Shown here: positions 1 through 51,328 of the stretch, piece by piece | Layout: every line of letters starts with the position of its first letter | How positions within the stretch are numbered: the first letter of the stretch is position 1 | From: Verrucomicrobiota bacterium | GTDB lineage: Bacteria > Verrucomicrobiota > Verrucomicrobiia > Verrucomicrobiales > Akkermansiaceae | Direction: 5' to 3' | Length of the DNA stretch: 51,328 nucleotides | Assembly (NCBI GenBank): GCA_018969605.1 | Contig: JAGWXY010000007.1 | Coordinates: 1 to 51,328 of the forward strand | Translations under genes and position numbers: made by a program | Notes under the pieces: model-generated | What the model was told of the DNA's origin: nothing | Databases searched by the model: none | The model's input: only the letters and a program-made list of their open reading frames with translations

Positions 1-366
1 CAACACGCGTGCCAACTTCCGAAAAAAGGTTTCTATTTTCCACCCACCCTCTTCTCGGGTGTCTCAATGAGCCAACGCATCGCCAGCGAGGAAATTTTCG
101 GCCCCGTGCTTTCGATCCTCACCTTTCGCACTCCGGAGGAAGCAATCGAAAAAGCCAACAATACCCGCTTCGGACTCTCGGCCGGTGTATGGACCGACAA
201 GGGTTCGCGCATCCTGATGATGGCGTCACGCCTCAAGGCCGGCGTGGTTTGGGCCAACACCTATCACAAGTTCGATCCGGCAAGCCCCTTCGGCGGATAC
301 AAGGAATCCGGCTTCGGCCGCGAAGGCGGCAAACACGGCTTGCTCGAATATTCGCAACTCGTCTGA
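1..366 (+). CDS. aldehyde dehydrogenase, C-terminal part (partial)
   Basis: The frame is open from the first base and its start lies outside the window, leaving 121 residues. They match the C-terminal part of NAD(P)+-dependent aldehyde dehydrogenases: EEIFGPVLSI, then FGLSAGVWT, then PFGGYKESGFGREGG, the signature typical of betaine-aldehyde-type members. The catalytic cysteine and the main NAD-binding fold lie upstream and are not visible, so the substrate cannot be assigned. It ends 14 bases before ispD on the same strand, so the two may share a transcript although their pathways are unrelated. Confidence 0.9.
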   Translation, partial: QHACQLPKKGFYFPPTLFSGVSMSQRIASEEIFGPVLSILTFRTPEEAIEKANNTRFGLSAGVWTDKGSRILMMASRLKAGVVWANTYHKFDPASPFGGYKESGFGREGGKHGLLEYSQLV

Positions 367-380
367 AACACCGAACAAAG

Positions 381-1076
381 ATGAGCACCACACCCCACAC
401 CATCCCATGCGGCGCGATCATCGTCGCCGCTGGAAAAAGCCGCCGACTCGGCCATGACAAACTCACATGGACGCTCGATGGCGTCACTGTCCTGCGTCGC
501 AGCATCAATGCCTTTCTCGATGCAAAAAACATCCACTCAATCGTGGTGGTCTGCCCGCTCGATCGCTGGCATCAAATCGATCATGAAAATTTCACCAAGC
601 CGGTGACTCGCGTCGATGGCGGCAAAGAACGCCAGGATTCGGTCGCCGCCGGACTCGCGGCTTTGCCCGCCAAAACGCAACTTGTCGCCGTCCACGATGG
701 CGCGCGACCGCTTGTTTCGCCTCACGACATCGACCGCTGCGTCGAAGCAGCCCATGCATTCGGCGCCGCCGCACTCGCCCGCCGCGCGACGGAAACGATG
801 AAGCGCTCGGACGACAATGACTTCAACACCGAGCCAGTCGACCGCCACAACCTCTGGTGCATGGAAACCCCGCAGGTTTTCCGAACCGAGTTCCTGCGCG
901 AAGCCAGCAACGCAATCGCACGCGATGGCATCACCGCCACCGATGAGGTCAGCGCCGTCGAACAACTCGGCACCAAAGTGAAGTTCGTGGAGTCCCAGAA
1001 CCCGAATCTCAAAATCACCACACCCGCCGACCTCGCCCTCGCCGAAGCTCTGGTAAAAATTCAAACCACCTCATGA
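381..1076 (+). CDS. ispD: 2-C-methyl-D-erythritol 4-phosphate cytidylyltransferase
   Basis: Cytosolic enzyme of the non-mevalonate isoprenoid pathway; it joins CTP and methylerythritol phosphate into CDP-methylerythritol. At 231 residues it is family length. Visible motifs are the nucleotide-binding AAGKSRRLGHDK (residues 16-27), GGKERQDSV (80-88), VHDGARPL (104-111), TPQ near 163 and TDE near 187. The frame is open much further upstream, but that part overlaps the aldehyde dehydrogenase in another frame and has no family similarity, so the ATG at 381 was chosen. The stop overlaps the ATG of the next gene, which suggests translational coupling. IspF is not adjacent. Confidence 0.95.
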   Translation: MSTTPHTIPCGAIIVAAGKSRRLGHDKLTWTLDGVTVLRRSINAFLDAKNIHSIVVVCPLDRWHQIDHENFTKPVTRVDGGKERQDSVAAGLAALPAKTQLVAVHDGARPLVSPHDIDRCVEAAHAFGAAALARRATETMKRSDDNDFNTEPVDRHNLWCMETPQVFRTEFLREASNAIARDGITATDEVSAVEQLGTKVKFVESQNPNLKITTPADLALAEALVKIQTTS

Positions 1077-2314
1077 ACAAGGCAAGCTACGACTGGTGCC
1101 AACTCGAAAACGGCCCGCGCCTTGCCGTCGCCACCATGCCCCACGCGGAGTGCGCCTCGTTCGCCATCCATGTGCCCGCTGGCAGCCGCGATGAATCAGA
1201 CCTGCCCGCAGGCCTCGCGCACTTCGTCGAACACATGGTCTTCAAGGGCACACACAGCCGCAGCGCGCGCGACCTGACTTTCGAAATCGAAAATGTCGGC
1301 GGCCAAATCAACGCCTGCACCAGCGAGGATCAAACGACCTACGAAGGCCGCGCCGATGCCGACCAACTCGCGACACTCGCCGGCGTGATCAGCGACATGG
1401 TCTGGAACCCAAACTTCCCCGATGCGGAAATCGAACTCGAACGCGAAGTGATCCATGAGGAAATTACCCTCTACCGGGAATCCCCCTCCGATCACATCGG
1501 CGACCTTATTTCCAAAGCACTCTGGGGCGACCACCCGCTCGGCAACCCGATTTCCGGCAGCGCCAAAAGCATCTCACGCATCACACGCAAACACCTGCTC
1601 GATTTCACCGCACGCCACCACTTTCGCAATGACATGGTGATCGCCACAGCCGGACCTTTCAGCCTCGACGAGGTCCACTCACTCATCCGCCCGCTGCTGC
1701 CAAAAAATTTCCACGATGGCAGCCGTCCAACGCCATTTGATCCACGCCCATCTACGATGAACATCGTAGATGAATCCCGCGATACCGACCAACTCCAGCT
1801 CGCTCTCGCATGGCACACCCCCGGCCGCCATTCCCCGCAACGCCACGCGCTGCGCTTGCTCAGCCTCATGCTGGGCGAATCCGCAAGCTCGCGACTCTTT
1901 CTCGAACTCCGCGAAAAACGCGGACTCTGCTACCAGATCACCAGCGATGTGACCTTTCTCCACGAGACCGGTGCCTTCGAAATCCATGCCGGACTCGCCC
2001 CCGAAGGCCGCAACGCAGCACTCGAATGCATCCATGCGGAGATCAACGACCTTGCCACCCGCGGTCCCGCCAAAGGCGAATTGGAACGCGCCAAACGCCT
2101 CGCCATTTCGCAAAACAAGCAGGCCCTCGAATCCACCGCCTCCCACGCGACATGGGCCGGGGAATGCCTGCTTGAGTTCGGCCGCATCCCCCACCCGCTC
2201 GAATGGCGCGACCAAGTCCTCGCCGTCACGCGCGAGGAAATCCAATCGATCGCCTCACAAATTTTCTTCGGCCAAACACCCGCGATGGCGGAAATCAAAC
2301 CCGACGCGACCTGA
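1073..2314 (+). CDS. M16 family zinc metallopeptidase
   Basis: A 413-residue protein of the pitrilysin/insulinase (M16B) family, comparable to processing-peptidase-like proteins. The inverted zinc motif HFVEH is at residues 50-54 and the distal glutamate lies in REVIHEE near 130, the expected spacing, so this half should be catalytically competent. The second half carries the family pattern around SRLFLELREKRGLCY. No signal peptide is evident, which points to a cytoplasmic role. The ATG overlaps the ispD stop by four bases. The natural substrate cannot be read from the sequence. Confidence 0.92.
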   Translation: MNKASYDWCQLENGPRLAVATMPHAECASFAIHVPAGSRDESDLPAGLAHFVEHMVFKGTHSRSARDLTFEIENVGGQINACTSEDQTTYEGRADADQLATLAGVISDMVWNPNFPDAEIELEREVIHEEITLYRESPSDHIGDLISKALWGDHPLGNPISGSAKSISRITRKHLLDFTARHHFRNDMVIATAGPFSLDEVHSLIRPLLPKNFHDGSRPTPFDPRPSTMNIVDESRDTDQLQLALAWHTPGRHSPQRHALRLLSLMLGESASSRLFLELREKRGLCYQITSDVTFLHETGAFEIHAGLAPEGRNAALECIHAEINDLATRGPAKGELERAKRLAISQNKQALESTASHATWAGECLLEFGRIPHPLEWRDQVLAVTREEIQSIASQIFFGQTPAMAEIKPDAT

Positions 2315-2332
2315 GCCACCGCCCCACACCCC

Positions 2333-3034
2333 ATGCCCTTCCACCCCTTCAGCCGCGAACACCTCGCCGCCGTCACGCTGGGCACCTGCATCACCGCGGC
2401 CCTGCTCATCGCCGCGAAGTCAAATGCACGCAGGCAACACATCGTCACCCGCCTGCTCGCCATCACCAACCTCGCAGCCTACCCGCTCAACCTCATCGCA
2501 TGGAAAACCCACGACCAAGCGATCAGCCTCGAAAACCTCCTGCCACTCCACCTCTGCGACATCGCCGCCTTCATCGCCGGATTCGCCCTGCTCACAGGAA
2601 ATCCGCTGCTGCGCACACTCACCTACTTCTGGGGTCTCGCCGCCACGCTCCAAGCCCTGATCACCCCCGCGATTTCGGCCGATTTCCTCACGCCTCCCTT
2701 CATCACCTTTTTCATCCAACACTTCGCGATCGTCGCCGCCGCGATCCACATCCCACTCGTCGAAGGATGGCGCCCGAAGTCCCCCCTCTGGAAATCCCCC
2801 TTCGACGCCTACCTCGGCGCCCTCGCCTACATGCTTTTCTCGATCGCCATCAACCAATGGCTCGGCACCAATTTCGGCTTCACCTCACGCCCGCCCGATA
2901 AGGCCAGCATGATCGACCACCTCGGCCCATGGCCATGGTACCTCGCATCCTTCCAACCGCTCGCCTTTTCGCTTTTTTTCATCCTCGCCATCCCGCTCCA
3001 TCGCCTCCAAACAGCCCGACCCGATCCCCCTTGA
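2333..3034 (+). CDS. TIGR02206-like (YwaF-type) integral membrane protein
   Basis: A 233-residue hydrophobic protein with about seven predicted membrane segments. The layout matches the TIGR02206/YwaF group: an early FSREH motif, a conserved LPLHLCDIAAF segment near the third helix, PFITFFIQHF in the middle, and GPWPWY before the last helix. The function of the family is not established. It begins 18 bases after the M16 peptidase stop and probably shares its transcript. The C-terminus ends in a short charged and proline-rich tail. Confidence 0.8.
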   Translation: MPFHPFSREHLAAVTLGTCITAALLIAAKSNARRQHIVTRLLAITNLAAYPLNLIAWKTHDQAISLENLLPLHLCDIAAFIAGFALLTGNPLLRTLTYFWGLAATLQALITPAISADFLTPPFITFFIQHFAIVAAAIHIPLVEGWRPKSPLWKSPFDAYLGALAYMLFSIAINQWLGTNFGFTSRPPDKASMIDHLGPWPWYLASFQPLAFSLFFILAIPLHRLQTARPDPP

Positions 3035-3120
3035 ACCCGCTCTGACCCGATGCCCGCCGGGATTTTGCGAATGGAAAAAACAAATCCGGCCGCAAGCCTC
3101 GCTTTATTCTGCAAGAGCCC

Positions 3121-3699
3121 ATGACCACACTCAGCCTCATGCCCGAAAACAAACCCGCGCCCACCGAATGGCGCGACTGGTTGGCACTGCACGCCCCCAA
3201 GCTCCTGCTTTTCGCCCGCCAACAGACCCGCTGCCGCGAGGATGCGGAGGATGTCCTTCAGGACGCGTTGGTGAAACTCGTGGAGAAACTTCGCAATGAC
3301 CAGTTCATCGGCGGATCCGAAGCCTGGCAAGCCTATCTCTACGCGACCATCCGCCGCCTCGCCATCGACCTCAGCCGCCGCGATGACCGCAGAAAACGCC
3401 GCGAAGACACAGTCGCCGGCGACCGCCCGGAATTCGATGCCAACGGCTCACACCCGTGGTTCGAATCGGAATCCTCGGACGATGAAACCCGCAATCAACT
3501 CGAATCCAAACTCAAGGAACTCCCGCAAAAATTCGCCGAAGTGATCGTGATGAAAATTTGGGGCGAACGCACCTTCGCCGAGATCGCCGAAATCCTCGAC
3601 ATCTCACAAAACACTGCCGCCTCACGCTACCGCTACGGACTCGAGGCGTTGAAAAAATCACTCGGCAGCGCCCGCCGCCGCGGAGACCTCTCAATCTGA
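3121..3699 (+). CDS. ECF-type RNA polymerase sigma factor
   Basis: A 192-residue sigma-70 family factor with region 2 (CREDAEDVLQDALVKLVEKL, about residues 38-57) and region 4 (ERTFAEIAEILDISQNTAAS, about 150-169), joined by a short charged linker with no region 3, as in extracytoplasmic-function factors. It would direct core RNA polymerase to a small regulon. The next two genes on the strand encode a single-pass membrane protein and an exported PDZ protein, the position where an anti-sigma factor and an envelope sensor are often found. The ATG at 3121 was chosen because it directly precedes the conserved part. Confidence 0.92.
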   Translation: MTTLSLMPENKPAPTEWRDWLALHAPKLLLFARQQTRCREDAEDVLQDALVKLVEKLRNDQFIGGSEAWQAYLYATIRRLAIDLSRRDDRRKRREDTVAGDRPEFDANGSHPWFESESSDDETRNQLESKLKELPQKFAEVIVMKIWGERTFAEIAEILDISQNTAASRYRYGLEALKKSLGSARRRGDLSI

Positions 3700-3721
3700 A
3701 CCATCATTGCACGCACACGCC

Positions 3722-4345
3722 ATGCACGACGACACATCACACCTCGAAGCCGAACTCCTCAAGCTCCGCCCCACAGGTTCGCATGATCAACTCATCGACC
3801 GGCTCGAAGCCTGCGCACTCGGCGATTGGTCGGAACCACTCGACGACGAACTCGAACTCGAGGAAAAACTCCGCGCCAACGCACCCGCCAGCCTCGACCC
3901 CGCACTGATGGCTTCGCTCGAAGCGGTCTGCACTGCAATCCCATTTCCAAAAGAGAAAAACATCGTCGGTTTCCCCAAATCAAAATCCCGCCCGCCTACA
4001 TCCAAACGCGGACAGCTGGCCGCAGCCGCCGCCATCGCTCTGCTGGGTGCCGCATCCGCCTTGCTCATCCCCATGAAGGGCAACAGCCCCTCCGCCACCG
4101 CAAGCAGCTCTCCCTCAAGCCAAGCCATCCAACCCGGCAACCCCATCCTTATCCCCGCCTCATTCAAACGCGGCCTTACCGCCGCCAGCGACGAAGGCGT
4201 GGTCTGGCAATCCAACCAACGCCCCCACCGCGTGCTGAAATTCACCTACCAGGACTGCGCCACCCTCCGCGACGACAAGGGCCGCACCTATCAGGTCGAA
4301 CAACCACGCGTCGAATATGTGCTCGTCCCCGCCAAAACGGACTGA
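3722..4345 (+). CDS. single-pass membrane protein, possible anti-sigma partner
   Basis: About 207 residues and not confidently assignable to a family. The N-terminal 90 residues are acidic and helical, one hydrophobic segment (AAAAAIALLGAASALLIPM) lies near residues 98-116, then a serine-rich linker leads to a small C-terminal domain that would lie outside the cytoplasm. This layout and the position 22 bases after an ECF sigma gene suggest a regulatory partner, but no zinc-binding HxxxCxxC anti-sigma motif is present. A TTG at 3707 is an in-frame alternative start; the ATG at 3722 is preferred. Confidence 0.6.
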   Translation: MHDDTSHLEAELLKLRPTGSHDQLIDRLEACALGDWSEPLDDELELEEKLRANAPASLDPALMASLEAVCTAIPFPKEKNIVGFPKSKSRPPTSKRGQLAAAAAIALLGAASALLIPMKGNSPSATASSSPSSQAIQPGNPILIPASFKRGLTAASDEGVVWQSNQRPHRVLKFTYQDCATLRDDKGRTYQVEQPRVEYVLVPAKTD

Positions 4346-4403
4346 TCGCACAATTTGAACAAATCGGACGAACTACTACGCTCATCGTAACAAAGTAATC
4401 GCT

Positions 4404-5420
4404 ATGAATTACGGCCGAATCCTCACCACCATCACCGTCAGCCTCATGGCCACCCGCGCAGCGGCCGTTGAGGCACCGGTCGATGACGCACCACCGCCCG
4501 CACGCAGCCTCGCCCGCGAAAACGAGTCGGCCATGCCACCCGCACGCCAAGCGGACACCCCAGCTCCCCGCGTGCCACAAACAGCCCCAGACGGGAACGC
4601 TCAGAACACCCAAAACACCAAAGTCGGCAGCGCGTTTCTCGGAGTCGTCTCCGAAAGATTGCCCGATTCCGTCGCCCCCTACCTCGGCATCGACAAAGCC
4701 ATCATCGTCAAAGGCCTCATGCCCGACGGCCCCGCCGCCCAAGCAGGCATCGCCACCAACGACATCATCACCCACATCGGCGATCAAGCAATCCAGTCAC
4801 CCGATGAACTCACACGCAAGGTAGCCTCCCACCAACCCGGCGAGAAAATCCGCGTCGCCATCCTCCGTAAAGGAAAGCCCCAAGACCTCGATGTGACACT
4901 CGGTCAACGGCCGAACAATTTTGCCGAGGCCGCACCCGAACCGCGCGAGGCTAAACCCGACCTCAATGCGATCCCCAATGAACTCCGCGAGCGCGCCCGC
5001 CAAATGCTCGGCGAAAATTTCGGCGAACGCGAAATGAACTTCGAGCAACACTTCCAAGGCATGTTCCCGGAAGTGAACGATGCCATGAAACAGCTTCGCC
5101 AGCACATGGAAAATGCCATGCGCAACCTCGAGGCACCAAAAATCACCCGCGAACGCGGCATCCAACTCGAACAAGGCACCACCTTCCGCCTCAGCGATGA
5201 AAAAGGCTGCGTCGAAATCCGAACCAACAATGGCAGCAAGGAAGTCACCGTGCGCGACGCCGACCAAAAAATCGCATGGAGCGGCCCATGGGACACCGCG
5301 CAGGACAAAGCCGCCGCACCCGAAGAGGTGCGCCAACGCATCGAAGCTCTCAACATCGACTCATGCTTTCGCAGCAACGGCTTCAGCTTCCGCTTCGGTG
5401 GCGACCCCGACAACAAATGA
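4404..5420 (+). CDS. exported PDZ-domain protein
   Basis: A 338-residue protein with a probable signal peptide (residues 1-22, ending near RAAAVEA), a proline-rich stretch, then one PDZ domain at about 75-165 recognisable by FLGVVSE, GPAAQAGI and NDIITHIGDQAI. No trypsin-like domain with His-Asp-Ser precedes it, so it is not a DegP-type protease. The C-terminal half is charged and helical (residues 190-260) followed by a small beta-rich part. It follows the sigma factor and membrane protein and is closed by a strong terminator; an envelope-sensing role for the trio is inference. Confidence 0.8.
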   Translation: MNYGRILTTITVSLMATRAAAVEAPVDDAPPPARSLARENESAMPPARQADTPAPRVPQTAPDGNAQNTQNTKVGSAFLGVVSERLPDSVAPYLGIDKAIIVKGLMPDGPAAQAGIATNDIITHIGDQAIQSPDELTRKVASHQPGEKIRVAILRKGKPQDLDVTLGQRPNNFAEAAPEPREAKPDLNAIPNELRERARQMLGENFGEREMNFEQHFQGMFPEVNDAMKQLRQHMENAMRNLEAPKITRERGIQLEQGTTFRLSDEKGCVEIRTNNGSKEVTVRDADQKIAWSGPWDTAQDKAAAPEEVRQRIEALNIDSCFRSNGFSFRFGGDPDNK

Positions 5421-5486
5421 GCCGCATGCCACTCCAACCGTTTTTTCATGGGTAAACAACGCGACGGGTTTTCGCGTTGATGGTGT

Positions 5487-5519
5487 AACCCGCGTCGGAT
5501 GCGTCCGGCGCGGGTTTTT
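5487..5519 (+). terminator. intrinsic terminator after the PDZ gene
   Basis: AACCCGCG (5487-5494) pairs perfectly with CGCGGGTT (5509-5516). Inside it CGGA pairs with TCCG around a TGCG tetraloop, with one G-U pair between, so the stem is about 13 base pairs. A run of five T (5515-5519) follows on the plus strand. The opposite strand lacks a T run after the stem, so it mainly serves the PDZ gene rather than nadB. Confidence 0.9.
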
Positions 5520-5534
5520 CATGTCGACCAGGCT

Positions 5535-7148
5535 CTAAAACCGCCGCACCACGGTATCCACGCGCTGACGCTCCTCCGCCTCAGGATAATCGAGCGTGTA
5601 GTGAATCCCGCGCGACTCCTTGCGGCGCAGCGCGCATTCGACGATCAGACCCGCAACCGCGACCAAATTTCGCAGTTCGAGGATGTCGGAATTCACTCGG
5701 TGACCCCAATAAAACTCTCGCACCTCGCGCTTGAGGTTTCGCAAACGCGCCGCCGCTCGCCGCAAACGGTTGTCGGTGCGCACGATGGAAACATAGTCCC
5801 ACATCAAAAGGCGAATTTCATCCCAGTTGTGATAAATGACCACCAACTCATCAGGCTCGGCCGTATCGCCATGCTCCCACTCAGGAATCGGCGGCGGATT
5901 CGGCGCCTCTTTGCCCGGCGGGTAAAGTCGCATCATTTCATCCAAAGCGCGCCGTGCCATGACATTGCCTTCAAGCAATGAATTCGATGCCAAGCGGTTC
6001 GCTCCGTGCAACCCGTTGCAAGCCACCTCGCCGATCGCAAACAATCCGCGAATCGCAGTCTTGCCCTCGTTGTCGGTCAGCACGCCGCCACATTGATAAT
6101 GTGCCGCCGGCACGACCGGAATCGGCTGCGTCTCACAGTCCAAACCAAACTTCATCAGCGTTTCATATATGTAAGGAAAACGCTCCTTCATGAATCCCTT
6201 CGGCTTGTGCGTCACATCAAGATACACACACGCCTCGCCAGTGCGCTTGAGCTCTCGGTCGATCGCACGCGCCACAATGTCACGCGGCGCCAAGGAGCCT
6301 CGCGGATCAACCTTTTTGGTGAAATCCTCACCTTTGGCATTGATCAATATCCCACCCTCACCGCGCACGGCCTCACTCACCAAAAACGACCGAGCCTCGG
6401 GACCCCGCGCACCGGGATTGTAAAAACAGGTCGGATGAAACTGAATGAACTCCATGTTCGCAATCGATGCCCCCGCGCGCCAACCAAGCGCCACTCCATC
6501 ACCAGTCGCGGAATCGGGATTGGTGGTGTAAAGGTAAACCTTGCCGCAGCCACCCGCCGCCAAGACGACTCGATCGGAGCGCATGACCTTTACCTCACCG
6601 GTCTTGCGCTCAAGCACATAAGCACCGAGCACACGATCCTCAGCCACCGCACCAAGCTTCGATGTGGTGATGAGGTCGATGACAAAATGGTTTTCCAAAA
6701 TCGTCAGGTTCGGCGTCTTGCGCGCAGCCTCAATCAAGGCCCGCGCGATTTCACGACCGGTCGTGTCCTTGGCATGCAAAATCCGCCGATGCGAGTGACC
6801 GCCCTCGCGACCCAGGAGGTAATGGTGATCCTCACGATCAAAGGACACCCCGTAATTCACCAAATCCCTGATCGCCTCCTCACCTTCGCCGACAATCGTA
6901 CGCACCATGCTCTCACGGCAAAGACCCGCACCGGCCTCCAGGGTGTCGGCCACATGCATTTCCACCGAATCCCCTGCATCCCGCTCCTCCTTCGACAAAA
7001 CCGAGGCAATTCCACCCTGTGCCCACGCGGTGTTGGATTCGAAAACATCGCCCTTCGCCAACACCACCACCGACCCGTGCCGCGCTGCTCTCAACGCAAA
7101 AGAAAGGCCGGCAATCCCCGCGCCGATGACCATGAAATCCGCACTCAT
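5535..7148 (-). CDS. nadB: L-aspartate oxidase
   Basis: FAD enzyme that oxidises L-aspartate to iminoaspartate, the first step of de novo NAD synthesis. 537 residues. The N-terminus has the dinucleotide-binding GAGIAGLSFALRAARHG; further on are NTAWAQGGIA, the active-site stretch GREGGHSHRRILHAKD, and the C-terminal helical domain. The frame is open 18 codons further up, but MSADFMVIGAG is the usual family N-terminus, so the ATG ending at 7148 was chosen. The stop is TAG. nadA and nadC are not adjacent. It is divergent from bioD with 94 bases between. Confidence 0.95.
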   Translation of the reverse strand: MSADFMVIGAGIAGLSFALRAARHGSVVVLAKGDVFESNTAWAQGGIASVLSKEERDAGDSVEMHVADTLEAGAGLCRESMVRTIVGEGEEAIRDLVNYGVSFDREDHHYLLGREGGHSHRRILHAKDTTGREIARALIEAARKTPNLTILENHFVIDLITTSKLGAVAEDRVLGAYVLERKTGEVKVMRSDRVVLAAGGCGKVYLYTTNPDSATGDGVALGWRAGASIANMEFIQFHPTCFYNPGARGPEARSFLVSEAVRGEGGILINAKGEDFTKKVDPRGSLAPRDIVARAIDRELKRTGEACVYLDVTHKPKGFMKERFPYIYETLMKFGLDCETQPIPVVPAAHYQCGGVLTDNEGKTAIRGLFAIGEVACNGLHGANRLASNSLLEGNVMARRALDEMMRLYPPGKEAPNPPPIPEWEHGDTAEPDELVVIYHNWDEIRLLMWDYVSIVRTDNRLRRAAARLRNLKREVREFYWGHRVNSDILELRNLVAVAGLIVECALRRKESRGIHYTLDYPEAEERQRVDTVVRRF

Positions 7149-7242
7149 CGCCGCCACCATGAACCCGACCGGCCAAGCAACCAAACAAAATTCGACACTC
7201 ACGCGACTTGACCCGCGGGCCTCCGCCCCTCACCTCTCGGTC
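7149..7242. promoter_or_regulatory. divergent nadB/bioD intergenic region
   Basis: The 94 bases between the two start codons must hold promoters for both genes if the starts are right. No convincing -35/-10 pair, operator or riboswitch fold was recognised. Confidence 0.35.
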
Positions 7243-7872
7243 ATGAACTACTTCATCACGGGTACCGACACCAACGCAGGCAAAACCTACGCGACATGCC
7301 TGATGCTCGAAGAACTGCGCCGCCAGGGCATCGATGCGGTCGGCTACAAGCCCGTCAGCTGCGGCGATCGCGACGATGCCACACGCCTCGCCGCCGCCTC
7401 AGGCGGGCTCCCCATCGAGGAGATCAACCCCCTCCACCTCAACACACCCGTCGCACCGCTAGTCGCCGGCATGCTAGAAAACCACCCGGTCGACCCACAA
7501 ATCCTGATCGACGGCTACCATCGACTCGCCGCCAAACACACGCAGGTCCTCGTCGAAGGCGCCGGCGGCTGGGAGGTCCCCATCGCGCCCAACTTCCGCA
7601 TTTCCGATCTCGCAAAAGCCCTCAATCTTCCGGTCATCCTCGTCGTCGCAAACCGCCTCGGCGCCCTCAACCACACCCTCCTCAGCGTCGATGCCATCCG
7701 CGCCAAAGGCCTGCAATGCGCCGGCATCATCCTCAACCAACTCGATGACGAACTCGACACCGCCATGATCACCAACAAAGGCCTCATCGAAGAACTCACC
7801 GGCCTCCCACTCATCGACCACCTCATCCACCAACAAAATTTCATCAATCTTGAGGCGCTGGATGACCGTTGA
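7243..7872 (+). CDS. bioD: dethiobiotin synthetase
   Basis: ATP-dependent carboxylation and ring closure of 7,8-diaminopelargonate to dethiobiotin, the penultimate step of biotin synthesis. 209 residues. The P-loop is GTDTNAGKT (residues 7-15), followed by GYKPVSCG with its substrate-binding lysine, the EGAGGWEVP motif near 107, and the nucleotide-recognition NRLGALNH region. The upstream reading frame is antisense to nadB, so the ATG at 7243 is the real start. No other bio gene is in the window, so biotin genes are split in this genome. Confidence 0.95.
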   Translation: MNYFITGTDTNAGKTYATCLMLEELRRQGIDAVGYKPVSCGDRDDATRLAAASGGLPIEEINPLHLNTPVAPLVAGMLENHPVDPQILIDGYHRLAAKHTQVLVEGAGGWEVPIAPNFRISDLAKALNLPVILVVANRLGALNHTLLSVDAIRAKGLQCAGIILNQLDDELDTAMITNKGLIEELTGLPLIDHLIHQQNFINLEALDDR

Positions 7873-7944
7873 AAGCCTCAAGCAGCCCCACCCAAAACGC
7901 TTTTCAGATTGGCTTTTGCCGAAGCTGACTTATGGTTTGCTGTC

Positions 7945-8184
7945 ATGAATCTGACACTTCCAGACGACCCCGCTCTCGCATCGTTCAATGAAGCGGAGTT
8001 GAGACTCGAGCTCGCGGTCGCGCTTTTCTCCAGCGGTAGGGTGTCGAGGACCGTGGCCGCATCCATCGCGGGTCAGGATCAATTTGCTTTCGATAAGGAG
8101 CTATTCCAACGCCGGATTCCATCCTTTACTCACGAAATGCTGGAGGAGGATCTCAGCAATCTCCCATCCCGCAGGACCGCGTGA
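7945..8184 (+). CDS. UPF0175-family antitoxin-like protein
   Basis: A 79-residue protein with the UPF0175 pattern: a strand with LPDDPAL, a helical LRLELAVALFSSGRVSRTVA segment that resembles a DNA-binding helix-turn-helix, and a C-terminal MLEEDLSNL. Family members are usually antitoxins of PIN-domain toxins, and the next gene is a DUF3368 PIN-like protein whose GTG start overlaps this stop. The frame opens 12 codons upstream, but the ATG at 7945 fits the family N-terminus. Confidence 0.85.
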   Translation: MNLTLPDDPALASFNEAELRLELAVALFSSGRVSRTVAASIAGQDQFAFDKELFQRRIPSFTHEMLEEDLSNLPSRRTA

Positions 8185-8669
8185 TCGTCGTCACCGACAC
8201 TTCCGTCATACTCAACCTCTGCTTGCTGGGTCTTCCACAAGTGCTTCCCTCCATCTTCGGGAAGGTTTACGCACCTCCTGCAGTGCGTGGTGAATTCATT
8301 CGGCTTGCCAATAACGACCCGCGATTTCTTTCACTTGAATTTCAAAGCTTCATCGAGATCAAGGCACCAGTCGCCATCCATTCCCTGCTCCCTCACTCGC
8401 GTCTTCATCGTGGGGAATGTGAAGCCCTGTCACTGGCGGCAGAAATGAACGCCTCACGGGTGCTCATCGACGAAAGAGCCGGTCGTGCCGCCGCAACAAC
8501 ACTCGGACTGCCTTGCATCGGCCTCCTCGGAATCCTCATCGAAGCCCGGAGATGCAACCTGATCGCCCAACTTGCTCCATTGTTGGACAAACTCCAAACA
8601 GAGGCAAAATTTTGGTTTTCTCCGGCACTAAAGATTCAAGTGCTCCAACTGGCAGGTGAAGTCCCTTGA
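8181..8669 (+). CDS. DUF3368 PIN-like toxin
   Basis: A 162-residue PIN-fold protein of the DUF3368 group, probably a ribonuclease toxin. VVTDTSVILNL at the N-terminus carries the first acidic metal ligand; GECEALSLA near residue 78 supplies the glutamate, and VLIDERAGRAAA near 94-105 supplies further acidic residues; GLLGILIEA follows as in other members. The GTG start at 8181 overlaps the stop of the UPF0175 gene, the usual antitoxin-first operon. All expected acidic residues are present, so it appears intact. The RNA target is not evident. Confidence 0.88.
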   Translation: MIVVTDTSVILNLCLLGLPQVLPSIFGKVYAPPAVRGEFIRLANNDPRFLSLEFQSFIEIKAPVAIHSLLPHSRLHRGECEALSLAAEMNASRVLIDERAGRAAATTLGLPCIGLLGILIEARRCNLIAQLAPLLDKLQTEAKFWFSPALKIQVLQLAGEVP

Positions 8670-8704
8670 AGCCGAGTCACTGAACACTTGAACCTTGAAA
8701 CTTC

Positions 8705-9148
8705 TCACTTCTCCAAGTGATCAAGCTCGGGAAAATCCGCAATCCTCTCCAACTTCACCCCATACAATTTCGCGATTTCCGGCGCGTCGGATGCGTGATA
8801 AACATCGCGATAATAAATCTCGCGAATGCCGTACGCACATAGCGTTTGCATGCACGCGGTGCACGGCATGGTAGTGGTCGCGACAAGCTTTGCCTCACCA
8901 CGACGAAACAGGCTGCAGAGGTTCACTTCGGCATGAAGCATGAATTTCTGACGCGCCTCGCGGTCGTCCCAAAATCCACCCGGCGGATCGAACCCGGGCG
9001 CCAGTCCGTTGTAGGCGGTGCCGATGACGCGATTGTCGTGGTCAAGCGCCGCAGCGCCGACCTTGCGATACGGATCCTCCGAACGCAGGCTCGCCACATG
9101 AGCCAAGGCCATGGCATAGCGGGGAATTGACAAACGCTCGGCGGACAT
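8705..9148 (-). CDS. deoxycytidylate (dCMP) deaminase-type protein
   Basis: A 147-residue zinc-dependent deaminase of the cytidine/deoxycytidylate family. The metal site is complete: HAEVN supplies the histidine and catalytic glutamate, and PCTACMQ supplies the two cysteines. The N-terminal YRKVGAAALD and NRVIGTAYNG segments match dCMP deaminases, which make dUMP for thymidylate synthesis. The long loop containing DPPGGFWDDREARQKF is somewhat unusual. It lies alone on the minus strand; the substrate is inferred from the family. Confidence 0.88.
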   Translation of the reverse strand: MSAERLSIPRYAMALAHVASLRSEDPYRKVGAAALDHDNRVIGTAYNGLAPGFDPPGGFWDDREARQKFMLHAEVNLCSLFRRGEAKLVATTTMPCTACMQTLCAYGIREIYYRDVYHASDAPEIAKLYGVKLERIADFPELDHLEK

Positions 9149-9246
9149 GCGCCGATGATGTTAAAATTTCCGCAGATTCAAAATCCAAAATTCTGCCGCC
9201 GCACTTTCGCCTTCATCCGCCGGCAAATCCGCCCATGCTCCCCAAC

Positions 9247-10128
9247 ATGAGCCAGCCGCAAAAAGGAATCGCCGCCGCGCTCGCAGCCTTTTCCATGTGG
9301 GGCATCCTCCCTGTTTTTTGGAAATCGCTGTCCTTTCTCGCCCCCGCCTCGATCGTCGCCCATCGCACATTTTGGTCACTCATCCTGCTCTTGGTCATCG
9401 CGCTCGTGGCAAAAAACGCAACCCCACTCAAAGCCCTGTTCCGTTCGCCTTCCACACTCGCATGGAGCGCGCTCTCCGGCGCGCTGCTCGCATCAAACTG
9501 GCTGCTCTATGTCTGGGCCGTACTCAACCACCGCATCCTCGAAGCTGCACTCGGCTACTACCTAAACCCCTTCTTCAACATGCTCTTTGGCACGCTGTGG
9601 TTCGCCGAAAAACACAATACCCGCCAACTGATAGCCATCGCACTGGCTTTCGCAGGCGTGCTGATCCAGATCCCCACCAGCGGGCACTTTCCCTGGATCC
9701 CGATTGCACTCGCATCCACTTTTTCACTTTACGCAGTGGTCAGAAAAAAATCATCTCTCGACGCGCGCGATGGACTCACGCTCGAAGCCTCACTCCTCGC
9801 CCCATTCGCACTCGCATGGATCGCCACCCACCCAGCCGATTCAGGCATTTATCCGCTGCCCACATGGCCGCAAGCCACCCTCATCATCGCCAGCGGCATT
9901 GCCACCACCCTTCCCATGCTTTGCTTCACCTACGCCGCACGCAACATCCGTCTCACCACCCTCGGCATGATCCAATTTCTCGGACCCACCCTGCAATGGA
10001 TCATCGGTTGGCGATGGTACGGGGAAACCATGGATCCGCAACGCATGCTTTCCTTCGGCCTGATCTGGCTGGCGGTGGTGCTGTACTTGTCGGGCGGAAA
10101 TTTCACTTTGCAAAAGCGTACGGAATAA
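9247..10128 (+). CDS. rarD: RarD-like EamA transporter
   Basis: A 293-residue inner-membrane protein with about ten hydrophobic segments arranged as two EamA repeats. The opening KGIAAALAAFSMWGILPVFW and the middle ALGYYLNPFFNMLFG are typical of RarD, a drug/metabolite exporter family named in E. coli for chloramphenicol sensitivity; its physiological substrate is not known. An in-frame ATG at 9235 is an alternative start. The stop shares a base with an upstream in-frame ATG of the following antitoxin gene, so the toxin-antitoxin pair may be co-transcribed with rarD. Confidence 0.88.
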   Translation: MSQPQKGIAAALAAFSMWGILPVFWKSLSFLAPASIVAHRTFWSLILLLVIALVAKNATPLKALFRSPSTLAWSALSGALLASNWLLYVWAVLNHRILEAALGYYLNPFFNMLFGTLWFAEKHNTRQLIAIALAFAGVLIQIPTSGHFPWIPIALASTFSLYAVVRKKSSLDARDGLTLEASLLAPFALAWIATHPADSGIYPLPTWPQATLIIASGIATTLPMLCFTYAARNIRLTTLGMIQFLGPTLQWIIGWRWYGETMDPQRMLSFGLIWLAVVLYLSGGNFTLQKRTE

Positions 10129-10142
10129 TGTACGTAAAAGAC

Positions 10143-10385
10143 ATGAAGAGCATCACAGCAACTTTCGCCCGCTCCGATCTTTATCGGGTCATCGATTCTG
10201 CCGTTAACAATCACGAACCGATCCACATTTCCGGCAAGCGTGGCAATGCGGTTCTGCTCGGCGAGGCCGACTGGAGAGCAATTCAAGAAACACTCCACTT
10301 GGTCAGCATTCCTGGAATGAGGGATTCAATCCTGCAAGGGATGAAAGAACCGATCGCAAAATGCAGCCGAAAAATTGATTTGTGA
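10143..10385 (+). CDS. yefM: Phd/YefM-family antitoxin
   Basis: About 80 residues. The N-terminal half has the Phd/YefM DNA-binding fold (FARSDLYRVIDSAV, EPIHISGKRGNAVLLGEADW) and the C-terminal half has the toxin-neutralising tail SIPGMRDSILQGM, close to YefM proteins. The following Txe/YoeB gene starts with a GTG overlapping this stop. An in-frame ATG at 10128 would add five residues; the ATG at 10143 matches the usual family start. The complex normally represses its own promoter, but here the promoter could lie upstream of rarD or inside it. Confidence 0.9.
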   Translation: MKSITATFARSDLYRVIDSAVNNHEPIHISGKRGNAVLLGEADWRAIQETLHLVSIPGMRDSILQGMKEPIAKCSRKIDL

Positions 10386-10645
10386 GCTACGAACTGGTCT
10401 ACACAACCCAGGCAAGAAAGGACGCAAAAAAGCTCAAAGGCAGCCCTCTTGCCAACAAAGCCAGAGAGCTGCTGGACCTGATCCGTGCAGACCCGCTTTA
10501 CGATCCACCCCCTTTCGAAGCGCTTGTTGGAGATCTGAAAGGCGCCTACTCACGCCGCATCAACCTCCAACATCGCTTGGTTTACCAAGTTTATGAGGAT
10601 GAAAAGGTGATCAAGGTCATCAGACTTTGGACCCACTACGAATGA
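10382..10645 (+). CDS. Txe/YoeB-family toxin
   Basis: An 87-residue RelE-superfamily mRNA interferase of the Txe/YoeB type, expected to cut mRNA at the ribosomal A site. The family pattern is complete: ARKDAKKLKGSP, PFEALVGDLKGAYSRRI, QHRLVYQVYE and the terminal RLWTHYE, which contains the catalytic histidine and tyrosine. The GTG start overlaps the antitoxin stop by four bases. No truncation is seen, so the pair looks functional. The usual start MSYELVYTTQARKD supports this GTG. Confidence 0.92.
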   Translation: MSYELVYTTQARKDAKKLKGSPLANKARELLDLIRADPLYDPPPFEALVGDLKGAYSRRINLQHRLVYQVYEDEKVIKVIRLWTHYE

Positions 10646-10736
10646 CCAGCCGCCGCGGGGACGAAGCACACGATGCCTGACCCGCCAAACACGCAAAGAA
10701 CTTGTCGGTGCCATGTCCGCCGACTAAGCCTTTTCC

Positions 10737-11438
10737 ATGCTCGAAGATGTCCGTGCCCTGTTGGTCCTCCAGGACCGTGACCGCCGCCTGCTTTCCCTTG
10801 CCAAGGATCAGGAAAAACTGCCGCAGGATGAGGCCCGCGCACAGGGCAAACTCGCAGCCGACAACAAAGCGGTGCAAGCGGCCCACGACGCGCTCGTCGA
10901 ATGCGAACTCCAACTCAAACGCATCGAACTCGATGTCGGCGCCCGCAAAACAACCATCCAACGTCTCAAGGTCCAGCAGTTCGAAACTCGCAAAAATGAC
11001 GAGTACCAAGCACTCGGCAACGAAGTGATCCGCTACGAAAAGGAAGTCGACGCGCTCGAAACAAAAGAACTCGAGCTGATGGAGCAAATCGATCAGTTGC
11101 GCGCCGCCCACAAAGAGGCCGAAGCAAAACGCGCGAAAACCCAAGTGCTGGTCGACGAAGACATCGCATCCATCCGCCAACGCGCCGAACGCATCAAGCA
11201 AGATCAGGCCGAGCTCAGCGCCGAACGCGACCAACTCGCCGCCGCCATTCCCGAGTCAATCCTCCCGCTCTACCAGCGCCTCATGAAAACCAAGGCCGGC
11301 CTCGCCGTTGCACCGATGCAGGATGGCAAATGCGGTGGCTGCCACATGAAGCTCATCGCATCCACCGTCGTCGCCGTGCAAACCGGCAAGGAACTCGCCC
11401 GCTGTGAAGACTGCGGCCGCATCCTTTACGCGGAATAA
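10737..11438 (+). CDS. coiled-coil protein with C-terminal zinc ribbon
   Basis: A 233-residue soluble protein. Residues 1-180 are a long charged coiled coil with many Glu, Gln, Lys and Ala residues; the C-terminus has a four-cysteine zinc ribbon (CGGCH and CEDCG). This is the zf-RING_7 layout seen in Helicobacter HP0958 and the chlamydial CdsZ. Functions proposed for the family include RNA binding and secretion-system chaperoning, but nothing in this context selects one. It is convergent with cysK, with only 29 bases between stops and no clear terminator. Confidence 0.85.
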   Translation: MLEDVRALLVLQDRDRRLLSLAKDQEKLPQDEARAQGKLAADNKAVQAAHDALVECELQLKRIELDVGARKTTIQRLKVQQFETRKNDEYQALGNEVIRYEKEVDALETKELELMEQIDQLRAAHKEAEAKRAKTQVLVDEDIASIRQRAERIKQDQAELSAERDQLAAAIPESILPLYQRLMKTKAGLAVAPMQDGKCGGCHMKLIASTVVAVQTGKELARCEDCGRILYAE

Positions 11439-11467
11439 ACGCCACGCGGCGAAGCGCGCATGGTTGA

Positions 11468-12427
11468 TTAAATCTCGTGCACCGGAAGGTTTGTCACTTC
11501 CTCGCGCACTTTTTCCGCAAGTGGCGTTGAGAGATAGCGTTCGGTCGAGGAGCAACCGACGGTGACGATGCGCTTGCCCTTAAACTCCGGGCGTTTGGCA
11601 ATCTGCATCGCAGCCCAGACATTCGCGCCGGTGGAAATGCCAGCCGGCAGACCTTCCTGCTGTGCCAACGCCTGAGCGGTGGCGAAGGCATCCTCGTTGC
11701 TCACTTGGATGACCTCATCGATGATGTCGACATTGAGGTTCTTCGGAATGAATCCGGCACCAATGCCTTGAATCATGTGCGGGCCGGGAGCACCCCCGGA
11801 AATGACCGGGCTCGCCACAGGCTCAACCGCAAAGGCCTTCATCGCGCAACGAGATTTGATGACCTCCGAAACACCGGTGAGCGTGCCACCAGTGCCGACA
11901 CCAGCGACGAAGGCATCAATTTTTCCTTCGGTGTCGCGCCAGATTTCCTCGGCGGTCGTTTCCCGGTGCACCTGCGGGTTGGCCGGATTGTCAAACTGAC
12001 CCGGACCAAAGGCACCCGGCGTTTGCTCCAAAAGTTGTTTCGCCTTGGCGATCGCACCACCCATGCCACGGGCACGCGGCGTGAGCACGATCTCGGCACC
12101 GAGCAAACGCAACAGCACGCGACGCTCGATCGACATGCTCTCGGGCATCGTGAGAATGCAACGATAACCCTTCGAGCGCGCGACAAAAGCCAAAGCAATG
12201 CCGGTGTTGCCGGATGTCGGCTCGATGATCAAACCACCGGGCCTGAGCAATCCATCACGCTCGGCCGCCTCAATCATGGCCTTGCCAATGCGGTCTTTGA
12301 CGCTGAAGAGCGGATTGAAGAATTCGGCCTTCACGCAGATCTCGGCATCAAGGCCGGCGGTCACATGGTTGAGGCGAATGAGCGGCGTGTTGCCGACGGT
12401 GGCGGTCATGTTGGGAGCGATTGGCAT
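11468..12427 (-). CDS. cysK: cysteine synthase A (O-acetylserine sulfhydrylase)
   Basis: Pyridoxal-phosphate enzyme that makes L-cysteine from O-acetylserine and sulfide. 319 residues. The PLP lysine lies in FSVKDRIG (K44); the phosphate- and substrate-binding TSGNTGIA follows, then GVGTGGTL and the C-terminal GCSSTERY, where the family normally has GxGERY. That variation and the short C-terminus are mild divergences. The start [16 protein letters not shown] was chosen over an upstream extension of 19 codons. It is the last gene of a minus-strand sulfur cluster and would use the sulfide made by CysJI. Confidence 0.93.
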
Positions 12428-12455
12428 GGCAATGGTATTCGTTAGATTCGCGACA

Positions 12456-12479
12456 TTGTGGCTGCGGCCGCAGCCACAA
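12456..12479. repeat. perfect 24-bp palindrome upstream of cysK
   Basis: TTGTGGCTGCGG (12456-12467) is followed directly by its exact reverse complement (12468-12479). It lies between the stop of the PEP-CTERM gene and the cysK start, about 29 bases upstream of the cysK ATG. There is no loop and no T run on either strand, so it resembles a protein-binding site more than an intrinsic terminator. Confidence 0.7.
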
Positions 12480-12515
12480 GTCAAGACACGGGATCGAAGC
12501 CTTTCCCGAAAAATA

Positions 12516-13259
12516 TCAACTCCAACGCCTGCTCCTCATGCTCAGCGCCACCGCTGCGCCCACCGCCACCAGCATCGGGGAACCTGGCTCTGGAACCGAA
12601 TTTGCCATGACCGGTATCTCCGTTGCGTTGAACTGAATGTTGTCGATACGGTTGTTGCCAGTGCTTGCGGTGGCCCCATTGAAAGTCACTCGCACATAGG
12701 CATTGTCTATATCATCCAATCCATCGAACGCTGCAAATCCAAGGACACCGGATCCCGAATACGAGCCGGTGATCGTACCCGGCACGCTGCCGGCCGATAG
12801 CGTACCGATGGAACGATACGCGATTCCATCCGCACTATACTCCCATAGCTGGGTGGCAAAACCGGTGGTCGTTCGCTGCGCCGCCAATGAAATGCTCAGG
12901 TTCTGGTATCCCGCCATCGAGAACTTGAAGACCGCCATGTTGCCGTTGGCGGCAGTGCTCGCGCCAGCGATCAGCGCCAGCGCCGAGGATCCAATGGTCG
13001 ATGTGGATAAACCATTGCCCGCATTGACCCCAGTACCGGCAAAACTACCAAGCTGGTTTGAGGTCAGCCATCCGGATGAACCATTCGTCCCATCAAGGTA
13101 GAACATGCCGGAACCAAAATTGGCCTTGTATGCCCGCGGGCTGTTGGGCTGGGCCGCGGCAGCGGTGCCGCCAGTGGTCGTTGTCTGGAAATCCCATCCC
13201 GCAATCAATGCCGAATGCGCAGGCAAACTGCCAATGACAGCGAGAAGCAGATGCTTCAT
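12516..13259 (-). CDS. secreted PEP-CTERM sorting-signal protein
   Basis: About 247 residues. A signal peptide ([20 protein letters not shown]) is followed by a Ser/Thr/Gly/Asn-rich body of predicted beta structure and the tail [20 protein letters not shown] plus RSRRWS. That is the PEP-CTERM signal: a VPEP motif, one membrane helix and a basic end, recognised by an exosortase that fixes proteins to the cell surface or matrix. The exosortase itself is not in the window. The frame extends upstream, but the signal peptide fixes the start at 13259. The body has no recognised enzymatic motif. Confidence 0.85.
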
Positions 13260-13401
13260 ATGACCGCCACGTGCGAGGCTGACGGAGGGACGGAGGGCGT
13301 TTTTTGTAGTAGTGTATTTTTTCATACGCCCGCTTCGACTGCGCGGACGCGGCAAATCTTCAAAAAAAATTACCTATTCGGTAAAAATTGTCACGGAAGC
13401 T

Positions 13402-14151
13402 TCAGATCTGGAAGTCCGCCGAACCGGAGTCCAGATGCAGACCGCACTCGTATTTCACGCCACTAAAGCGCGATGATTCTGCATCGCCATTCACCGCCGG
13501 TGCAGTGCTGTGCCAATCACCCATGGTGACATATCCCTTCTCGGCAAGTGGATGACGCGGCAGATCATTTTGATGATAATACAAATCCACCTGCGCGTCG
13601 GCCCAATCAAGAATCGGATAGGCCTTGAGGGTTTTTTTCTGACGCTCCACAAAGGGCCTATCCGAGCGCGTACTCGATTGCGAGCGACGAAGTCCGCTCA
13701 GCCACACATCGGCGCCGATTTCACTCAACGCACGATTCATCGGCTCGATCTTGGTGAGCATCGCATAGCGGTCCGCACCATCCTTGCCTTGCTCCCAAAG
13801 GTTGCCCCACAAGGCCTGCATGCGCGCGGCACTGACCTTGGGTTGATACACCCGCAGGTCGAGATGCTTGAAGCGCGAGAGTAATTCCTCCGCATAGCGA
13901 TAGGTTTCGGGGAACAAAAAACCGGTATCAATGAACACAACCGGGATTTTTGGCGCATGCTCATGGATCAGATGCAACATCACCGCCGCCTGAATGCCAA
14001 AGCTCGTGGTCGCCATCAGGCGATCGCCAAGCCGCTCATGCAACAAACGGATCCGCTCACCCGCACGCAAAGGCGCGAGGGCATCGGAAAGTTCGCCGGG
14101 TTCGGCATGGGCACTCATAATGCTTGGCATGGGATCGGAAGCGGCCGCCAT
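13402..14151 (-). CDS. cysH: phosphoadenylyl-sulfate (PAPS) reductase
   Basis: Thioredoxin-dependent reduction of PAPS to sulfite. 249 residues. Visible are TTSFGIQAAVMLHL (PP-loop region), FIDTGFLFPETY, the arginine-rich WLSGLRRSQSSTRSDR and the C-terminal catalytic ECGLH. The paired cysteines that bind the iron-sulfur cluster of APS reductases are absent: the aligned stretch reads ADRYAMLTKIEP. It is therefore assigned as the PAPS-using type. Its ATG overlaps the cysI stop by four bases, which indicates coupled translation. Confidence 0.93.
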   Translation of the reverse strand: MAAASDPMPSIMSAHAEPGELSDALAPLRAGERIRLLHERLGDRLMATTSFGIQAAVMLHLIHEHAPKIPVVFIDTGFLFPETYRYAEELLSRFKHLDLRVYQPKVSAARMQALWGNLWEQGKDGADRYAMLTKIEPMNRALSEIGADVWLSGLRRSQSSTRSDRPFVERQKKTLKAYPILDWADAQVDLYYHQNDLPRHPLAEKGYVTMGDWHSTAPAVNGDAESSRFSGVKYECGLHLDSGSADFQI

Positions 14152-15875
14152 CAGGCGGTGGCAAAGGCCTCTGGCTTGATGTTCTTGTGGAAATCTCCGC
14201 CCTGCACGGTCGCCGCGACATAGCCGGCACGGATGCAGAAATCACCGAAGCGCTCACCATCGTTGCGCTCCTTGGCGTAGCGGCCGATGATCGGTGCCAG
14301 CAAGGCCTTGATCTCCGTGCCGGGGACATTCTCGCGATAGAGTTTCGAAAGTCGCTGACCCGCAAAACCACCGCCGAGATAGACATTGTAGCGTCCGGGC
14401 GCGCGACCCACAAAACCGATTTCGGAAATGAAAGGTCTCGCGCAACCGTTCGGGCAACCGGTCATGCGCACCGTGATCGCGTCGTGTCGCAGGCCGTTTT
14501 CTTCGATCACCTCTTCAAGCTCGGTGAGCAGATCCGGCAGATAACGCTCGGCCTCGGCCAGCGACAAACTGCAGGTCGGCAACGCAACGCAGGCAAGCGA
14601 GTTCAAACGCAGCGCACTTTTCTCATGACTATCCTTGATGCCGTATTGCTCGAGCAGCTTCTCAATCTGCGGACGCTTCTTCGGCGAAATGTTGGCGATG
14701 ATGAGGTTCTGGTTCGCCGTCAGACGGAAGTCGCCATCGTGAATCTTGGCGATTTCACGCAAGCCCGTGCGCAGCGGATAGCTCTCGGTGTCGAGCACGC
14801 GACCGCCTTGGATGAACAGCGTGAGATGCGAGTTGCCATTCTTGTCCTCGACCCATCCGTAGCGATCACCATTGTCCTCGAACTTGAACGGACGCACGGG
14901 ACCGAGTTCATAGCCGAGGTACTCGTTGAGCTTTGCCAGAATCCAATCCGCGCCGCGATCATCGACGGTGTACTTGAAGCGCGAATGCTTGCGGTCGGTG
15001 CGATCACCGAAGTCGCGCTGCACGAGCACCACCTTTTCCGCGACATCGACAACCTGGTCGGTCGTGCAAAATCCAATGATGTCCGCAATCCGCGGGTATG
15101 TCGCATCGTTGCCATGAGTCGAACCCATGCCACCGCCCACCGCGACATTGAATCCAAGCAACTTACCCTTCTCGACAATCGCGATGAAGGACAGACAGTT
15201 GGCATAAATGTCGACATCGTTCGATGGCGGCACCGCGATGGTGATCTTGAACTTCCGCGGCAGGTAGGTCTTGCCATAGATCGGCTCGACCTCTTCCTCG
15301 CTCGATTCGATTTTCTCACCATCGAGCCAGATCTCGTGATACGCGCGAGTCTGCGGCGTGAGATGATCCGAAATCCCCTGCGCGACCTTGAGCACCTCGG
15401 CGTGAACCTCAGAAAGATGCGGGTTTGGATTGCACATGACATTGCGGTTCACATCACCGCAGGCGGCGATGGTGTCCATCGCGGTTTGGTTGATCTCTTT
15501 GATCGTGCGCTTGAGGTTGCTCTTGATGATCCCGTGAAACTGGAACGCCTGGCGCGTCGTGAGCTTGATGGTGCCATTGGCAAACTGCGTCGCCATGCGG
15601 TCGGTCTCAAGCCACTGCGCTGGCGTGGCAACACCGCCCGGCACGCGGATGCGGATCATGAACGAATAGGCCTTGTCGAGCTTGTGCTTGCGGCGGTTGG
15701 CACGCAGATCGCGATCGTCCTGCTGATAAGTGCCGTGGAATTTCAGCAGCTGCTGATCATCCTCGGACATCGAACCGGTCGACATGTCCGCAAGCCCCTC
15801 GGCAATCGTGCCGCGGAGGTAATTGCTGCGCGTCTTGATGTATTCGTTCGCGGAAAGTTTCTTTTCTTCGGACAT
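14151..15875 (-). CDS. cysI: sulfite reductase hemoprotein (beta) subunit
   Basis: Siroheme/4Fe-4S subunit that reduces sulfite to sulfide with six electrons from CysJ. 574 residues, the normal length. All four cluster ligands are present: CVALPTC (Cys-x5-Cys) near residue 430 and GCPNGC (Cys-x3-Cys) near 475, with the siroheme-binding arginines in [11 protein letters not shown]-type and RMTGCPNG segments. The start [20 protein letters not shown] matches the family. It follows cysJ by 40 bases and overlaps cysH, giving a cysJ-cysI-cysH order on the minus strand. Confidence 0.96.
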
Positions 15876-15915
15876 AAAAATTTTCGTTGTTCAGTGGTTG
15901 GTTTGCTTTGGCGCA

Positions 15916-17688
15916 TCAATACACATCGCGCTGGTAGCGTTTCGATTTCTTGAGCTCCTCGACATAAGCTTCGGCCGCTTCGCGCGACTTGCCGCCGTGT
16001 TTTTCGACAATCGAAACAAGTGCCTCATGGACATCGGCCGCCATGCGCGTGGCATCGCCGCAGACATAGAAATAAGCGCCTTTCTCGAGCCAAGCGTAGA
16101 GCTCGGCGCCCTGCTCGAGCATCTTCTGCTGGACATAGATTTTCTCGGGTTGATCCCGCGAAAACGCGACATCGAGACGGCTCAGCACACCACTCTTGAG
16201 GTGATCCTGCCACTCGAGCTGATAGAGGAAATCGAAGAGATATTTTTGATCCCCCATGAAGAGCCAGTTCTTGCCGCTGGCACCGGTGGCCGCGCGGTGT
16301 TCGACAAAGGCGCGGAATGGAGCCACCCCGGTGCCGGGGCCGACCATGATCACCGGCGCGGCATCATCAGCAGGCAAACGGAAATTTTTGTTCGGCTGCA
16401 CAAAGATCGGCACCTCCGATCCGAGCTTCGCGAGATCGGCCAGATAGGTCGAGCACACGCCCTTGCGCGAGCGACCGTGCGATTGGTAACGCACTGCCGC
16501 CACTGTGAGATGCACCTCGCCGGGGTGCGCAAGCGGACTGGAGGCAATGGAGTAAAGACGCGGCGGCAACTTACGGAACATGCCCGCGAGCGCATCGGCC
16601 GAAAGACCCGATGGCGCAAAGTCGCTGATCGCATCAACGATCTCGCGACCGTAGTTATACTCCTTGAGCTTTTCCTTGGCATCGTCGGCCAGCAGCGCCT
16701 TCAAGGCATCGGATCCGGTCGCCTCTGCCAGCTTGGTGAGCACGCTGCGCGAAAGTGCGGTGATGTCGAAATCTTCGCGCAAGGCATCGGCCAACAACTT
16801 GCGGCCGGAGACCTTGGTTTCAATTTCCTCATCCCCTTTCAACTTGGCCGCCGCGAGCACCGCCGCGACGACATCGGGCGCATTGACCGGCACGACCGCC
16901 AAGGCATCGCCGGGCTCATACGACAGACCCGATCCATCGAGCGAAAATTCCAAATGAATCGTCTCCTTGCTCGAACCCTCGCCATTGAGCATCACACGAT
17001 CATTCAAAGCCGATGGAAACGGATTCTTCTTTCCGTATTCGACGCCGCCTGCAGCGACATCCGCGACCGCAGCAGTGGCAATCGCTCCGCCCGTCGGTGC
17101 CAGCGCGGTCAGGGCAAGCCCAAGCCATTCGCTGAAGGCATCTTCGTAATCCACATCGCAATCACGACGATCCGCCACGCGCTTGCCACCCAAGGCTTCA
17201 AGCCGCGCGTCGATGTCCTTGCCGGTCTGGCAAAATTTCTCATACGAGGTGTCGCCCAGAGCGCAGACGGAATAACGCAAACCGCTCAAAGCAATTTCCT
17301 CGCTCATCAAGGTTTTGTAAAAACCGACCGCTGTTTCCGGTGGTTCTCCATCACCCCAAGTCGAGACGATGACCAACAAATTCCCCACCGCCGCCAGACT
17401 CGCCGGCTCGATCTCGGACATGTTTTTCATCACCGCCTGGAAACCACGCTTCTTGGCATCCTTCACCGCACGCGCGGCAAGAGTCTCGGAGTTGCCCGAT
17501 TCGGTACCGTATAAAACAGTCAACTTCCCAGCGGAAACCACCGCCGGTGCCGCCGCGCCCGCCGGCCCCATACCCGCCAAAAATCCGCTCAGCCATGCAC
17601 GCTGCGCGGCATCGGTCGCGGACAACAAGGATTCCAAAGACTGACGCTGTTCTTTGGAGAAGGGTGCGTGATCGGGAAATTTAAACAT
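15916..17688 (-). CDS. cysJ: sulfite reductase flavoprotein (alpha) subunit
   Basis: NADPH-dependent diflavin reductase that passes electrons to CysI. 590 residues. Domains in order: an N-terminal helical region, flavodoxin-like FMN domain (YGTESGNSE near 60, then STWGDGEPPE), a FAD domain with RLYSIASSP, and an NADPH domain with GTGVAPFRAF and YVCGDATRM. The C-terminus KRYQRDVY is nearly identical to that of enterobacterial CysJ. The start MFKFPDHAPFSKEQ was preferred; the frame extends 29 codons upstream without similarity. Confidence 0.95.
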   Translation of the reverse strand: MFKFPDHAPFSKEQRQSLESLLSATDAAQRAWLSGFLAGMGPAGAAAPAVVSAGKLTVLYGTESGNSETLAARAVKDAKKRGFQAVMKNMSEIEPASLAAVGNLLVIVSTWGDGEPPETAVGFYKTLMSEEIALSGLRYSVCALGDTSYEKFCQTGKDIDARLEALGGKRVADRRDCDVDYEDAFSEWLGLALTALAPTGGAIATAAVADVAAGGVEYGKKNPFPSALNDRVMLNGEGSSKETIHLEFSLDGSGLSYEPGDALAVVPVNAPDVVAAVLAAAKLKGDEEIETKVSGRKLLADALREDFDITALSRSVLTKLAEATGSDALKALLADDAKEKLKEYNYGREIVDAISDFAPSGLSADALAGMFRKLPPRLYSIASSPLAHPGEVHLTVAAVRYQSHGRSRKGVCSTYLADLAKLGSEVPIFVQPNKNFRLPADDAAPVIMVGPGTGVAPFRAFVEHRAATGASGKNWLFMGDQKYLFDFLYQLEWQDHLKSGVLSRLDVAFSRDQPEKIYVQQKMLEQGAELYAWLEKGAYFYVCGDATRMAADVHEALVSIVEKHGGKSREAAEAYVEELKKSKRYQRDVY

Positions 17689-17814
17689 TAGTTTGTTACC
17701 TATCTTTATGAGGTTTCGGCAAAATCGTCCCCCGATTCGGGCCTGCAAGCAACCATTTTGTGAATAAATTGGCAAAAAGTAGCGACCCTTGGCGAGCCTG
17801 CAAAGAAGCCGAAA

Positions 17815-18222
17815 TCAGGCCCAAATCCAGTTCATCACGACATCGATGTCGGGGTGAATGCTGTGATGAACCGGGCAGCCGCGGGCCGCACTTTCGAGCA
17901 ATTTGCGATCGGGATGATCAGCCGAAAGCGGCATCTGGAGGTCGAGCTCGATGCGGCTGATCCGGCGCGGTTGGTCGTCGGACATGAATTTGCGAGCATT
18001 GACGCTCATGCCGATGACATCGATTTCCTTGCGCTTGGCTACGATGCCAATGACCGTGGCCATGCACGCTGCCAAGGCCGTCGCCACAAGATCGGTAGGA
18101 GAAAAAGCCTCGCCGCGGCCATTGTTGTCGAGCGGCGCGTCGGTTGCGATGACGCTGCCCGATGGCTGATGAACAGCCGAGCAGTGCAGGTCGCCTTCGT
18201 AGGTAAGTCGGATTTCAACCAT
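17815..18222 (-). CDS. OsmC-like peroxiredoxin family protein
   Basis: About 135 residues. Both OsmC/Ohr active-site cysteines are present, in ATALAACMAT near residue 52 and ESAARGCPVHHSI near 118, so thiol-dependent peroxide or hydroperoxide reduction is plausible. The helix between them (MATVIGIVAKRKEIDV) matches the family. The start MVEIRLTYEG is the usual one; a GTG/ATG further upstream adds six residues. It lies 126 bases upstream of cysJ on the same strand and may be read with the sulfur genes, though this is not shown. Confidence 0.85.
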   Translation of the reverse strand: MVEIRLTYEGDLHCSAVHQPSGSVIATDAPLDNNGRGEAFSPTDLVATALAACMATVIGIVAKRKEIDVIGMSVNARKFMSDDQPRRISRIELDLQMPLSADHPDRKLLESAARGCPVHHSIHPDIDVVMNWIWA

Positions 18223-18420
18223 GATCTTCTTTGCTCGCAAGGGTTGTCACGCGAGGCATCGAACCCATCGCCGAAAGACGAGCTTTTGGCAAGTCCCGCC
18301 GTGGCATATTGCGCTTCGCATCGAAATGCAAAGAAGAAACCACGAAAGTCACCAAAAGCACGAGAGGGCTTTGCCAGGGATTTTGAACCGAATGGGTAAA
18401 ACATGAAAGACGACCACTGA

Positions 18421-18447
18421 TGGCACTGATGGCACTGATGGCACTGA
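18421..18447. repeat. 9-bp tandem repeat (TGGCACTGA x3)
   Basis: TGGCACTGA occurs three times exactly at 18421-18447, flanked by degenerate units ACCACTGA before and TTTACTGA after. It sits inside the longer dispersed repeat copy and is absent from the second copy, so it looks like a local expansion. Confidence 0.85.
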
Positions 18448-18459
18448 TTTACTGATTTT

Positions 18460-18477
18460 TTGATGAGTACTCATCAA
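18460..18477. repeat. 18-bp perfect palindrome
   Basis: TTGATGAGT is followed directly by ACTCATCAA. It lies inside dispersed repeat copy 1, after a run of T, about 128 bases upstream of the M20 peptidase start. It could be a regulator site or simply part of the repeat structure. Confidence 0.5.
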
Positions 18478-18605
18478 CACCGACCGATCATCTTCTTCTC
18501 GTGAACTTTCGTGTTTTTCGTGGTTGGAACTTCGGCATTCAAGTTCGCCATTCCGCGCCTTACAGCCTTGCCGATCGCCCCGATACGGGGAAAACTTTCC
18601 GCACG

Positions 18606-19739
18606 ATGAACGACGATGTGGTTTCACTCCTGCAGGCATTGATCCGCATTCCTTCGGTGAATCCGGACAATTCCCCCGGCACCAGCGAAACTGGCGAGGC
18701 AGCCATCGCCGAATTTTTGCGCGACTGGCTCGAAGCGATCGATGGCACGGTCAGCATCGAAGAAATCCAGTCCGGTCGCCCGAACCTCATCGCCCGCTTC
18801 GCCCCGCTCGATGGCAGGCCGCGCATTTTGTTTGGTCCGCATCTCGACACGGTTGGTGTTGCCAACATGACGATCGATCCCTTCGGTGGCGAAATCCGCG
18901 ATGGAAAAATTTGGGGCCGTGGCGCCTCCGACACGAAAGGCCCGATGGCTGCAATGCTCATTGCGCTCCAACGCAATCGCGATCGACTCGCTTCGCTCCC
19001 GATTGCCATCGATTTCGTCGCGTTCATGGGCGAAGAGTCGGGCCAATGGGGATCGAAACATTTCGCCAAACATCACGGTGAGAATTACAGCTTCGCGCTG
19101 GTCGGCGAACCCACCTCGATGGAAATCGTGCACCTCACGAAAGGTTCGCTCTGGGCCACCCTCCGCGCCACCGGCCGCGCCGCTCACAGCTCCCAACCCG
19201 AACGCGGCGACAATGCAATCGTCAAACTCGCCAGCGCGATGCTCGAAGTTCAACGCGACCTCAGCACCTCGCTCGCCAGCTTCACCCACCCGCAACTCGG
19301 ACACTCAACCCTCAACATCGGCCTCATCCGCGGCGGCTCGCGACCAAACATCGTGCCCGACCTCGCCGAGGCGGAACTCGACATCCGCATCACGCCCTCA
19401 CTCGCCCGCTCCGGCGGCGGACTCCAACTTCTGCGAGACTGCATCGCACGCCACCAACTGCCGATCGAGCTGATCAACCCGCACGAAAATCCACCCATGG
19501 AAACAAGCCCGGATCACCCCATGATCCAGCGCCTGCTCAACACCCCACCAGGCAGCAAACTGGCATGCGCCCCATGGTTTTCCGATGCCGCCCACCTCTC
19601 GCACGGCGGCATCCCGAGCATCTGCATCGGCCCCGGTTCAATCGACCAAGCCCACACGGCCGACGAATACATAAAAATCGACGCCCTGAAAAAGGGCGCC
19701 GATTTTTTCACAAGCTTCGTTGCAGGGCTCATGCATTGA
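18606..19739 (+). CDS. M20 family metallopeptidase (ArgE/DapE/CPG2-like)
   Basis: A 377-residue cytosolic zinc hydrolase. The metal-site motifs are in order: GPHLDTVG (His and Asp), GRGASDTKGPMAAML (bridging Asp), GEESGQWG (catalytic Glu pair), VGEPTSMEIV and a C-terminal HTADEYI. Between them lies the dimerisation domain beginning near GSLWATLRATGRAAHSSQPE. Substrate could be acetylornithine, succinyl-diaminopimelate or a peptide; the sequence alone does not decide. The ATG at 18606 was chosen because the upstream frame runs into the dispersed repeat. Confidence 0.9.
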   Translation: MNDDVVSLLQALIRIPSVNPDNSPGTSETGEAAIAEFLRDWLEAIDGTVSIEEIQSGRPNLIARFAPLDGRPRILFGPHLDTVGVANMTIDPFGGEIRDGKIWGRGASDTKGPMAAMLIALQRNRDRLASLPIAIDFVAFMGEESGQWGSKHFAKHHGENYSFALVGEPTSMEIVHLTKGSLWATLRATGRAAHSSQPERGDNAIVKLASAMLEVQRDLSTSLASFTHPQLGHSTLNIGLIRGGSRPNIVPDLAEAELDIRITPSLARSGGGLQLLRDCIARHQLPIELINPHENPPMETSPDHPMIQRLLNTPPGSKLACAPWFSDAAHLSHGGIPSICIGPGSIDQAHTADEYIKIDALKKGADFFTSFVAGLMH

Positions 19740-19757
19740 ACCCCGCGCTGGATCGAA

Positions 19758-20189
19758 TCAGCCCGCTTGGGCTTCACCGTTCGGACCTTGCTGCACATGC
19801 ACCACACGCAGCGGCAGGCGTACAAGGATCTCGCCATCGCATCCAATGTCGATCGAGTAAATGCCATCTTCAGGGAAACGAAGACCCTGCAGATTCATCA
19901 CCACATTGCGCGTGAGGAAAGGCACATTCTTCGGCAACTGCACATCGAACTCGGGCTCGATCGGCATGTTGTTTGGATCAAGCGACTCGCCGTCTTCGTT
20001 GATGATGTTGATGGAGAGTTTGTGTCGACCGGCATCTTCCTGCGTGAAACAGAAACGCAGCGCCAAGGCGCATGACGGGTGAACCACCGGCAACGATCGG
20101 GCGGCAAGGGTATCGAAGGTTCCGGTAATGACGAGCTTGCCGTTGTAGTCGGCAGCAAAGTCGCAAAGCGTGGCAATTTGAATGTCCAT
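19758..20189 (-). CDS. DUF6941-like conserved protein
   Basis: About 143 residues, soluble, mostly beta. The opening MDIQIATLCDFAADYNGKL, followed by GTFDTLAARSLP, matches a small conserved family (DUF6941) of unknown function found in several bacterial phyla; this assignment is from memory of the pattern. There are no catalytic motifs or signal peptide. A longer start at 20252 would add 21 residues without family character. It stands alone between the M20 peptidase (convergent, 18 bases away) and a long non-coding region. Confidence 0.65.
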   Translation of the reverse strand: MDIQIATLCDFAADYNGKLVITGTFDTLAARSLPVVHPSCALALRFCFTQEDAGRHKLSINIINEDGESLDPNNMPIEPEFDVQLPKNVPFLTRNVVMNLQGLRFPEDGIYSIDIGCDGEILVRLPLRVVHVQQGPNGEAQAG

Positions 20190-21007
20190 GATGATGTTTG
20201 AAATGAAAGCGCCGCTGGCATTCGCCACGCGCGCACGATCTTTTGATTCCATCGCATCACGCCGTAAAGCGTAAAACTTCCCGCACAGGATTCGTCACAA
20301 TCACCACGCGCACCAAGCACCCATTCACCATGGGTGAATTTCACCAAATCCGACCCAAAACCCAAGCCCCTCATTTGCAGCAGGCTAAGGTCTTTTCCGC
20401 AGTTTTTCACCACTTATTCACAATCAGGGCTCGGCTAAACTAGGAAATTCGGTGGTCAACTTGAAACACGAGCGCCGAATCCAAGCGACCTCGGAGCCAC
20501 CCGCAAAAGTCAATGTGAACAAGCTGTTCAAACATGCGAATACCTGTGAAATTAAATCACAATCAATTGAAATATAACTAATTATAAAACCATCGTCAGC
20601 TTCAATCTTACGCTTCCAACAATACCTTCAAGCCAATAAATGAGCCGAATTTTTGATACCAGATCCAACACCAACCCAAGCAACCCACGACGCCGCGCCA
20701 AAAGTCAGCTCGACTTATTCCGACTTATTCACAACGCGAAAACTCCCAAGAAAAACGCATGCAAGCCCCTACCCACCCATATCAGAAAATCTGTAAATCA
20801 GAGGTCCTCTTAAAAACATCCCCGCCACGGATCTCACTCAACCCGGATTCCGAAGAAGGAACCACGAAAGTCACGATACAACACAAAAAAAGAAGTTCTT
20901 GGGGAAGTTTATGGCTTTTCCAAAATGGTGAAACATGCGTGACATGAAAATCTCATGCCTTTCGTGAAATTTCGTGTGTTTCGTGGTTTCAAATTCTGTT
21001 TTCAGAT
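20190..21007. other. 818-bp non-coding AT-rich region with DnaA-box-like 9-mers
   Basis: No open frame here looks like a gene. The middle (about 20545-20592) is strongly AT-rich in a GC-rich genome. TTATTCACA, a match to the DnaA box TTATNCACA, occurs exactly at 20414-20422 and 20725-20733, and a one-mismatch version lies on the other strand at 20514-20522. CGACTTATTC is directly repeated at 20711-20730. A dispersed repeat copy occupies 20855-20990. An origin or a DnaA-binding locus is possible but unproven; no dnaA, dnaN or gidA is nearby. Confidence 0.45.
20855..20990. repeat. dispersed CACGAA-type repeat, copy 2
   Basis: The left arm AACCACGAAAGTCAC (20860-20874) is identical to that of copy 1; the right arm TTTCGTGTGTTTCGTGGTT (20970-20988) differs by two bases. 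The 136-bp unit ends about 18 bases beyond the dnaE stop and could affect the 3' end of its transcript. Confidence 0.75.
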
Positions 21008-24000
21008 TCAATCCGCATCGATCCAACGGTCCAGCGCTGATTCTAATTCGCGTCCGAGCTTCACTCGATAGGCCTCGCCCGCTTCCACCGTGGCGCGCTT
21101 GCCCGCGCTGTTCTGGATGTGAAACCTCACCGGCGTGCTGCCGGGATGCGCGCCAAGGATGCGCGAAATTTCCTCGATGTCCCAATCGCCATGACGGCTG
21201 GTCCACAACACAAGATCGAGCACACCCTTGCCATTGGCGCTCGCCCGCTTGGGCTTGAGCTCCGAGACATCAGATCCGGTCAGGCGAAAACCACCGGTCC
21301 GTTCGTCGCTCTGCACCGCACAACGCATTTTCACAATCTTGCCTACTTCGAGCAGACCCTCATCGCGTGCGGGCACAAAACTCTCGCCCCACAAAACGAC
21401 CTCGGAACTGCCGGTGAAATCCTCAAGCACCAAAACACCAAACGGCTTGCCGGTCTTGGTCACTTTGGCCTCAAGCGAACGGATCATTCCCGCAAACGGA
21501 AAACGATCACGCGGATTCGACAAATCGAGATCCTCAATCAACCCTAGGCGCTTGAAGCGGTCGGAGTCAATGACACCACGGAATTTGTCGAGCGGATGAC
21601 CCGTCACATAAAACCCGAGCAATTCCTTCTCGTGCGCCAGGCGTTCATCTTTGCTCCACTCGACAACACTAGGCGCGTCGGCAGATTTCTTTGAGCTCGG
21701 TGCCGGTGCGGAAAATCCCATGTCGCCAAACAACGAAACCTGACCCGACGCACGGTCGCGTTGCAGTGAAGATGCCGTGGCCACGACCTGCTCGAGACGG
21801 GCAAACATTCCCGCCCGCGTTTCACCGGTCCAATCAAGTGCGCCGGCCTTGACGAGGTTTTCAAGGATGCGCTTGTTGACAACCTTCGAGTCGAGCCGAG
21901 CCGCGAGATCATCGAGCGAGGCAAATTTCCCCTTCGCCTCGCGCTCCGCAATCGCCGTGGCCATCGCCGCTTCACCGCAGTTCTTGATCGCCGCCAGCCC
22001 GTAGCGAATCCCCTGACCACCACCGGGCGTCGCCGCCGGGCAAAAGCGCAGCCCCGACGCATTGAGGTCGGGCGGCAGGATCTCGATGCCCATGCGATGA
22101 CACTCGGAAACAAACGCGCCGATCTTGTCGGTGTTGTGGATTTCGTTCGATAGCAACGCGGCCATGAACTCGACCGGGTGATTCGCCTTGAGCCAAGCGG
22201 TCCAGTAGGAAATGTGACCGTAACAGGCCGAGTGCGATTTGTTGAAACCGTAGCCGGCGAACATTTCGATTTTCTCGAAAATCTTGCCCGCCAAGGCCTC
22301 GCCGATGCCGTTGGTCTTGCCGCAACCTTCGACAAATTTTCCCCGCTCCTTGGCCATCTTCTCGGGATCCTTCTTGCCCATCGCGCGCCGCAAAAGGTCA
22401 GCGCCGCCCAGCGTGTATCCCGCCAGCAGCTTGGCCGCATTTTGCACCTGCTCCTGATAGATCATCACCCCGTAGGTATTGCCGCAGACCTGCTCGAGCA
22501 GCGGATGCTCGTACATGGCCTTCTTGCGGCCCTTCTTGACCTCGATCATCTGATCGATGAACTCCATCGCTCCCGGTCGGTACAGCGCCAGCAAGTCGAT
22601 GATGTCATCAATCCTCTCGATCTGATACTTGCGGCAGGTCTCGACCATTCCGCCCGACTCGAGCTGGAACACGCCCATCGTCTCGCCGCGGTTGAGCAGA
22701 TCAAAGGTCGGCTGATCATCCAATGGCACATCCTCGATGCGAAAATTCGGCTTCACCGAGCGGATGTGCTCGACCGCTTCCTGGATGACCGTGAGGTTGC
22801 GCAAACCTAGGAAATCCATTTTCAGCAGACCCACTTCGGTGATGGCGCCCATGTCGTACTGCGTCACCACCTCACCCTCGTTGCCGCGCGTGAGCGGCAC
22901 ATGATCATCCAAGGCACGATCGCCAATCACGATGCCCGCCGCGTGGATACCAACATTGCGGTTGAGGCCCTCAAGCGCCAGCGCGTAGGCCCATGCGTCC
23001 TGATAAGTCGACGATGCCTCGATCGTCTCGCGAAGCTCGGTATTTCGCTCCCACTCGCGCGCCAGAATCGAATCTCCAAACTTTTTCTTCTCATCCTGAT
23101 TGAGCGGTTTGGCATCGATCATTTTCGACAAACGATCACCCTCGGAATATGCCAAGCCCATCACCCGAGCGACATCGCGAATCACACTCTTGGCGCCCAT
23201 CGTACCGTATGTGATGATGTGCGAAACACAGCGCTCGCCGTACTTTTGGCGCACATAATCAATCACCTCGGGCCTGCGCGATTGGCAAAAATCGATATCA
23301 ACATCCGGCGGGCTCACCCGCTCGGGATTGAGGAAGCGCTCGAACAACAAACCAAACTTGAGCGGGCAAATGTCGGTGATCCCCAAGGCATACGCCACCA
23401 GCGATCCCGCCGCCGATCCACGCCCCGGCCCCACCGGAATGTTTTGCTCCCGTGCCCAGCGGATGAAGTCCGCCGTGATCAGGAAGTACGATGCGAAACC
23501 AAGTTGGTTAATGACCCCCGCCTCATACTTGAGTCGACCGAAAATCTCCGGATCGGCCGCCTTCTCCGCGCCATAGCGCGAAACCAATCCCTCGGTGCAA
23601 AGCCGCATCAGATACTCCTCGCGCGGGCTGCCGTCCGGCGTACCAAATTGCGGGTATTTTTCCGATGAAGTGGAATCGAGCTTCATCTCGACATTGCAAC
23701 GCTCGGCAATTTCCAGCGTCGCATCGCATGCCTCGGGCAGCTCGGCAAAAATCGCGCGCATTTCCTCCGCCGACTTGAAATAGACCTCCGCCGAATAACG
23801 CATGCGGCTTTCATCAATAAGCTGATGCCCGGTACCGATGCAGATCATGACATCGTGCGCGTCATGATCCTTGCGATCGAGGAAGTGCACATCATTGGCC
23901 GCCACCGGCTTGAGGCCAAATTCCTTGGCGAGCTTAAGCAAAATCGGATTCACCCGACGCTGCGCCTCCATCCCGTGATCGTGAATCTCCACATAGGTGT

Positions 24001-24517
24001 TGGCCGCACCATAAATTTCCACCAACTCAGCCAGCGTCTCACGCGCTTTTGCCTCATCGCCCGCATGCAGCCACTCGTTCACCGGACCCGAAATGCAACC
24101 GGTAAGGCAGATCACCCCTTTGGAAAATTCCCGCAACGCAGCGCGATCAACCCGCGGCTTGCCATGGTAGAGCCCCTCAAGATGCCCCTTCGAAACCAGC
24201 TTCGACAAATTATTCCACCCCTCGTTGTTCTCCGCAAGCAAAGTCAAATGCGTCGCCCGCTTGCGCCCCACCAACTCTTTCTTTTCATCCATCGAAAATG
24301 GCGCGAGATAAATCTCACAGCCAAAAATCGGCTTCACCCCGGCCTTCTTGCACTTCTGGTAAAACTCCACCGCCCCAAACAAATTCCCATGGTCGGTCAC
24401 CGCCACCGCCGGCATCCCCATCGACACCGCACGCTTCGCCAAATCCCCCATGCGGATCATCCCATCCAACAACGAAAACTCGCTGTGGACATGCAGGTGG
24501 ACGAAAGAATCAGACAT
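21008..24517 (-). CDS. dnaE: DNA polymerase III alpha subunit
   Basis: Replicative polymerase catalytic subunit, 1,169 residues. The N-terminal PHP domain begins with FVHLHVHSEFSLLDG; the catalytic aspartates lie in PPDVDIDFCQSRR; the palm and fingers continue through GPGRGSAAGSLVAYALGITD and the tandem helix-hairpin region. The C-terminus has an OB-fold (LVLEDFTGSSEVVLWGE) and a short final domain. Length and order match bacterial DnaE1. The start MSDSFVHLHVHSEFS is unambiguous. It is transcribed alone, after a long non-coding region downstream. Confidence 0.97.
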   Translation of the reverse strand: MSDSFVHLHVHSEFSLLDGMIRMGDLAKRAVSMGMPAVAVTDHGNLFGAVEFYQKCKKAGVKPIFGCEIYLAPFSMDEKKELVGRKRATHLTLLAENNEGWNNLSKLVSKGHLEGLYHGKPRVDRAALREFSKGVICLTGCISGPVNEWLHAGDEAKARETLAELVEIYGAANTYVEIHDHGMEAQRRVNPILLKLAKEFGLKPVAANDVHFLDRKDHDAHDVMICIGTGHQLIDESRMRYSAEVYFKSAEEMRAIFAELPEACDATLEIAERCNVEMKLDSTSSEKYPQFGTPDGSPREEYLMRLCTEGLVSRYGAEKAADPEIFGRLKYEAGVINQLGFASYFLITADFIRWAREQNIPVGPGRGSAAGSLVAYALGITDICPLKFGLLFERFLNPERVSPPDVDIDFCQSRRPEVIDYVRQKYGERCVSHIITYGTMGAKSVIRDVARVMGLAYSEGDRLSKMIDAKPLNQDEKKKFGDSILAREWERNTELRETIEASSTYQDAWAYALALEGLNRNVGIHAAGIVIGDRALDDHVPLTRGNEGEVVTQYDMGAITEVGLLKMDFLGLRNLTVIQEAVEHIRSVKPNFRIEDVPLDDQPTFDLLNRGETMGVFQLESGGMVETCRKYQIERIDDIIDLLALYRPGAMEFIDQMIEVKKGRKKAMYEHPLLEQVCGNTYGVMIYQEQVQNAAKLLAGYTLGGADLLRRAMGKKDPEKMAKERGKFVEGCGKTNGIGEALAGKIFEKIEMFAGYGFNKSHSACYGHISYWTAWLKANHPVEFMAALLSNEIHNTDKIGAFVSECHRMGIEILPPDLNASGLRFCPAATPGGGQGIRYGLAAIKNCGEAAMATAIAEREAKGKFASLDDLAARLDSKVVNKRILENLVKAGALDWTGETRAGMFARLEQVVATASSLQRDRASGQVSLFGDMGFSAPAPSSKKSADAPSVVEWSKDERLAHEKELLGFYVTGHPLDKFRGVIDSDRFKRLGLIEDLDLSNPRDRFPFAGMIRSLEAKVTKTGKPFGVLVLEDFTGSSEVVLWGESFVPARDEGLLEVGKIVKMRCAVQSDERTGGFRLTGSDVSELKPKRASANGKGVLDLVLWTSRHGDWDIEEISRILGAHPGSTPVRFHIQNSAGKRATVEAGEAYRVKLGRELESALDRWIDAD

Positions 24518-24635
24518 CGGACGGCCACCAAGCTATCCACCACCCCGACAAGCGCAAGCGGTGGAAGTGGGAAATTTGAAAACCCCCATTTTTCCAAAAA
24601 ATATATGCGGGCCGTCGCATCATTTTTTCACCGCA

Positions 24636-25327
24636 TCACTCGCTCAGAATCTTTCGAGCGGACTCGTTCAATCGACAAGGAATGGAATCAATCGGAATGA
24701 TGAGACCGTCATGGGTTCTGACCACATTTGCAGGCCTCAAATCGAATACAGCGACATCTTCCCGGAAAATGCCAGCGAGTTCTCATACCCAACCGAAAAG
24801 TGGGCGGCGAGTTGCCTGAATCCCAGCTCCTCTGTCATCAAACGCACAATTTCGCTCGGCGTGGCATCGTCTCCGCGAATATGCGGCTAGCGGGTGAGAA
24901 TCCTCGGTCTGTGGCGTTCGCCGGCCACTCCAACAAAAGACACCCGATCCGCAAAAATTTCATTCTGCAACAAGATCCTATCCAGATACTCCATGGGGAG
25001 AGCAGGCTCAAGATAAGGCATTCCAAAATCAAAGGAGACAACATAACCTGCTGCAGCAGGTTTCGTGAACTTCAACCAAGTCCGACTCTCCTCCATGAAA
25101 GTCAGATCGTGCTCCCTGCCGCCCTCTTTCAGCGGTTGGAGCCCTTCGAAGAAACATCCCGCTTCTTCCGCCCATCTGACGACACGACGGAAGCTTTCGT
25201 CGTAAATGGACCACTCATCGATTTCGCCATACGGTCCACTTGGGCATAAGCGTCCTGAGAGGTCGTCGCAGGCCTCTCCAAGCGAGCGGTCGCGATCCGG
25301 TTGAGGTAGGGAGCTTTGTTCATTCAA
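24636..25327 (-). pseudogene. decayed polyvalent-protein-kinase-like gene
   Basis: Read from 25327 downward, the frame gives a protein with WLKFTKPAAAGYVVSFDFG, LPMEYLDRILLQNEIFADRV and then a TAG at 24887-24889. The same frame continues after it with PHIRGDDATPSEIVRLMTEE and GYENSLAF. A run of four A (24766-24769, T on this strand) then needs one extra base to restore FREDVAVFDLRPANVVRTHD and IIPIDSIP, ending at a TGA at 24636-24638. One nonsense and one frameshift therefore break an otherwise continuous protein of about 230 residues. The fold resembles the putative polyvalent protein kinase domain seen in phage and plasmid proteins; that family call is moderate. Confidence 0.75.
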
Positions 25328-25425
25328 TTGAGATTAAAATACCCTTTTTGATCCTTCGCTCCAGCACAAATCTTGAATATTCACGGTTAAATAATTTAGC
25401 CGCTGATGCCACCCATCGGATATGA

Positions 25426-26316
25426 TCAATTCCCATCCGCCACCGCGCGGCGGCCGAGCTGCATCCATCGATAGCCAAGCACCCAAGCCAGTCCTGCCAC
25501 GGGATAGGCAAAAACAAGCCCAACCACGAGCGCGATCAATCCCGCCAGCATGACCCCAATCGCCGCAAAGCCCAGCAACATGAGCTTTGCTTTGTGACCC
25601 TCGGTAATTTTTGCGCTGTACTTGAAAGCATCGATCACTCCGCAGTTGCGATCGACCAAGGCAGTCATGGCCTGACCATATTTCAGTCCGAGCCAAATAC
25701 CAGGTACGATGAGTAAGATAAGACCCACCACAATCATCAAGGTGAGCAGCAACCATACACCAATTCCCCGGAGCAATTTGTCGCCCTCGCCAAAAATCTG
25801 CGCGATCCCGAAAGGTCTTCCCGAAACGAGGTTCAGAGCAAAACGCGTTGCCCCCAACGTAATGAAAATACCAACAACCTGCATCGCCAGTTGGTTAAAA
25901 ACACTTCCCTGATCGCGCGACGATTCGATCAGCGGTTTCCAGCCCATCGCGTAGTCGATCACACTCAGCATGACCGCGACCACGAAGTAGACCGCCAACA
26001 CAGTGATCATCGCCAAAACCAGCTGACCGAAGTTTTTCTTCGTCAACTCAAACGCACGCTTCACACATGCGCCCACTTCGAGCGACTCAATGCTGCCCGG
26101 CTCGGGTTCAAAGTCTGGACCCACCACCGGCAATGGGGGTGGCGGCTGATCAAACAAGCCCGCAACTTTGCCCGCCGCGATCCAGTCCTTCATGCCATTC
26201 GACCAGACCAGGTCCTTCTCGGCATCGAGCTCACCGTTAGCCGCCATGCCCCGCAGCGTTTCAAAATCCACCGGCCCGACCTGCTCTCCCTTTCGCGTGT
26301 GATACCATTCGCTCAT
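25426..26316 (-). CDS. GYF_2-domain multi-pass membrane protein
   Basis: 296 residues. The N-terminus (MSEWYHTRKGEQVGPVDFET, continuing to DWIAAGKVAGLF) is a GYF_2/DUF4339 domain, thought to bind peptides. A proline-rich linker follows (PPPPLPVVGPDF), then about five membrane segments with LLLTLMIVVGLILLIVPGIW, which resembles DUF975-type membrane proteins. This fusion is common in Verrucomicrobiota and Planctomycetota, but its role is unknown. A start twelve codons upstream is possible; MSEWYH is the usual one. Confidence 0.8.
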   Translation of the reverse strand: MSEWYHTRKGEQVGPVDFETLRGMAANGELDAEKDLVWSNGMKDWIAAGKVAGLFDQPPPPLPVVGPDFEPEPGSIESLEVGACVKRAFELTKKNFGQLVLAMITVLAVYFVVAVMLSVIDYAMGWKPLIESSRDQGSVFNQLAMQVVGIFITLGATRFALNLVSGRPFGIAQIFGEGDKLLRGIGVWLLLTLMIVVGLILLIVPGIWLGLKYGQAMTALVDRNCGVIDAFKYSAKITEGHKAKLMLLGFAAIGVMLAGLIALVVGLVFAYPVAGLAWVLGYRWMQLGRRAVADGN

Positions 26317-26542
26317 CGATGACCGGATACGGAAAAATGCGCCCGCAAGCAAGAGATCTCACGCGTAATGTGGTGGCAATGGAGCGAAGCGACATGGCGG
26401 AAGAAAAAAAGCCCAATGATTTCCGCAATTTTCAACCGCCGTACCCTTCTTCCCTCAATGATCCAATTTCCCTATTATCCAATGTCCATTCCCTAATTTC
26501 CCCCTTGCCACCGGCATTTTCGCGCCGATAAACTCAGGCACT

Positions 26543-27001
26543 ATGAATTCAAAACTGGCATTCGCACTGGCTACCACCCTTCTCTTTAGCTCCTGCGCGC
26601 AGGACAGCCTCACTGGTGATGTTTACTCACGCGGTGAAGCCGGTCGCGCCCAAGCGGTTCAAACTGGCCGCATCACCTCAATCCGCCCCGTAAAAATCGA
26701 AGGCGGCAGCCAAGGCGGCGCCCTCGCAGGTGCGATCGCAGGCGGCGTCCTCGGCAGCAACATCGGCAGCGGCCGCGCCTCCAACACCGCTGGCGCCATC
26801 GGCGGTGCCATGGTCGGCAGCGCCATCGCCTCGCAGGCCCAACAGGCGATGACCTCGCGCCGCGGCATCGAAATCTCCGTCCGCCTCGACCAAGGTGGCT
26901 CGGTCGCCATCGTCCAAGAGGTCAACCCGCGCGAGCAATTCTCCGTCGGCGACCGCGTCCGCATCATCAGCTTAGGCGGTCGTTCACGCGTTTCTTACTG
27001 A
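26543..27001 (+). CDS. SlyB-like glycine-zipper lipoprotein
   Basis: 152 residues. A lipoprotein signal peptide ends in the lipobox LFSSC (Cys 19 or so). RITSIRPVKIEG is followed by a glycine-zipper 2TM segment (GGALAGAIAGGVLGSNIGSG, then GAIGGAMVGSAIASQ) and a small beta domain, the layout of SlyB/Pcp-type outer-membrane lipoproteins. These stabilise the outer membrane in Gram-negative bacteria. It is preceded by 226 non-coding bases and followed by a strong terminator, so it is probably a single-gene unit. Confidence 0.88.
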   Translation: MNSKLAFALATTLLFSSCAQDSLTGDVYSRGEAGRAQAVQTGRITSIRPVKIEGGSQGGALAGAIAGGVLGSNIGSGRASNTAGAIGGAMVGSAIASQAQQAMTSRRGIEISVRLDQGGSVAIVQEVNPREQFSVGDRVRIISLGGRSRVSY

Positions 27002-27032
27002 TCACTCGCATCGCGACTCTCAAAACTCCCCC

Positions 27033-27066
27033 AAGCCCCCACCGCTCCGGCGCTGGGGGCTTTTTT
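27033..27066 (+). terminator. intrinsic terminator after the SlyB-like gene
   Basis: AAGCCCCCA (27033-27041) pairs with TGGGGGCTT (27054-27062); inside, CGC pairs with GCG around TCCG with one C-C mismatch. Six T follow on the plus strand. It separates the lipoprotein gene from the AbiE-type pair. Confidence 0.9.
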
Positions 27067-27088
27067 CTGAATAAATCTTCTTTCTTTT

Positions 27089-27117
27089 TGTCAGAAAATA
27101 TTTTATTTTTTCTGACA
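27089..27117. promoter_or_regulatory. inverted repeat upstream of abiEi-like gene
   Basis: TGTCAGAAAA (27089-27098) and TTTTCTGACA (27108-27117) are exact 10-bp inverted repeats separated by nine A/T bases, ending 13 bases before the ATG of the antitoxin gene. AbiEi antitoxins repress their own promoter through inverted repeats, so this is the likely operator; the AT-rich centre may include the -10 region. Confidence 0.75.
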
Positions 27118-27130
27118 TAAGCCACCCACG

Positions 27131-27754
27131 ATGAACAAACATGCTGACTCCATTGACGCCACCATCCTCGACCGCATCCGGTCGGGTACGAAGGATCATG
27201 TCTGGACACCGCAGGATTTCCTCGACCTGGGATCTCGTGCCGCCGTGGACAAAGCGCTTTCGCGCAACTGCAAGCTTGGCTCCATCCGCCGCGCGGGCCG
27301 CGGTCTCTACCACCTGCCGCGAAACCACCCCACACTTGGCCCGCTCGGTCCGAGCTACGACGCCATGCAGGATCTCGTCAAACGCAAGGCCGGTGGCGCC
27401 GTATTTCCCACCGGCGCGCACGCAGCCAACGTCCTTGGCCTGAGCGACCAAGTGCCGATGAAAAGCTGGCACCTCACCACCGGCCCCAGCCGCCGCATCC
27501 TAAGCGGCAAATCCCAGATCGTGCTCCGCCACATTTCCCCACGCTTCGTTTCCACCAAGAACCCGAAAAGCGCCCAGGTCATCCTCGCCCTGCGTTGGCT
27601 CGGAAAGCGTGCCGTGGACGACGATGTCATTTCCAAGCTCCGCCGAAACCTCTCTTCGTCCGATCGCTCCGATCTACTCGCTGATGCAGCCTGTGCCCCC
27701 GCATGGATCGCCGACATCTTCCACCACCTCGCCAAGGACCCGTCTACTGCCTGA
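27131..27754 (+). CDS. AbiEi-like (DUF6088) antitoxin
   Basis: A 207-residue protein. The N-terminal winged-helix part (about residues 8-65, with VWTPQDFLDLGSRAAVDKAL and GRGLYHLPRNHP) resembles AbiEi/DUF6088 transcriptional antitoxins, followed by the alpha-beta antitoxin domain. It is intact and preceded by a good operator-like inverted repeat. Two bases after its stop begins an AbiEii-like toxin gene that is disrupted by two stop codons. The protein may still act as a repressor or protect against related toxins. Confidence 0.85.
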   Translation: MNKHADSIDATILDRIRSGTKDHVWTPQDFLDLGSRAAVDKALSRNCKLGSIRRAGRGLYHLPRNHPTLGPLGPSYDAMQDLVKRKAGGAVFPTGAHAANVLGLSDQVPMKSWHLTTGPSRRILSGKSQIVLRHISPRFVSTKNPKSAQVILALRWLGKRAVDDDVISKLRRNLSSSDRSDLLADAACAPAWIADIFHHLAKDPSTA

Positions 27755-27756
27755 TC

Positions 27757-28815
27757 ATGGATACCTTTCTGAAACTTACGCCAGCCGATCAGCTTGACGC
27801 CTATCTCGAGGTGAATCGGGCGATGGGTCTTGATGCCGCCAGCGTCGAAAAGGACTTCTAGGTATGTTGGACCTTGCGCGAACTTTTCACAGCCTCGGGC
27901 ATCGGCGACCACCTTACTTTCAAGGGCGGCACTTCTCTATCCAAGGCATGGAAGCTGATCCAACGATTCTCCGAAGACATTGATCTCATCGTGGACAAGG
28001 AAGTCCTTGGCTTCGGTGGTGACGCCGCACCCGACAAGGCCCCATCCAACAAACAACGCAAAGCCCGTCTCGAAGGCCTCATGGATGCCTGCCGTGTATA
28101 AGTTCAGGAAACCCTCCAGCCCGCACTGGCTTCACGCGTCCAATCGGCACTCGGCGAAACTGGATGGAAACTCGAAGTCGATCCCGACATGCCCGACGGC
28201 CAATGCCTGCTCTTCCATTATCCCACGGTCTTTCCACCCAGCGCGTCCGCCTATATCCGACCCGTCGTCAAAATCGAACTCGGCGCGCGCTCAGACGATT
28301 GGCCCCATGTGAACAAGTCCATCCAACCGTATGTGACCGAGCACTTCTCCACACTCGACCCCGAACCTTCCTGCGTCGTTCGGGTGCTCGCTGCCGAACG
28401 CACCTTCTGGGAAAAAGCCTGCCTGCTTCACGAGGAAACCTTTCGTCCGACGAACAAGCCGAGAAAACACCGCATGGCACGCCATTACTACGATCTCTGG
28501 TGTCTCCTCCGCGCCGGTGTCGGTGACAAGGCTTTGGAGGAAACCGCTCTCTTCCAACGGGTCGCCGAACATCGCGAACTGTTCTTCCGCTTTTCTTGGG
28601 TGGACTACACCACGCACAAACCCGGCAGTTTCCGTCTCGCACCGCCCCCTGAACACCTCGCCGACTGGAAGTCCGACTACTCCGCCATGCTCGGCCCCAT
28701 GTTTTTTGGCGACACCCCCAGCTTCGATGAAATCATCACCCTCGCCATCGAATTCGAAACCGCATTCAACGCTGGCGACTCTGCCAAACACTCTCCCGAA
28801 TCTTCAATAAGGTGA
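27757..28815 (+). pseudogene. AbiEii-like nucleotidyltransferase toxin with two in-frame stops
   Basis: One frame runs 352 codons, with only two interruptions: TAG at 27859-27861 and TAA at 28099-28101. Across them the family reads through without a gap: VEKDF-stop-VCWTLRELF, where relatives have tryptophan, and ACRV-stop-VQETLQPAL. The nucleotidyltransferase core FKGGTSLSKAW and SEDIDLIVD is intact, as are ERTFWEKACLLHEE and RHYYDLW near the end. No frameshift is needed. The gene is therefore recently inactivated, or is made only by readthrough. Restart at TTG 27874 would lack the N-terminus and still stop at 28099. Confidence 0.88.
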
Positions 28816-29093
28816 GTGAGATTAAATCATTGAAGCAGTCCCGCAAACCGGAGTCAGCAATTTGATAAAGCTTGGAGCGGGACGATCCAAAGACGACTGC
28901 ATTACACCGCACATGCCACATAGACCCGAAGGCGATCAGCATGCTGGAATTGAAAGGCGTGCGGGGCCTGATTTTGTGAGGGCAGGCTTTCAAGGAAGGC
29001 GGGGGCCGGAGGCAATCGCGGACGACAGGGGCTTTTTCGTTGCCACCTCTTTCCACTTGGCCCGCACGCGAATTGCGCTTACTTGATGCGGAC
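28816..29093 (+). other. 278-bp region before tgt with no recognised feature
   Basis: No gene, tRNA or riboswitch was recognised. TTGAAAG (about 28948) and CTTTCAA (about 28986) are complementary and could form a weak hairpin. The tgt promoter should be here. Confidence 0.4.
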
Positions 29094-30233
29094 TTGAACG
29101 CGCCATTTTCCCTACTTGCGACTGACCCCGCCAGCTCCGCCCGACGCGGAACCCTGACCCTGCCGCACGGTGTCGTCGAAACTCCGATCTTCATGCCGGT
29201 CGGCACCCAAGGCTCAGTCAAAACCCTCCACCCGCTCGAACTCGAGCAACTCGGTGCGCAAATCATCCTCGGCAACACCTACCACCTCTGGCTGCGTCCC
29301 GGCCACGAGCTGATCCGCGAAATGGGCGGACTTCACGGCTTCACCACCTGGCAAAAGCCATTTCTCACCGACTCGGGCGGATTCCAAGTTTGGTCCTTGG
29401 CCAAGCTTCGCAAAATCACCGAGGAGGGCGTGCGATTTCAAAACCACCTCGATGGTTCAAAGATGCTCCTCACCCCTGAGCTGAGCATGGAAATCCAAGC
29501 CTCGCTCGGATCCGACATCGCGATGCTCTTCGACGAGTGCCCGCCCTACCCCTGCGACGAAGCCTACGCCGCCCGCTCGCTCGCTCTCACCACCCGCTGG
29601 GCACGCCGGTGCAAGGATTGGGTCAACACCCACCAACCGATGTCGGGCAATGGCCGCCAACTCCACTTCGGCATCGTCCAGGGATCAATCTACGCCAACC
29701 TCCGCGAGCAATCCGCCCGCGAACTCGTCGCCATGGACTTCGATGGCTACGCGGTCGGCGGCGTATCGGTCGGCGAGCCTGAGCACGAAATGTTTCGCGC
29801 GATCGAAAATGCCGTGCCCTTTCTGCCGCACGACAAACCCCGCTACGCGATGGGACTCGGCACACCCCCGCAGATTTTGGAAATGATCGCCCGCGGCGTC
29901 GACATGTTTGACTGCGTCATGCCCACCCGCATGGCCCGCCACGGCGTGGCCTTCACCCTAGACGGCCCCCTCCACATCAAAAACCTCATCCACGCCAAGG
30001 ACCCCCGCCCGCTCTGCGAGTCCGCCCACCCGCATGTCGCCGGATTCTCCCGATCCTACATTCGCCACTTGTTTCGCGCCGGGGAAATGCTCGCTTTGCG
30101 GTTGCTTTCCTTCCACAATCTGCATTTCTACATGGGTCTCGTCGCCGGCGCGAGGGAGGCCATCTCTAACGGAAAATTTAACGACTACAAAGACTCCTTC
30201 ATCAACCGATACCACAACCCCATCCCATCATGA
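29094..30233 (+). CDS. tgt: tRNA-guanine transglycosylase
   Basis: Exchanges guanine 34 of certain tRNAs for the queuosine precursor. About 379 residues. Catalytic and substrate motifs are present: TDSGGFQVWSLAKLRKI, the GGVSVGEP loop, and DCVMPTRMARHG with the nucleophilic aspartate. The usual CxCxxC zinc site is not: the aligned segment is CESAHPHVAGFSRSYIRHLF (Cys 308), offering one Cys and two His before the conserved HNLHFY. A TTG at 29094 is the likely start because NAPFSLLATDPASSARRG begins the family N-terminus; a TTG at 29040 is also open. The stop overlaps the yajC ATG. Confidence 0.92.
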   Translation: MNAPFSLLATDPASSARRGTLTLPHGVVETPIFMPVGTQGSVKTLHPLELEQLGAQIILGNTYHLWLRPGHELIREMGGLHGFTTWQKPFLTDSGGFQVWSLAKLRKITEEGVRFQNHLDGSKMLLTPELSMEIQASLGSDIAMLFDECPPYPCDEAYAARSLALTTRWARRCKDWVNTHQPMSGNGRQLHFGIVQGSIYANLREQSARELVAMDFDGYAVGGVSVGEPEHEMFRAIENAVPFLPHDKPRYAMGLGTPPQILEMIARGVDMFDCVMPTRMARHGVAFTLDGPLHIKNLIHAKDPRPLCESAHPHVAGFSRSYIRHLFRAGEMLALRLLSFHNLHFYMGLVAGAREAISNGKFNDYKDSFINRYHNPIPS

Positions 30234-30562
30234 CCACCACCACCCTCCTCACCACCCTCCTCGCCCAAGCCGCACCCGCACCCCAAGGCGGCATCCTCGG
30301 CAATCCCCTGATCATGATGGGCCTCATGATCGTCATGTTCTATTTCCTGCTCATTCGCCCGCAACAGCGCCAACGCAAGGAACAGGCCGCCCGTATTGCT
30401 GCCCTGCAGTCCGGCGACAAAGTGGTCACCACCGCCGGCATCCACGGCCTCGTCCACAATGTGCGCGAACAAACGGTAGTCGTGAAAGTGGCCGAGGGCA
30501 CCATGATCGAATTCGACAAGGCCGCCATCGCCACGGTCACCAAAAAAGATTCTGCGGCATAA
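30230..30562 (+). CDS. yajC: preprotein translocase accessory subunit YajC
   Basis: A 110-residue single-pass membrane protein. The helix IMMGLMIVMFYFLLIRPQQR leads into RKEQAARIAALQSGDKVVTT and a small beta domain, the standard YajC layout. It associates with SecDF at the Sec translocon. Its ATG overlaps the tgt stop and secDF follows within 55 bases, giving the widespread tgt-yajC-secDF order. The N-terminal 20 residues are Thr- and Ala-rich with a threonine run. Confidence 0.95.
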   Translation: MTTTTLLTTLLAQAAPAPQGGILGNPLIMMGLMIVMFYFLLIRPQQRQRKEQAARIAALQSGDKVVTTAGIHGLVHNVREQTVVVKVAEGTMIEFDKAAIATVTKKDSAA

Positions 30563-30616
30563 GACATCAGCGTCCCGCACTCTTTGCATCTCTCATTTCA
30601 CCCATCGTTTTTCGCC

Positions 30617-33070
30617 ATGATTTCCGCCACCTCATTCTACGAAGATCCGCTCACCATTTTCGTGACCGGCATGATCCTTGTGATCCTCTTCTTCTGGTAC
30701 TTCGCCACCGACGTCGAGCGGCGCAAACGCAATGTCGGCACAGTACTGCTCATCGGCACGACCGCTCTCTGCGTGCTGGCAGCGACACCGGTGAAGGAAC
30801 GCCTCAAAGGTGGCATCGACATCGTCGGCGGATCCTCATTCACACTCCGCGTGCAACCGCGCGAGTCGGATAGCGGCGAAAAAATGGAGGTCACTCCCCA
30901 ACAGGTCGACCAAGCGATCCTCGTGATCGAAAAACGCCTCAACAGCATGGGCACCTCCGAGCCGCTCATTGCCCGCCAAGGTACCGACGGCATCCTTGTG
31001 CAAATGCCCGGAGTCGAACCCGAAGACTCGGCCAAAATCCGCAACACCCTCGAAAAAGTCGCGAAACTCGAACTCCGCGAAGTGAGCCGCCGCAACGACG
31101 AACCAGGCCCCGATGGCAAACCGCTCGCCGAACGCGTCCAGAGTGGCCAGGAAATCATCCCCGGCTACAAGGCTTACACGCTCAAGGGCAAGGACGAAGA
31201 CGGCAACGAATACACCCGCCCGATCCTCCTCAACCGCCGCATGGCACTTGGCGGATCCGACATCGCCGATGCGGTGCCATCCCCGCAACAGGCCGACGCG
31301 GTATCCATCACGCTCAACGCCGCGGGCACCGACAAAATGATCGCCCTCACCAAAAACATGCGCTCCGGCATCGATCGCATCGCCATCGTGCTCGACGGCG
31401 AAGTGATCAGCGCCCCAGTCGTCAACCAAACCCCACTCGGTAAGCAATTCATCGTCGAAGGACTGCGCGAACCGGGCGAAGTCCAAAACCTCGCCAACGC
31501 GCTCATGAACCCGCTCGAAAACCCGTTGGTCGTCGAGATGGAAGACACCGTCTCGCCCACCCTCGGCGCAGCCGTCGTCAAGCAAGGCATCTGGGCCGGC
31601 ATCGTCGGCCTGAGCATCACCGCTCTCTTCGTCCTCTTCTACTACCGCTTCGCCGGCATCATCGCGCTCTTCGGACTGGCGATCAACGGCGTGATCCTCT
31701 TCGGCGTGATGGCCATGTTTGGCTTCACCTTCTCACTGCCCGGCATCGCGGGCATGATCCTCACCATCGGCATGGCAGTCGATGCCAATGTGCTCATCTA
31801 CGAACGACTGCGCGAGGAAATGGAAGCTGGAAAATCGCTCAAAACCGCGATCTCCGCCTCCTACGACAAAGCCTTTACCGCGATCTTCGACTCGAACTTT
31901 ACCTCGCTCATCACCGCCGTCCTACTCTTCATCTTCGGCAGCAGCGCGATCAAGGGCTTCGCCATAACCCTCACCATCGGCATCGTGGCCTCAATGTTCT
32001 CCGCGATTCTCGTCACCCGCGTTCTCTTCCGCTGGGCCACCGACCTCAACGCGCTCAAAAAACTCTCGTTCCTCAATCTCATCAAAGCGACGAAATTCGA
32101 TTTCCTCGGCAAATCACGCACCTGCGCCATGCTATCCTTGGTGCTCATCGTGCTCTCCTTGGCCGCCTTCGGCCTTCGCAAGGAACGCGCCTTCGGCGTC
32201 GACTTCACCGGCGGCACACTCATCAAATTCCAACTCGGCAAGGATGTGAAAATCCCCACCGCCGATGTCGAAAAAGCCCTCTCCACCCTTCAACTCACCA
32301 AAGCCGCCTACCCGCAAGAGCAAGGCAACCCAGCCACAGGCACCCTCCTCACCGTCCGCTGCGACACAAAGGATGCCGATCAGATCATCGCCAAGCTCCG
32401 CGAAAGCATTCCCGCCCTCGGTGAGAAAAAAGCCGCAGCCAACCCCGAAGCTCCAGCCGATCACGACTATGTCATCGACAGCAGCAAGGTCGAAGTCTCC
32501 GCGCTCATCGGCGGCACCTTCCTCAAGGACTCGCTCATCGCCCTTGTCCTCGGTCTCATCGGCATCCTGCTCTACATCACCTTCCGCTTCGAGTTCTCCT
32601 TCGCCCTTGGTGGCTTCGTCGCGATCCTGCACGATGTGATCATTTCCGTCGGCCTCGTCGTCCTGCTCGGCGGCGAGCTCTCGCTGATCCATGTTGGCGC
32701 GATCCTCACCATCGCCGGCTATTCAATCAACGACACGATCGTTGTCTTCGACCGCATCCGTGAAAGCCTTCTCATCCGTGGCGGCTCGATCAAATCGATC
32801 ATGAACGAAGCGATCAACGCGACACTTTCAAGAACGCTGCTCACCTCGGCGACCACCATCGTCACCGTGGCCATCCTTTCGCTCTTCGGCGGATCCTCGC
32901 TGCGCGACTTCTCGGTCATGATCCTTATCGGCCTCGTGGTCGGCACCTACTCGTCGGTCTTCGTTGCCTCGCCGATCGTGCTTTGGTGGAGCAACCGCAA
33001 GGGTGGCGACCTTCGCACGGACGTGCTTGCCACCGAGCAAGCCGCCGAAGCCGCCGCTGCCGCACCTTGA
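30617..33070 (+). CDS. secDF: fused protein translocase SecDF
   Basis: Proton-driven membrane protein that helps complete Sec export. 817 residues in one chain. The SecD half begins after one helix with GGIDIVGGSSFTLRV, then a large periplasmic domain, then helices with GMAVDANVLIYERLREE. The SecF half begins near 525 with AFGVDFTGGTLIKF and ends with helices containing SINDTIVVFDRIRE. Both RND-type halves are complete. The ATG at 30617 is preferred over an upstream TTG. Fusion of SecD and SecF is found in several phyla including PVC bacteria. Confidence 0.96.
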   Translation: MISATSFYEDPLTIFVTGMILVILFFWYFATDVERRKRNVGTVLLIGTTALCVLAATPVKERLKGGIDIVGGSSFTLRVQPRESDSGEKMEVTPQQVDQAILVIEKRLNSMGTSEPLIARQGTDGILVQMPGVEPEDSAKIRNTLEKVAKLELREVSRRNDEPGPDGKPLAERVQSGQEIIPGYKAYTLKGKDEDGNEYTRPILLNRRMALGGSDIADAVPSPQQADAVSITLNAAGTDKMIALTKNMRSGIDRIAIVLDGEVISAPVVNQTPLGKQFIVEGLREPGEVQNLANALMNPLENPLVVEMEDTVSPTLGAAVVKQGIWAGIVGLSITALFVLFYYRFAGIIALFGLAINGVILFGVMAMFGFTFSLPGIAGMILTIGMAVDANVLIYERLREEMEAGKSLKTAISASYDKAFTAIFDSNFTSLITAVLLFIFGSSAIKGFAITLTIGIVASMFSAILVTRVLFRWATDLNALKKLSFLNLIKATKFDFLGKSRTCAMLSLVLIVLSLAAFGLRKERAFGVDFTGGTLIKFQLGKDVKIPTADVEKALSTLQLTKAAYPQEQGNPATGTLLTVRCDTKDADQIIAKLRESIPALGEKKAAANPEAPADHDYVIDSSKVEVSALIGGTFLKDSLIALVLGLIGILLYITFRFEFSFALGGFVAILHDVIISVGLVVLLGGELSLIHVGAILTIAGYSINDTIVVFDRIRESLLIRGGSIKSIMNEAINATLSRTLLTSATTIVTVAILSLFGGSSLRDFSVMILIGLVVGTYSSVFVASPIVLWWSNRKGGDLRTDVLATEQAAEAAAAAP

Positions 33071-33143
33071 TGCCGCATCGAAAAAAACATCAGGGTTGCG
33101 GATTGAGCCGCGAGTTCTAGGATCAAGCATCAGACAGCGCGCC

Positions 33144-34049
33144 ATGCACATCAGCGACATCCTCAGCAACTCCAAGCCCTCGCTCTCGTTCGAGTTTTTC
33201 CCACCTCGAAGCGAAAACGCATGGGAGGAGCTGTACGATACGATCCACAATCTGCAATCGCTGCATCCGTCCTTTGTCTCGGTCACCTACGGCGCGGGCG
33301 GCACCACCCGCGAACTCACGCACGACCTGGTCCTGCGCATCCGCCAGACGACCTCGATCCCGCCCGTCCCGCACCTCACCTGCGTCGGTCACACGAAGGA
33401 AGAAATTCACACCATCCTCCAACGCTACGCCGCAGCTGGTGTCTCAAATGTCCTCGCCCTGCGCGGCGACCCGCCGAAGGATCAGCCGAATTACGATTGG
33501 TCGACCGGCGACTTCCGCCACGCCGCTGATCTGGTTGCCTTCATCCGCGAATTCAACCGCTCTGGCGCGCACCCCGACCCGCGCGGCTTCGGCATCGGCG
33601 TTGCCGGATTCCCCGAAGGACACCCCGCCACACCCAACCGCATGCTCGAGCTCGAGCACCTCAAGGCCAAAGTCGACGCCGGCGCCGATTACATCTGCAC
33701 GCAGTTGTTCTTCGACAACCACGATTTCCTCGACTTCCGCGACCGCTGCCAGCTTGCCGACATTGAGATTCCAATCATCGCCGGCATCATGCCAGTCACC
33801 TCGCTGCAAAGCATGAAGCGCATGGCCGAACTCGCCGCCGGCGCACGCTACCCGGCAAAACTCATCCGCACACTCAACCGCGCCAGTTCAAGCCCCGAAG
33901 GCGTCGAAAGGGCAGGCATCCACTATGCTGCCGAACAATGCACGAACCTCCTCAACGAAGGCGTCGAAGGCATCCACTTCTACACACTCAACAAAAGCCA
34001 CGCGACACGCGAGATCTTTAACAGCCTTGGCCTAACACCGTCCGATTAA
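33144..34049 (+). CDS. metF: 5,10-methylenetetrahydrofolate reductase
   Basis: FAD enzyme that makes 5-methyltetrahydrofolate for methionine synthesis. 301 residues, a (beta/alpha)8 barrel. SFEFFPPRSE at the start carries the catalytic glutamate; FVSVTYGAGG, HLTCVGHT, NVLALRGDPP and GADYICTQLFFD follow in the correct order. The start MHISDILSNSKPSLSFEFFP was chosen; the longer frame overlaps secDF. It ends at the first copy of a dispersed repeat that separates it from a convergent gene. metE/metH are not nearby. Confidence 0.95.
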   Translation: MHISDILSNSKPSLSFEFFPPRSENAWEELYDTIHNLQSLHPSFVSVTYGAGGTTRELTHDLVLRIRQTTSIPPVPHLTCVGHTKEEIHTILQRYAAAGVSNVLALRGDPPKDQPNYDWSTGDFRHAADLVAFIREFNRSGAHPDPRGFGIGVAGFPEGHPATPNRMLELEHLKAKVDAGADYICTQLFFDNHDFLDFRDRCQLADIEIPIIAGIMPVTSLQSMKRMAELAAGARYPAKLIRTLNRASSSPEGVERAGIHYAAEQCTNLLNEGVEGIHFYTLNKSHATREIFNSLGLTPSD

Positions 34050-34081
34050 TCGTAAGCATTTTGCAAAAAGGTGGCATCGCT

Positions 34082-34220
34082 GGAGCGAGAAGGTTCTGTC
34101 CATGGCATGGTGTGGCCATGGACAAGAATTCCGTTACTCATTCGAAATACAGCGAGGCCGCAGATATTTCCATGCCACTGCCAAACAAAGGCTAAAGATT
34201 TGAGCAAAATGCTCCAGACT
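34082..34220. repeat. convergent-intergenic dispersed repeat, copy A
   Basis: Shares an extended, roughly 70 percent matching segment with 49247-49370. Anchor blocks are GGAGCNANAA, GCCATGGACAA, GCGANGCC and AGATTTGAGNAAAATGCTC. The last block can fold (GAGC-AAAAT-GCTC). In this copy TGTCCATGG and CCATGGACA form a 9-bp inverted repeat with a 10-bp loop. It lies between metF and a convergent gene, and ends four bases before the stop codon of the latter. Confidence 0.75.
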
Positions 34221-34223
34221 CCC

Positions 34224-35870
34224 TCACTTGTTGCGCCACTCGTATATATCCTCGGCCTGCTTGAGCGTGATTTCGTAAATGTTGCCCTGCACCGGTACAA
34301 TGATCGGCACACGCCCGATCGATGCATCGATCGGATACTCCAACTGAAGCCGTTCTGCGCGCTCAAACGCATCAGAAGGAATCGTGATTCTGAATGATCC
34401 CTCATAACGCAACATGCGCGACATCCGTTCGGATGCCTGCTGCTGCAACTTTCTCATTTCATAGTTTGAATTCAATCGGTCAAATATCGAGAGCCCTTCG
34501 TCACGCGGAATACCCTTCCCATCCTTTTCGGACACAGAGGCAGCTCGCTTGAGGGTAATGTCCGCCCCGGCCTTCTGCACAATCGCCTTGGAATCATAGG
34601 CATCGTCCGCACTTTCCGATAAGGTGGAGCCGAAAAATTCATCACCCTTGGCAATGGCATCGTCGATTTCCTTTTGCGTCGGCAAGCGAACCTTCATTGC
34701 TCCCTCGAGCGTAAAAAGATCCTCGGCCTTGAGATTCACCTCGCTCAATTCTATGCCCCCACCAAAAACACGCAGCTGGAAGGAGCCTTCACGAAAATCA
34801 ACCCGGTGGTAGTTTCTCGAATAATCAACCACCGAAAGCGCCTTCAGAAGGTGGATCCTCTCACGCAGCGAAATCAAATCCTTGCCATCCATGAGCACCT
34901 GCCCTTCGAAACCGATTCCCTCCGAACTGTTGGTCGATCCAAAAACCGCAAAATCTCCGGACATCGTACCGTCGATATAATTGTGCGTCGACAAAGGCGT
35001 CAGGTCTTCAATGGCAATGCTGCGGATCTTGGCAACGCCTTCGATCTTTGGGCGCTCACCCGTCTTGATTCGCAGCCCCGCCAGATCAATGGTCCCAGAA
35101 CCCTGCTTGAGATCCGCCTTTTCAAATACGATCTCCTCAGGCGTGCACAACACCACCATTTCGACCACCTCAACACGATTGAGCCAGTTCTGACTCAAAA
35201 ATCCCCCTTTGAAAATCATGCGCCACCCATTGTTGGCACGTTGCATCTTGATGGTAGTCGATTCAATCGAACCCCGCGTGCGCTCTGAATAGCCCCAGCG
35301 AATGTTGGCCTCGGAAATGTCAAAAGACCGGATTTCAACCTTCTCCGGATCGGAGAAAAACACTCGCGACATGCTGGCGGCCGAATCCGCATCATCAGCT
35401 CCGGCCCTAAGATCAAGATCCAGCTTGGCTATCGCGATCACGCCGGGACGCCACACCCCTAACAAACCATCAATCAAGCCCATCTTGCAGCGGATACTCC
35501 TGGCCTCAATTGCCGAGAAAAATGTCCGGTTGTCACCCTCGGCCGCAAATCGGCTCAATTCCATCCGCCCCTGAAGCCTTTGGAATCCACGCAACTCGAC
35601 CTCCGTGGCCGAAAACCCCTCGGTAAGATTTTCCTTAAATCCCGTGAGGAAATGGGCGGTTCCCGTCCTCCTCTCCAAGTAAATCCATACAAAAATCGCC
35701 GCGATAAGCAGGAACACCAAAAACCTAAACCCAAGTCTTACCATGTGAAACATCATCCTGCCCTGCATGCCCTTGCCAGACATCGAATACCGAACCTGAA
35801 ACCAAAAGCCCTGGCTCGATACCCACTGACTCAAACGCTCGTCGAAATTCTCAAATCTATCTTCATTCAT
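34224..35870 (-). CDS. AsmA-like membrane-anchored protein, function unknown
   Basis: 548 residues. One membrane helix (FRFLVFLLIAAIFVWIYLE) near residue 55 is followed by a long, beta-rich extracytoplasmic domain with repeated short strands, such as FDISEANIRWGYSERTRG and DLKQGSGTIDLAGLRIKTGE. That layout resembles AsmA/DUF-type proteins of Planctomycetota and Verrucomicrobiota that bridge the envelope, but no family motif is decisive. The ATG at 35870 overlaps the proposed scpA start on the opposite strand. A longer start at 35891 is less likely. Confidence 0.65.
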   Translation of the reverse strand: MNEDRFENFDERLSQWVSSQGFWFQVRYSMSGKGMQGRMMFHMVRLGFRFLVFLLIAAIFVWIYLERRTGTAHFLTGFKENLTEGFSATEVELRGFQRLQGRMELSRFAAEGDNRTFFSAIEARSIRCKMGLIDGLLGVWRPGVIAIAKLDLDLRAGADDADSAASMSRVFFSDPEKVEIRSFDISEANIRWGYSERTRGSIESTTIKMQRANNGWRMIFKGGFLSQNWLNRVEVVEMVVLCTPEEIVFEKADLKQGSGTIDLAGLRIKTGERPKIEGVAKIRSIAIEDLTPLSTHNYIDGTMSGDFAVFGSTNSSEGIGFEGQVLMDGKDLISLRERIHLLKALSVVDYSRNYHRVDFREGSFQLRVFGGGIELSEVNLKAEDLFTLEGAMKVRLPTQKEIDDAIAKGDEFFGSTLSESADDAYDSKAIVQKAGADITLKRAASVSEKDGKGIPRDEGLSIFDRLNSNYEMRKLQQQASERMSRMLRYEGSFRITIPSDAFERAERLQLEYPIDASIGRVPIIVPVQGNIYEITLKQAEDIYEWRNK

Positions 35871-36747
35871 GCCAAATGTTTCCGGCGCCATTCAAGACGC
35901 TTGCCCGCGATCATGCGAGAGGAAAATTGCCTCGCATGAAGCCCGAGAACCGATTATCACACCGGGCGTGGAAACCACTGACTACAAAGTCCGCCTCGAA
36001 ATCTTCGAGGGCCCCCTCGATCTACTCCTCTACCTGATCAAAAAAGACGAGCTCGACATCCAGTCGATCTCCATCGAGCGCATCACCCGTCAATATCTCG
36101 ACTACATCAATACCTTCAAGTTGCTCAACATCGACTTGGCATCGGAGTTCATCGTCATGGCCGCCAACCTGATGTACCTCAAAAGCCGGACCCTGCTGCC
36201 TCGCGTCGAGCAACCGCCCGAAGAGGACGTGGAGGAGGATGATCCGCGCTGGGAACTCATTCGCCAGCTCATTGAGTACAAAAAATTCAAGGATGCAGCC
36301 GGTTTTCTTTCGCTTCGCGAAATCGAACAGGAGGGACGCTTCGCCCATCAGCCGGAACCCGGCGACAAGGCAACTGATGAACCGGCCACGCTCGCTGAAG
36401 TATCAATCTTCGACCTCATCCGCGCTTTCCAAAATGTCCTCAAGCGCTTCGAGGAATCCCACGATTTCGGCGACATCATCGACGACCGCTACACGGTATC
36501 CGACAAAATTGACCTGCTGATGAACAGTCTGGCCCCGGGCCAGTCACGCCGCTTTGAGGAACTCTTCAAATCCGCCACCACCAAAGCCGAAGTCATCGTC
36601 ACCTTCCTCGCCCTGCTGGAACTCATGAAGCTCAACCAATTCGTGGTGCGGCAGAGCGAACTGCTCGGAGACATCGTCATCGAACGACGCGACCCCGCCG
36701 CTCTTGCCGATACAACCTTCGGTTCCGCCCAAGAGAACGAGGATTGA
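35869..36747 (+). CDS. scpA: segregation and condensation protein A
   Basis: Kleisin subunit that links SMC heads for chromosome condensation. Up to 292 residues. The N-terminal kleisin signature VRLEIFEGPLDLLLYLIKKD is clear, followed by ASEFIVMAANLMYLKSRTLL and a C-terminal winged helix with VTFLALLELMKLNQ. The ATG at 35869 overlaps the divergent gene's ATG by two bases; a GTG at 35968, just before ETTDYKVRLEIF, gives a more typical N-terminus and leaves room for promoters. scpB is not adjacent. It is convergent with infA with five bases between. Confidence 0.92.
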   Translation: MPNVSGAIQDACPRSCERKIASHEAREPIITPGVETTDYKVRLEIFEGPLDLLLYLIKKDELDIQSISIERITRQYLDYINTFKLLNIDLASEFIVMAANLMYLKSRTLLPRVEQPPEEDVEEDDPRWELIRQLIEYKKFKDAAGFLSLREIEQEGRFAHQPEPGDKATDEPATLAEVSIFDLIRAFQNVLKRFEESHDFGDIIDDRYTVSDKIDLLMNSLAPGQSRRFEELFKSATTKAEVIVTFLALLELMKLNQFVVRQSELLGDIVIERRDPAALADTTFGSAQENED

Positions 36748-36752
36748 TCGGA

Positions 36753-37058
36753 TCAACCAACTCGGAAAACAATCCGCGCCTTGGTGAGATCGTATGGCGA
36801 CATCTCCATTTTCACCTTGTCACCCACGACAAGCCGGATGAAACGCTTGCGCATTTTTCCTGAAATGTGGGCCAATACCTCATGGCCGCTCTCGAGCTTC
36901 ACGCGAAACATCGTGCCGGCCAAAACCGAGGAAATCTCTCCATCGACCTCCACTGCCTTGTCTTCCTCTTCGGGTTTGTCGGCGCGCTTGTTGGGACTGA
37001 AACCACTGCGGCCGCGGCCGGAAGGGCGGCGTCCTTTGTTCTGCTGGCGTGGAGGCAT
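36753..37058 (-). CDS. infA: translation initiation factor IF-1
   Basis: 101 residues. The OB-fold is standard: [40 protein letters not shown] and [11 protein letters not shown]. It is about 30 residues longer than the usual 72 because of a basic, glycine- and arginine-rich N-terminus ([20 protein letters not shown]) and an acidic linker. The downstream half should bind the ribosomal A site as in other IF-1. The start was set at the ATG before PPRQQN; the open frame continues upstream without similarity. Confidence 0.92.
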
Positions 37059-37261
37059 GGTGATGATTGATGGATGCCAGCGGCAAAATGTGACCGCCAA
37101 CAAACTTGGCTTAACGTGAAGACCAACAGCCATCAATCCAAAAAAAATCAACAGCTACCCGAACCTCGCCATTTCGCTCATCCGCGCTTGCATTCATCTG
37201 CGACAAACTGCATTTTTCTCACCCCGCCCACGGCAAGGAACCCAATTTCGCGCCCTAACTT

Positions 37262-38650
37262 ATGCCAGAAATCAACGAGAAAGAACTTACCGCTGCCACA
37301 AAACCGCTTTGGCTCAAAGCGCTGACAGCCGTTCAGATATCGAATCATTCATACGCCATCAGCCTGCTCCAGGGTATTCTTGTTGAAAACCCGGGATTTC
37401 TCGAGGCCCGCAAGCTGCTGCGCAAATGCGAGCTGCAAGTTTCGGGTGCTGCCAAAAAAAAATCGGGCCTGTTCGGCCTCCAAACCGGGGGCATGGGCCT
37501 GATGAAAATCCAAAGCTTGGCGAAAAAGGACCCGCTAGGCGCTCTCCCCCTCATCGAGAAAGAACTCGAGAAAGATCCACTCAATGAGGCCGCCAACGAC
37601 CTGCTCTTCGACGTCTGCCTCAAACTCGAACTACCCGACAGCGCCGCCTTTGCCCTCGAAACTGTGCGCAGCGGAGCGCCCGAAAACGCCAAGCTCATGA
37701 AGAAGCTCGCAGGCTTCTACACCTCGCGCGAGATGCACGACCTCGCAGGCGCGGTCTACAACGACATCATCAAGCATCACCCCACCGACGGCGAGGCCAT
37801 CAAAGGTGCCAAGGATGCCTCCGCCCGCGCCTCCATGCAGAAACAACGCTGGGACGAAAACGCCAACATGCGCGACCTGATGCGCGACAGCTCCCAGTTC
37901 GAGGAACTCGAAAAAGCCTCACGCACGGGTCTCACCCGCGAACAACTCGAAGACCGTCGCAACAAAACGATCGAGAAATACAATGCCAACCCAAACCACC
38001 TCGCAACCGTCAAGGATCTTGCAGGTCTCTACGAACAACTCGAGGACTGGCACAATGCACATGCTTTCTACCAATGGGCGTTCTCGCTCAGCAACGGCGA
38101 TGTCGCGCTAGAGACCAAGGCCTCCGCGATGAAAGACAAGGCCATCGAGGCCGACCTGCAGGCACTTGAAAACGCAGTTGCCGCCGATCCCGAAAACGCG
38201 GAGCTGCGTGCCGCGCTCGACGCAAGGCGCAACGACCGACTCAGGGAGCAAGTCCACGAGGCCCAGCGTCGCGTCGACCAGAACCCTACCGACCCCCAAC
38301 TGCGCTACGAACTCGGCAATGCGCTCTACCAGTCCGGCGACCTCAGTGCCGCCATCCCCCACCTCCAGCAAGCCACCCGCAACCCCCACATCCGCACCAA
38401 AGTCCTGCTCCTTCTCGGCCGCACCTTCAAAGGCAAGGCAATGTTCGACCTCTCGATCAAACAACTTTCCGACGCGCTTGCCGACCTCCACGCGATGGAC
38501 GGAACGAAAAAGGAAGTCCTTTACGAAAAAGGACTCATCCACGAAGAAATGGGCGACCGGGCATCCGCCCTCGATTGCTTCAAGCAGATCTACGAAGTCG
38601 ATTACGGCTATCGCGATGTCGCGAAACGCGTCGAATCATCCTACACCTGA
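37262..38650 (+). CDS. tetratricopeptide-repeat protein
   Basis: A 462-residue soluble protein built from helical repeats. Several TPR-like units are visible, among them AISLLQGILVENPGFLEARK near 33-52, LRYELGNALYQSGDLSAAIP near 360 and EVLYEKGLIHEEMGDRASAL near 420. The central part (KEKSGLFG-type linker, then charged helices) is less regular. No signal peptide and no catalytic domain were found, so a scaffold role is likely but unspecified. It is divergent from infA with 203 bases between. Confidence 0.85.
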   Translation: MPEINEKELTAATKPLWLKALTAVQISNHSYAISLLQGILVENPGFLEARKLLRKCELQVSGAAKKKSGLFGLQTGGMGLMKIQSLAKKDPLGALPLIEKELEKDPLNEAANDLLFDVCLKLELPDSAAFALETVRSGAPENAKLMKKLAGFYTSREMHDLAGAVYNDIIKHHPTDGEAIKGAKDASARASMQKQRWDENANMRDLMRDSSQFEELEKASRTGLTREQLEDRRNKTIEKYNANPNHLATVKDLAGLYEQLEDWHNAHAFYQWAFSLSNGDVALETKASAMKDKAIEADLQALENAVAADPENAELRAALDARRNDRLREQVHEAQRRVDQNPTDPQLRYELGNALYQSGDLSAAIPHLQQATRNPHIRTKVLLLLGRTFKGKAMFDLSIKQLSDALADLHAMDGTKKEVLYEKGLIHEEMGDRASALDCFKQIYEVDYGYRDVAKRVESSYT

Positions 38651-38665
38651 AGCGCGGCTGCGTTT

Positions 38666-39169
38666 TCAGCGCGGCAGCAAGGTGATGCGAAAACGGTTGT
38701 AGCGGTCGCTCGGCTTAAACAGCCATCCCGGCCGCTGATCGAGCAACTCGTATCCCGTGAGCATGAACTCCGGCAAAAACTGGTTGCTGTTCGGATCGTA
38801 AACTTCACGACCGGTATAGTTGCCGCGGATCCGATACTCGAAGTTGTTGTCTTGCGCATAGCGTTTGCCGGGAGGACCATCCTCGTGGAAACGATCGGGC
38901 ACCCGCTTCTTGTCCTCGCGCATCATCACCAGCTTGGCGCGATTCCAATCCTGCCTCGGTTCGCGCAGATAGCCCCAGAAACGGGTCTTTTCGACAAAGT
39001 ATCTGCGGCCGTAATAAAAATTGCCAGTCGGCTCGGCAGCGATCTTCGCGGCCCGCTCTTCAAGCGTCGGCCCACCCATGTTTCCGAGCCCGCCCGAAGA
39101 AACGCCGCAATGCGTCAAACCCATCACCATGCCCGCCAGCGCGGCCAACCTCATCCAAGTCTTCTCCAT
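38666..39169 (-). CDS. predicted lipoprotein, function unknown
   Basis: 167 residues. A short signal peptide ends in GLTHC, a plausible lipobox with Cys 21 as the lipidated residue. The mature part is rich in aromatic and arginine residues (NFYYGRRYFVEKTRFWGYLR, RYNRFRITLLPR) and has no recognised domain. It is convergent with the TPR gene, 15 bases apart. The arrangement suggests an envelope protein conserved in a limited group of bacteria, which I could not verify. Confidence 0.65.
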   Translation of the reverse strand: MEKTWMRLAALAGMVMGLTHCGVSSGGLGNMGGPTLEERAAKIAAEPTGNFYYGRRYFVEKTRFWGYLREPRQDWNRAKLVMMREDKKRVPDRFHEDGPPGKRYAQDNNFEYRIRGNYTGREVYDPNSNQFLPEFMLTGYELLDQRPGWLFKPSDRYNRFRITLLPR

Positions 39170-39222
39170 GCGCTAGGTTGGAAAAACTTGTTGCAAATGG
39201 CAAGTGCCGAGAAACATCCCGT

Positions 39223-40260
39223 TCACTTGACCGGCCCGGGCGATCCATCGAATGCCTTGTCCGTAAGCAACCAATCCTCAGCCAACACCCTTTTGATCTC
39301 AAATTGCCGTTTTTCAGCCCCCTCGGGCCTCGATATGGCCAGCGTCGCACGGAACGGATACATCTCATTTTTGTTATTTGTCCTAACCCTGTTCAGGATG
39401 CTGGCTATCGCAGCTGCTTGCGGAGAATTCCTGCGGCAATAACCAAAAAGCCGCACATCGGAATCTAAACGCGCCATCGAGAAACAAAGCCATTCGGCTT
39501 CATCAACAAAAACTCCATTGTAATAGCTGTCTTCGACAAACCATATCCTCACCATCCCCTCACCCGCCTCTCCGGAAACAACCGTCTTCCATGTCGGCTC
39601 ACACTTGCCGGCAAATGAGTCGAAATCGAGCTTCCAAGCCCCGTTCTCATCCGGTGTCAACATGGCAATACTTGATGCGGTTTTCCCATCCTTCACGCGC
39701 TCGACCGATATCGATTCCACAAGAGTGTTGTTGGGATCGATGCTGCCAAACCATGACTTGACGCGCCCGGGCCCATGCAGTGCCTCCTCTCGATGAAGAA
39801 ACTCAAGCACTTCAGCGGGAGCAACCCCGTTCAAACGGAAATTTGCCAACACCGCAGCCTCATCTTTTGCGCCAATCGCTTCCATCACGATCGCGCGCGA
39901 TTGATCCTCAGTCGGAGACTCAAAGCGTGACTCGATCCTTTCCACCACTGGTGCCTTACGCGCCATCTCAAACTGCGATGACACTCTCTCTCGCCCCCTC
40001 TGGTACAACCAGATTGCAACACTCGCAACAATGGCCAAAATCGTCAGTGAGAATAAAATGATCGCAGCTCGCGTGCCACTTCTACCGCCCCGCTGCCTAT
40101 GCCGCCGTCGCGAACCTTTTTTACCACTTCTCAACCTTCTACTTGTCCCCCCTTGTACGCCACGCGCCATCCTCTCAATCCGCCCCAGACATGGCGGATC
40201 GCCGATGACTCTTATAGGCGCCCGGCGCTTCATCGAGAGTCTAATCTGTTGGCGGTCCAT
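39223..40260 (-). CDS. single-pass membrane protein, function unknown
   Basis: About 345 residues. A very basic cytoplasmic N-terminus (GKKGSRRRHRQRGGRSGTR) precedes one helix (AAIILFSLTILAIVASVAIW) near residues 66-85. The extracytoplasmic part has no recognised domain; it includes an acidic helical stretch and a C-terminal region with WLCFSMARLDSDVRLFGYCR. The start is uncertain: an ATG at 40284 or further up is possible, but MDRQQIRLSMKRR at 40260 leaves room for a promoter between it and pdxA. Confidence 0.6.
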   Translation of the reverse strand: MDRQQIRLSMKRRAPIRVIGDPPCLGRIERMARGVQGGTSRRLRSGKKGSRRRHRQRGGRSGTRAAIILFSLTILAIVASVAIWLYQRGRERVSSQFEMARKAPVVERIESRFESPTEDQSRAIVMEAIGAKDEAAVLANFRLNGVAPAEVLEFLHREEALHGPGRVKSWFGSIDPNNTLVESISVERVKDGKTASSIAMLTPDENGAWKLDFDSFAGKCEPTWKTVVSGEAGEGMVRIWFVEDSYYNGVFVDEAEWLCFSMARLDSDVRLFGYCRRNSPQAAAIASILNRVRTNNKNEMYPFRATLAISRPEGAEKRQFEIKRVLAEDWLLTDKAFDGSPGPVK

Positions 40261-40367
40261 TTTGTAAGCGTCTTTTATCACCATGACATGGGTCCGACAA
40301 GCCGTGAGATTTGAATTTTTTGCCGATTCCCGCTTGGCAGAACATACGAACACAGGAATCTTTCTTT

Positions 40368-41225
40368 GTGCCCCGCATCCTCATCACACTCGGTGACCCC
40401 GCCGGCATCGGCCCGGAAATTGTCGAACTTGCTCTCGCAGCCGCAGAGATTCCGCAGTGCCACCAATTTGAAATCATCGGAAATCGCAGTGCCGGCACAC
40501 CGGGCAAGCCCGATCAACGGTCCGCCGCCGCCGCCCTCGAGGCCCTTGAACAGGCCGCAATCGAACTCAAAAATGGCAAGGTCGCCGCCGTGGTCACCGC
40601 ACCAATCTGCAAGCACCAGCTCAAGGCCGTAGGATTTCGCTTCCCCGGCCAAACGGAATTTTTCGCCAATGCCTTCGGTGTCACGCGCTTCGGCATGCTG
40701 CTCACCGGCAGGCACCTGACTGTCGGCCTAGCGACCATTCACGAGCCACTCTGCCGCGTCCCGCAGCTACTCAGCGTCGATTCGATCGTCAACATCGGCA
40801 CACTCACCGCCGCATTTCTCCATCAACGCGGCATCGTCCGCCCGCGCATCGCCGTCGCCGGGCTCAATCCTCACGCAGGCGAAAACGGCGAATTTGGCGA
40901 CGAGGAACAGCGGATCATCCAACCCGCGATTGAAGCGCTCAATGCGCTCGGCATCGCGCAGTTCAAAGGCCCGTGCGTCCCCGATGCGATCTTTCGCGAT
41001 GCCACACGTGGCGGCCACGATGCGGTGCTCGCGATGTACCACGACCAAGGCCTCATCCCGCTCAAGCTTCTCGACTTCGACAACGCCGTAAATGTCACAC
41101 TCGGCCTGCCGGTCATTCGCACCAGCCCGGACCACGGCACCGCCTTCGACATCGCCGGCAAGGGCGTCGCCGACCCGTCATCGATGATCTCCGCCATCAA
41201 GCTCGCCTGCGAACTGGCAGGTTGA
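40368..41225 (+). CDS. pdxA: 4-hydroxythreonine-4-phosphate dehydrogenase
   Basis: NAD+-dependent enzyme of vitamin B6 synthesis. About 285 residues, roughly 40 fewer than E. coli PdxA, the deficit lying after GDPAGIGPEIVELAL. Substrate and metal motifs are present: GFRFPGQTEFFA, GLNPHAGENGEFG, GGHDAVLAMYHDQGLIPLKL and TSPDHGTAFDIAGKG. The GTG at 40368 is the likely start because PRILITLGDPAGIGP follows at once; AGGA lies about 11 bases before it. It is convergent with hisH with nine bases between. Confidence 0.92.
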   Translation: MPRILITLGDPAGIGPEIVELALAAAEIPQCHQFEIIGNRSAGTPGKPDQRSAAAALEALEQAAIELKNGKVAAVVTAPICKHQLKAVGFRFPGQTEFFANAFGVTRFGMLLTGRHLTVGLATIHEPLCRVPQLLSVDSIVNIGTLTAAFLHQRGIVRPRIAVAGLNPHAGENGEFGDEEQRIIQPAIEALNALGIAQFKGPCVPDAIFRDATRGGHDAVLAMYHDQGLIPLKLLDFDNAVNVTLGLPVIRTSPDHGTAFDIAGKGVADPSSMISAIKLACELAG

Positions 41226-41234
41226 GCGTTGGCT

Positions 41235-41849
41235 TCAAAGACCGAGGAAATTTCCGATCAGGCGCAAGCCCGCATCCTGGCTTTTTTCCGGATGAAACTG
41301 GCAAGCGAACACGGCGCCCGACTCGATCGATGATGCAAAATTTTCCGCCGCGTAATCGGTACGCGAGGCGACGATCGACTCGTCCTCCGGCACCGGAAAA
41401 TATGAATGCACGAAGTAAAAGTAAGGTGCCTCACCCAAGCCCGCCCAATTTTTGAGATTCGGTTTCGCGGGCCTCGCCGCATTCCAACCCATGTGCGGAA
41501 TCTTCACACCCGGCACATCTGCGAAGCGTTTCACCTTACCACGAAACAGCCCTAGCCCCGACACGCCGGGACTCTCATCGCTGGCATCAAAAAGAATCTG
41601 ATAGCCAAGGCAAATGCCAAGGTATGGACGCCCGGCGGATACCCAGCCGCGAATCAGATCGGCAAGACCACGTTGCTCCAACTGCACCATGCAATCGCCA
41701 AAAGACCCCACGCCTGGCAGCAACAAGTGCGTCACCTCACCAAGCTCTGCCGCTTCCGCCACCACCACGGGCTCCTGACCCAAGGCGCGCAAGGCATTGG
41801 CCACACTGCGCAAGTTTCCCGCGCCGTAATCAATCAGGGCAACCTTCAC
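41235..41849 (-). CDS. hisH: imidazole glycerol phosphate synthase glutaminase subunit
   Basis: Class I glutamine amidotransferase that supplies ammonia to HisF in histidine synthesis. 204 residues. MKVALIDYGAGNLRSVANAL opens the protein; the nucleophile is in YLGICLGYQ and the histidine and glutamate are in CQFHPEKSQ. All triad residues are present. Its ATG overlaps the hisB stop by four bases. HisF and HisA are not in the window. Confidence 0.96.
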   Translation of the reverse strand: MKVALIDYGAGNLRSVANALRALGQEPVVVAEAAELGEVTHLLLPGVGSFGDCMVQLEQRGLADLIRGWVSAGRPYLGICLGYQILFDASDESPGVSGLGLFRGKVKRFADVPGVKIPHMGWNAARPAKPNLKNWAGLGEAPYFYFVHSYFPVPEDESIVASRTDYAAENFASSIESGAVFACQFHPEKSQDAGLRLIGNFLGL

Positions 41850-42439
41850 AGCGCGGCCTTGGTGCTTGGGATGCCCTTGACCCGTGGATCGATCTCACAG
41901 GCATCGCACAACGCGCGCGCCAAACCCTTGAAGATCGCCTCCGCGATATGATGACCATCGCGGCCGTACAGCAACTCGACATGGATGTTTGCCCGGAGAT
42001 TGGAGGCCAGCGCGCGGCAGAATTCCTCGACCAGTGTGAAGGGCATGTTTGGCGCCGATGGGGTCCCGGCCGGCGCGCGGAATTCGAGATGCGGACGGTT
42101 GCTGAGATCAACCACCACTCGCGCCAGCGTTTCGTCCATCGGCAGATACGCGCATCCGTAACGGCGAATGCCTTCCTTGCCTCCAAGCGCTTCGCGCAGG
42201 CAATCGCCCAACACAATGCCGGTGTCCTCGACGGTGTGATGAATGTCGACCTCGATGTCGCCGACCGTTCTGATGCTGAGATCAAAGAGCCCGTGTTTGG
42301 AAAACAGCGTGAGCATGTGATCAAAAAACGGCACGCCCGTATCGATCGTCGATTCACCCGAGCCATCAATTAGGATCGAGAGATCAATTTGCGTCTCACT
42401 GGTCTTGCGGCTGCGCTTGGCACTTCGTGTTGTTGACAT
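41846..42439 (-). CDS. hisB: imidazoleglycerol-phosphate dehydratase
   Basis: Manganese enzyme that dehydrates imidazoleglycerol phosphate. 197 residues, a monofunctional HisB without the phosphatase domain. The internal repeat is clear: VPFFDHMLTLFSKHG, DIHHTVEDTGI, then EFCRALASNLRANIHVELLY and GRDGHHIAEAIFKGLARAL. The start MSTTRSAKRSRKTSETQID was chosen; the open frame upstream overlaps another gene antisense-free but without similarity. It lies 28 bases after an uncharacterised gene on the same strand. Confidence 0.95.
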   Translation of the reverse strand: MSTTRSAKRSRKTSETQIDLSILIDGSGESTIDTGVPFFDHMLTLFSKHGLFDLSIRTVGDIEVDIHHTVEDTGIVLGDCLREALGGKEGIRRYGCAYLPMDETLARVVVDLSNRPHLEFRAPAGTPSAPNMPFTLVEEFCRALASNLRANIHVELLYGRDGHHIAEAIFKGLARALCDACEIDPRVKGIPSTKAAL

Positions 42440-42467
42440 GGCAAAAGGTGGTTTGATTGCAATCACC

Positions 42468-43547
42468 CTAATCGGATTTCTCAATTTTAAGTTTGGCATC
42501 GGCCTCCGCTTGAAGCACGGCGATGTAGCGCTCGGGCAACTTCGCCTCCTTGGCAGCCTGGATGGCAGTGGCAACCAACGGGCTGTTTCTATCCGCAGAA
42601 CGCACCGTCCGCAAGGAATCACGATAAATCCTTCCTCCCTCGGCCGCATTTTTCGACCCGCCGGCGGCAAACCTAGCCTCTTGCTTCCTTGCAAAGGCCA
42701 GCCCTTGCTCAATCGAAGCCTTCGAATAAGGGTCCACAGTAAGCCATCCGATCTTCGAATCCACCTCCGACTTCCTGAGCGCCGCCATTTGCGCCGCCTC
42801 TTCGGCAATCGCCAACTGAGCATCACGCCGCGCAACCGCCGACATCCTCTGCAAGCCGATATCCCTTTCCTTCATCCGCTCATCAAGCGTCACAAGCATT
42901 TCATCAAGCTCCGATACATGGGCATCAACAACTCTCTTCATCAAAGGAATCAGATCACGATACACCTCGCTGTTGGCAAAATCCTTCTCATAATTCTCAA
43001 ACTCACGCAAGGCCCGCACATAATCCCCTGCATCGATAAGCCGCCGGATGCGAATTTCCGCCACCCGCGCATCCATTTCGTAAGCATCAAGACGATAATC
43101 GTCCGCACTCACCATCTTTCCGTTGATCTTGAGCGCACCGGCCAACACCTCATTCGCTTCACGCTTCAAGGTTTCAAGCATCTCCTTGGCCTGAACCGGC
43201 TGCACCGCAGTAGGCGTGGCTTTGAGAAACTTCTCCACCTCCCTGATCCGGCGGTCATAGTCCCGCTGGCCAAGCAAATCGGGCGTGGGCACCAATTTGG
43301 AAATCCTTGCAAAATCATCGTTGACCGACTCCGAACGCCGCACCTCCGACACATCCTCCTTCGCCAATACCCGCTCGTCCTTGATCCCCGCGGAAACCTT
43401 GACCTCCACCCGGTACCCCGTCGCATCCTCACTCAATAGCACCCCCTCAACCTGTGTGCCGGACTTTAAAACAAAAACATCGGCATTCGACCGACCAAAG
43501 ACAGCAAAACAGGCAAAGGCAATAACGGGAAAAATTTGTAAATTCAT
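42468..43547 (-). CDS. exported protein of unknown function
   Basis: 359 residues with a signal peptide (MNLQIFPVIAFACFAVFGRS). The first mature part (FVLKSGTQVEGVLLSED, KVSAGIKDERVLAKEDV) is a small beta domain of the kind seen in many verrucomicrobial exported proteins; a PTPDLLGQRDYDRRI motif and long helical, lysine- and glutamate-rich regions follow. No enzymatic motif was found. The C-terminus is coiled coil. It is upstream of hisB in the same direction but has no evident link to histidine synthesis. Confidence 0.6.
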   Translation of the reverse strand: MNLQIFPVIAFACFAVFGRSNADVFVLKSGTQVEGVLLSEDATGYRVEVKVSAGIKDERVLAKEDVSEVRRSESVNDDFARISKLVPTPDLLGQRDYDRRIREVEKFLKATPTAVQPVQAKEMLETLKREANEVLAGALKINGKMVSADDYRLDAYEMDARVAEIRIRRLIDAGDYVRALREFENYEKDFANSEVYRDLIPLMKRVVDAHVSELDEMLVTLDERMKERDIGLQRMSAVARRDAQLAIAEEAAQMAALRKSEVDSKIGWLTVDPYSKASIEQGLAFARKQEARFAAGGSKNAAEGGRIYRDSLRTVRSADRNSPLVATAIQAAKEAKLPERYIAVLQAEADAKLKIEKSD

Positions 43548-43597
43548 GGAATGGAGGGAATGGATGCGACTTCCCGCGCCACATTAGCTCAGCTGAC

Positions 43598-45763
43598 TCA
43601 CTGCGGCAAGACGCCTTGACGTAAGCCATCCGCCGTCGTCACTGTTTTTTCAGCACCATCGCTATAAACAATTTTCACCATGCCCGCAGGCACTTGTTGG
43701 GCGGATTTCGCAAATTGACGATGAATCAGCCGGGGTGAAAGTTCCTGCACCGCGCGCAGAAGGTCCCCTTGCACGCCCTCACCCACCAGCACGCTCACCT
43801 TGAAGTGCCGCGAAATGATCGCGAGGATGAGATCCGTGTGCATGACCGGCCGCTCCACCGCATAGAGCGGAAAGGGTGTGGCCAACTCGCTCAACTTCGC
43901 AACCAGCGGCCTTCCAAGGTTGGCAAGACGACTCTCAGACATCGATATCAAGCCGCAGGTCGAATCATCGAAGATCATCGCCAGACTTGTAACGGGCAGA
44001 TCAATCAATGCGGCGCTGTCCGGGCATTCCTTGAGAAATCCCTCACCAATGAACAACTCAGCCAGCGTGGTGGCCAAATCATCCGACCAAATGTACAAGC
44101 TCTCATCGAGCGTCACAGCCGCCACATCAAGCACCGCCTGCAGGCACAGCGCGTATAGAAACGCACGCCCGGCACCAATCGAATCCGCCGTATCCGTAGT
44201 GAACATGCGTAGCCTTGGCCCAACGGCAAAAGCCTCTTTCCCCCGCTTGAGCAATGCCACCGCCTTGTCACGGTAAACCTCATCACCGGTAGCGGAAAAA
44301 GCCGACGCGTAGGCAGACACCATGCGCCAAGTCGCTCCGGCGTGAGCCGTTTCGTCCCGCGGCAACCGACCGATTCGCGCCTCGCGTACCGCCAGCAACT
44401 TTGCCTTGGCCGCCTCATAGCGCGGGCGAAACTGCTCAGGCGTCATCGATTGACGCGCGGCGATCTCTTCGAGCGTCGCCTTCATGCCAATGGTGTTCTT
44501 TCGAAAATGAAGCCTGCCGGGATCATCCTCCGAAGGAATGTTGCCCAACCGCTTCATGCCGGTCGCATCGATCCACCAAGCGGCGTCCTCGGCACCCAGC
44601 ACCGACTCAACCTCCTCAACGGTCCACATCCATTTTTCCTGATCAACAGGCGATGCCAGACCAATGACGAAAAGCCCGTCCTTGGTGGAAAATTCCTTTT
44701 CGGCAAAACCGATCGCCTCCAACCCCCGATCCAAGGCCCGCTTATCCCCAGTGGTGCGGTAAGCCTCAAACAACGCAAGCGCCGCCCGCGCTTGGGAAGA
44801 ACAATCAAATGAAAAATTCGGCAAAGCCCATGAGCCGCGCTTTCTGGAAATACAAATTCCACCCCCAAGCGGATCAAACATCGCACTCGGCAAAAGGTCA
44901 TTCATGAGATACTTTACCACATCGGAAGATTTCAGACGCAAGTCCTCAGGAATCCCCGGGCGAGCAGCAACCGTGGCAAACACTTCGAGCGAACTCGCTG
45001 GAAACAATCCACCGGCCTCGTCCAGACTTCTTGATAATGGATCATACAGCGAAGCCAACTGGCGGATGCTTCGTATCGCATCCTGATCCGGCGCATCACT
45101 CGAAACCTTGGTAATCTTGCGCTGTTTGAATAATTCGCGGCGCCCCGCATTGTCCGCCTCGCTGTTTTTCAGCACATAATCCATCGAGTCGCGCCACATC
45201 AGCTTCACCATCTCGTTCGAGTTGCTGAAAACATCTGCCACATCATCCGACACCCGCAATGGAATCCAAGCAACCGGATTGCATTCATGTGTCATCCATA
45301 AAAACAATGGGAATTGCACCGGCATTTGAATCTGCATGCAGAGGTCGGGCACCAGCAATCCGATCTCCCGGCTCGCATCACCATCAATCAACACCGGAAC
45401 ATAATTATCATTGATGATGGAAACCAGAGATGCGTTTGCCGACAAGGAACTCAAAACCTTCTGGGATGACCACACTTGCGGCATCCCAATCACGCAGAAT
45501 AGCAGCCGATTGGCCGCCTTCGCCCTGTCAATGGTCTCCTTGGTCCACGGCTGCCAGTGGATCGGCGACGAGGCCTGGCTTTGATACAAGGCCCCGGGCA
45601 AAGAGGACAGGCCGTTGGTCTGCAGTTGGGGCGAGGTGTGGATGATGAGCTGGTCGCCCTTCGTACCAACCTGCTCGCCGCGGCGGCAGGCACTTGAGGA
45701 CCCGAATAAAAGCAATAAGAGCAAGAACCGGCAGGCGAGCATCGAGGGTTTTAAAATTTGCAT
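43598..45763 (-). CDS. DUF255/thioredoxin-like lipoprotein with degenerate active site
   Basis: 721 residues. A lipoprotein signal (LLLLLLFGSSSACRRG) precedes a DUF255-like thioredoxin domain (about 60-180) that begins with PIHWQPWTKETIDRAKAANR, the usual YyaL/spermatogenesis-associated-protein-20 pattern. Where relatives have CHWCHVM this protein reads GMPQVWSSQKVL, so both redox cysteines are missing. The rest is an alpha/alpha-barrel region with DPLGGGICISRKRGSW and AHAGATWRMVSAY. The export signal and lost cysteines suggest a binding rather than a redox role. Confidence 0.75.
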   Translation of the reverse strand: MQILKPSMLACRFLLLLLLFGSSSACRRGEQVGTKGDQLIIHTSPQLQTNGLSSLPGALYQSQASSPIHWQPWTKETIDRAKAANRLLFCVIGMPQVWSSQKVLSSLSANASLVSIINDNYVPVLIDGDASREIGLLVPDLCMQIQMPVQFPLFLWMTHECNPVAWIPLRVSDDVADVFSNSNEMVKLMWRDSMDYVLKNSEADNAGRRELFKQRKITKVSSDAPDQDAIRSIRQLASLYDPLSRSLDEAGGLFPASSLEVFATVAARPGIPEDLRLKSSDVVKYLMNDLLPSAMFDPLGGGICISRKRGSWALPNFSFDCSSQARAALALFEAYRTTGDKRALDRGLEAIGFAEKEFSTKDGLFVIGLASPVDQEKWMWTVEEVESVLGAEDAAWWIDATGMKRLGNIPSEDDPGRLHFRKNTIGMKATLEEIAARQSMTPEQFRPRYEAAKAKLLAVREARIGRLPRDETAHAGATWRMVSAYASAFSATGDEVYRDKAVALLKRGKEAFAVGPRLRMFTTDTADSIGAGRAFLYALCLQAVLDVAAVTLDESLYIWSDDLATTLAELFIGEGFLKECPDSAALIDLPVTSLAMIFDDSTCGLISMSESRLANLGRPLVAKLSELATPFPLYAVERPVMHTDLILAIISRHFKVSVLVGEGVQGDLLRAVQELSPRLIHRQFAKSAQQVPAGMVKIVYSDGAEKTVTTADGLRQGVLPQ

Positions 45764-45781
45764 GATGGTTTTTTTTAGATC

Positions 45782-45795
45782 CAGTTATGTAACTG
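45782..45795. promoter_or_regulatory. small inverted repeat in the divergent region before parA-like gene
   Basis: CAGTTA and TAACTG are inverted repeats separated by TG. They lie between the DUF255 lipoprotein gene and the ParA-like gene, about 19 bases upstream of the former's ATG. It could be an operator for either gene; nothing more is visible. Confidence 0.3.
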
Positions 45796-45873
45796 AATGA
45801 TGCGACAGGATGAAGAAAAGGCTTCCGATGTGGCAAGCCAAAGCTATCTTGCGGCAGCAAATTTATAAAGCGC

Positions 45874-46659
45874 GTGATTAGTATTGCAGTATCAAGCCAA
45901 AAAGGCGGAGTGGGAAAAACTACCGTCTCGATCAACCTTGCCCACGCCTTCGCCATCGCGGGCGTGAAAACCCTGCTGGTCGATGCCGACCCCCAAGGGT
46001 CGGTGGGGTTATCCCTCACCCGGCAATCAAGACTGCTTCCCGGCTTTTACGACTACCTTGCCGACCCAGGGCTCCCGCTCGAACAACTGATCGTGCCAAC
46101 GCGGCTTGCGACATTCTCGCTAATGGCCAGCGGACAAGCTGGCGACTACGACACCGGCGGCAGCATGGGTGCCCACCTCGCGCGCGTGCGCACTCTGCTC
46201 CATCAAATTTCCCATCGCGGCTTCGATCTCTGCCTCATCGATACCGCCGCCGGACTCTTCGGCGTTTCCGGCGATGTCATCGCTTCCAGCGACGCCGTGC
46301 TCATCCCCCAACAAGCCGAACCCCTCGGCATCCGCTCAGTGCCCAAGCTGCTCGACGGACTTGGCAAACTTCGCGTGATGAACCCCCGCCTCCAAGTCCT
46401 CGGCGTTCTGCTCACCATGGTCCAAAACGATCTCGATGACAGCATCGAGGCCGCCAAAGCCCTGCGCCAACTCCTGCCCGCCGAACTCGTTTTCCAAAAT
46501 GAAGTCCCGCGCGACGGCACCTTCATCAAAGCCAGCGCCCGCGGACTGCCAGCTGGCGTCATGGAAAACGGTGAACCCATCCGCAAAATTTTCGAAGGCA
46601 TCCGCATGGAAATCGCCCGCAAAACCTCCTCACCCGCACTCAATCCACGCCACGCATGA
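45874..46659 (+). CDS. ParA-family ATPase
   Basis: 261 residues. The deviant Walker A SQKGGVGKTTVSINLAH (residues 8-24), the switch LVDADPQGS near 34-42 and LCLIDTAAGL near 118 are intact, so ATP-dependent dimerisation is expected. Such ATPases position chromosomes, plasmids or protein clusters. No ParB-like gene follows; the next gene, overlapping by four bases, encodes a different small protein and then an ECF sigma factor. The start is a GTG at 45874. It is longer at the C-terminus than Soj. Confidence 0.92.
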   Translation: MISIAVSSQKGGVGKTTVSINLAHAFAIAGVKTLLVDADPQGSVGLSLTRQSRLLPGFYDYLADPGLPLEQLIVPTRLATFSLMASGQAGDYDTGGSMGAHLARVRTLLHQISHRGFDLCLIDTAAGLFGVSGDVIASSDAVLIPQQAEPLGIRSVPKLLDGLGKLRVMNPRLQVLGVLLTMVQNDLDDSIEAAKALRQLLPAELVFQNEVPRDGTFIKASARGLPAGVMENGEPIRKIFEGIRMEIARKTSSPALNPRHA

Positions 46660-47249
46660 ACCCCATCGACACCTGGATCGATACCGATGAAGTCCGGCGC
46701 CTCGCCGAGCGCCTCATTTCGCCCGAGCGCCAAGCGCCGGCAAATGTGAGGGAAGCGGGATTCAATGATTCCTTCGTGGGATTTGCGGATGCCACCCCCA
46801 CCCCTGCGGATGCCACCCCCCCCACCCCTTCACCCGCCACGCCTATCCCAAAAGCCTCGGTGTTCGTGCCTCAAACCGCAGTTCCATCCATCAGCTTGCC
46901 GAAACAGGCAACCGAAAATCCACAACCATTTTCAGCAGATTGTGCCGCACTGGCGGACTGGCTGCACCAGGAATGCGGGGCCTCAGCGGTGTTCTTGATC
47001 AACCTCGACGGCAACGTCCTTCACGACGAAGGCTGCGCCCACCTCCATTTCGCCGCCCGTGGCATGGCCCTCAACTGGAAAATTCGTGATGCGGTCAAGC
47101 CCGTGCGCCTGCTCGTTCACGCCGGCAGCTACCTCGAGCTGATTCCACTAAACCACCCGCAAGGACGCCTCATCCTCGGCATCATTGTGCAACACCCAAT
47201 CAACCCGACCACACTCGACCACATCCGCGAAAAATCCTCCCGAGCCTGA
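46656..47249 (+). CDS. uncharacterised partner of the ParA-like protein
   Basis: 197 residues, not assigned. The first 50 residues are acidic-helical; residues 43-85 are low complexity and Pro/Thr/Ala-rich, encoded by two related copies of GCGGATGCCACCCCC. The C-terminal half (about 95-190: ADWLHQECGASAVFLINLDG, LELIPLNHPQGRLILGII) has the strand-helix pattern of small roadblock/LC7-like domains that bind GTPases; this is a weak guess. Its ATG overlaps the ParA-like stop, so the two are probably translated together. Confidence 0.5.
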   Translation: MNPIDTWIDTDEVRRLAERLISPERQAPANVREAGFNDSFVGFADATPTPADATPPTPSPATPIPKASVFVPQTAVPSISLPKQATENPQPFSADCAALADWLHQECGASAVFLINLDGNVLHDEGCAHLHFAARGMALNWKIRDAVKPVRLLVHAGSYLELIPLNHPQGRLILGIIVQHPINPTTLDHIREKSSRA

Positions 47250-47292
47250 TCGCGAATCTGTCAAAAAATTTCCTCACCCGCAGCATCAAGCC

Positions 47293-47838
47293 ATGACCGA
47301 AGACCCATCCTCAGCGTCCGATTCCGAGGACTTCGTGAAGGAACTCACCAACCACCAGAGCTCGATGCTTGCCTACATTCGCTCGTTGGCACCCGGCGGA
47401 TCCGGTGCCCGCGATCTGTTGCAGGAAGTCAACATCACCCTTTGGCAAAAACGCAATACCTACGAACTCGGCACCAATTTCAAAGCCTGGGCATTCCAAA
47501 CGATCCGCTACCACCTGCTCAATCACCGCCGCCGCCTCGCCTCACAAGGCTGGTTGGTTTTCGACGACGACCTCCTCCAACGCGTCGCACCGGAGCTTGA
47601 TTTCGAGCCGGATGCCCTCGAGGAACGCCACCTCGCATTGCGCAAATGCCTCCAGCGCCTGCGTCCCTCCGACCGCGAACTGATCCATCACCGCTACGTC
47701 ACCAGCGCCTCACTCCAAGAATATGCCGACAAGACCAACCGCAGCACCGGAACACTGAAGGCCGTCCTTTTCAATCTTCGCGCCGCCCTCAGGCGTTGCA
47801 TCGAACGCGAAATCCAATCCGCAACCGATCACCCCTAA
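47293..47838 (+). CDS. ECF sigma factor, Rhodopirellula/Verrucomicrobium type
   Basis: 181 residues. Region 2 (SSMLAYIRSLAPGGSGARDL, then LQEVNITLWQKRNTYELGTN) and region 4 (RPSDRELIHHRYVTSASLQE, EYADKTNRSTGTLKAVLFNL) are present. The phrase YELGTNFKAWAFQTIRYHLL is characteristic of the TIGR02989-type factors common in Planctomycetota and Verrucomicrobiota. Its stop overlaps the ATG of a FecR-like gene, the normal partner layout. The ATG at 47293 was chosen; an upstream open frame overlaps the previous gene. Confidence 0.92.
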   Translation: MTEDPSSASDSEDFVKELTNHQSSMLAYIRSLAPGGSGARDLLQEVNITLWQKRNTYELGTNFKAWAFQTIRYHLLNHRRRLASQGWLVFDDDLLQRVAPELDFEPDALEERHLALRKCLQRLRPSDRELIHHRYVTSASLQEYADKTNRSTGTLKAVLFNLRAALRRCIEREIQSATDHP

Positions 47839-49175
47839 TGAAGCGCGCCGACCACCACCTGGTCCAGAAAGTGCTGGATGGCGAAATTTCCCGCGAAGGC
47901 TTCGATGGTTTTCAAAATCGCCTGCGCGAAGATCCCGAACTGATCCAACTCTACGGCTCCTACGCTTCGCTCAACCACAATCTCAACGAGGAGTTTGAGG
48001 ATGGCCAAACGGATCCACTGGCAACAAATGACCGGCAAACAGTGCTTCGTGCCTGGCGCATCCCGCTTGCCATCGCCTGCGTGCTAGCGATCGCTTTTGC
48101 CGCATGGATCCTGCCTCAGTTGTTTGATGGCGGCAAAAACTCAGGTGATGTCGCAATCGCATCATTTTCAATCGATGCCGTATGGAGGATTGATGGGCCC
48201 TCGAAAATCCTCGGCGGCACAACAGCACTCAGCACCGACAGCACCCTTCACCTACTCGCCGGCCGGGCCAGCATCTCACTCAAACCCTCAGACAGCCTTG
48301 TCATCGAAGGCCCTACAAGCCTCCGCTTCCCGTCTGCGGAATCCATCGAAATACTCAAGGGCAAGTGCCTCATCCAACAGTCGGGTCGCAACAACATACT
48401 CGTTGTTTCGACTCCTCAATTTGCAAAAATCACTTCAGGGAAATGCTTTGGCATCTTCGTCGACCCTGAGCAAAAATCCGACGAAGTACACGTCATCGAC
48501 GGCAATCTTGAGGTCCTTCCTCGCGAGGAACACAACACCACCCAACTCGTCAAGGGCGACGCGGTCCATTCGGTCAACGGCGCCGCCACCACCCGCTTGC
48601 ACCAGCAAACCAGAACCTTTGCCAACAGGCTCGATCGATTCAATTCATTGGCAATCACGCCGTTTCGAAAATCCGATTGGCGCGCTTCCTATGGCAACCC
48701 CAACATCACCGAGACACGCATCGAGGGAGCCAATTTTGCCATCATTCACAAATTCCAATCACCACTGCCACTCGACGAAAAATCGGTCTTGCTGGTCACG
48801 CTGCAGTGCGCCGAGCCCAGCATGGGTAAATTCCATAGCGACGGTTGGGCCGGCATGAGCCTCTTCAGCCAAGGAACCGAAATGATTTTCCTCGGTGACC
48901 CCTACGGCCCTGGGCTGTCATGGGGCCTCGATGTCAAAAACGCAGAGCCCCGAGCGCCGCGCAAAACCACCACGATAGGCTCTGCCACCATGACTCTGCG
49001 CTACGACTCCAGCAGTGGCAGCATAAGCCTCCACGAAGGCGGACTCCCCCTCAAACCAGCCATTTACAGCGGCAAAATTCCACAAGGGACCCGCTTCGAC
49101 GAATTGCGACTTGGAGCCTCGGCCGGTGCCGCGCTCACTGTCACATCACTCCAAGTCCGTAGCAGCGGCCAATAA
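47838..49175 (+). CDS. FecR-like membrane protein, probable anti-sigma partner
   Basis: 445 residues. The cytoplasmic N-terminus (residues 1-70) has the anti-sigma-type helical pattern (HHLVQKVLDGEISREGFDGF), a single helix lies near 72-92 (RIPLAIACVLAIAFAAWIL), and the exported part contains a FecR domain (about 125-245) and then a lectin/LamG-like beta domain. The FecR plus LamG fusion after a TIGR02989-type sigma gene is a recurrent verrucomicrobial layout. It would hold the sigma factor and respond to an outside signal. It overlaps the sigma stop and ends near a dispersed repeat. Confidence 0.82.
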   Translation: MKRADHHLVQKVLDGEISREGFDGFQNRLREDPELIQLYGSYASLNHNLNEEFEDGQTDPLATNDRQTVLRAWRIPLAIACVLAIAFAAWILPQLFDGGKNSGDVAIASFSIDAVWRIDGPSKILGGTTALSTDSTLHLLAGRASISLKPSDSLVIEGPTSLRFPSAESIEILKGKCLIQQSGRNNILVVSTPQFAKITSGKCFGIFVDPEQKSDEVHVIDGNLEVLPREEHNTTQLVKGDAVHSVNGAATTRLHQQTRTFANRLDRFNSLAITPFRKSDWRASYGNPNITETRIEGANFAIIHKFQSPLPLDEKSVLLVTLQCAEPSMGKFHSDGWAGMSLFSQGTEMIFLGDPYGPGLSWGLDVKNAEPRAPRKTTTIGSATMTLRYDSSSGSISLHEGGLPLKPAIYSGKIPQGTRFDELRLGASAGAALTVTSLQVRSSGQ

Positions 49176-49246
49176 CGATGCGCTCGAAACGAATGAACTC
49201 AAGTTCATGGGGCTAATCAAACAGCCGCGTTCCTAATATCCACGAC

Positions 49247-49370
49247 GGAGCAACAACGCAGCCATGGACAAAAAATTACGCTCCTTTTCCAAGACCCGGC
49301 GAAGCCTCAAATTTCCCACACCTACCCCCAACCACCGGTCACAGATTTGAGGAAAATGCTCTAAACTCAG
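49247..49370. repeat. convergent-intergenic dispersed repeat, copy B
   Basis: The partner of 34082-34220. It keeps GCCATGGACAA, GCGAAGCC and AGATTTGAGGAAAATGCTC; the hairpin in the last block is GAG/CTC here. Like copy A it lies between convergent genes and runs up to the stop codon of the minus-strand gene; the last bases of the repeat form that stop. Confidence 0.75.
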
Positions 49371-49852
49371 CTTTCCGCTCCTAGCTTACCCACCACCCTT
49401 CCCCTCACCGCTTTTGCGAGCGTCTCGCGTAGGGTCGCACGGATCGGACCCAAGGACACATGCACGCCGGAAGTTTTCGCAGCATCGAAATGAAGCGTCA
49501 TGTGCGTCATGCGTTCATCGAATTCCACCGCGTCGATCTCCTGCCAAAGCACCAAGCGCATGCCCTGCTCTGGTCGCCACAGTGGAAAAATTTCCACACC
49601 CATCGGTGTTAGGATCAAGTAGGCATGACGCGTCATGCGCACGGCCATTCGCAGTAAAAAAATGGCAACAAAAAGCGGCAAAAGCATCCAAGCCGGATGC
49701 GGCAGCGCGGGGTTGATGTCACGATAGAGCGAGGTCAGCCCAAGCGTCACCGCCGTGCCCGCGAGCATCGCAGAGAGCAGCCAGAAAACCACCGCTTGGC
49801 CCGACCTCGTAAAGCGCAGCTCTTTCTCCGGCGACTGCACGCTTGGCTTCAT
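49367..49852 (-). CDS. small membrane protein, function unknown
   Basis: 161 residues with two hydrophobic segments (AVVFWLLSAMLAGTAVTLGL near 20 and PAWMLLPLFVAIFLLRMAV near 55), then a soluble beta domain resembling a membrane-bound PH-like domain (LILTPMGVEIFPLW, LVLWQEIDAVEF). Bacterial PH-like YdbS/YdbT proteins have this layout, but the match is weak. Its ATG overlaps the stop of the Hpt-like gene on the same strand, so the three small genes here are one transcription unit. Confidence 0.6.
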   Translation of the reverse strand: MKPSVQSPEKELRFTRSGQAVVFWLLSAMLAGTAVTLGLTSLYRDINPALPHPAWMLLPLFVAIFLLRMAVRMTRHAYLILTPMGVEIFPLWRPEQGMRLVLWQEIDAVEFDERMTHMTLHFDAAKTSGVHVSLGPIRATLRETLAKAVRGRVVGKLGAES

Positions 49853-50238
49853 GTGAGCCGCCCTCCCGCGAGTGCCTCAATCGCGCGCTCCGCCAAGGCA
49901 AGTTCGTGCTCAAATGCCTGGGCATCATAGGATGCCGAATCGAGCGATCCTTTTTCAAGGCCAGCAATCAAGGCCATGACGCGCAAAAAACCAAAGATCG
50001 CCGCGCCACCCTTGCACATGTGCAATTGCTCGGAAACTTCCCTCTTCTCGCCCGCCTGCAACAAGTGCGGCCACATGCCCGCCATCCTGCGAGTCTCGTC
50101 GAGATACTCATTCATCATCCGCACCAGACCCTCGGCATCATTGCCAGCCAACTTGTAAAACCTGCCAACATCAACCGCCGATCGCAGCGTTTGCTCATCG
50201 ACATCACTGCCGGCACTGCCGTGAATCTCATCACTCAT
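49849..50238 (-). CDS. Hpt-domain-like protein
   Basis: 129 residues, all-helical. QLHMCKGGAAIFGFLRVMAL contains the histidine phosphotransfer signature (His 73, then Lys-Gly two and three further, then a Gly at 83), comparable to HxLKGxAxxxG. The flanking helices (GLVRMMNEYLDETRRMAGMW and HELALAERAIEALAGG) complete a four-helix bundle of normal length. It has no kinase, receiver or output domain beside it, so its phosphorelay partner is elsewhere. It overlaps the genes on both sides. Confidence 0.7.
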   Translation of the reverse strand: MSDEIHGSAGSDVDEQTLRSAVDVGRFYKLAGNDAEGLVRMMNEYLDETRRMAGMWPHLLQAGEKREVSEQLHMCKGGAAIFGFLRVMALIAGLEKGSLDSASYDAQAFEHELALAERAIEALAGGRLT

Positions 50239-50540
50239 TTCGTCTCAGTCGCCTCATTTTTTCCCGATTCGAAACTCTCGGGATTCACCCATTCATCGCC
50301 CGAACGCACGGCCGCCACATGATTCACCACGGCTACGATCGAGATGCCGATCAACACAAACGAGGCCTCCATCAGAAATGGAGTCGTCATGACACCGATC
50401 AAGGTCGAGGCCCACTCGCCCCACAGCCCCGGCAACTTGCGGCCAAAGAGCAAAGTCGCGGATACCACCAGCCCGATGCCGATCAAAATACCCGCCGCCC
50501 AGACGATTTGCCTGTTTCGTTGATCGCCCGCGTTCGACAT
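50235..50540 (-). CDS. small two-helix membrane protein
   Basis: 101 residues. Two hydrophobic segments (QIVWAAGILIGIGLVVSATL and MEASFVLIGISIVAVVNHVA) are separated by a short loop; both ends are charged. No family is recognised. Its stop overlaps the ATG of the Hpt-like gene, so it is the first gene of the three-gene unit. A membrane-linked signalling role is only a guess from the neighbour. Confidence 0.6.
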   Translation of the reverse strand: MSNAGDQRNRQIVWAAGILIGIGLVVSATLLFGRKLPGLWGEWASTLIGVMTTPFLMEASFVLIGISIVAVVNHVAAVRSGDEWVNPESFESGKNEATETK

Positions 50541-50641
50541 ATGTTGAAAAGCTACAGCGAACCGCCGGTATTTCCCAACACATTATTCATGCCCTGCAGC
50601 GATCCTTGCGGATTGGCCTGCGAGGCCTTACATAAAACGGC

Positions 50642-51328
50642 GTGGCCCCCATCCGATATTACAACCGCAGCACGCAATCATTCGAGACCGAGCAGGTCTA
50701 CGGGGAGGAGTTCCTGCGCTGGACCTATGGCAGCCCGCTTGGCGCGATCGCCTTGCACGCGTTTGTGAAACGCCCGTTTTTCTCCGCATGGTACGGCTGG
50801 CGCATGAATGCTCCAAACTCCGCCGCGCGCATCGCCCCATTCATCCAACGCTACGGCGTCGATGCCACGGAGTTTGCTGATCCGCCGGAGTCCTTTGCGA
50901 GCTTCAACGAATTTTTCTACCGCAAGCTCAAGCCCGCCGCGCGCCCGATCGAGCCAGACCCTTCGCGCATCGTCTTCCCCGCCGATGGCCGCCACCTCGG
51001 CTTCCAGCGCGCCTCATCGATCGACAGCGTTTTTGTGAAGGGTCAGAAATTCGACCTACCCACACTCTTGGGCGATGAGAAACTCGCCAAGCGTTTCGCC
51101 GATGGCGCGCTGGTGCTCTCACGGCTTTGCCCGGTCGACTACCATCGCTACCATTTCCCCTGCGCCGGAATTCCATCGGCGACTCACACGATCCAAGGCC
51201 CGCTTTATTCCGTCTCGCCCATCGCGCTGCGCGAAAAACTTTCCTACCTCTGGACCAACAAACGCAGCATCACCCAACTCGAAACTCCCGACCTCGGCAC
51301 GGTCCTGCTCATGGAAATCGGCGCCACC
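50642..51328 (+). CDS. psd: phosphatidylserine decarboxylase (partial, N-terminal part)
   Basis: The frame is open to the end of the window and 229 codons are visible. The start is a GTG at 50642 because an in-frame TAA lies only nine bases upstream. The sequence matches the PSD-B family: FNEFFYRKLKPAARPIEP, PADGRHLGFQ, VLSRLCPVDYHRYHFPCAG and IQGPLYSVSP with the metal- and substrate-site histidines. The family makes phosphatidylethanolamine from phosphatidylserine. The self-cleaving LGST-type site lies beyond the window, so its integrity is unknown. Confidence 0.93.
   Translation, partial: MAPIRYYNRSTQSFETEQVYGEEFLRWTYGSPLGAIALHAFVKRPFFSAWYGWRMNAPNSAARIAPFIQRYGVDATEFADPPESFASFNEFFYRKLKPAARPIEPDPSRIVFPADGRHLGFQRASSIDSVFVKGQKFDLPTLLGDEKLAKRFADGALVLSRLCPVDYHRYHFPCAGIPSATHTIQGPLYSVSPIALREKLSYLWTNKRSITQLETPDLGTVLLMEIGAT

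Follow-up and report, generated by a model that had tools for sequence, protein, structure and literature searches.

Gene organization of the locus

Which genes belong together where a ParA-like ATPase and an ECF sigma factor are encoded side by side? The window (the whole 51,328-nucleotide stretch of Verrucomicrobiota DNA that was analyzed) holds four genes of this kind on its forward strand. The first (45874..46659, +; GTG start, 261 aa) encodes a ParA-family ATPase with a deviant Walker A motif, distinct from the Soj-like ParA of the same genome. The second, ORF2 (46656..47249, +; 197 aa), encodes its putative partner, in which an N-terminal W-[ILV]-[DE] motif and a Pro-rich linker precede a predicted Roadblock/LC7-like domain. 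An ECF sigma factor of the Rhodopirellula/Verrucomicrobium family (47293..47838, +; ATG start, 181 aa) and its companion, a FecR-like membrane protein (47838..49175, +; 445 aa), follow. ParA and ORF2 overlap by four bases (46656-46659), 43 bases separate ORF2 from the sigma gene (47250-47292), and the last two genes share base 47838 (TAATG), all in agreement with a preliminary description of the locus. Because all four are kept as proteins in other genomes, these frames do not arise by chance.

The preliminary description read the four genes as one unit coupling protein positioning to envelope signaling. We propose instead that ParA and ORF2 are a two-gene module of their own, in which a ParA/MinD-type ATPase has a dedicated partner and which serves as a positioning-type system; we give this reading a probability of roughly one half. 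The partnership itself is well supported by sequence comparison; we infer the positioning role.

The sigma factor and the FecR-like protein form a separate pair

The sigma factor scores 143.7 bits against TIGR02989 (cut-off 124.55), which bears out its ECF label. The membrane protein had been labeled FecR/LamG, and the FecR part of that label was borne out through homologues. Pfam finds nothing in the window protein itself at E<=1, making it the exception among six aligned homologous proteins, the other five of which carry a FecR domain (best E 2e-7); LamG is matched by none of the six. The window protein has one strongly hydrophobic segment, at about residues 75-93.

Neither gene lies near ParA-ORF2 in any of 49 named loci, several of which stop 0.5-1 kb past ORF2 and still span the place that the sigma gene occupies in the window. 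The same holds for 27 congener loci as displayed, with seven genes on each side of ORF2 viewed for 25 of them and the whole stretch for the two in which the gene caller had missed ORF2. The two sets overlap in genomes, so the counts are not additive. Elsewhere in the genome, 6 of 36 congeners encode a sigma-FecR pair (E<=1e-50); the sigma gene immediately precedes its companion in five of them, and the remaining one lies at the end of a contig.

A single strand and offsets of -4, 43 and -1 bases speak for one unit in the window, but this arrangement was seen there alone, and the pairs are separated in relatives. We therefore consider a unit that links positioning to envelope signaling extremely improbable. 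As a conserved unit it is refuted; the four genes may still be co-transcribed in the window organism. A promoter and terminator scan gave one promoter-like site in 45600-49400, against 1.1 expected by chance, and this site lies away from position ~47250. The third and fourth genes resemble the ECF sigma/FecR pairs of Verrucomicrobia (TIGR02989), and the only oddity here is their adjacency to ParA-ORF2. We infer that this pair is of the ordinary kind, is unrelated to the module and ended up beside it in this lineage. The locus had also been called the best candidate for an undescribed system; the ParA/ORF2 pair on its own is a good candidate, and the four genes together are not.

ParA and ORF2 are consistently linked

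In all 49 named loci ParA precedes ORF2 and shares its strand, with a start offset of -4 or -1 in 41 of them. The order recurs in 19 of another 20 loci, a set in which other families account for 14; the remaining locus stops at a contig edge. Profile searches with ORF2 and ParA (the latter at E<=1e-45) matched the identical 20 of 337 genomes of the phylum. The two matches overlap or lie at most 30 bases apart in 18 of these genomes, and in the other two (G053 and G141) the ORF2 match begins inside the profile. The pair spans several families of one Verrucomicrobia order and is apparently undescribed; strains of Luteolibacter pohnpeiensis and Haloferula rosea (L080, L100) carry it. Outside that order neither gene was matched among the 337 genomes, a weak negative because the first look scored at most seven candidates per genome. 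Families f2 and f3, positive in another search, give no row in the 337-genome results; the sample may or may not include them.

Losses also bear on the linkage. Both genes are absent among the 20 genomes of genus g18 listed in the profile searches, and in locus L227 the flanking genes are present with ParA and ORF2 both gone. L233 is not counted as a joint loss, since its contig begins at the DUF255 gene and does not reach the ParA position. Separation occurs as well: one congener (G577, locus L237) has ParA without ORF2, and in another (G023, locus L226) ParA adjoins a decayed ORF2. ORF2 found no match in 9 of the 36 congeners, and ParA was looked at in one of these nine, G023. Locus L106 has a shortened ParA frame and a gap of 344 bases. 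Alignment A6 holds 32 of 50 ParA sequences and A3 all 50 ORF2 sequences; in A5, the first residues of six ParA rows (L122, L123, L125, L128, L130 and the longer L131) are unsure because the gene caller set the start codons. The co-occurrence is confined to one clade and may largely reflect shared descent.

Distance correlations add to the case for the pair. ParA and ORF2 (its last 120 residues) correlate at 0.78, and at 0.71 once hisB and hisH are partialled out, whereas ParA and the divergent DUF255 protein fall from 0.73 to 0.40 under the same treatment. The value of 0.78 comes from 46 of 50 sequences, and the comparisons that include the partial correlations from the 44 with all neighbors present. 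The high plain value is not special, because two flanking genes, DUF255 and hisB, reach 0.82 and ParA/DUF255 reaches 0.73. In a permutation test of the plain correlations only, every pair, neighbors included, beat all 500 permutations; shared descent is therefore a large part of the signal.

No gene besides ParA and ORF2 was found to be constantly linked, and the downstream genes vary (RluD-like by eye, ABC transporters and others). Among the 49 named loci, hisB is close to the pair in 46 and hisH in 45. The divergent DUF255/thioredoxin-like protein (PF03190; 43598..45763, -), a frequent neighbor in the window's family, is present at 47 of these loci, and 69 of the 117 genomes of the family have it. 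We rejected it as a required part: it is unlabeled beside the pair in 14 loci of other families and is kept in L227 without the pair. A third module gene was likewise set aside, since the same-strand gene that follows ORF2 in some congeners, by eye an RluD-like pseudouridine synthase, is not constant.

The first gene encodes a Soj-like ATPase

The ParA-like label of the first gene is borne out by sequence and fold. CbiA and AAA_31 both score above the Pfam cut-off, and the deviant Walker A motif KGGVGKT is invariant in 28 of 28 ParA sequences. The closest structural neighbor is Soj (Thermus Soj, 2bek_B: Z 30.5, rmsd 2.0 Å over 239 aligned residues, 32% identity); BcsQ and FleN are also among the neighbors. 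By eye, this ParA has no arginine aligned with R218, the DNA-binding arginine of B. subtilis Soj. The genome encodes another ParA, of the Soj type, and a ParB, both apart from the module, and its only TIGR00180 match lies on another contig.

ORF2 has a conserved N-terminal motif and a predicted Roadblock fold

ORF2 had been left without a family, and so it stays: there is no Pfam or NCBIfam match at E<=0.1, and its profile found nothing among PDB sequences (a single row at E 0.38). Its best-conserved stretch is residues 1-24 (46656..46727, +; mean 2.81 bits), which contains the invariant W7 and a predicted helix at residues 10-21. The motif W-[ILV]-[DE] occurs within the first 30 residues of all 49 named and all 16 distant ORF2 proteins, compared with 0.6% of shuffled sequences. 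When 25 diverse members are aligned, just three columns are invariant, that of the Trp among them. Residues 45-88 (46788..46919, +) form a variable, low-confidence Pro-rich linker.

The remaining residues, 89-197 (46920..47246, +), are predicted to adopt a Roadblock/LC7-like fold. In the AF2 model, residues 91-197 have mean pLDDT values of 88-97 in blocks of ten. The top Foldseek matches are MglB (E 3.1e-5), and VIA comparison with Roadblock structures gave Z 12.1 (rmsd 2.5 Å, 101 aligned) and Z 12.0 (2.9 Å, 107 aligned); that list also has GAF domains, at up to Z 9.4. The model thus points to the order alpha-beta-beta-alpha-beta-beta-beta-alpha, with MglB as nearest relative in fold. The Pfam family Robl_LC7 (PF03259) is absent from ORF2 matches at E<=1 in two sets of members (0/28 and 0/25), and it has no match in the whole window genome; 3 of 14 control genomes were positive.

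Comparison with known systems and alternative functions

Known bearers of the Roadblock fold are regulators of small GTPases as well as subunits of dynein and Ragulator. The pair resembles ParA/MinD positioning systems such as ParABS, McdAB and ParC/ParP (PMC10241942, PMC9178275) in that a Soj-fold deviant-Walker-A ATPase stands beside a lineage-specific partner whose N terminus is conserved and whose C-terminal domain is separate. It differs in its partner, which has a predicted Roadblock fold and an acidic Trp motif and is not ParB; this protein matches no Pfam or NCBIfam family, and the structures closest to its predicted fold are Roadblock proteins. The Min system differs in having MinC (PF03775), absent from all 20 genomes of the order that were searched (the window's own and relatives) and found in 6 of 14 control genomes. 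With MglA/MglB the pair shares a Roadblock-fold protein, as predicted here, encoded beside a P-loop NTPase, but the NTPase is a ParA ATPase rather than a Ras-like GTPase, and Robl_LC7 does not recognize ORF2. In the actinobacterial conservons (CvnA-D; PMC4316618), too, a conserved cluster encodes both a Roadblock protein and an NTPase; they include a histidine kinase and a small GTPase, neither of which occurs here, and belong to another phylum.

MglA was considered as a target of the Roadblock domain and set aside, as none was seen with PF00025, the sole Ras-type model searched. The genome's one match to it (23.8 bits) reads by eye as ObgE, and 12 of 14 controls are positive too.

The predicted fold nevertheless raises the possibility that it is the Roadblock domain, rather than the N-terminal motif, that activates the ATPase or senses its nucleotide state, with ParA replacing the GTPase of an MglA/MglB-like system. 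We regard this as unlikely. ParA and Ras-like GTPases are separate P-loop families, which counts against it, as does the conservation of ORF2, which is highest at the N-terminal motif. The nearest fold to ORF2 is, however, that of MglB, a GTPase activator (PMC9481161). ParA distances also track the C-terminal part of ORF2 more closely than the N-terminal part (partial correlations 0.68 and 0.44, three neighbors allowed for), a comparison that favors the C-terminal part because it has more residues. It is similarly doubtful that, instead of placing a cargo, the two proteins control the activity of an enzyme, secretion or cell-wall complex. BcsQ and FleN, which are structural neighbors of this ParA, have such roles (PMC9178275; FleN/FlhG), and murG adjoins the pair in one family, but there it is convergent and in two genomes only, and no third gene is constant.

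A plasmid or second-replicon partition system, with ORF2 as the centromere-binding protein, is very improbable. Its ATPase is nearest to Soj, as noted, but the pair keeps its place near hisB and hisH, and the predicted fold of ORF2 fits Roadblock proteins best. Nor does ORF2 match any of 72,556 plasmid or 50,697 phage records (E<=0.01), on which ground a mobile origin was rejected as well.

A possible mechanism for the ParA-ORF2 pair

If ParA and ORF2 act as a positioning system, the Roadblock domain of ORF2 would mediate its dimerization, as in MglB. The N-terminal motif of ORF2, carried by the flexible Pro-rich linker, would dock on the ATP-bound ParA dimer and trigger ATP hydrolysis, and the Roadblock domain would bind a cargo, or else a receptor at the membrane or the cell pole. 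Repeated cycles between ParA and its partner could then position a cargo inside the cell. According to PMC10241942, partner proteins of ParA/MinD ATPases are very diverse and act through the N terminus.

It is a tentative proposal, which we would put just short of an even chance, that a ParA ATPase with a Roadblock-fold partner constitutes a Verrucomicrobiales positioning system in which the Roadblock protein regulates or loads a Walker-A ATPase. If true, it would extend this fold from the control of GTPases to that of ParA. A general role in NTPase regulation has been proposed for Roadblock proteins (Koonin and Aravind, as cited in PMC4316618), and the pair would bring in a fold known mainly from small GTPases. 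Among the open-access papers listed in literature searches, no title or abstract opening mentions a ParA-Roadblock pair. In PMC11255338 it is in the reference list alone that ParA and roadblock come together, "ParA" occurs 0 times in PMC4316618 and "roadblock" 0 times in PMC10241942, and "roadblock" in PMC9178275 means obstacles on DNA.

ParA/MinD ATPases place many cargoes, and the variety of partners leaves many of these ATPases orphan (PMC10241942); for a ParA from a phylum that has received little study, the pair supplies a partner that is specific and can be tested. The charge of the N terminus counts against the positioning reading: residues 1-24 of ORF2 are acidic overall by eye (six acidic residues, three Arg), whereas the N termini of known partners are described as positively charged (PMC10241942).

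Gene content and arrangement of the cluster

The four genes lie on the forward strand at the coordinates first proposed: a ParA-like gene (45874-46659), ORF2 (46656-47249), a sigma factor gene (47293-47838) and a FecR-like gene (47838-49175). As also noted, the genes within each pair overlap, by 4 bases in the first pair and 1 base in the second, and 43 bases separate the pairs. The first gene encodes an ATPase of the ParA type whose KGGVGKT motif is intact, and the third an ECF sigma factor (TIGR02989). The fourth had been called a FecR/LamG membrane protein. The FecR-like part stands through aligned relatives, as FecR matched five of six aligned proteins (best E 2e-7), the window protein being the exception; LamG matched none of the six. 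ORF2 lacks an assigned family, as noted before: it has no Pfam or NCBIfam match at E≤0.1, and its relatives at E≤1 give scattered weak matches that do not include Roadblock.

ParA and ORF2 stay side by side in 27 loci from congeners (the 36 other genomes of the genus). In most of these, a DUF255/thioredoxin-like gene is transcribed divergently from the pair, and after it come a PTPDL-family gene, hisB and hisH. We also examined 49 named loci from a public-genome scan, whose genomes overlap with the congener set. Two are from named isolates (Luteolibacter pohnpeiensis and Haloferula rosea), and the remainder are mostly MAGs under Verrucomicrobia names, some deposited with the labels Akkermansia muciniphila or Prosthecobacter debontii. 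They contain ParA (49/49), the DUF255 protein (47/49), hisB (46/49), hisH (45/49) and PTPDL (37/49). In 41 of the 49 the overlap between the ParA end and the ORF2 start is 4 bases or 1 base, and in seven ORF2 follows after 0 to 11 bases; one locus has a 344-base gap, and its ParA frame is cut short. In the window, the PTPDL-family gene (42468-43547, NF041881, 298.9 bits) and the DUF255/thioredoxin-like gene (43598-45763) are on the reverse strand; both are syntenic with hisB/hisH in most named loci.

The preliminary description suggested checking whether the order of the four genes is conserved, and in these loci it is not: neither a sigma factor (0/49) nor a FecR gene (0/49) occurs around ParA-ORF2 in the named loci, and none is among the genes displayed near the pair in the 27 congener loci. 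Of the 36 congeners, 6 have a close relative of the window FecR protein (E≤1e-50); FecR-type matches of lower significance are common (37/59 genomes at E≤0.001). A sigma factor with 73-79% identity lies directly upstream of the FecR relative in five of the six, and the sixth is at a contig end. In all five congeners having both, the ORF2 match is on a different contig from the FecR relative. The pairs are thus separated in related genomes, one of two observations named beforehand as speaking against a single unit; on the other, distinct promoters at about 47,250, a scan of 45600-49400 gave one promoter-like site, located elsewhere, against 1.1 expected by chance. From these gene orders, the window arrangement is best read as two separate modules that adjoin. 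The sigma/FecR pair is ordinary.

Distribution and loss of the ParA-ORF2 pair

A search of 59 genomes with the ORF2 protein alone found matches in 28, namely the window's own genome and 27 of the 36 congeners; the 22 genomes from other families gave none. An ORF2 profile matched 42 genomes among 189 of the order, representing 14 of the 43 genera, and gave weak matches in three further families. We fetched 20 such loci, 14 from other families and six divergent ones from the window's family. ParA is directly upstream of ORF2 in 19, established by reading its frame in L129 and L139, and the remaining locus ends at a contig edge. Profiles of ORF2 and of ParA, widened with the fetched members, matched an identical set of 20 of 337 phylum genomes, all within this order. 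The ORF2 and ParA matches are ≤30 bases apart or overlapping in 18 of these; for the other two (G053 and G141), the match to ORF2 starts inside the profile. None of the 20 genomes listed for genus g18 has either match. Joint presence is a feature within one clade, not many independent events.

In two loci of another family of the order (L131 and L132, from G102 and G092), the pair is convergent to murG, between murG and PTPDL-hisB-hisH; murG was identified by NCBIfam in L131 and by eye in L132. A tandem pair of ParA-profile-matching genes precedes ORF2 in L217:4140-5865 (G039).

Exceptions to the pairing were drawn from 12 further DUF255 loci. ParA is present in nine, and a full ORF2 match follows it in six of these. 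In L228 the N-terminal part of ORF2 is readable before unreadable bases begin. ParA is intact beside a decayed ORF2 in L226:3900-5222 (G023), and also intact in L237:3900-5674 (G577), where ORF2 is absent and a different gene is in the next place. In L227 the flanking genes are present but neither member of the pair is, and L232 and L233 are cut by contig ends at the ParA place. The only case of ORF2 without ParA, L133, is at a contig end. The G023 and G577 loci indicate that ParA can outlive ORF2, which suggests that ParA is useful without its partner or that the losses are recent.

Predicted structure and role of ORF2

Conservation of ORF2 (197 residues in the window) is highest in the N-terminal 24 residues (mean 2.81 bits), lowest in the linker at residues 45-88 (0.81 bits) and about 2.3-2.6 bits over residues 89-183. 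A W-[ILV]-[DE] motif occurs within the first 30 residues of all 49 named and all 16 distant proteins, compared with 0.6% of shuffled sequences. Only W7, G119 and G170 are invariant among 25 diverse members. Across the named loci ORF2 ranges from 168 to 354 residues, and linker length differs widely between species; in L058:7943-8614 the linker is a long Ala-Pro repeat. By eye, the linker of several distant members also contains a basic helix; the window ORF2 has none.

The structure prediction proposed for this protein (AlphaFold2, 50 sequences) gave high confidence over residues 91-197, with the topology helix-strand-strand-helix-strand-strand-strand-helix. The overall pTM is 0.55, probably low because of the linker. 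In Foldseek against the PDB, MglB of Myxococcus ranked first (E 3.1e-5), and most of the next matches were other proteins with Roadblock domains. In the VIA comparison the model aligned with an archaeal Roadblock protein (Z 12.1, 2.5 Å, 101 aligned) and MglB (Z 12.0, 2.9 Å, 107 aligned); GAF domains reached up to Z 9.4. Sequence methods did not detect the Roadblock relation of ORF2, and surveys of the family that rely on Robl_LC7 would therefore have overlooked it.

According to an excerpt of PMC10241942, the N terminus of a ParA/MinD partner is positively charged, binds the ATP dimer and stimulates release, and the remainder links cargo. ORF2 has a similar layout of conserved N-terminal motif, tether and folded C-terminal domain, although its motif is net acidic, unlike those of known partners. 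From this layout we infer that ORF2 is the cognate partner of ParA, of the cargo-linking type. A less likely alternative is that the part of ORF2 acting on ParA is the Roadblock domain. As a cargo-linking partner, and beyond the observed linkage, co-occurrence, conserved motif and predicted fold, ORF2 would bind and stimulate ParA, and the two would position a cargo. It may dimerise through its Roadblock domain, by comparison with MglB, a homodimer according to part of PMC9481161. Among the matches listed from mainly open-access literature, titles and the starts of abstracts do not mention a ParA-Roadblock pair. We rate the kind of system as already known, a ParA/MinD ATPase with a lineage-specific partner, and the pair as a new variant of it.

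The ParA ATPase and the Soj-like ParA and ParB

In 28 sequences of the genus, mean column identity is 84% for ParA versus 39% for ORF2. Their distances correlate at 0.78, and those of either with hisB or hisH at 0.40-0.67; allowing for hisB and hisH, the descriptive values are 0.71 for ParA-ORF2 versus 0.40 for ParA and the DUF255 protein. Plain correlations, also descriptive, are high elsewhere (DUF255-hisB 0.82, ParA-DUF255 0.73), which cautions against overreading that of ParA-ORF2.

The best structural match of the ParA model (261 residues) is Thermus Soj (Z 30.5, 2.0 Å, 239 aligned). A second, Soj-like ParA is on contig 133 of the genome (G000:C133:2870-3673, L146), and the single TIGR00180 ParB is on contig 99 (L147:7080-7982); contig 21 has a further match, short and weak. 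The Soj-like ParA and the ParB appear to form no parAB operon. MinC was matched in 0 of 20 genomes of the order searched and in 6 of 14 control genomes. Unrelated genes surround the Soj-like ParA and the TIGR00180 ParB on their different contigs.
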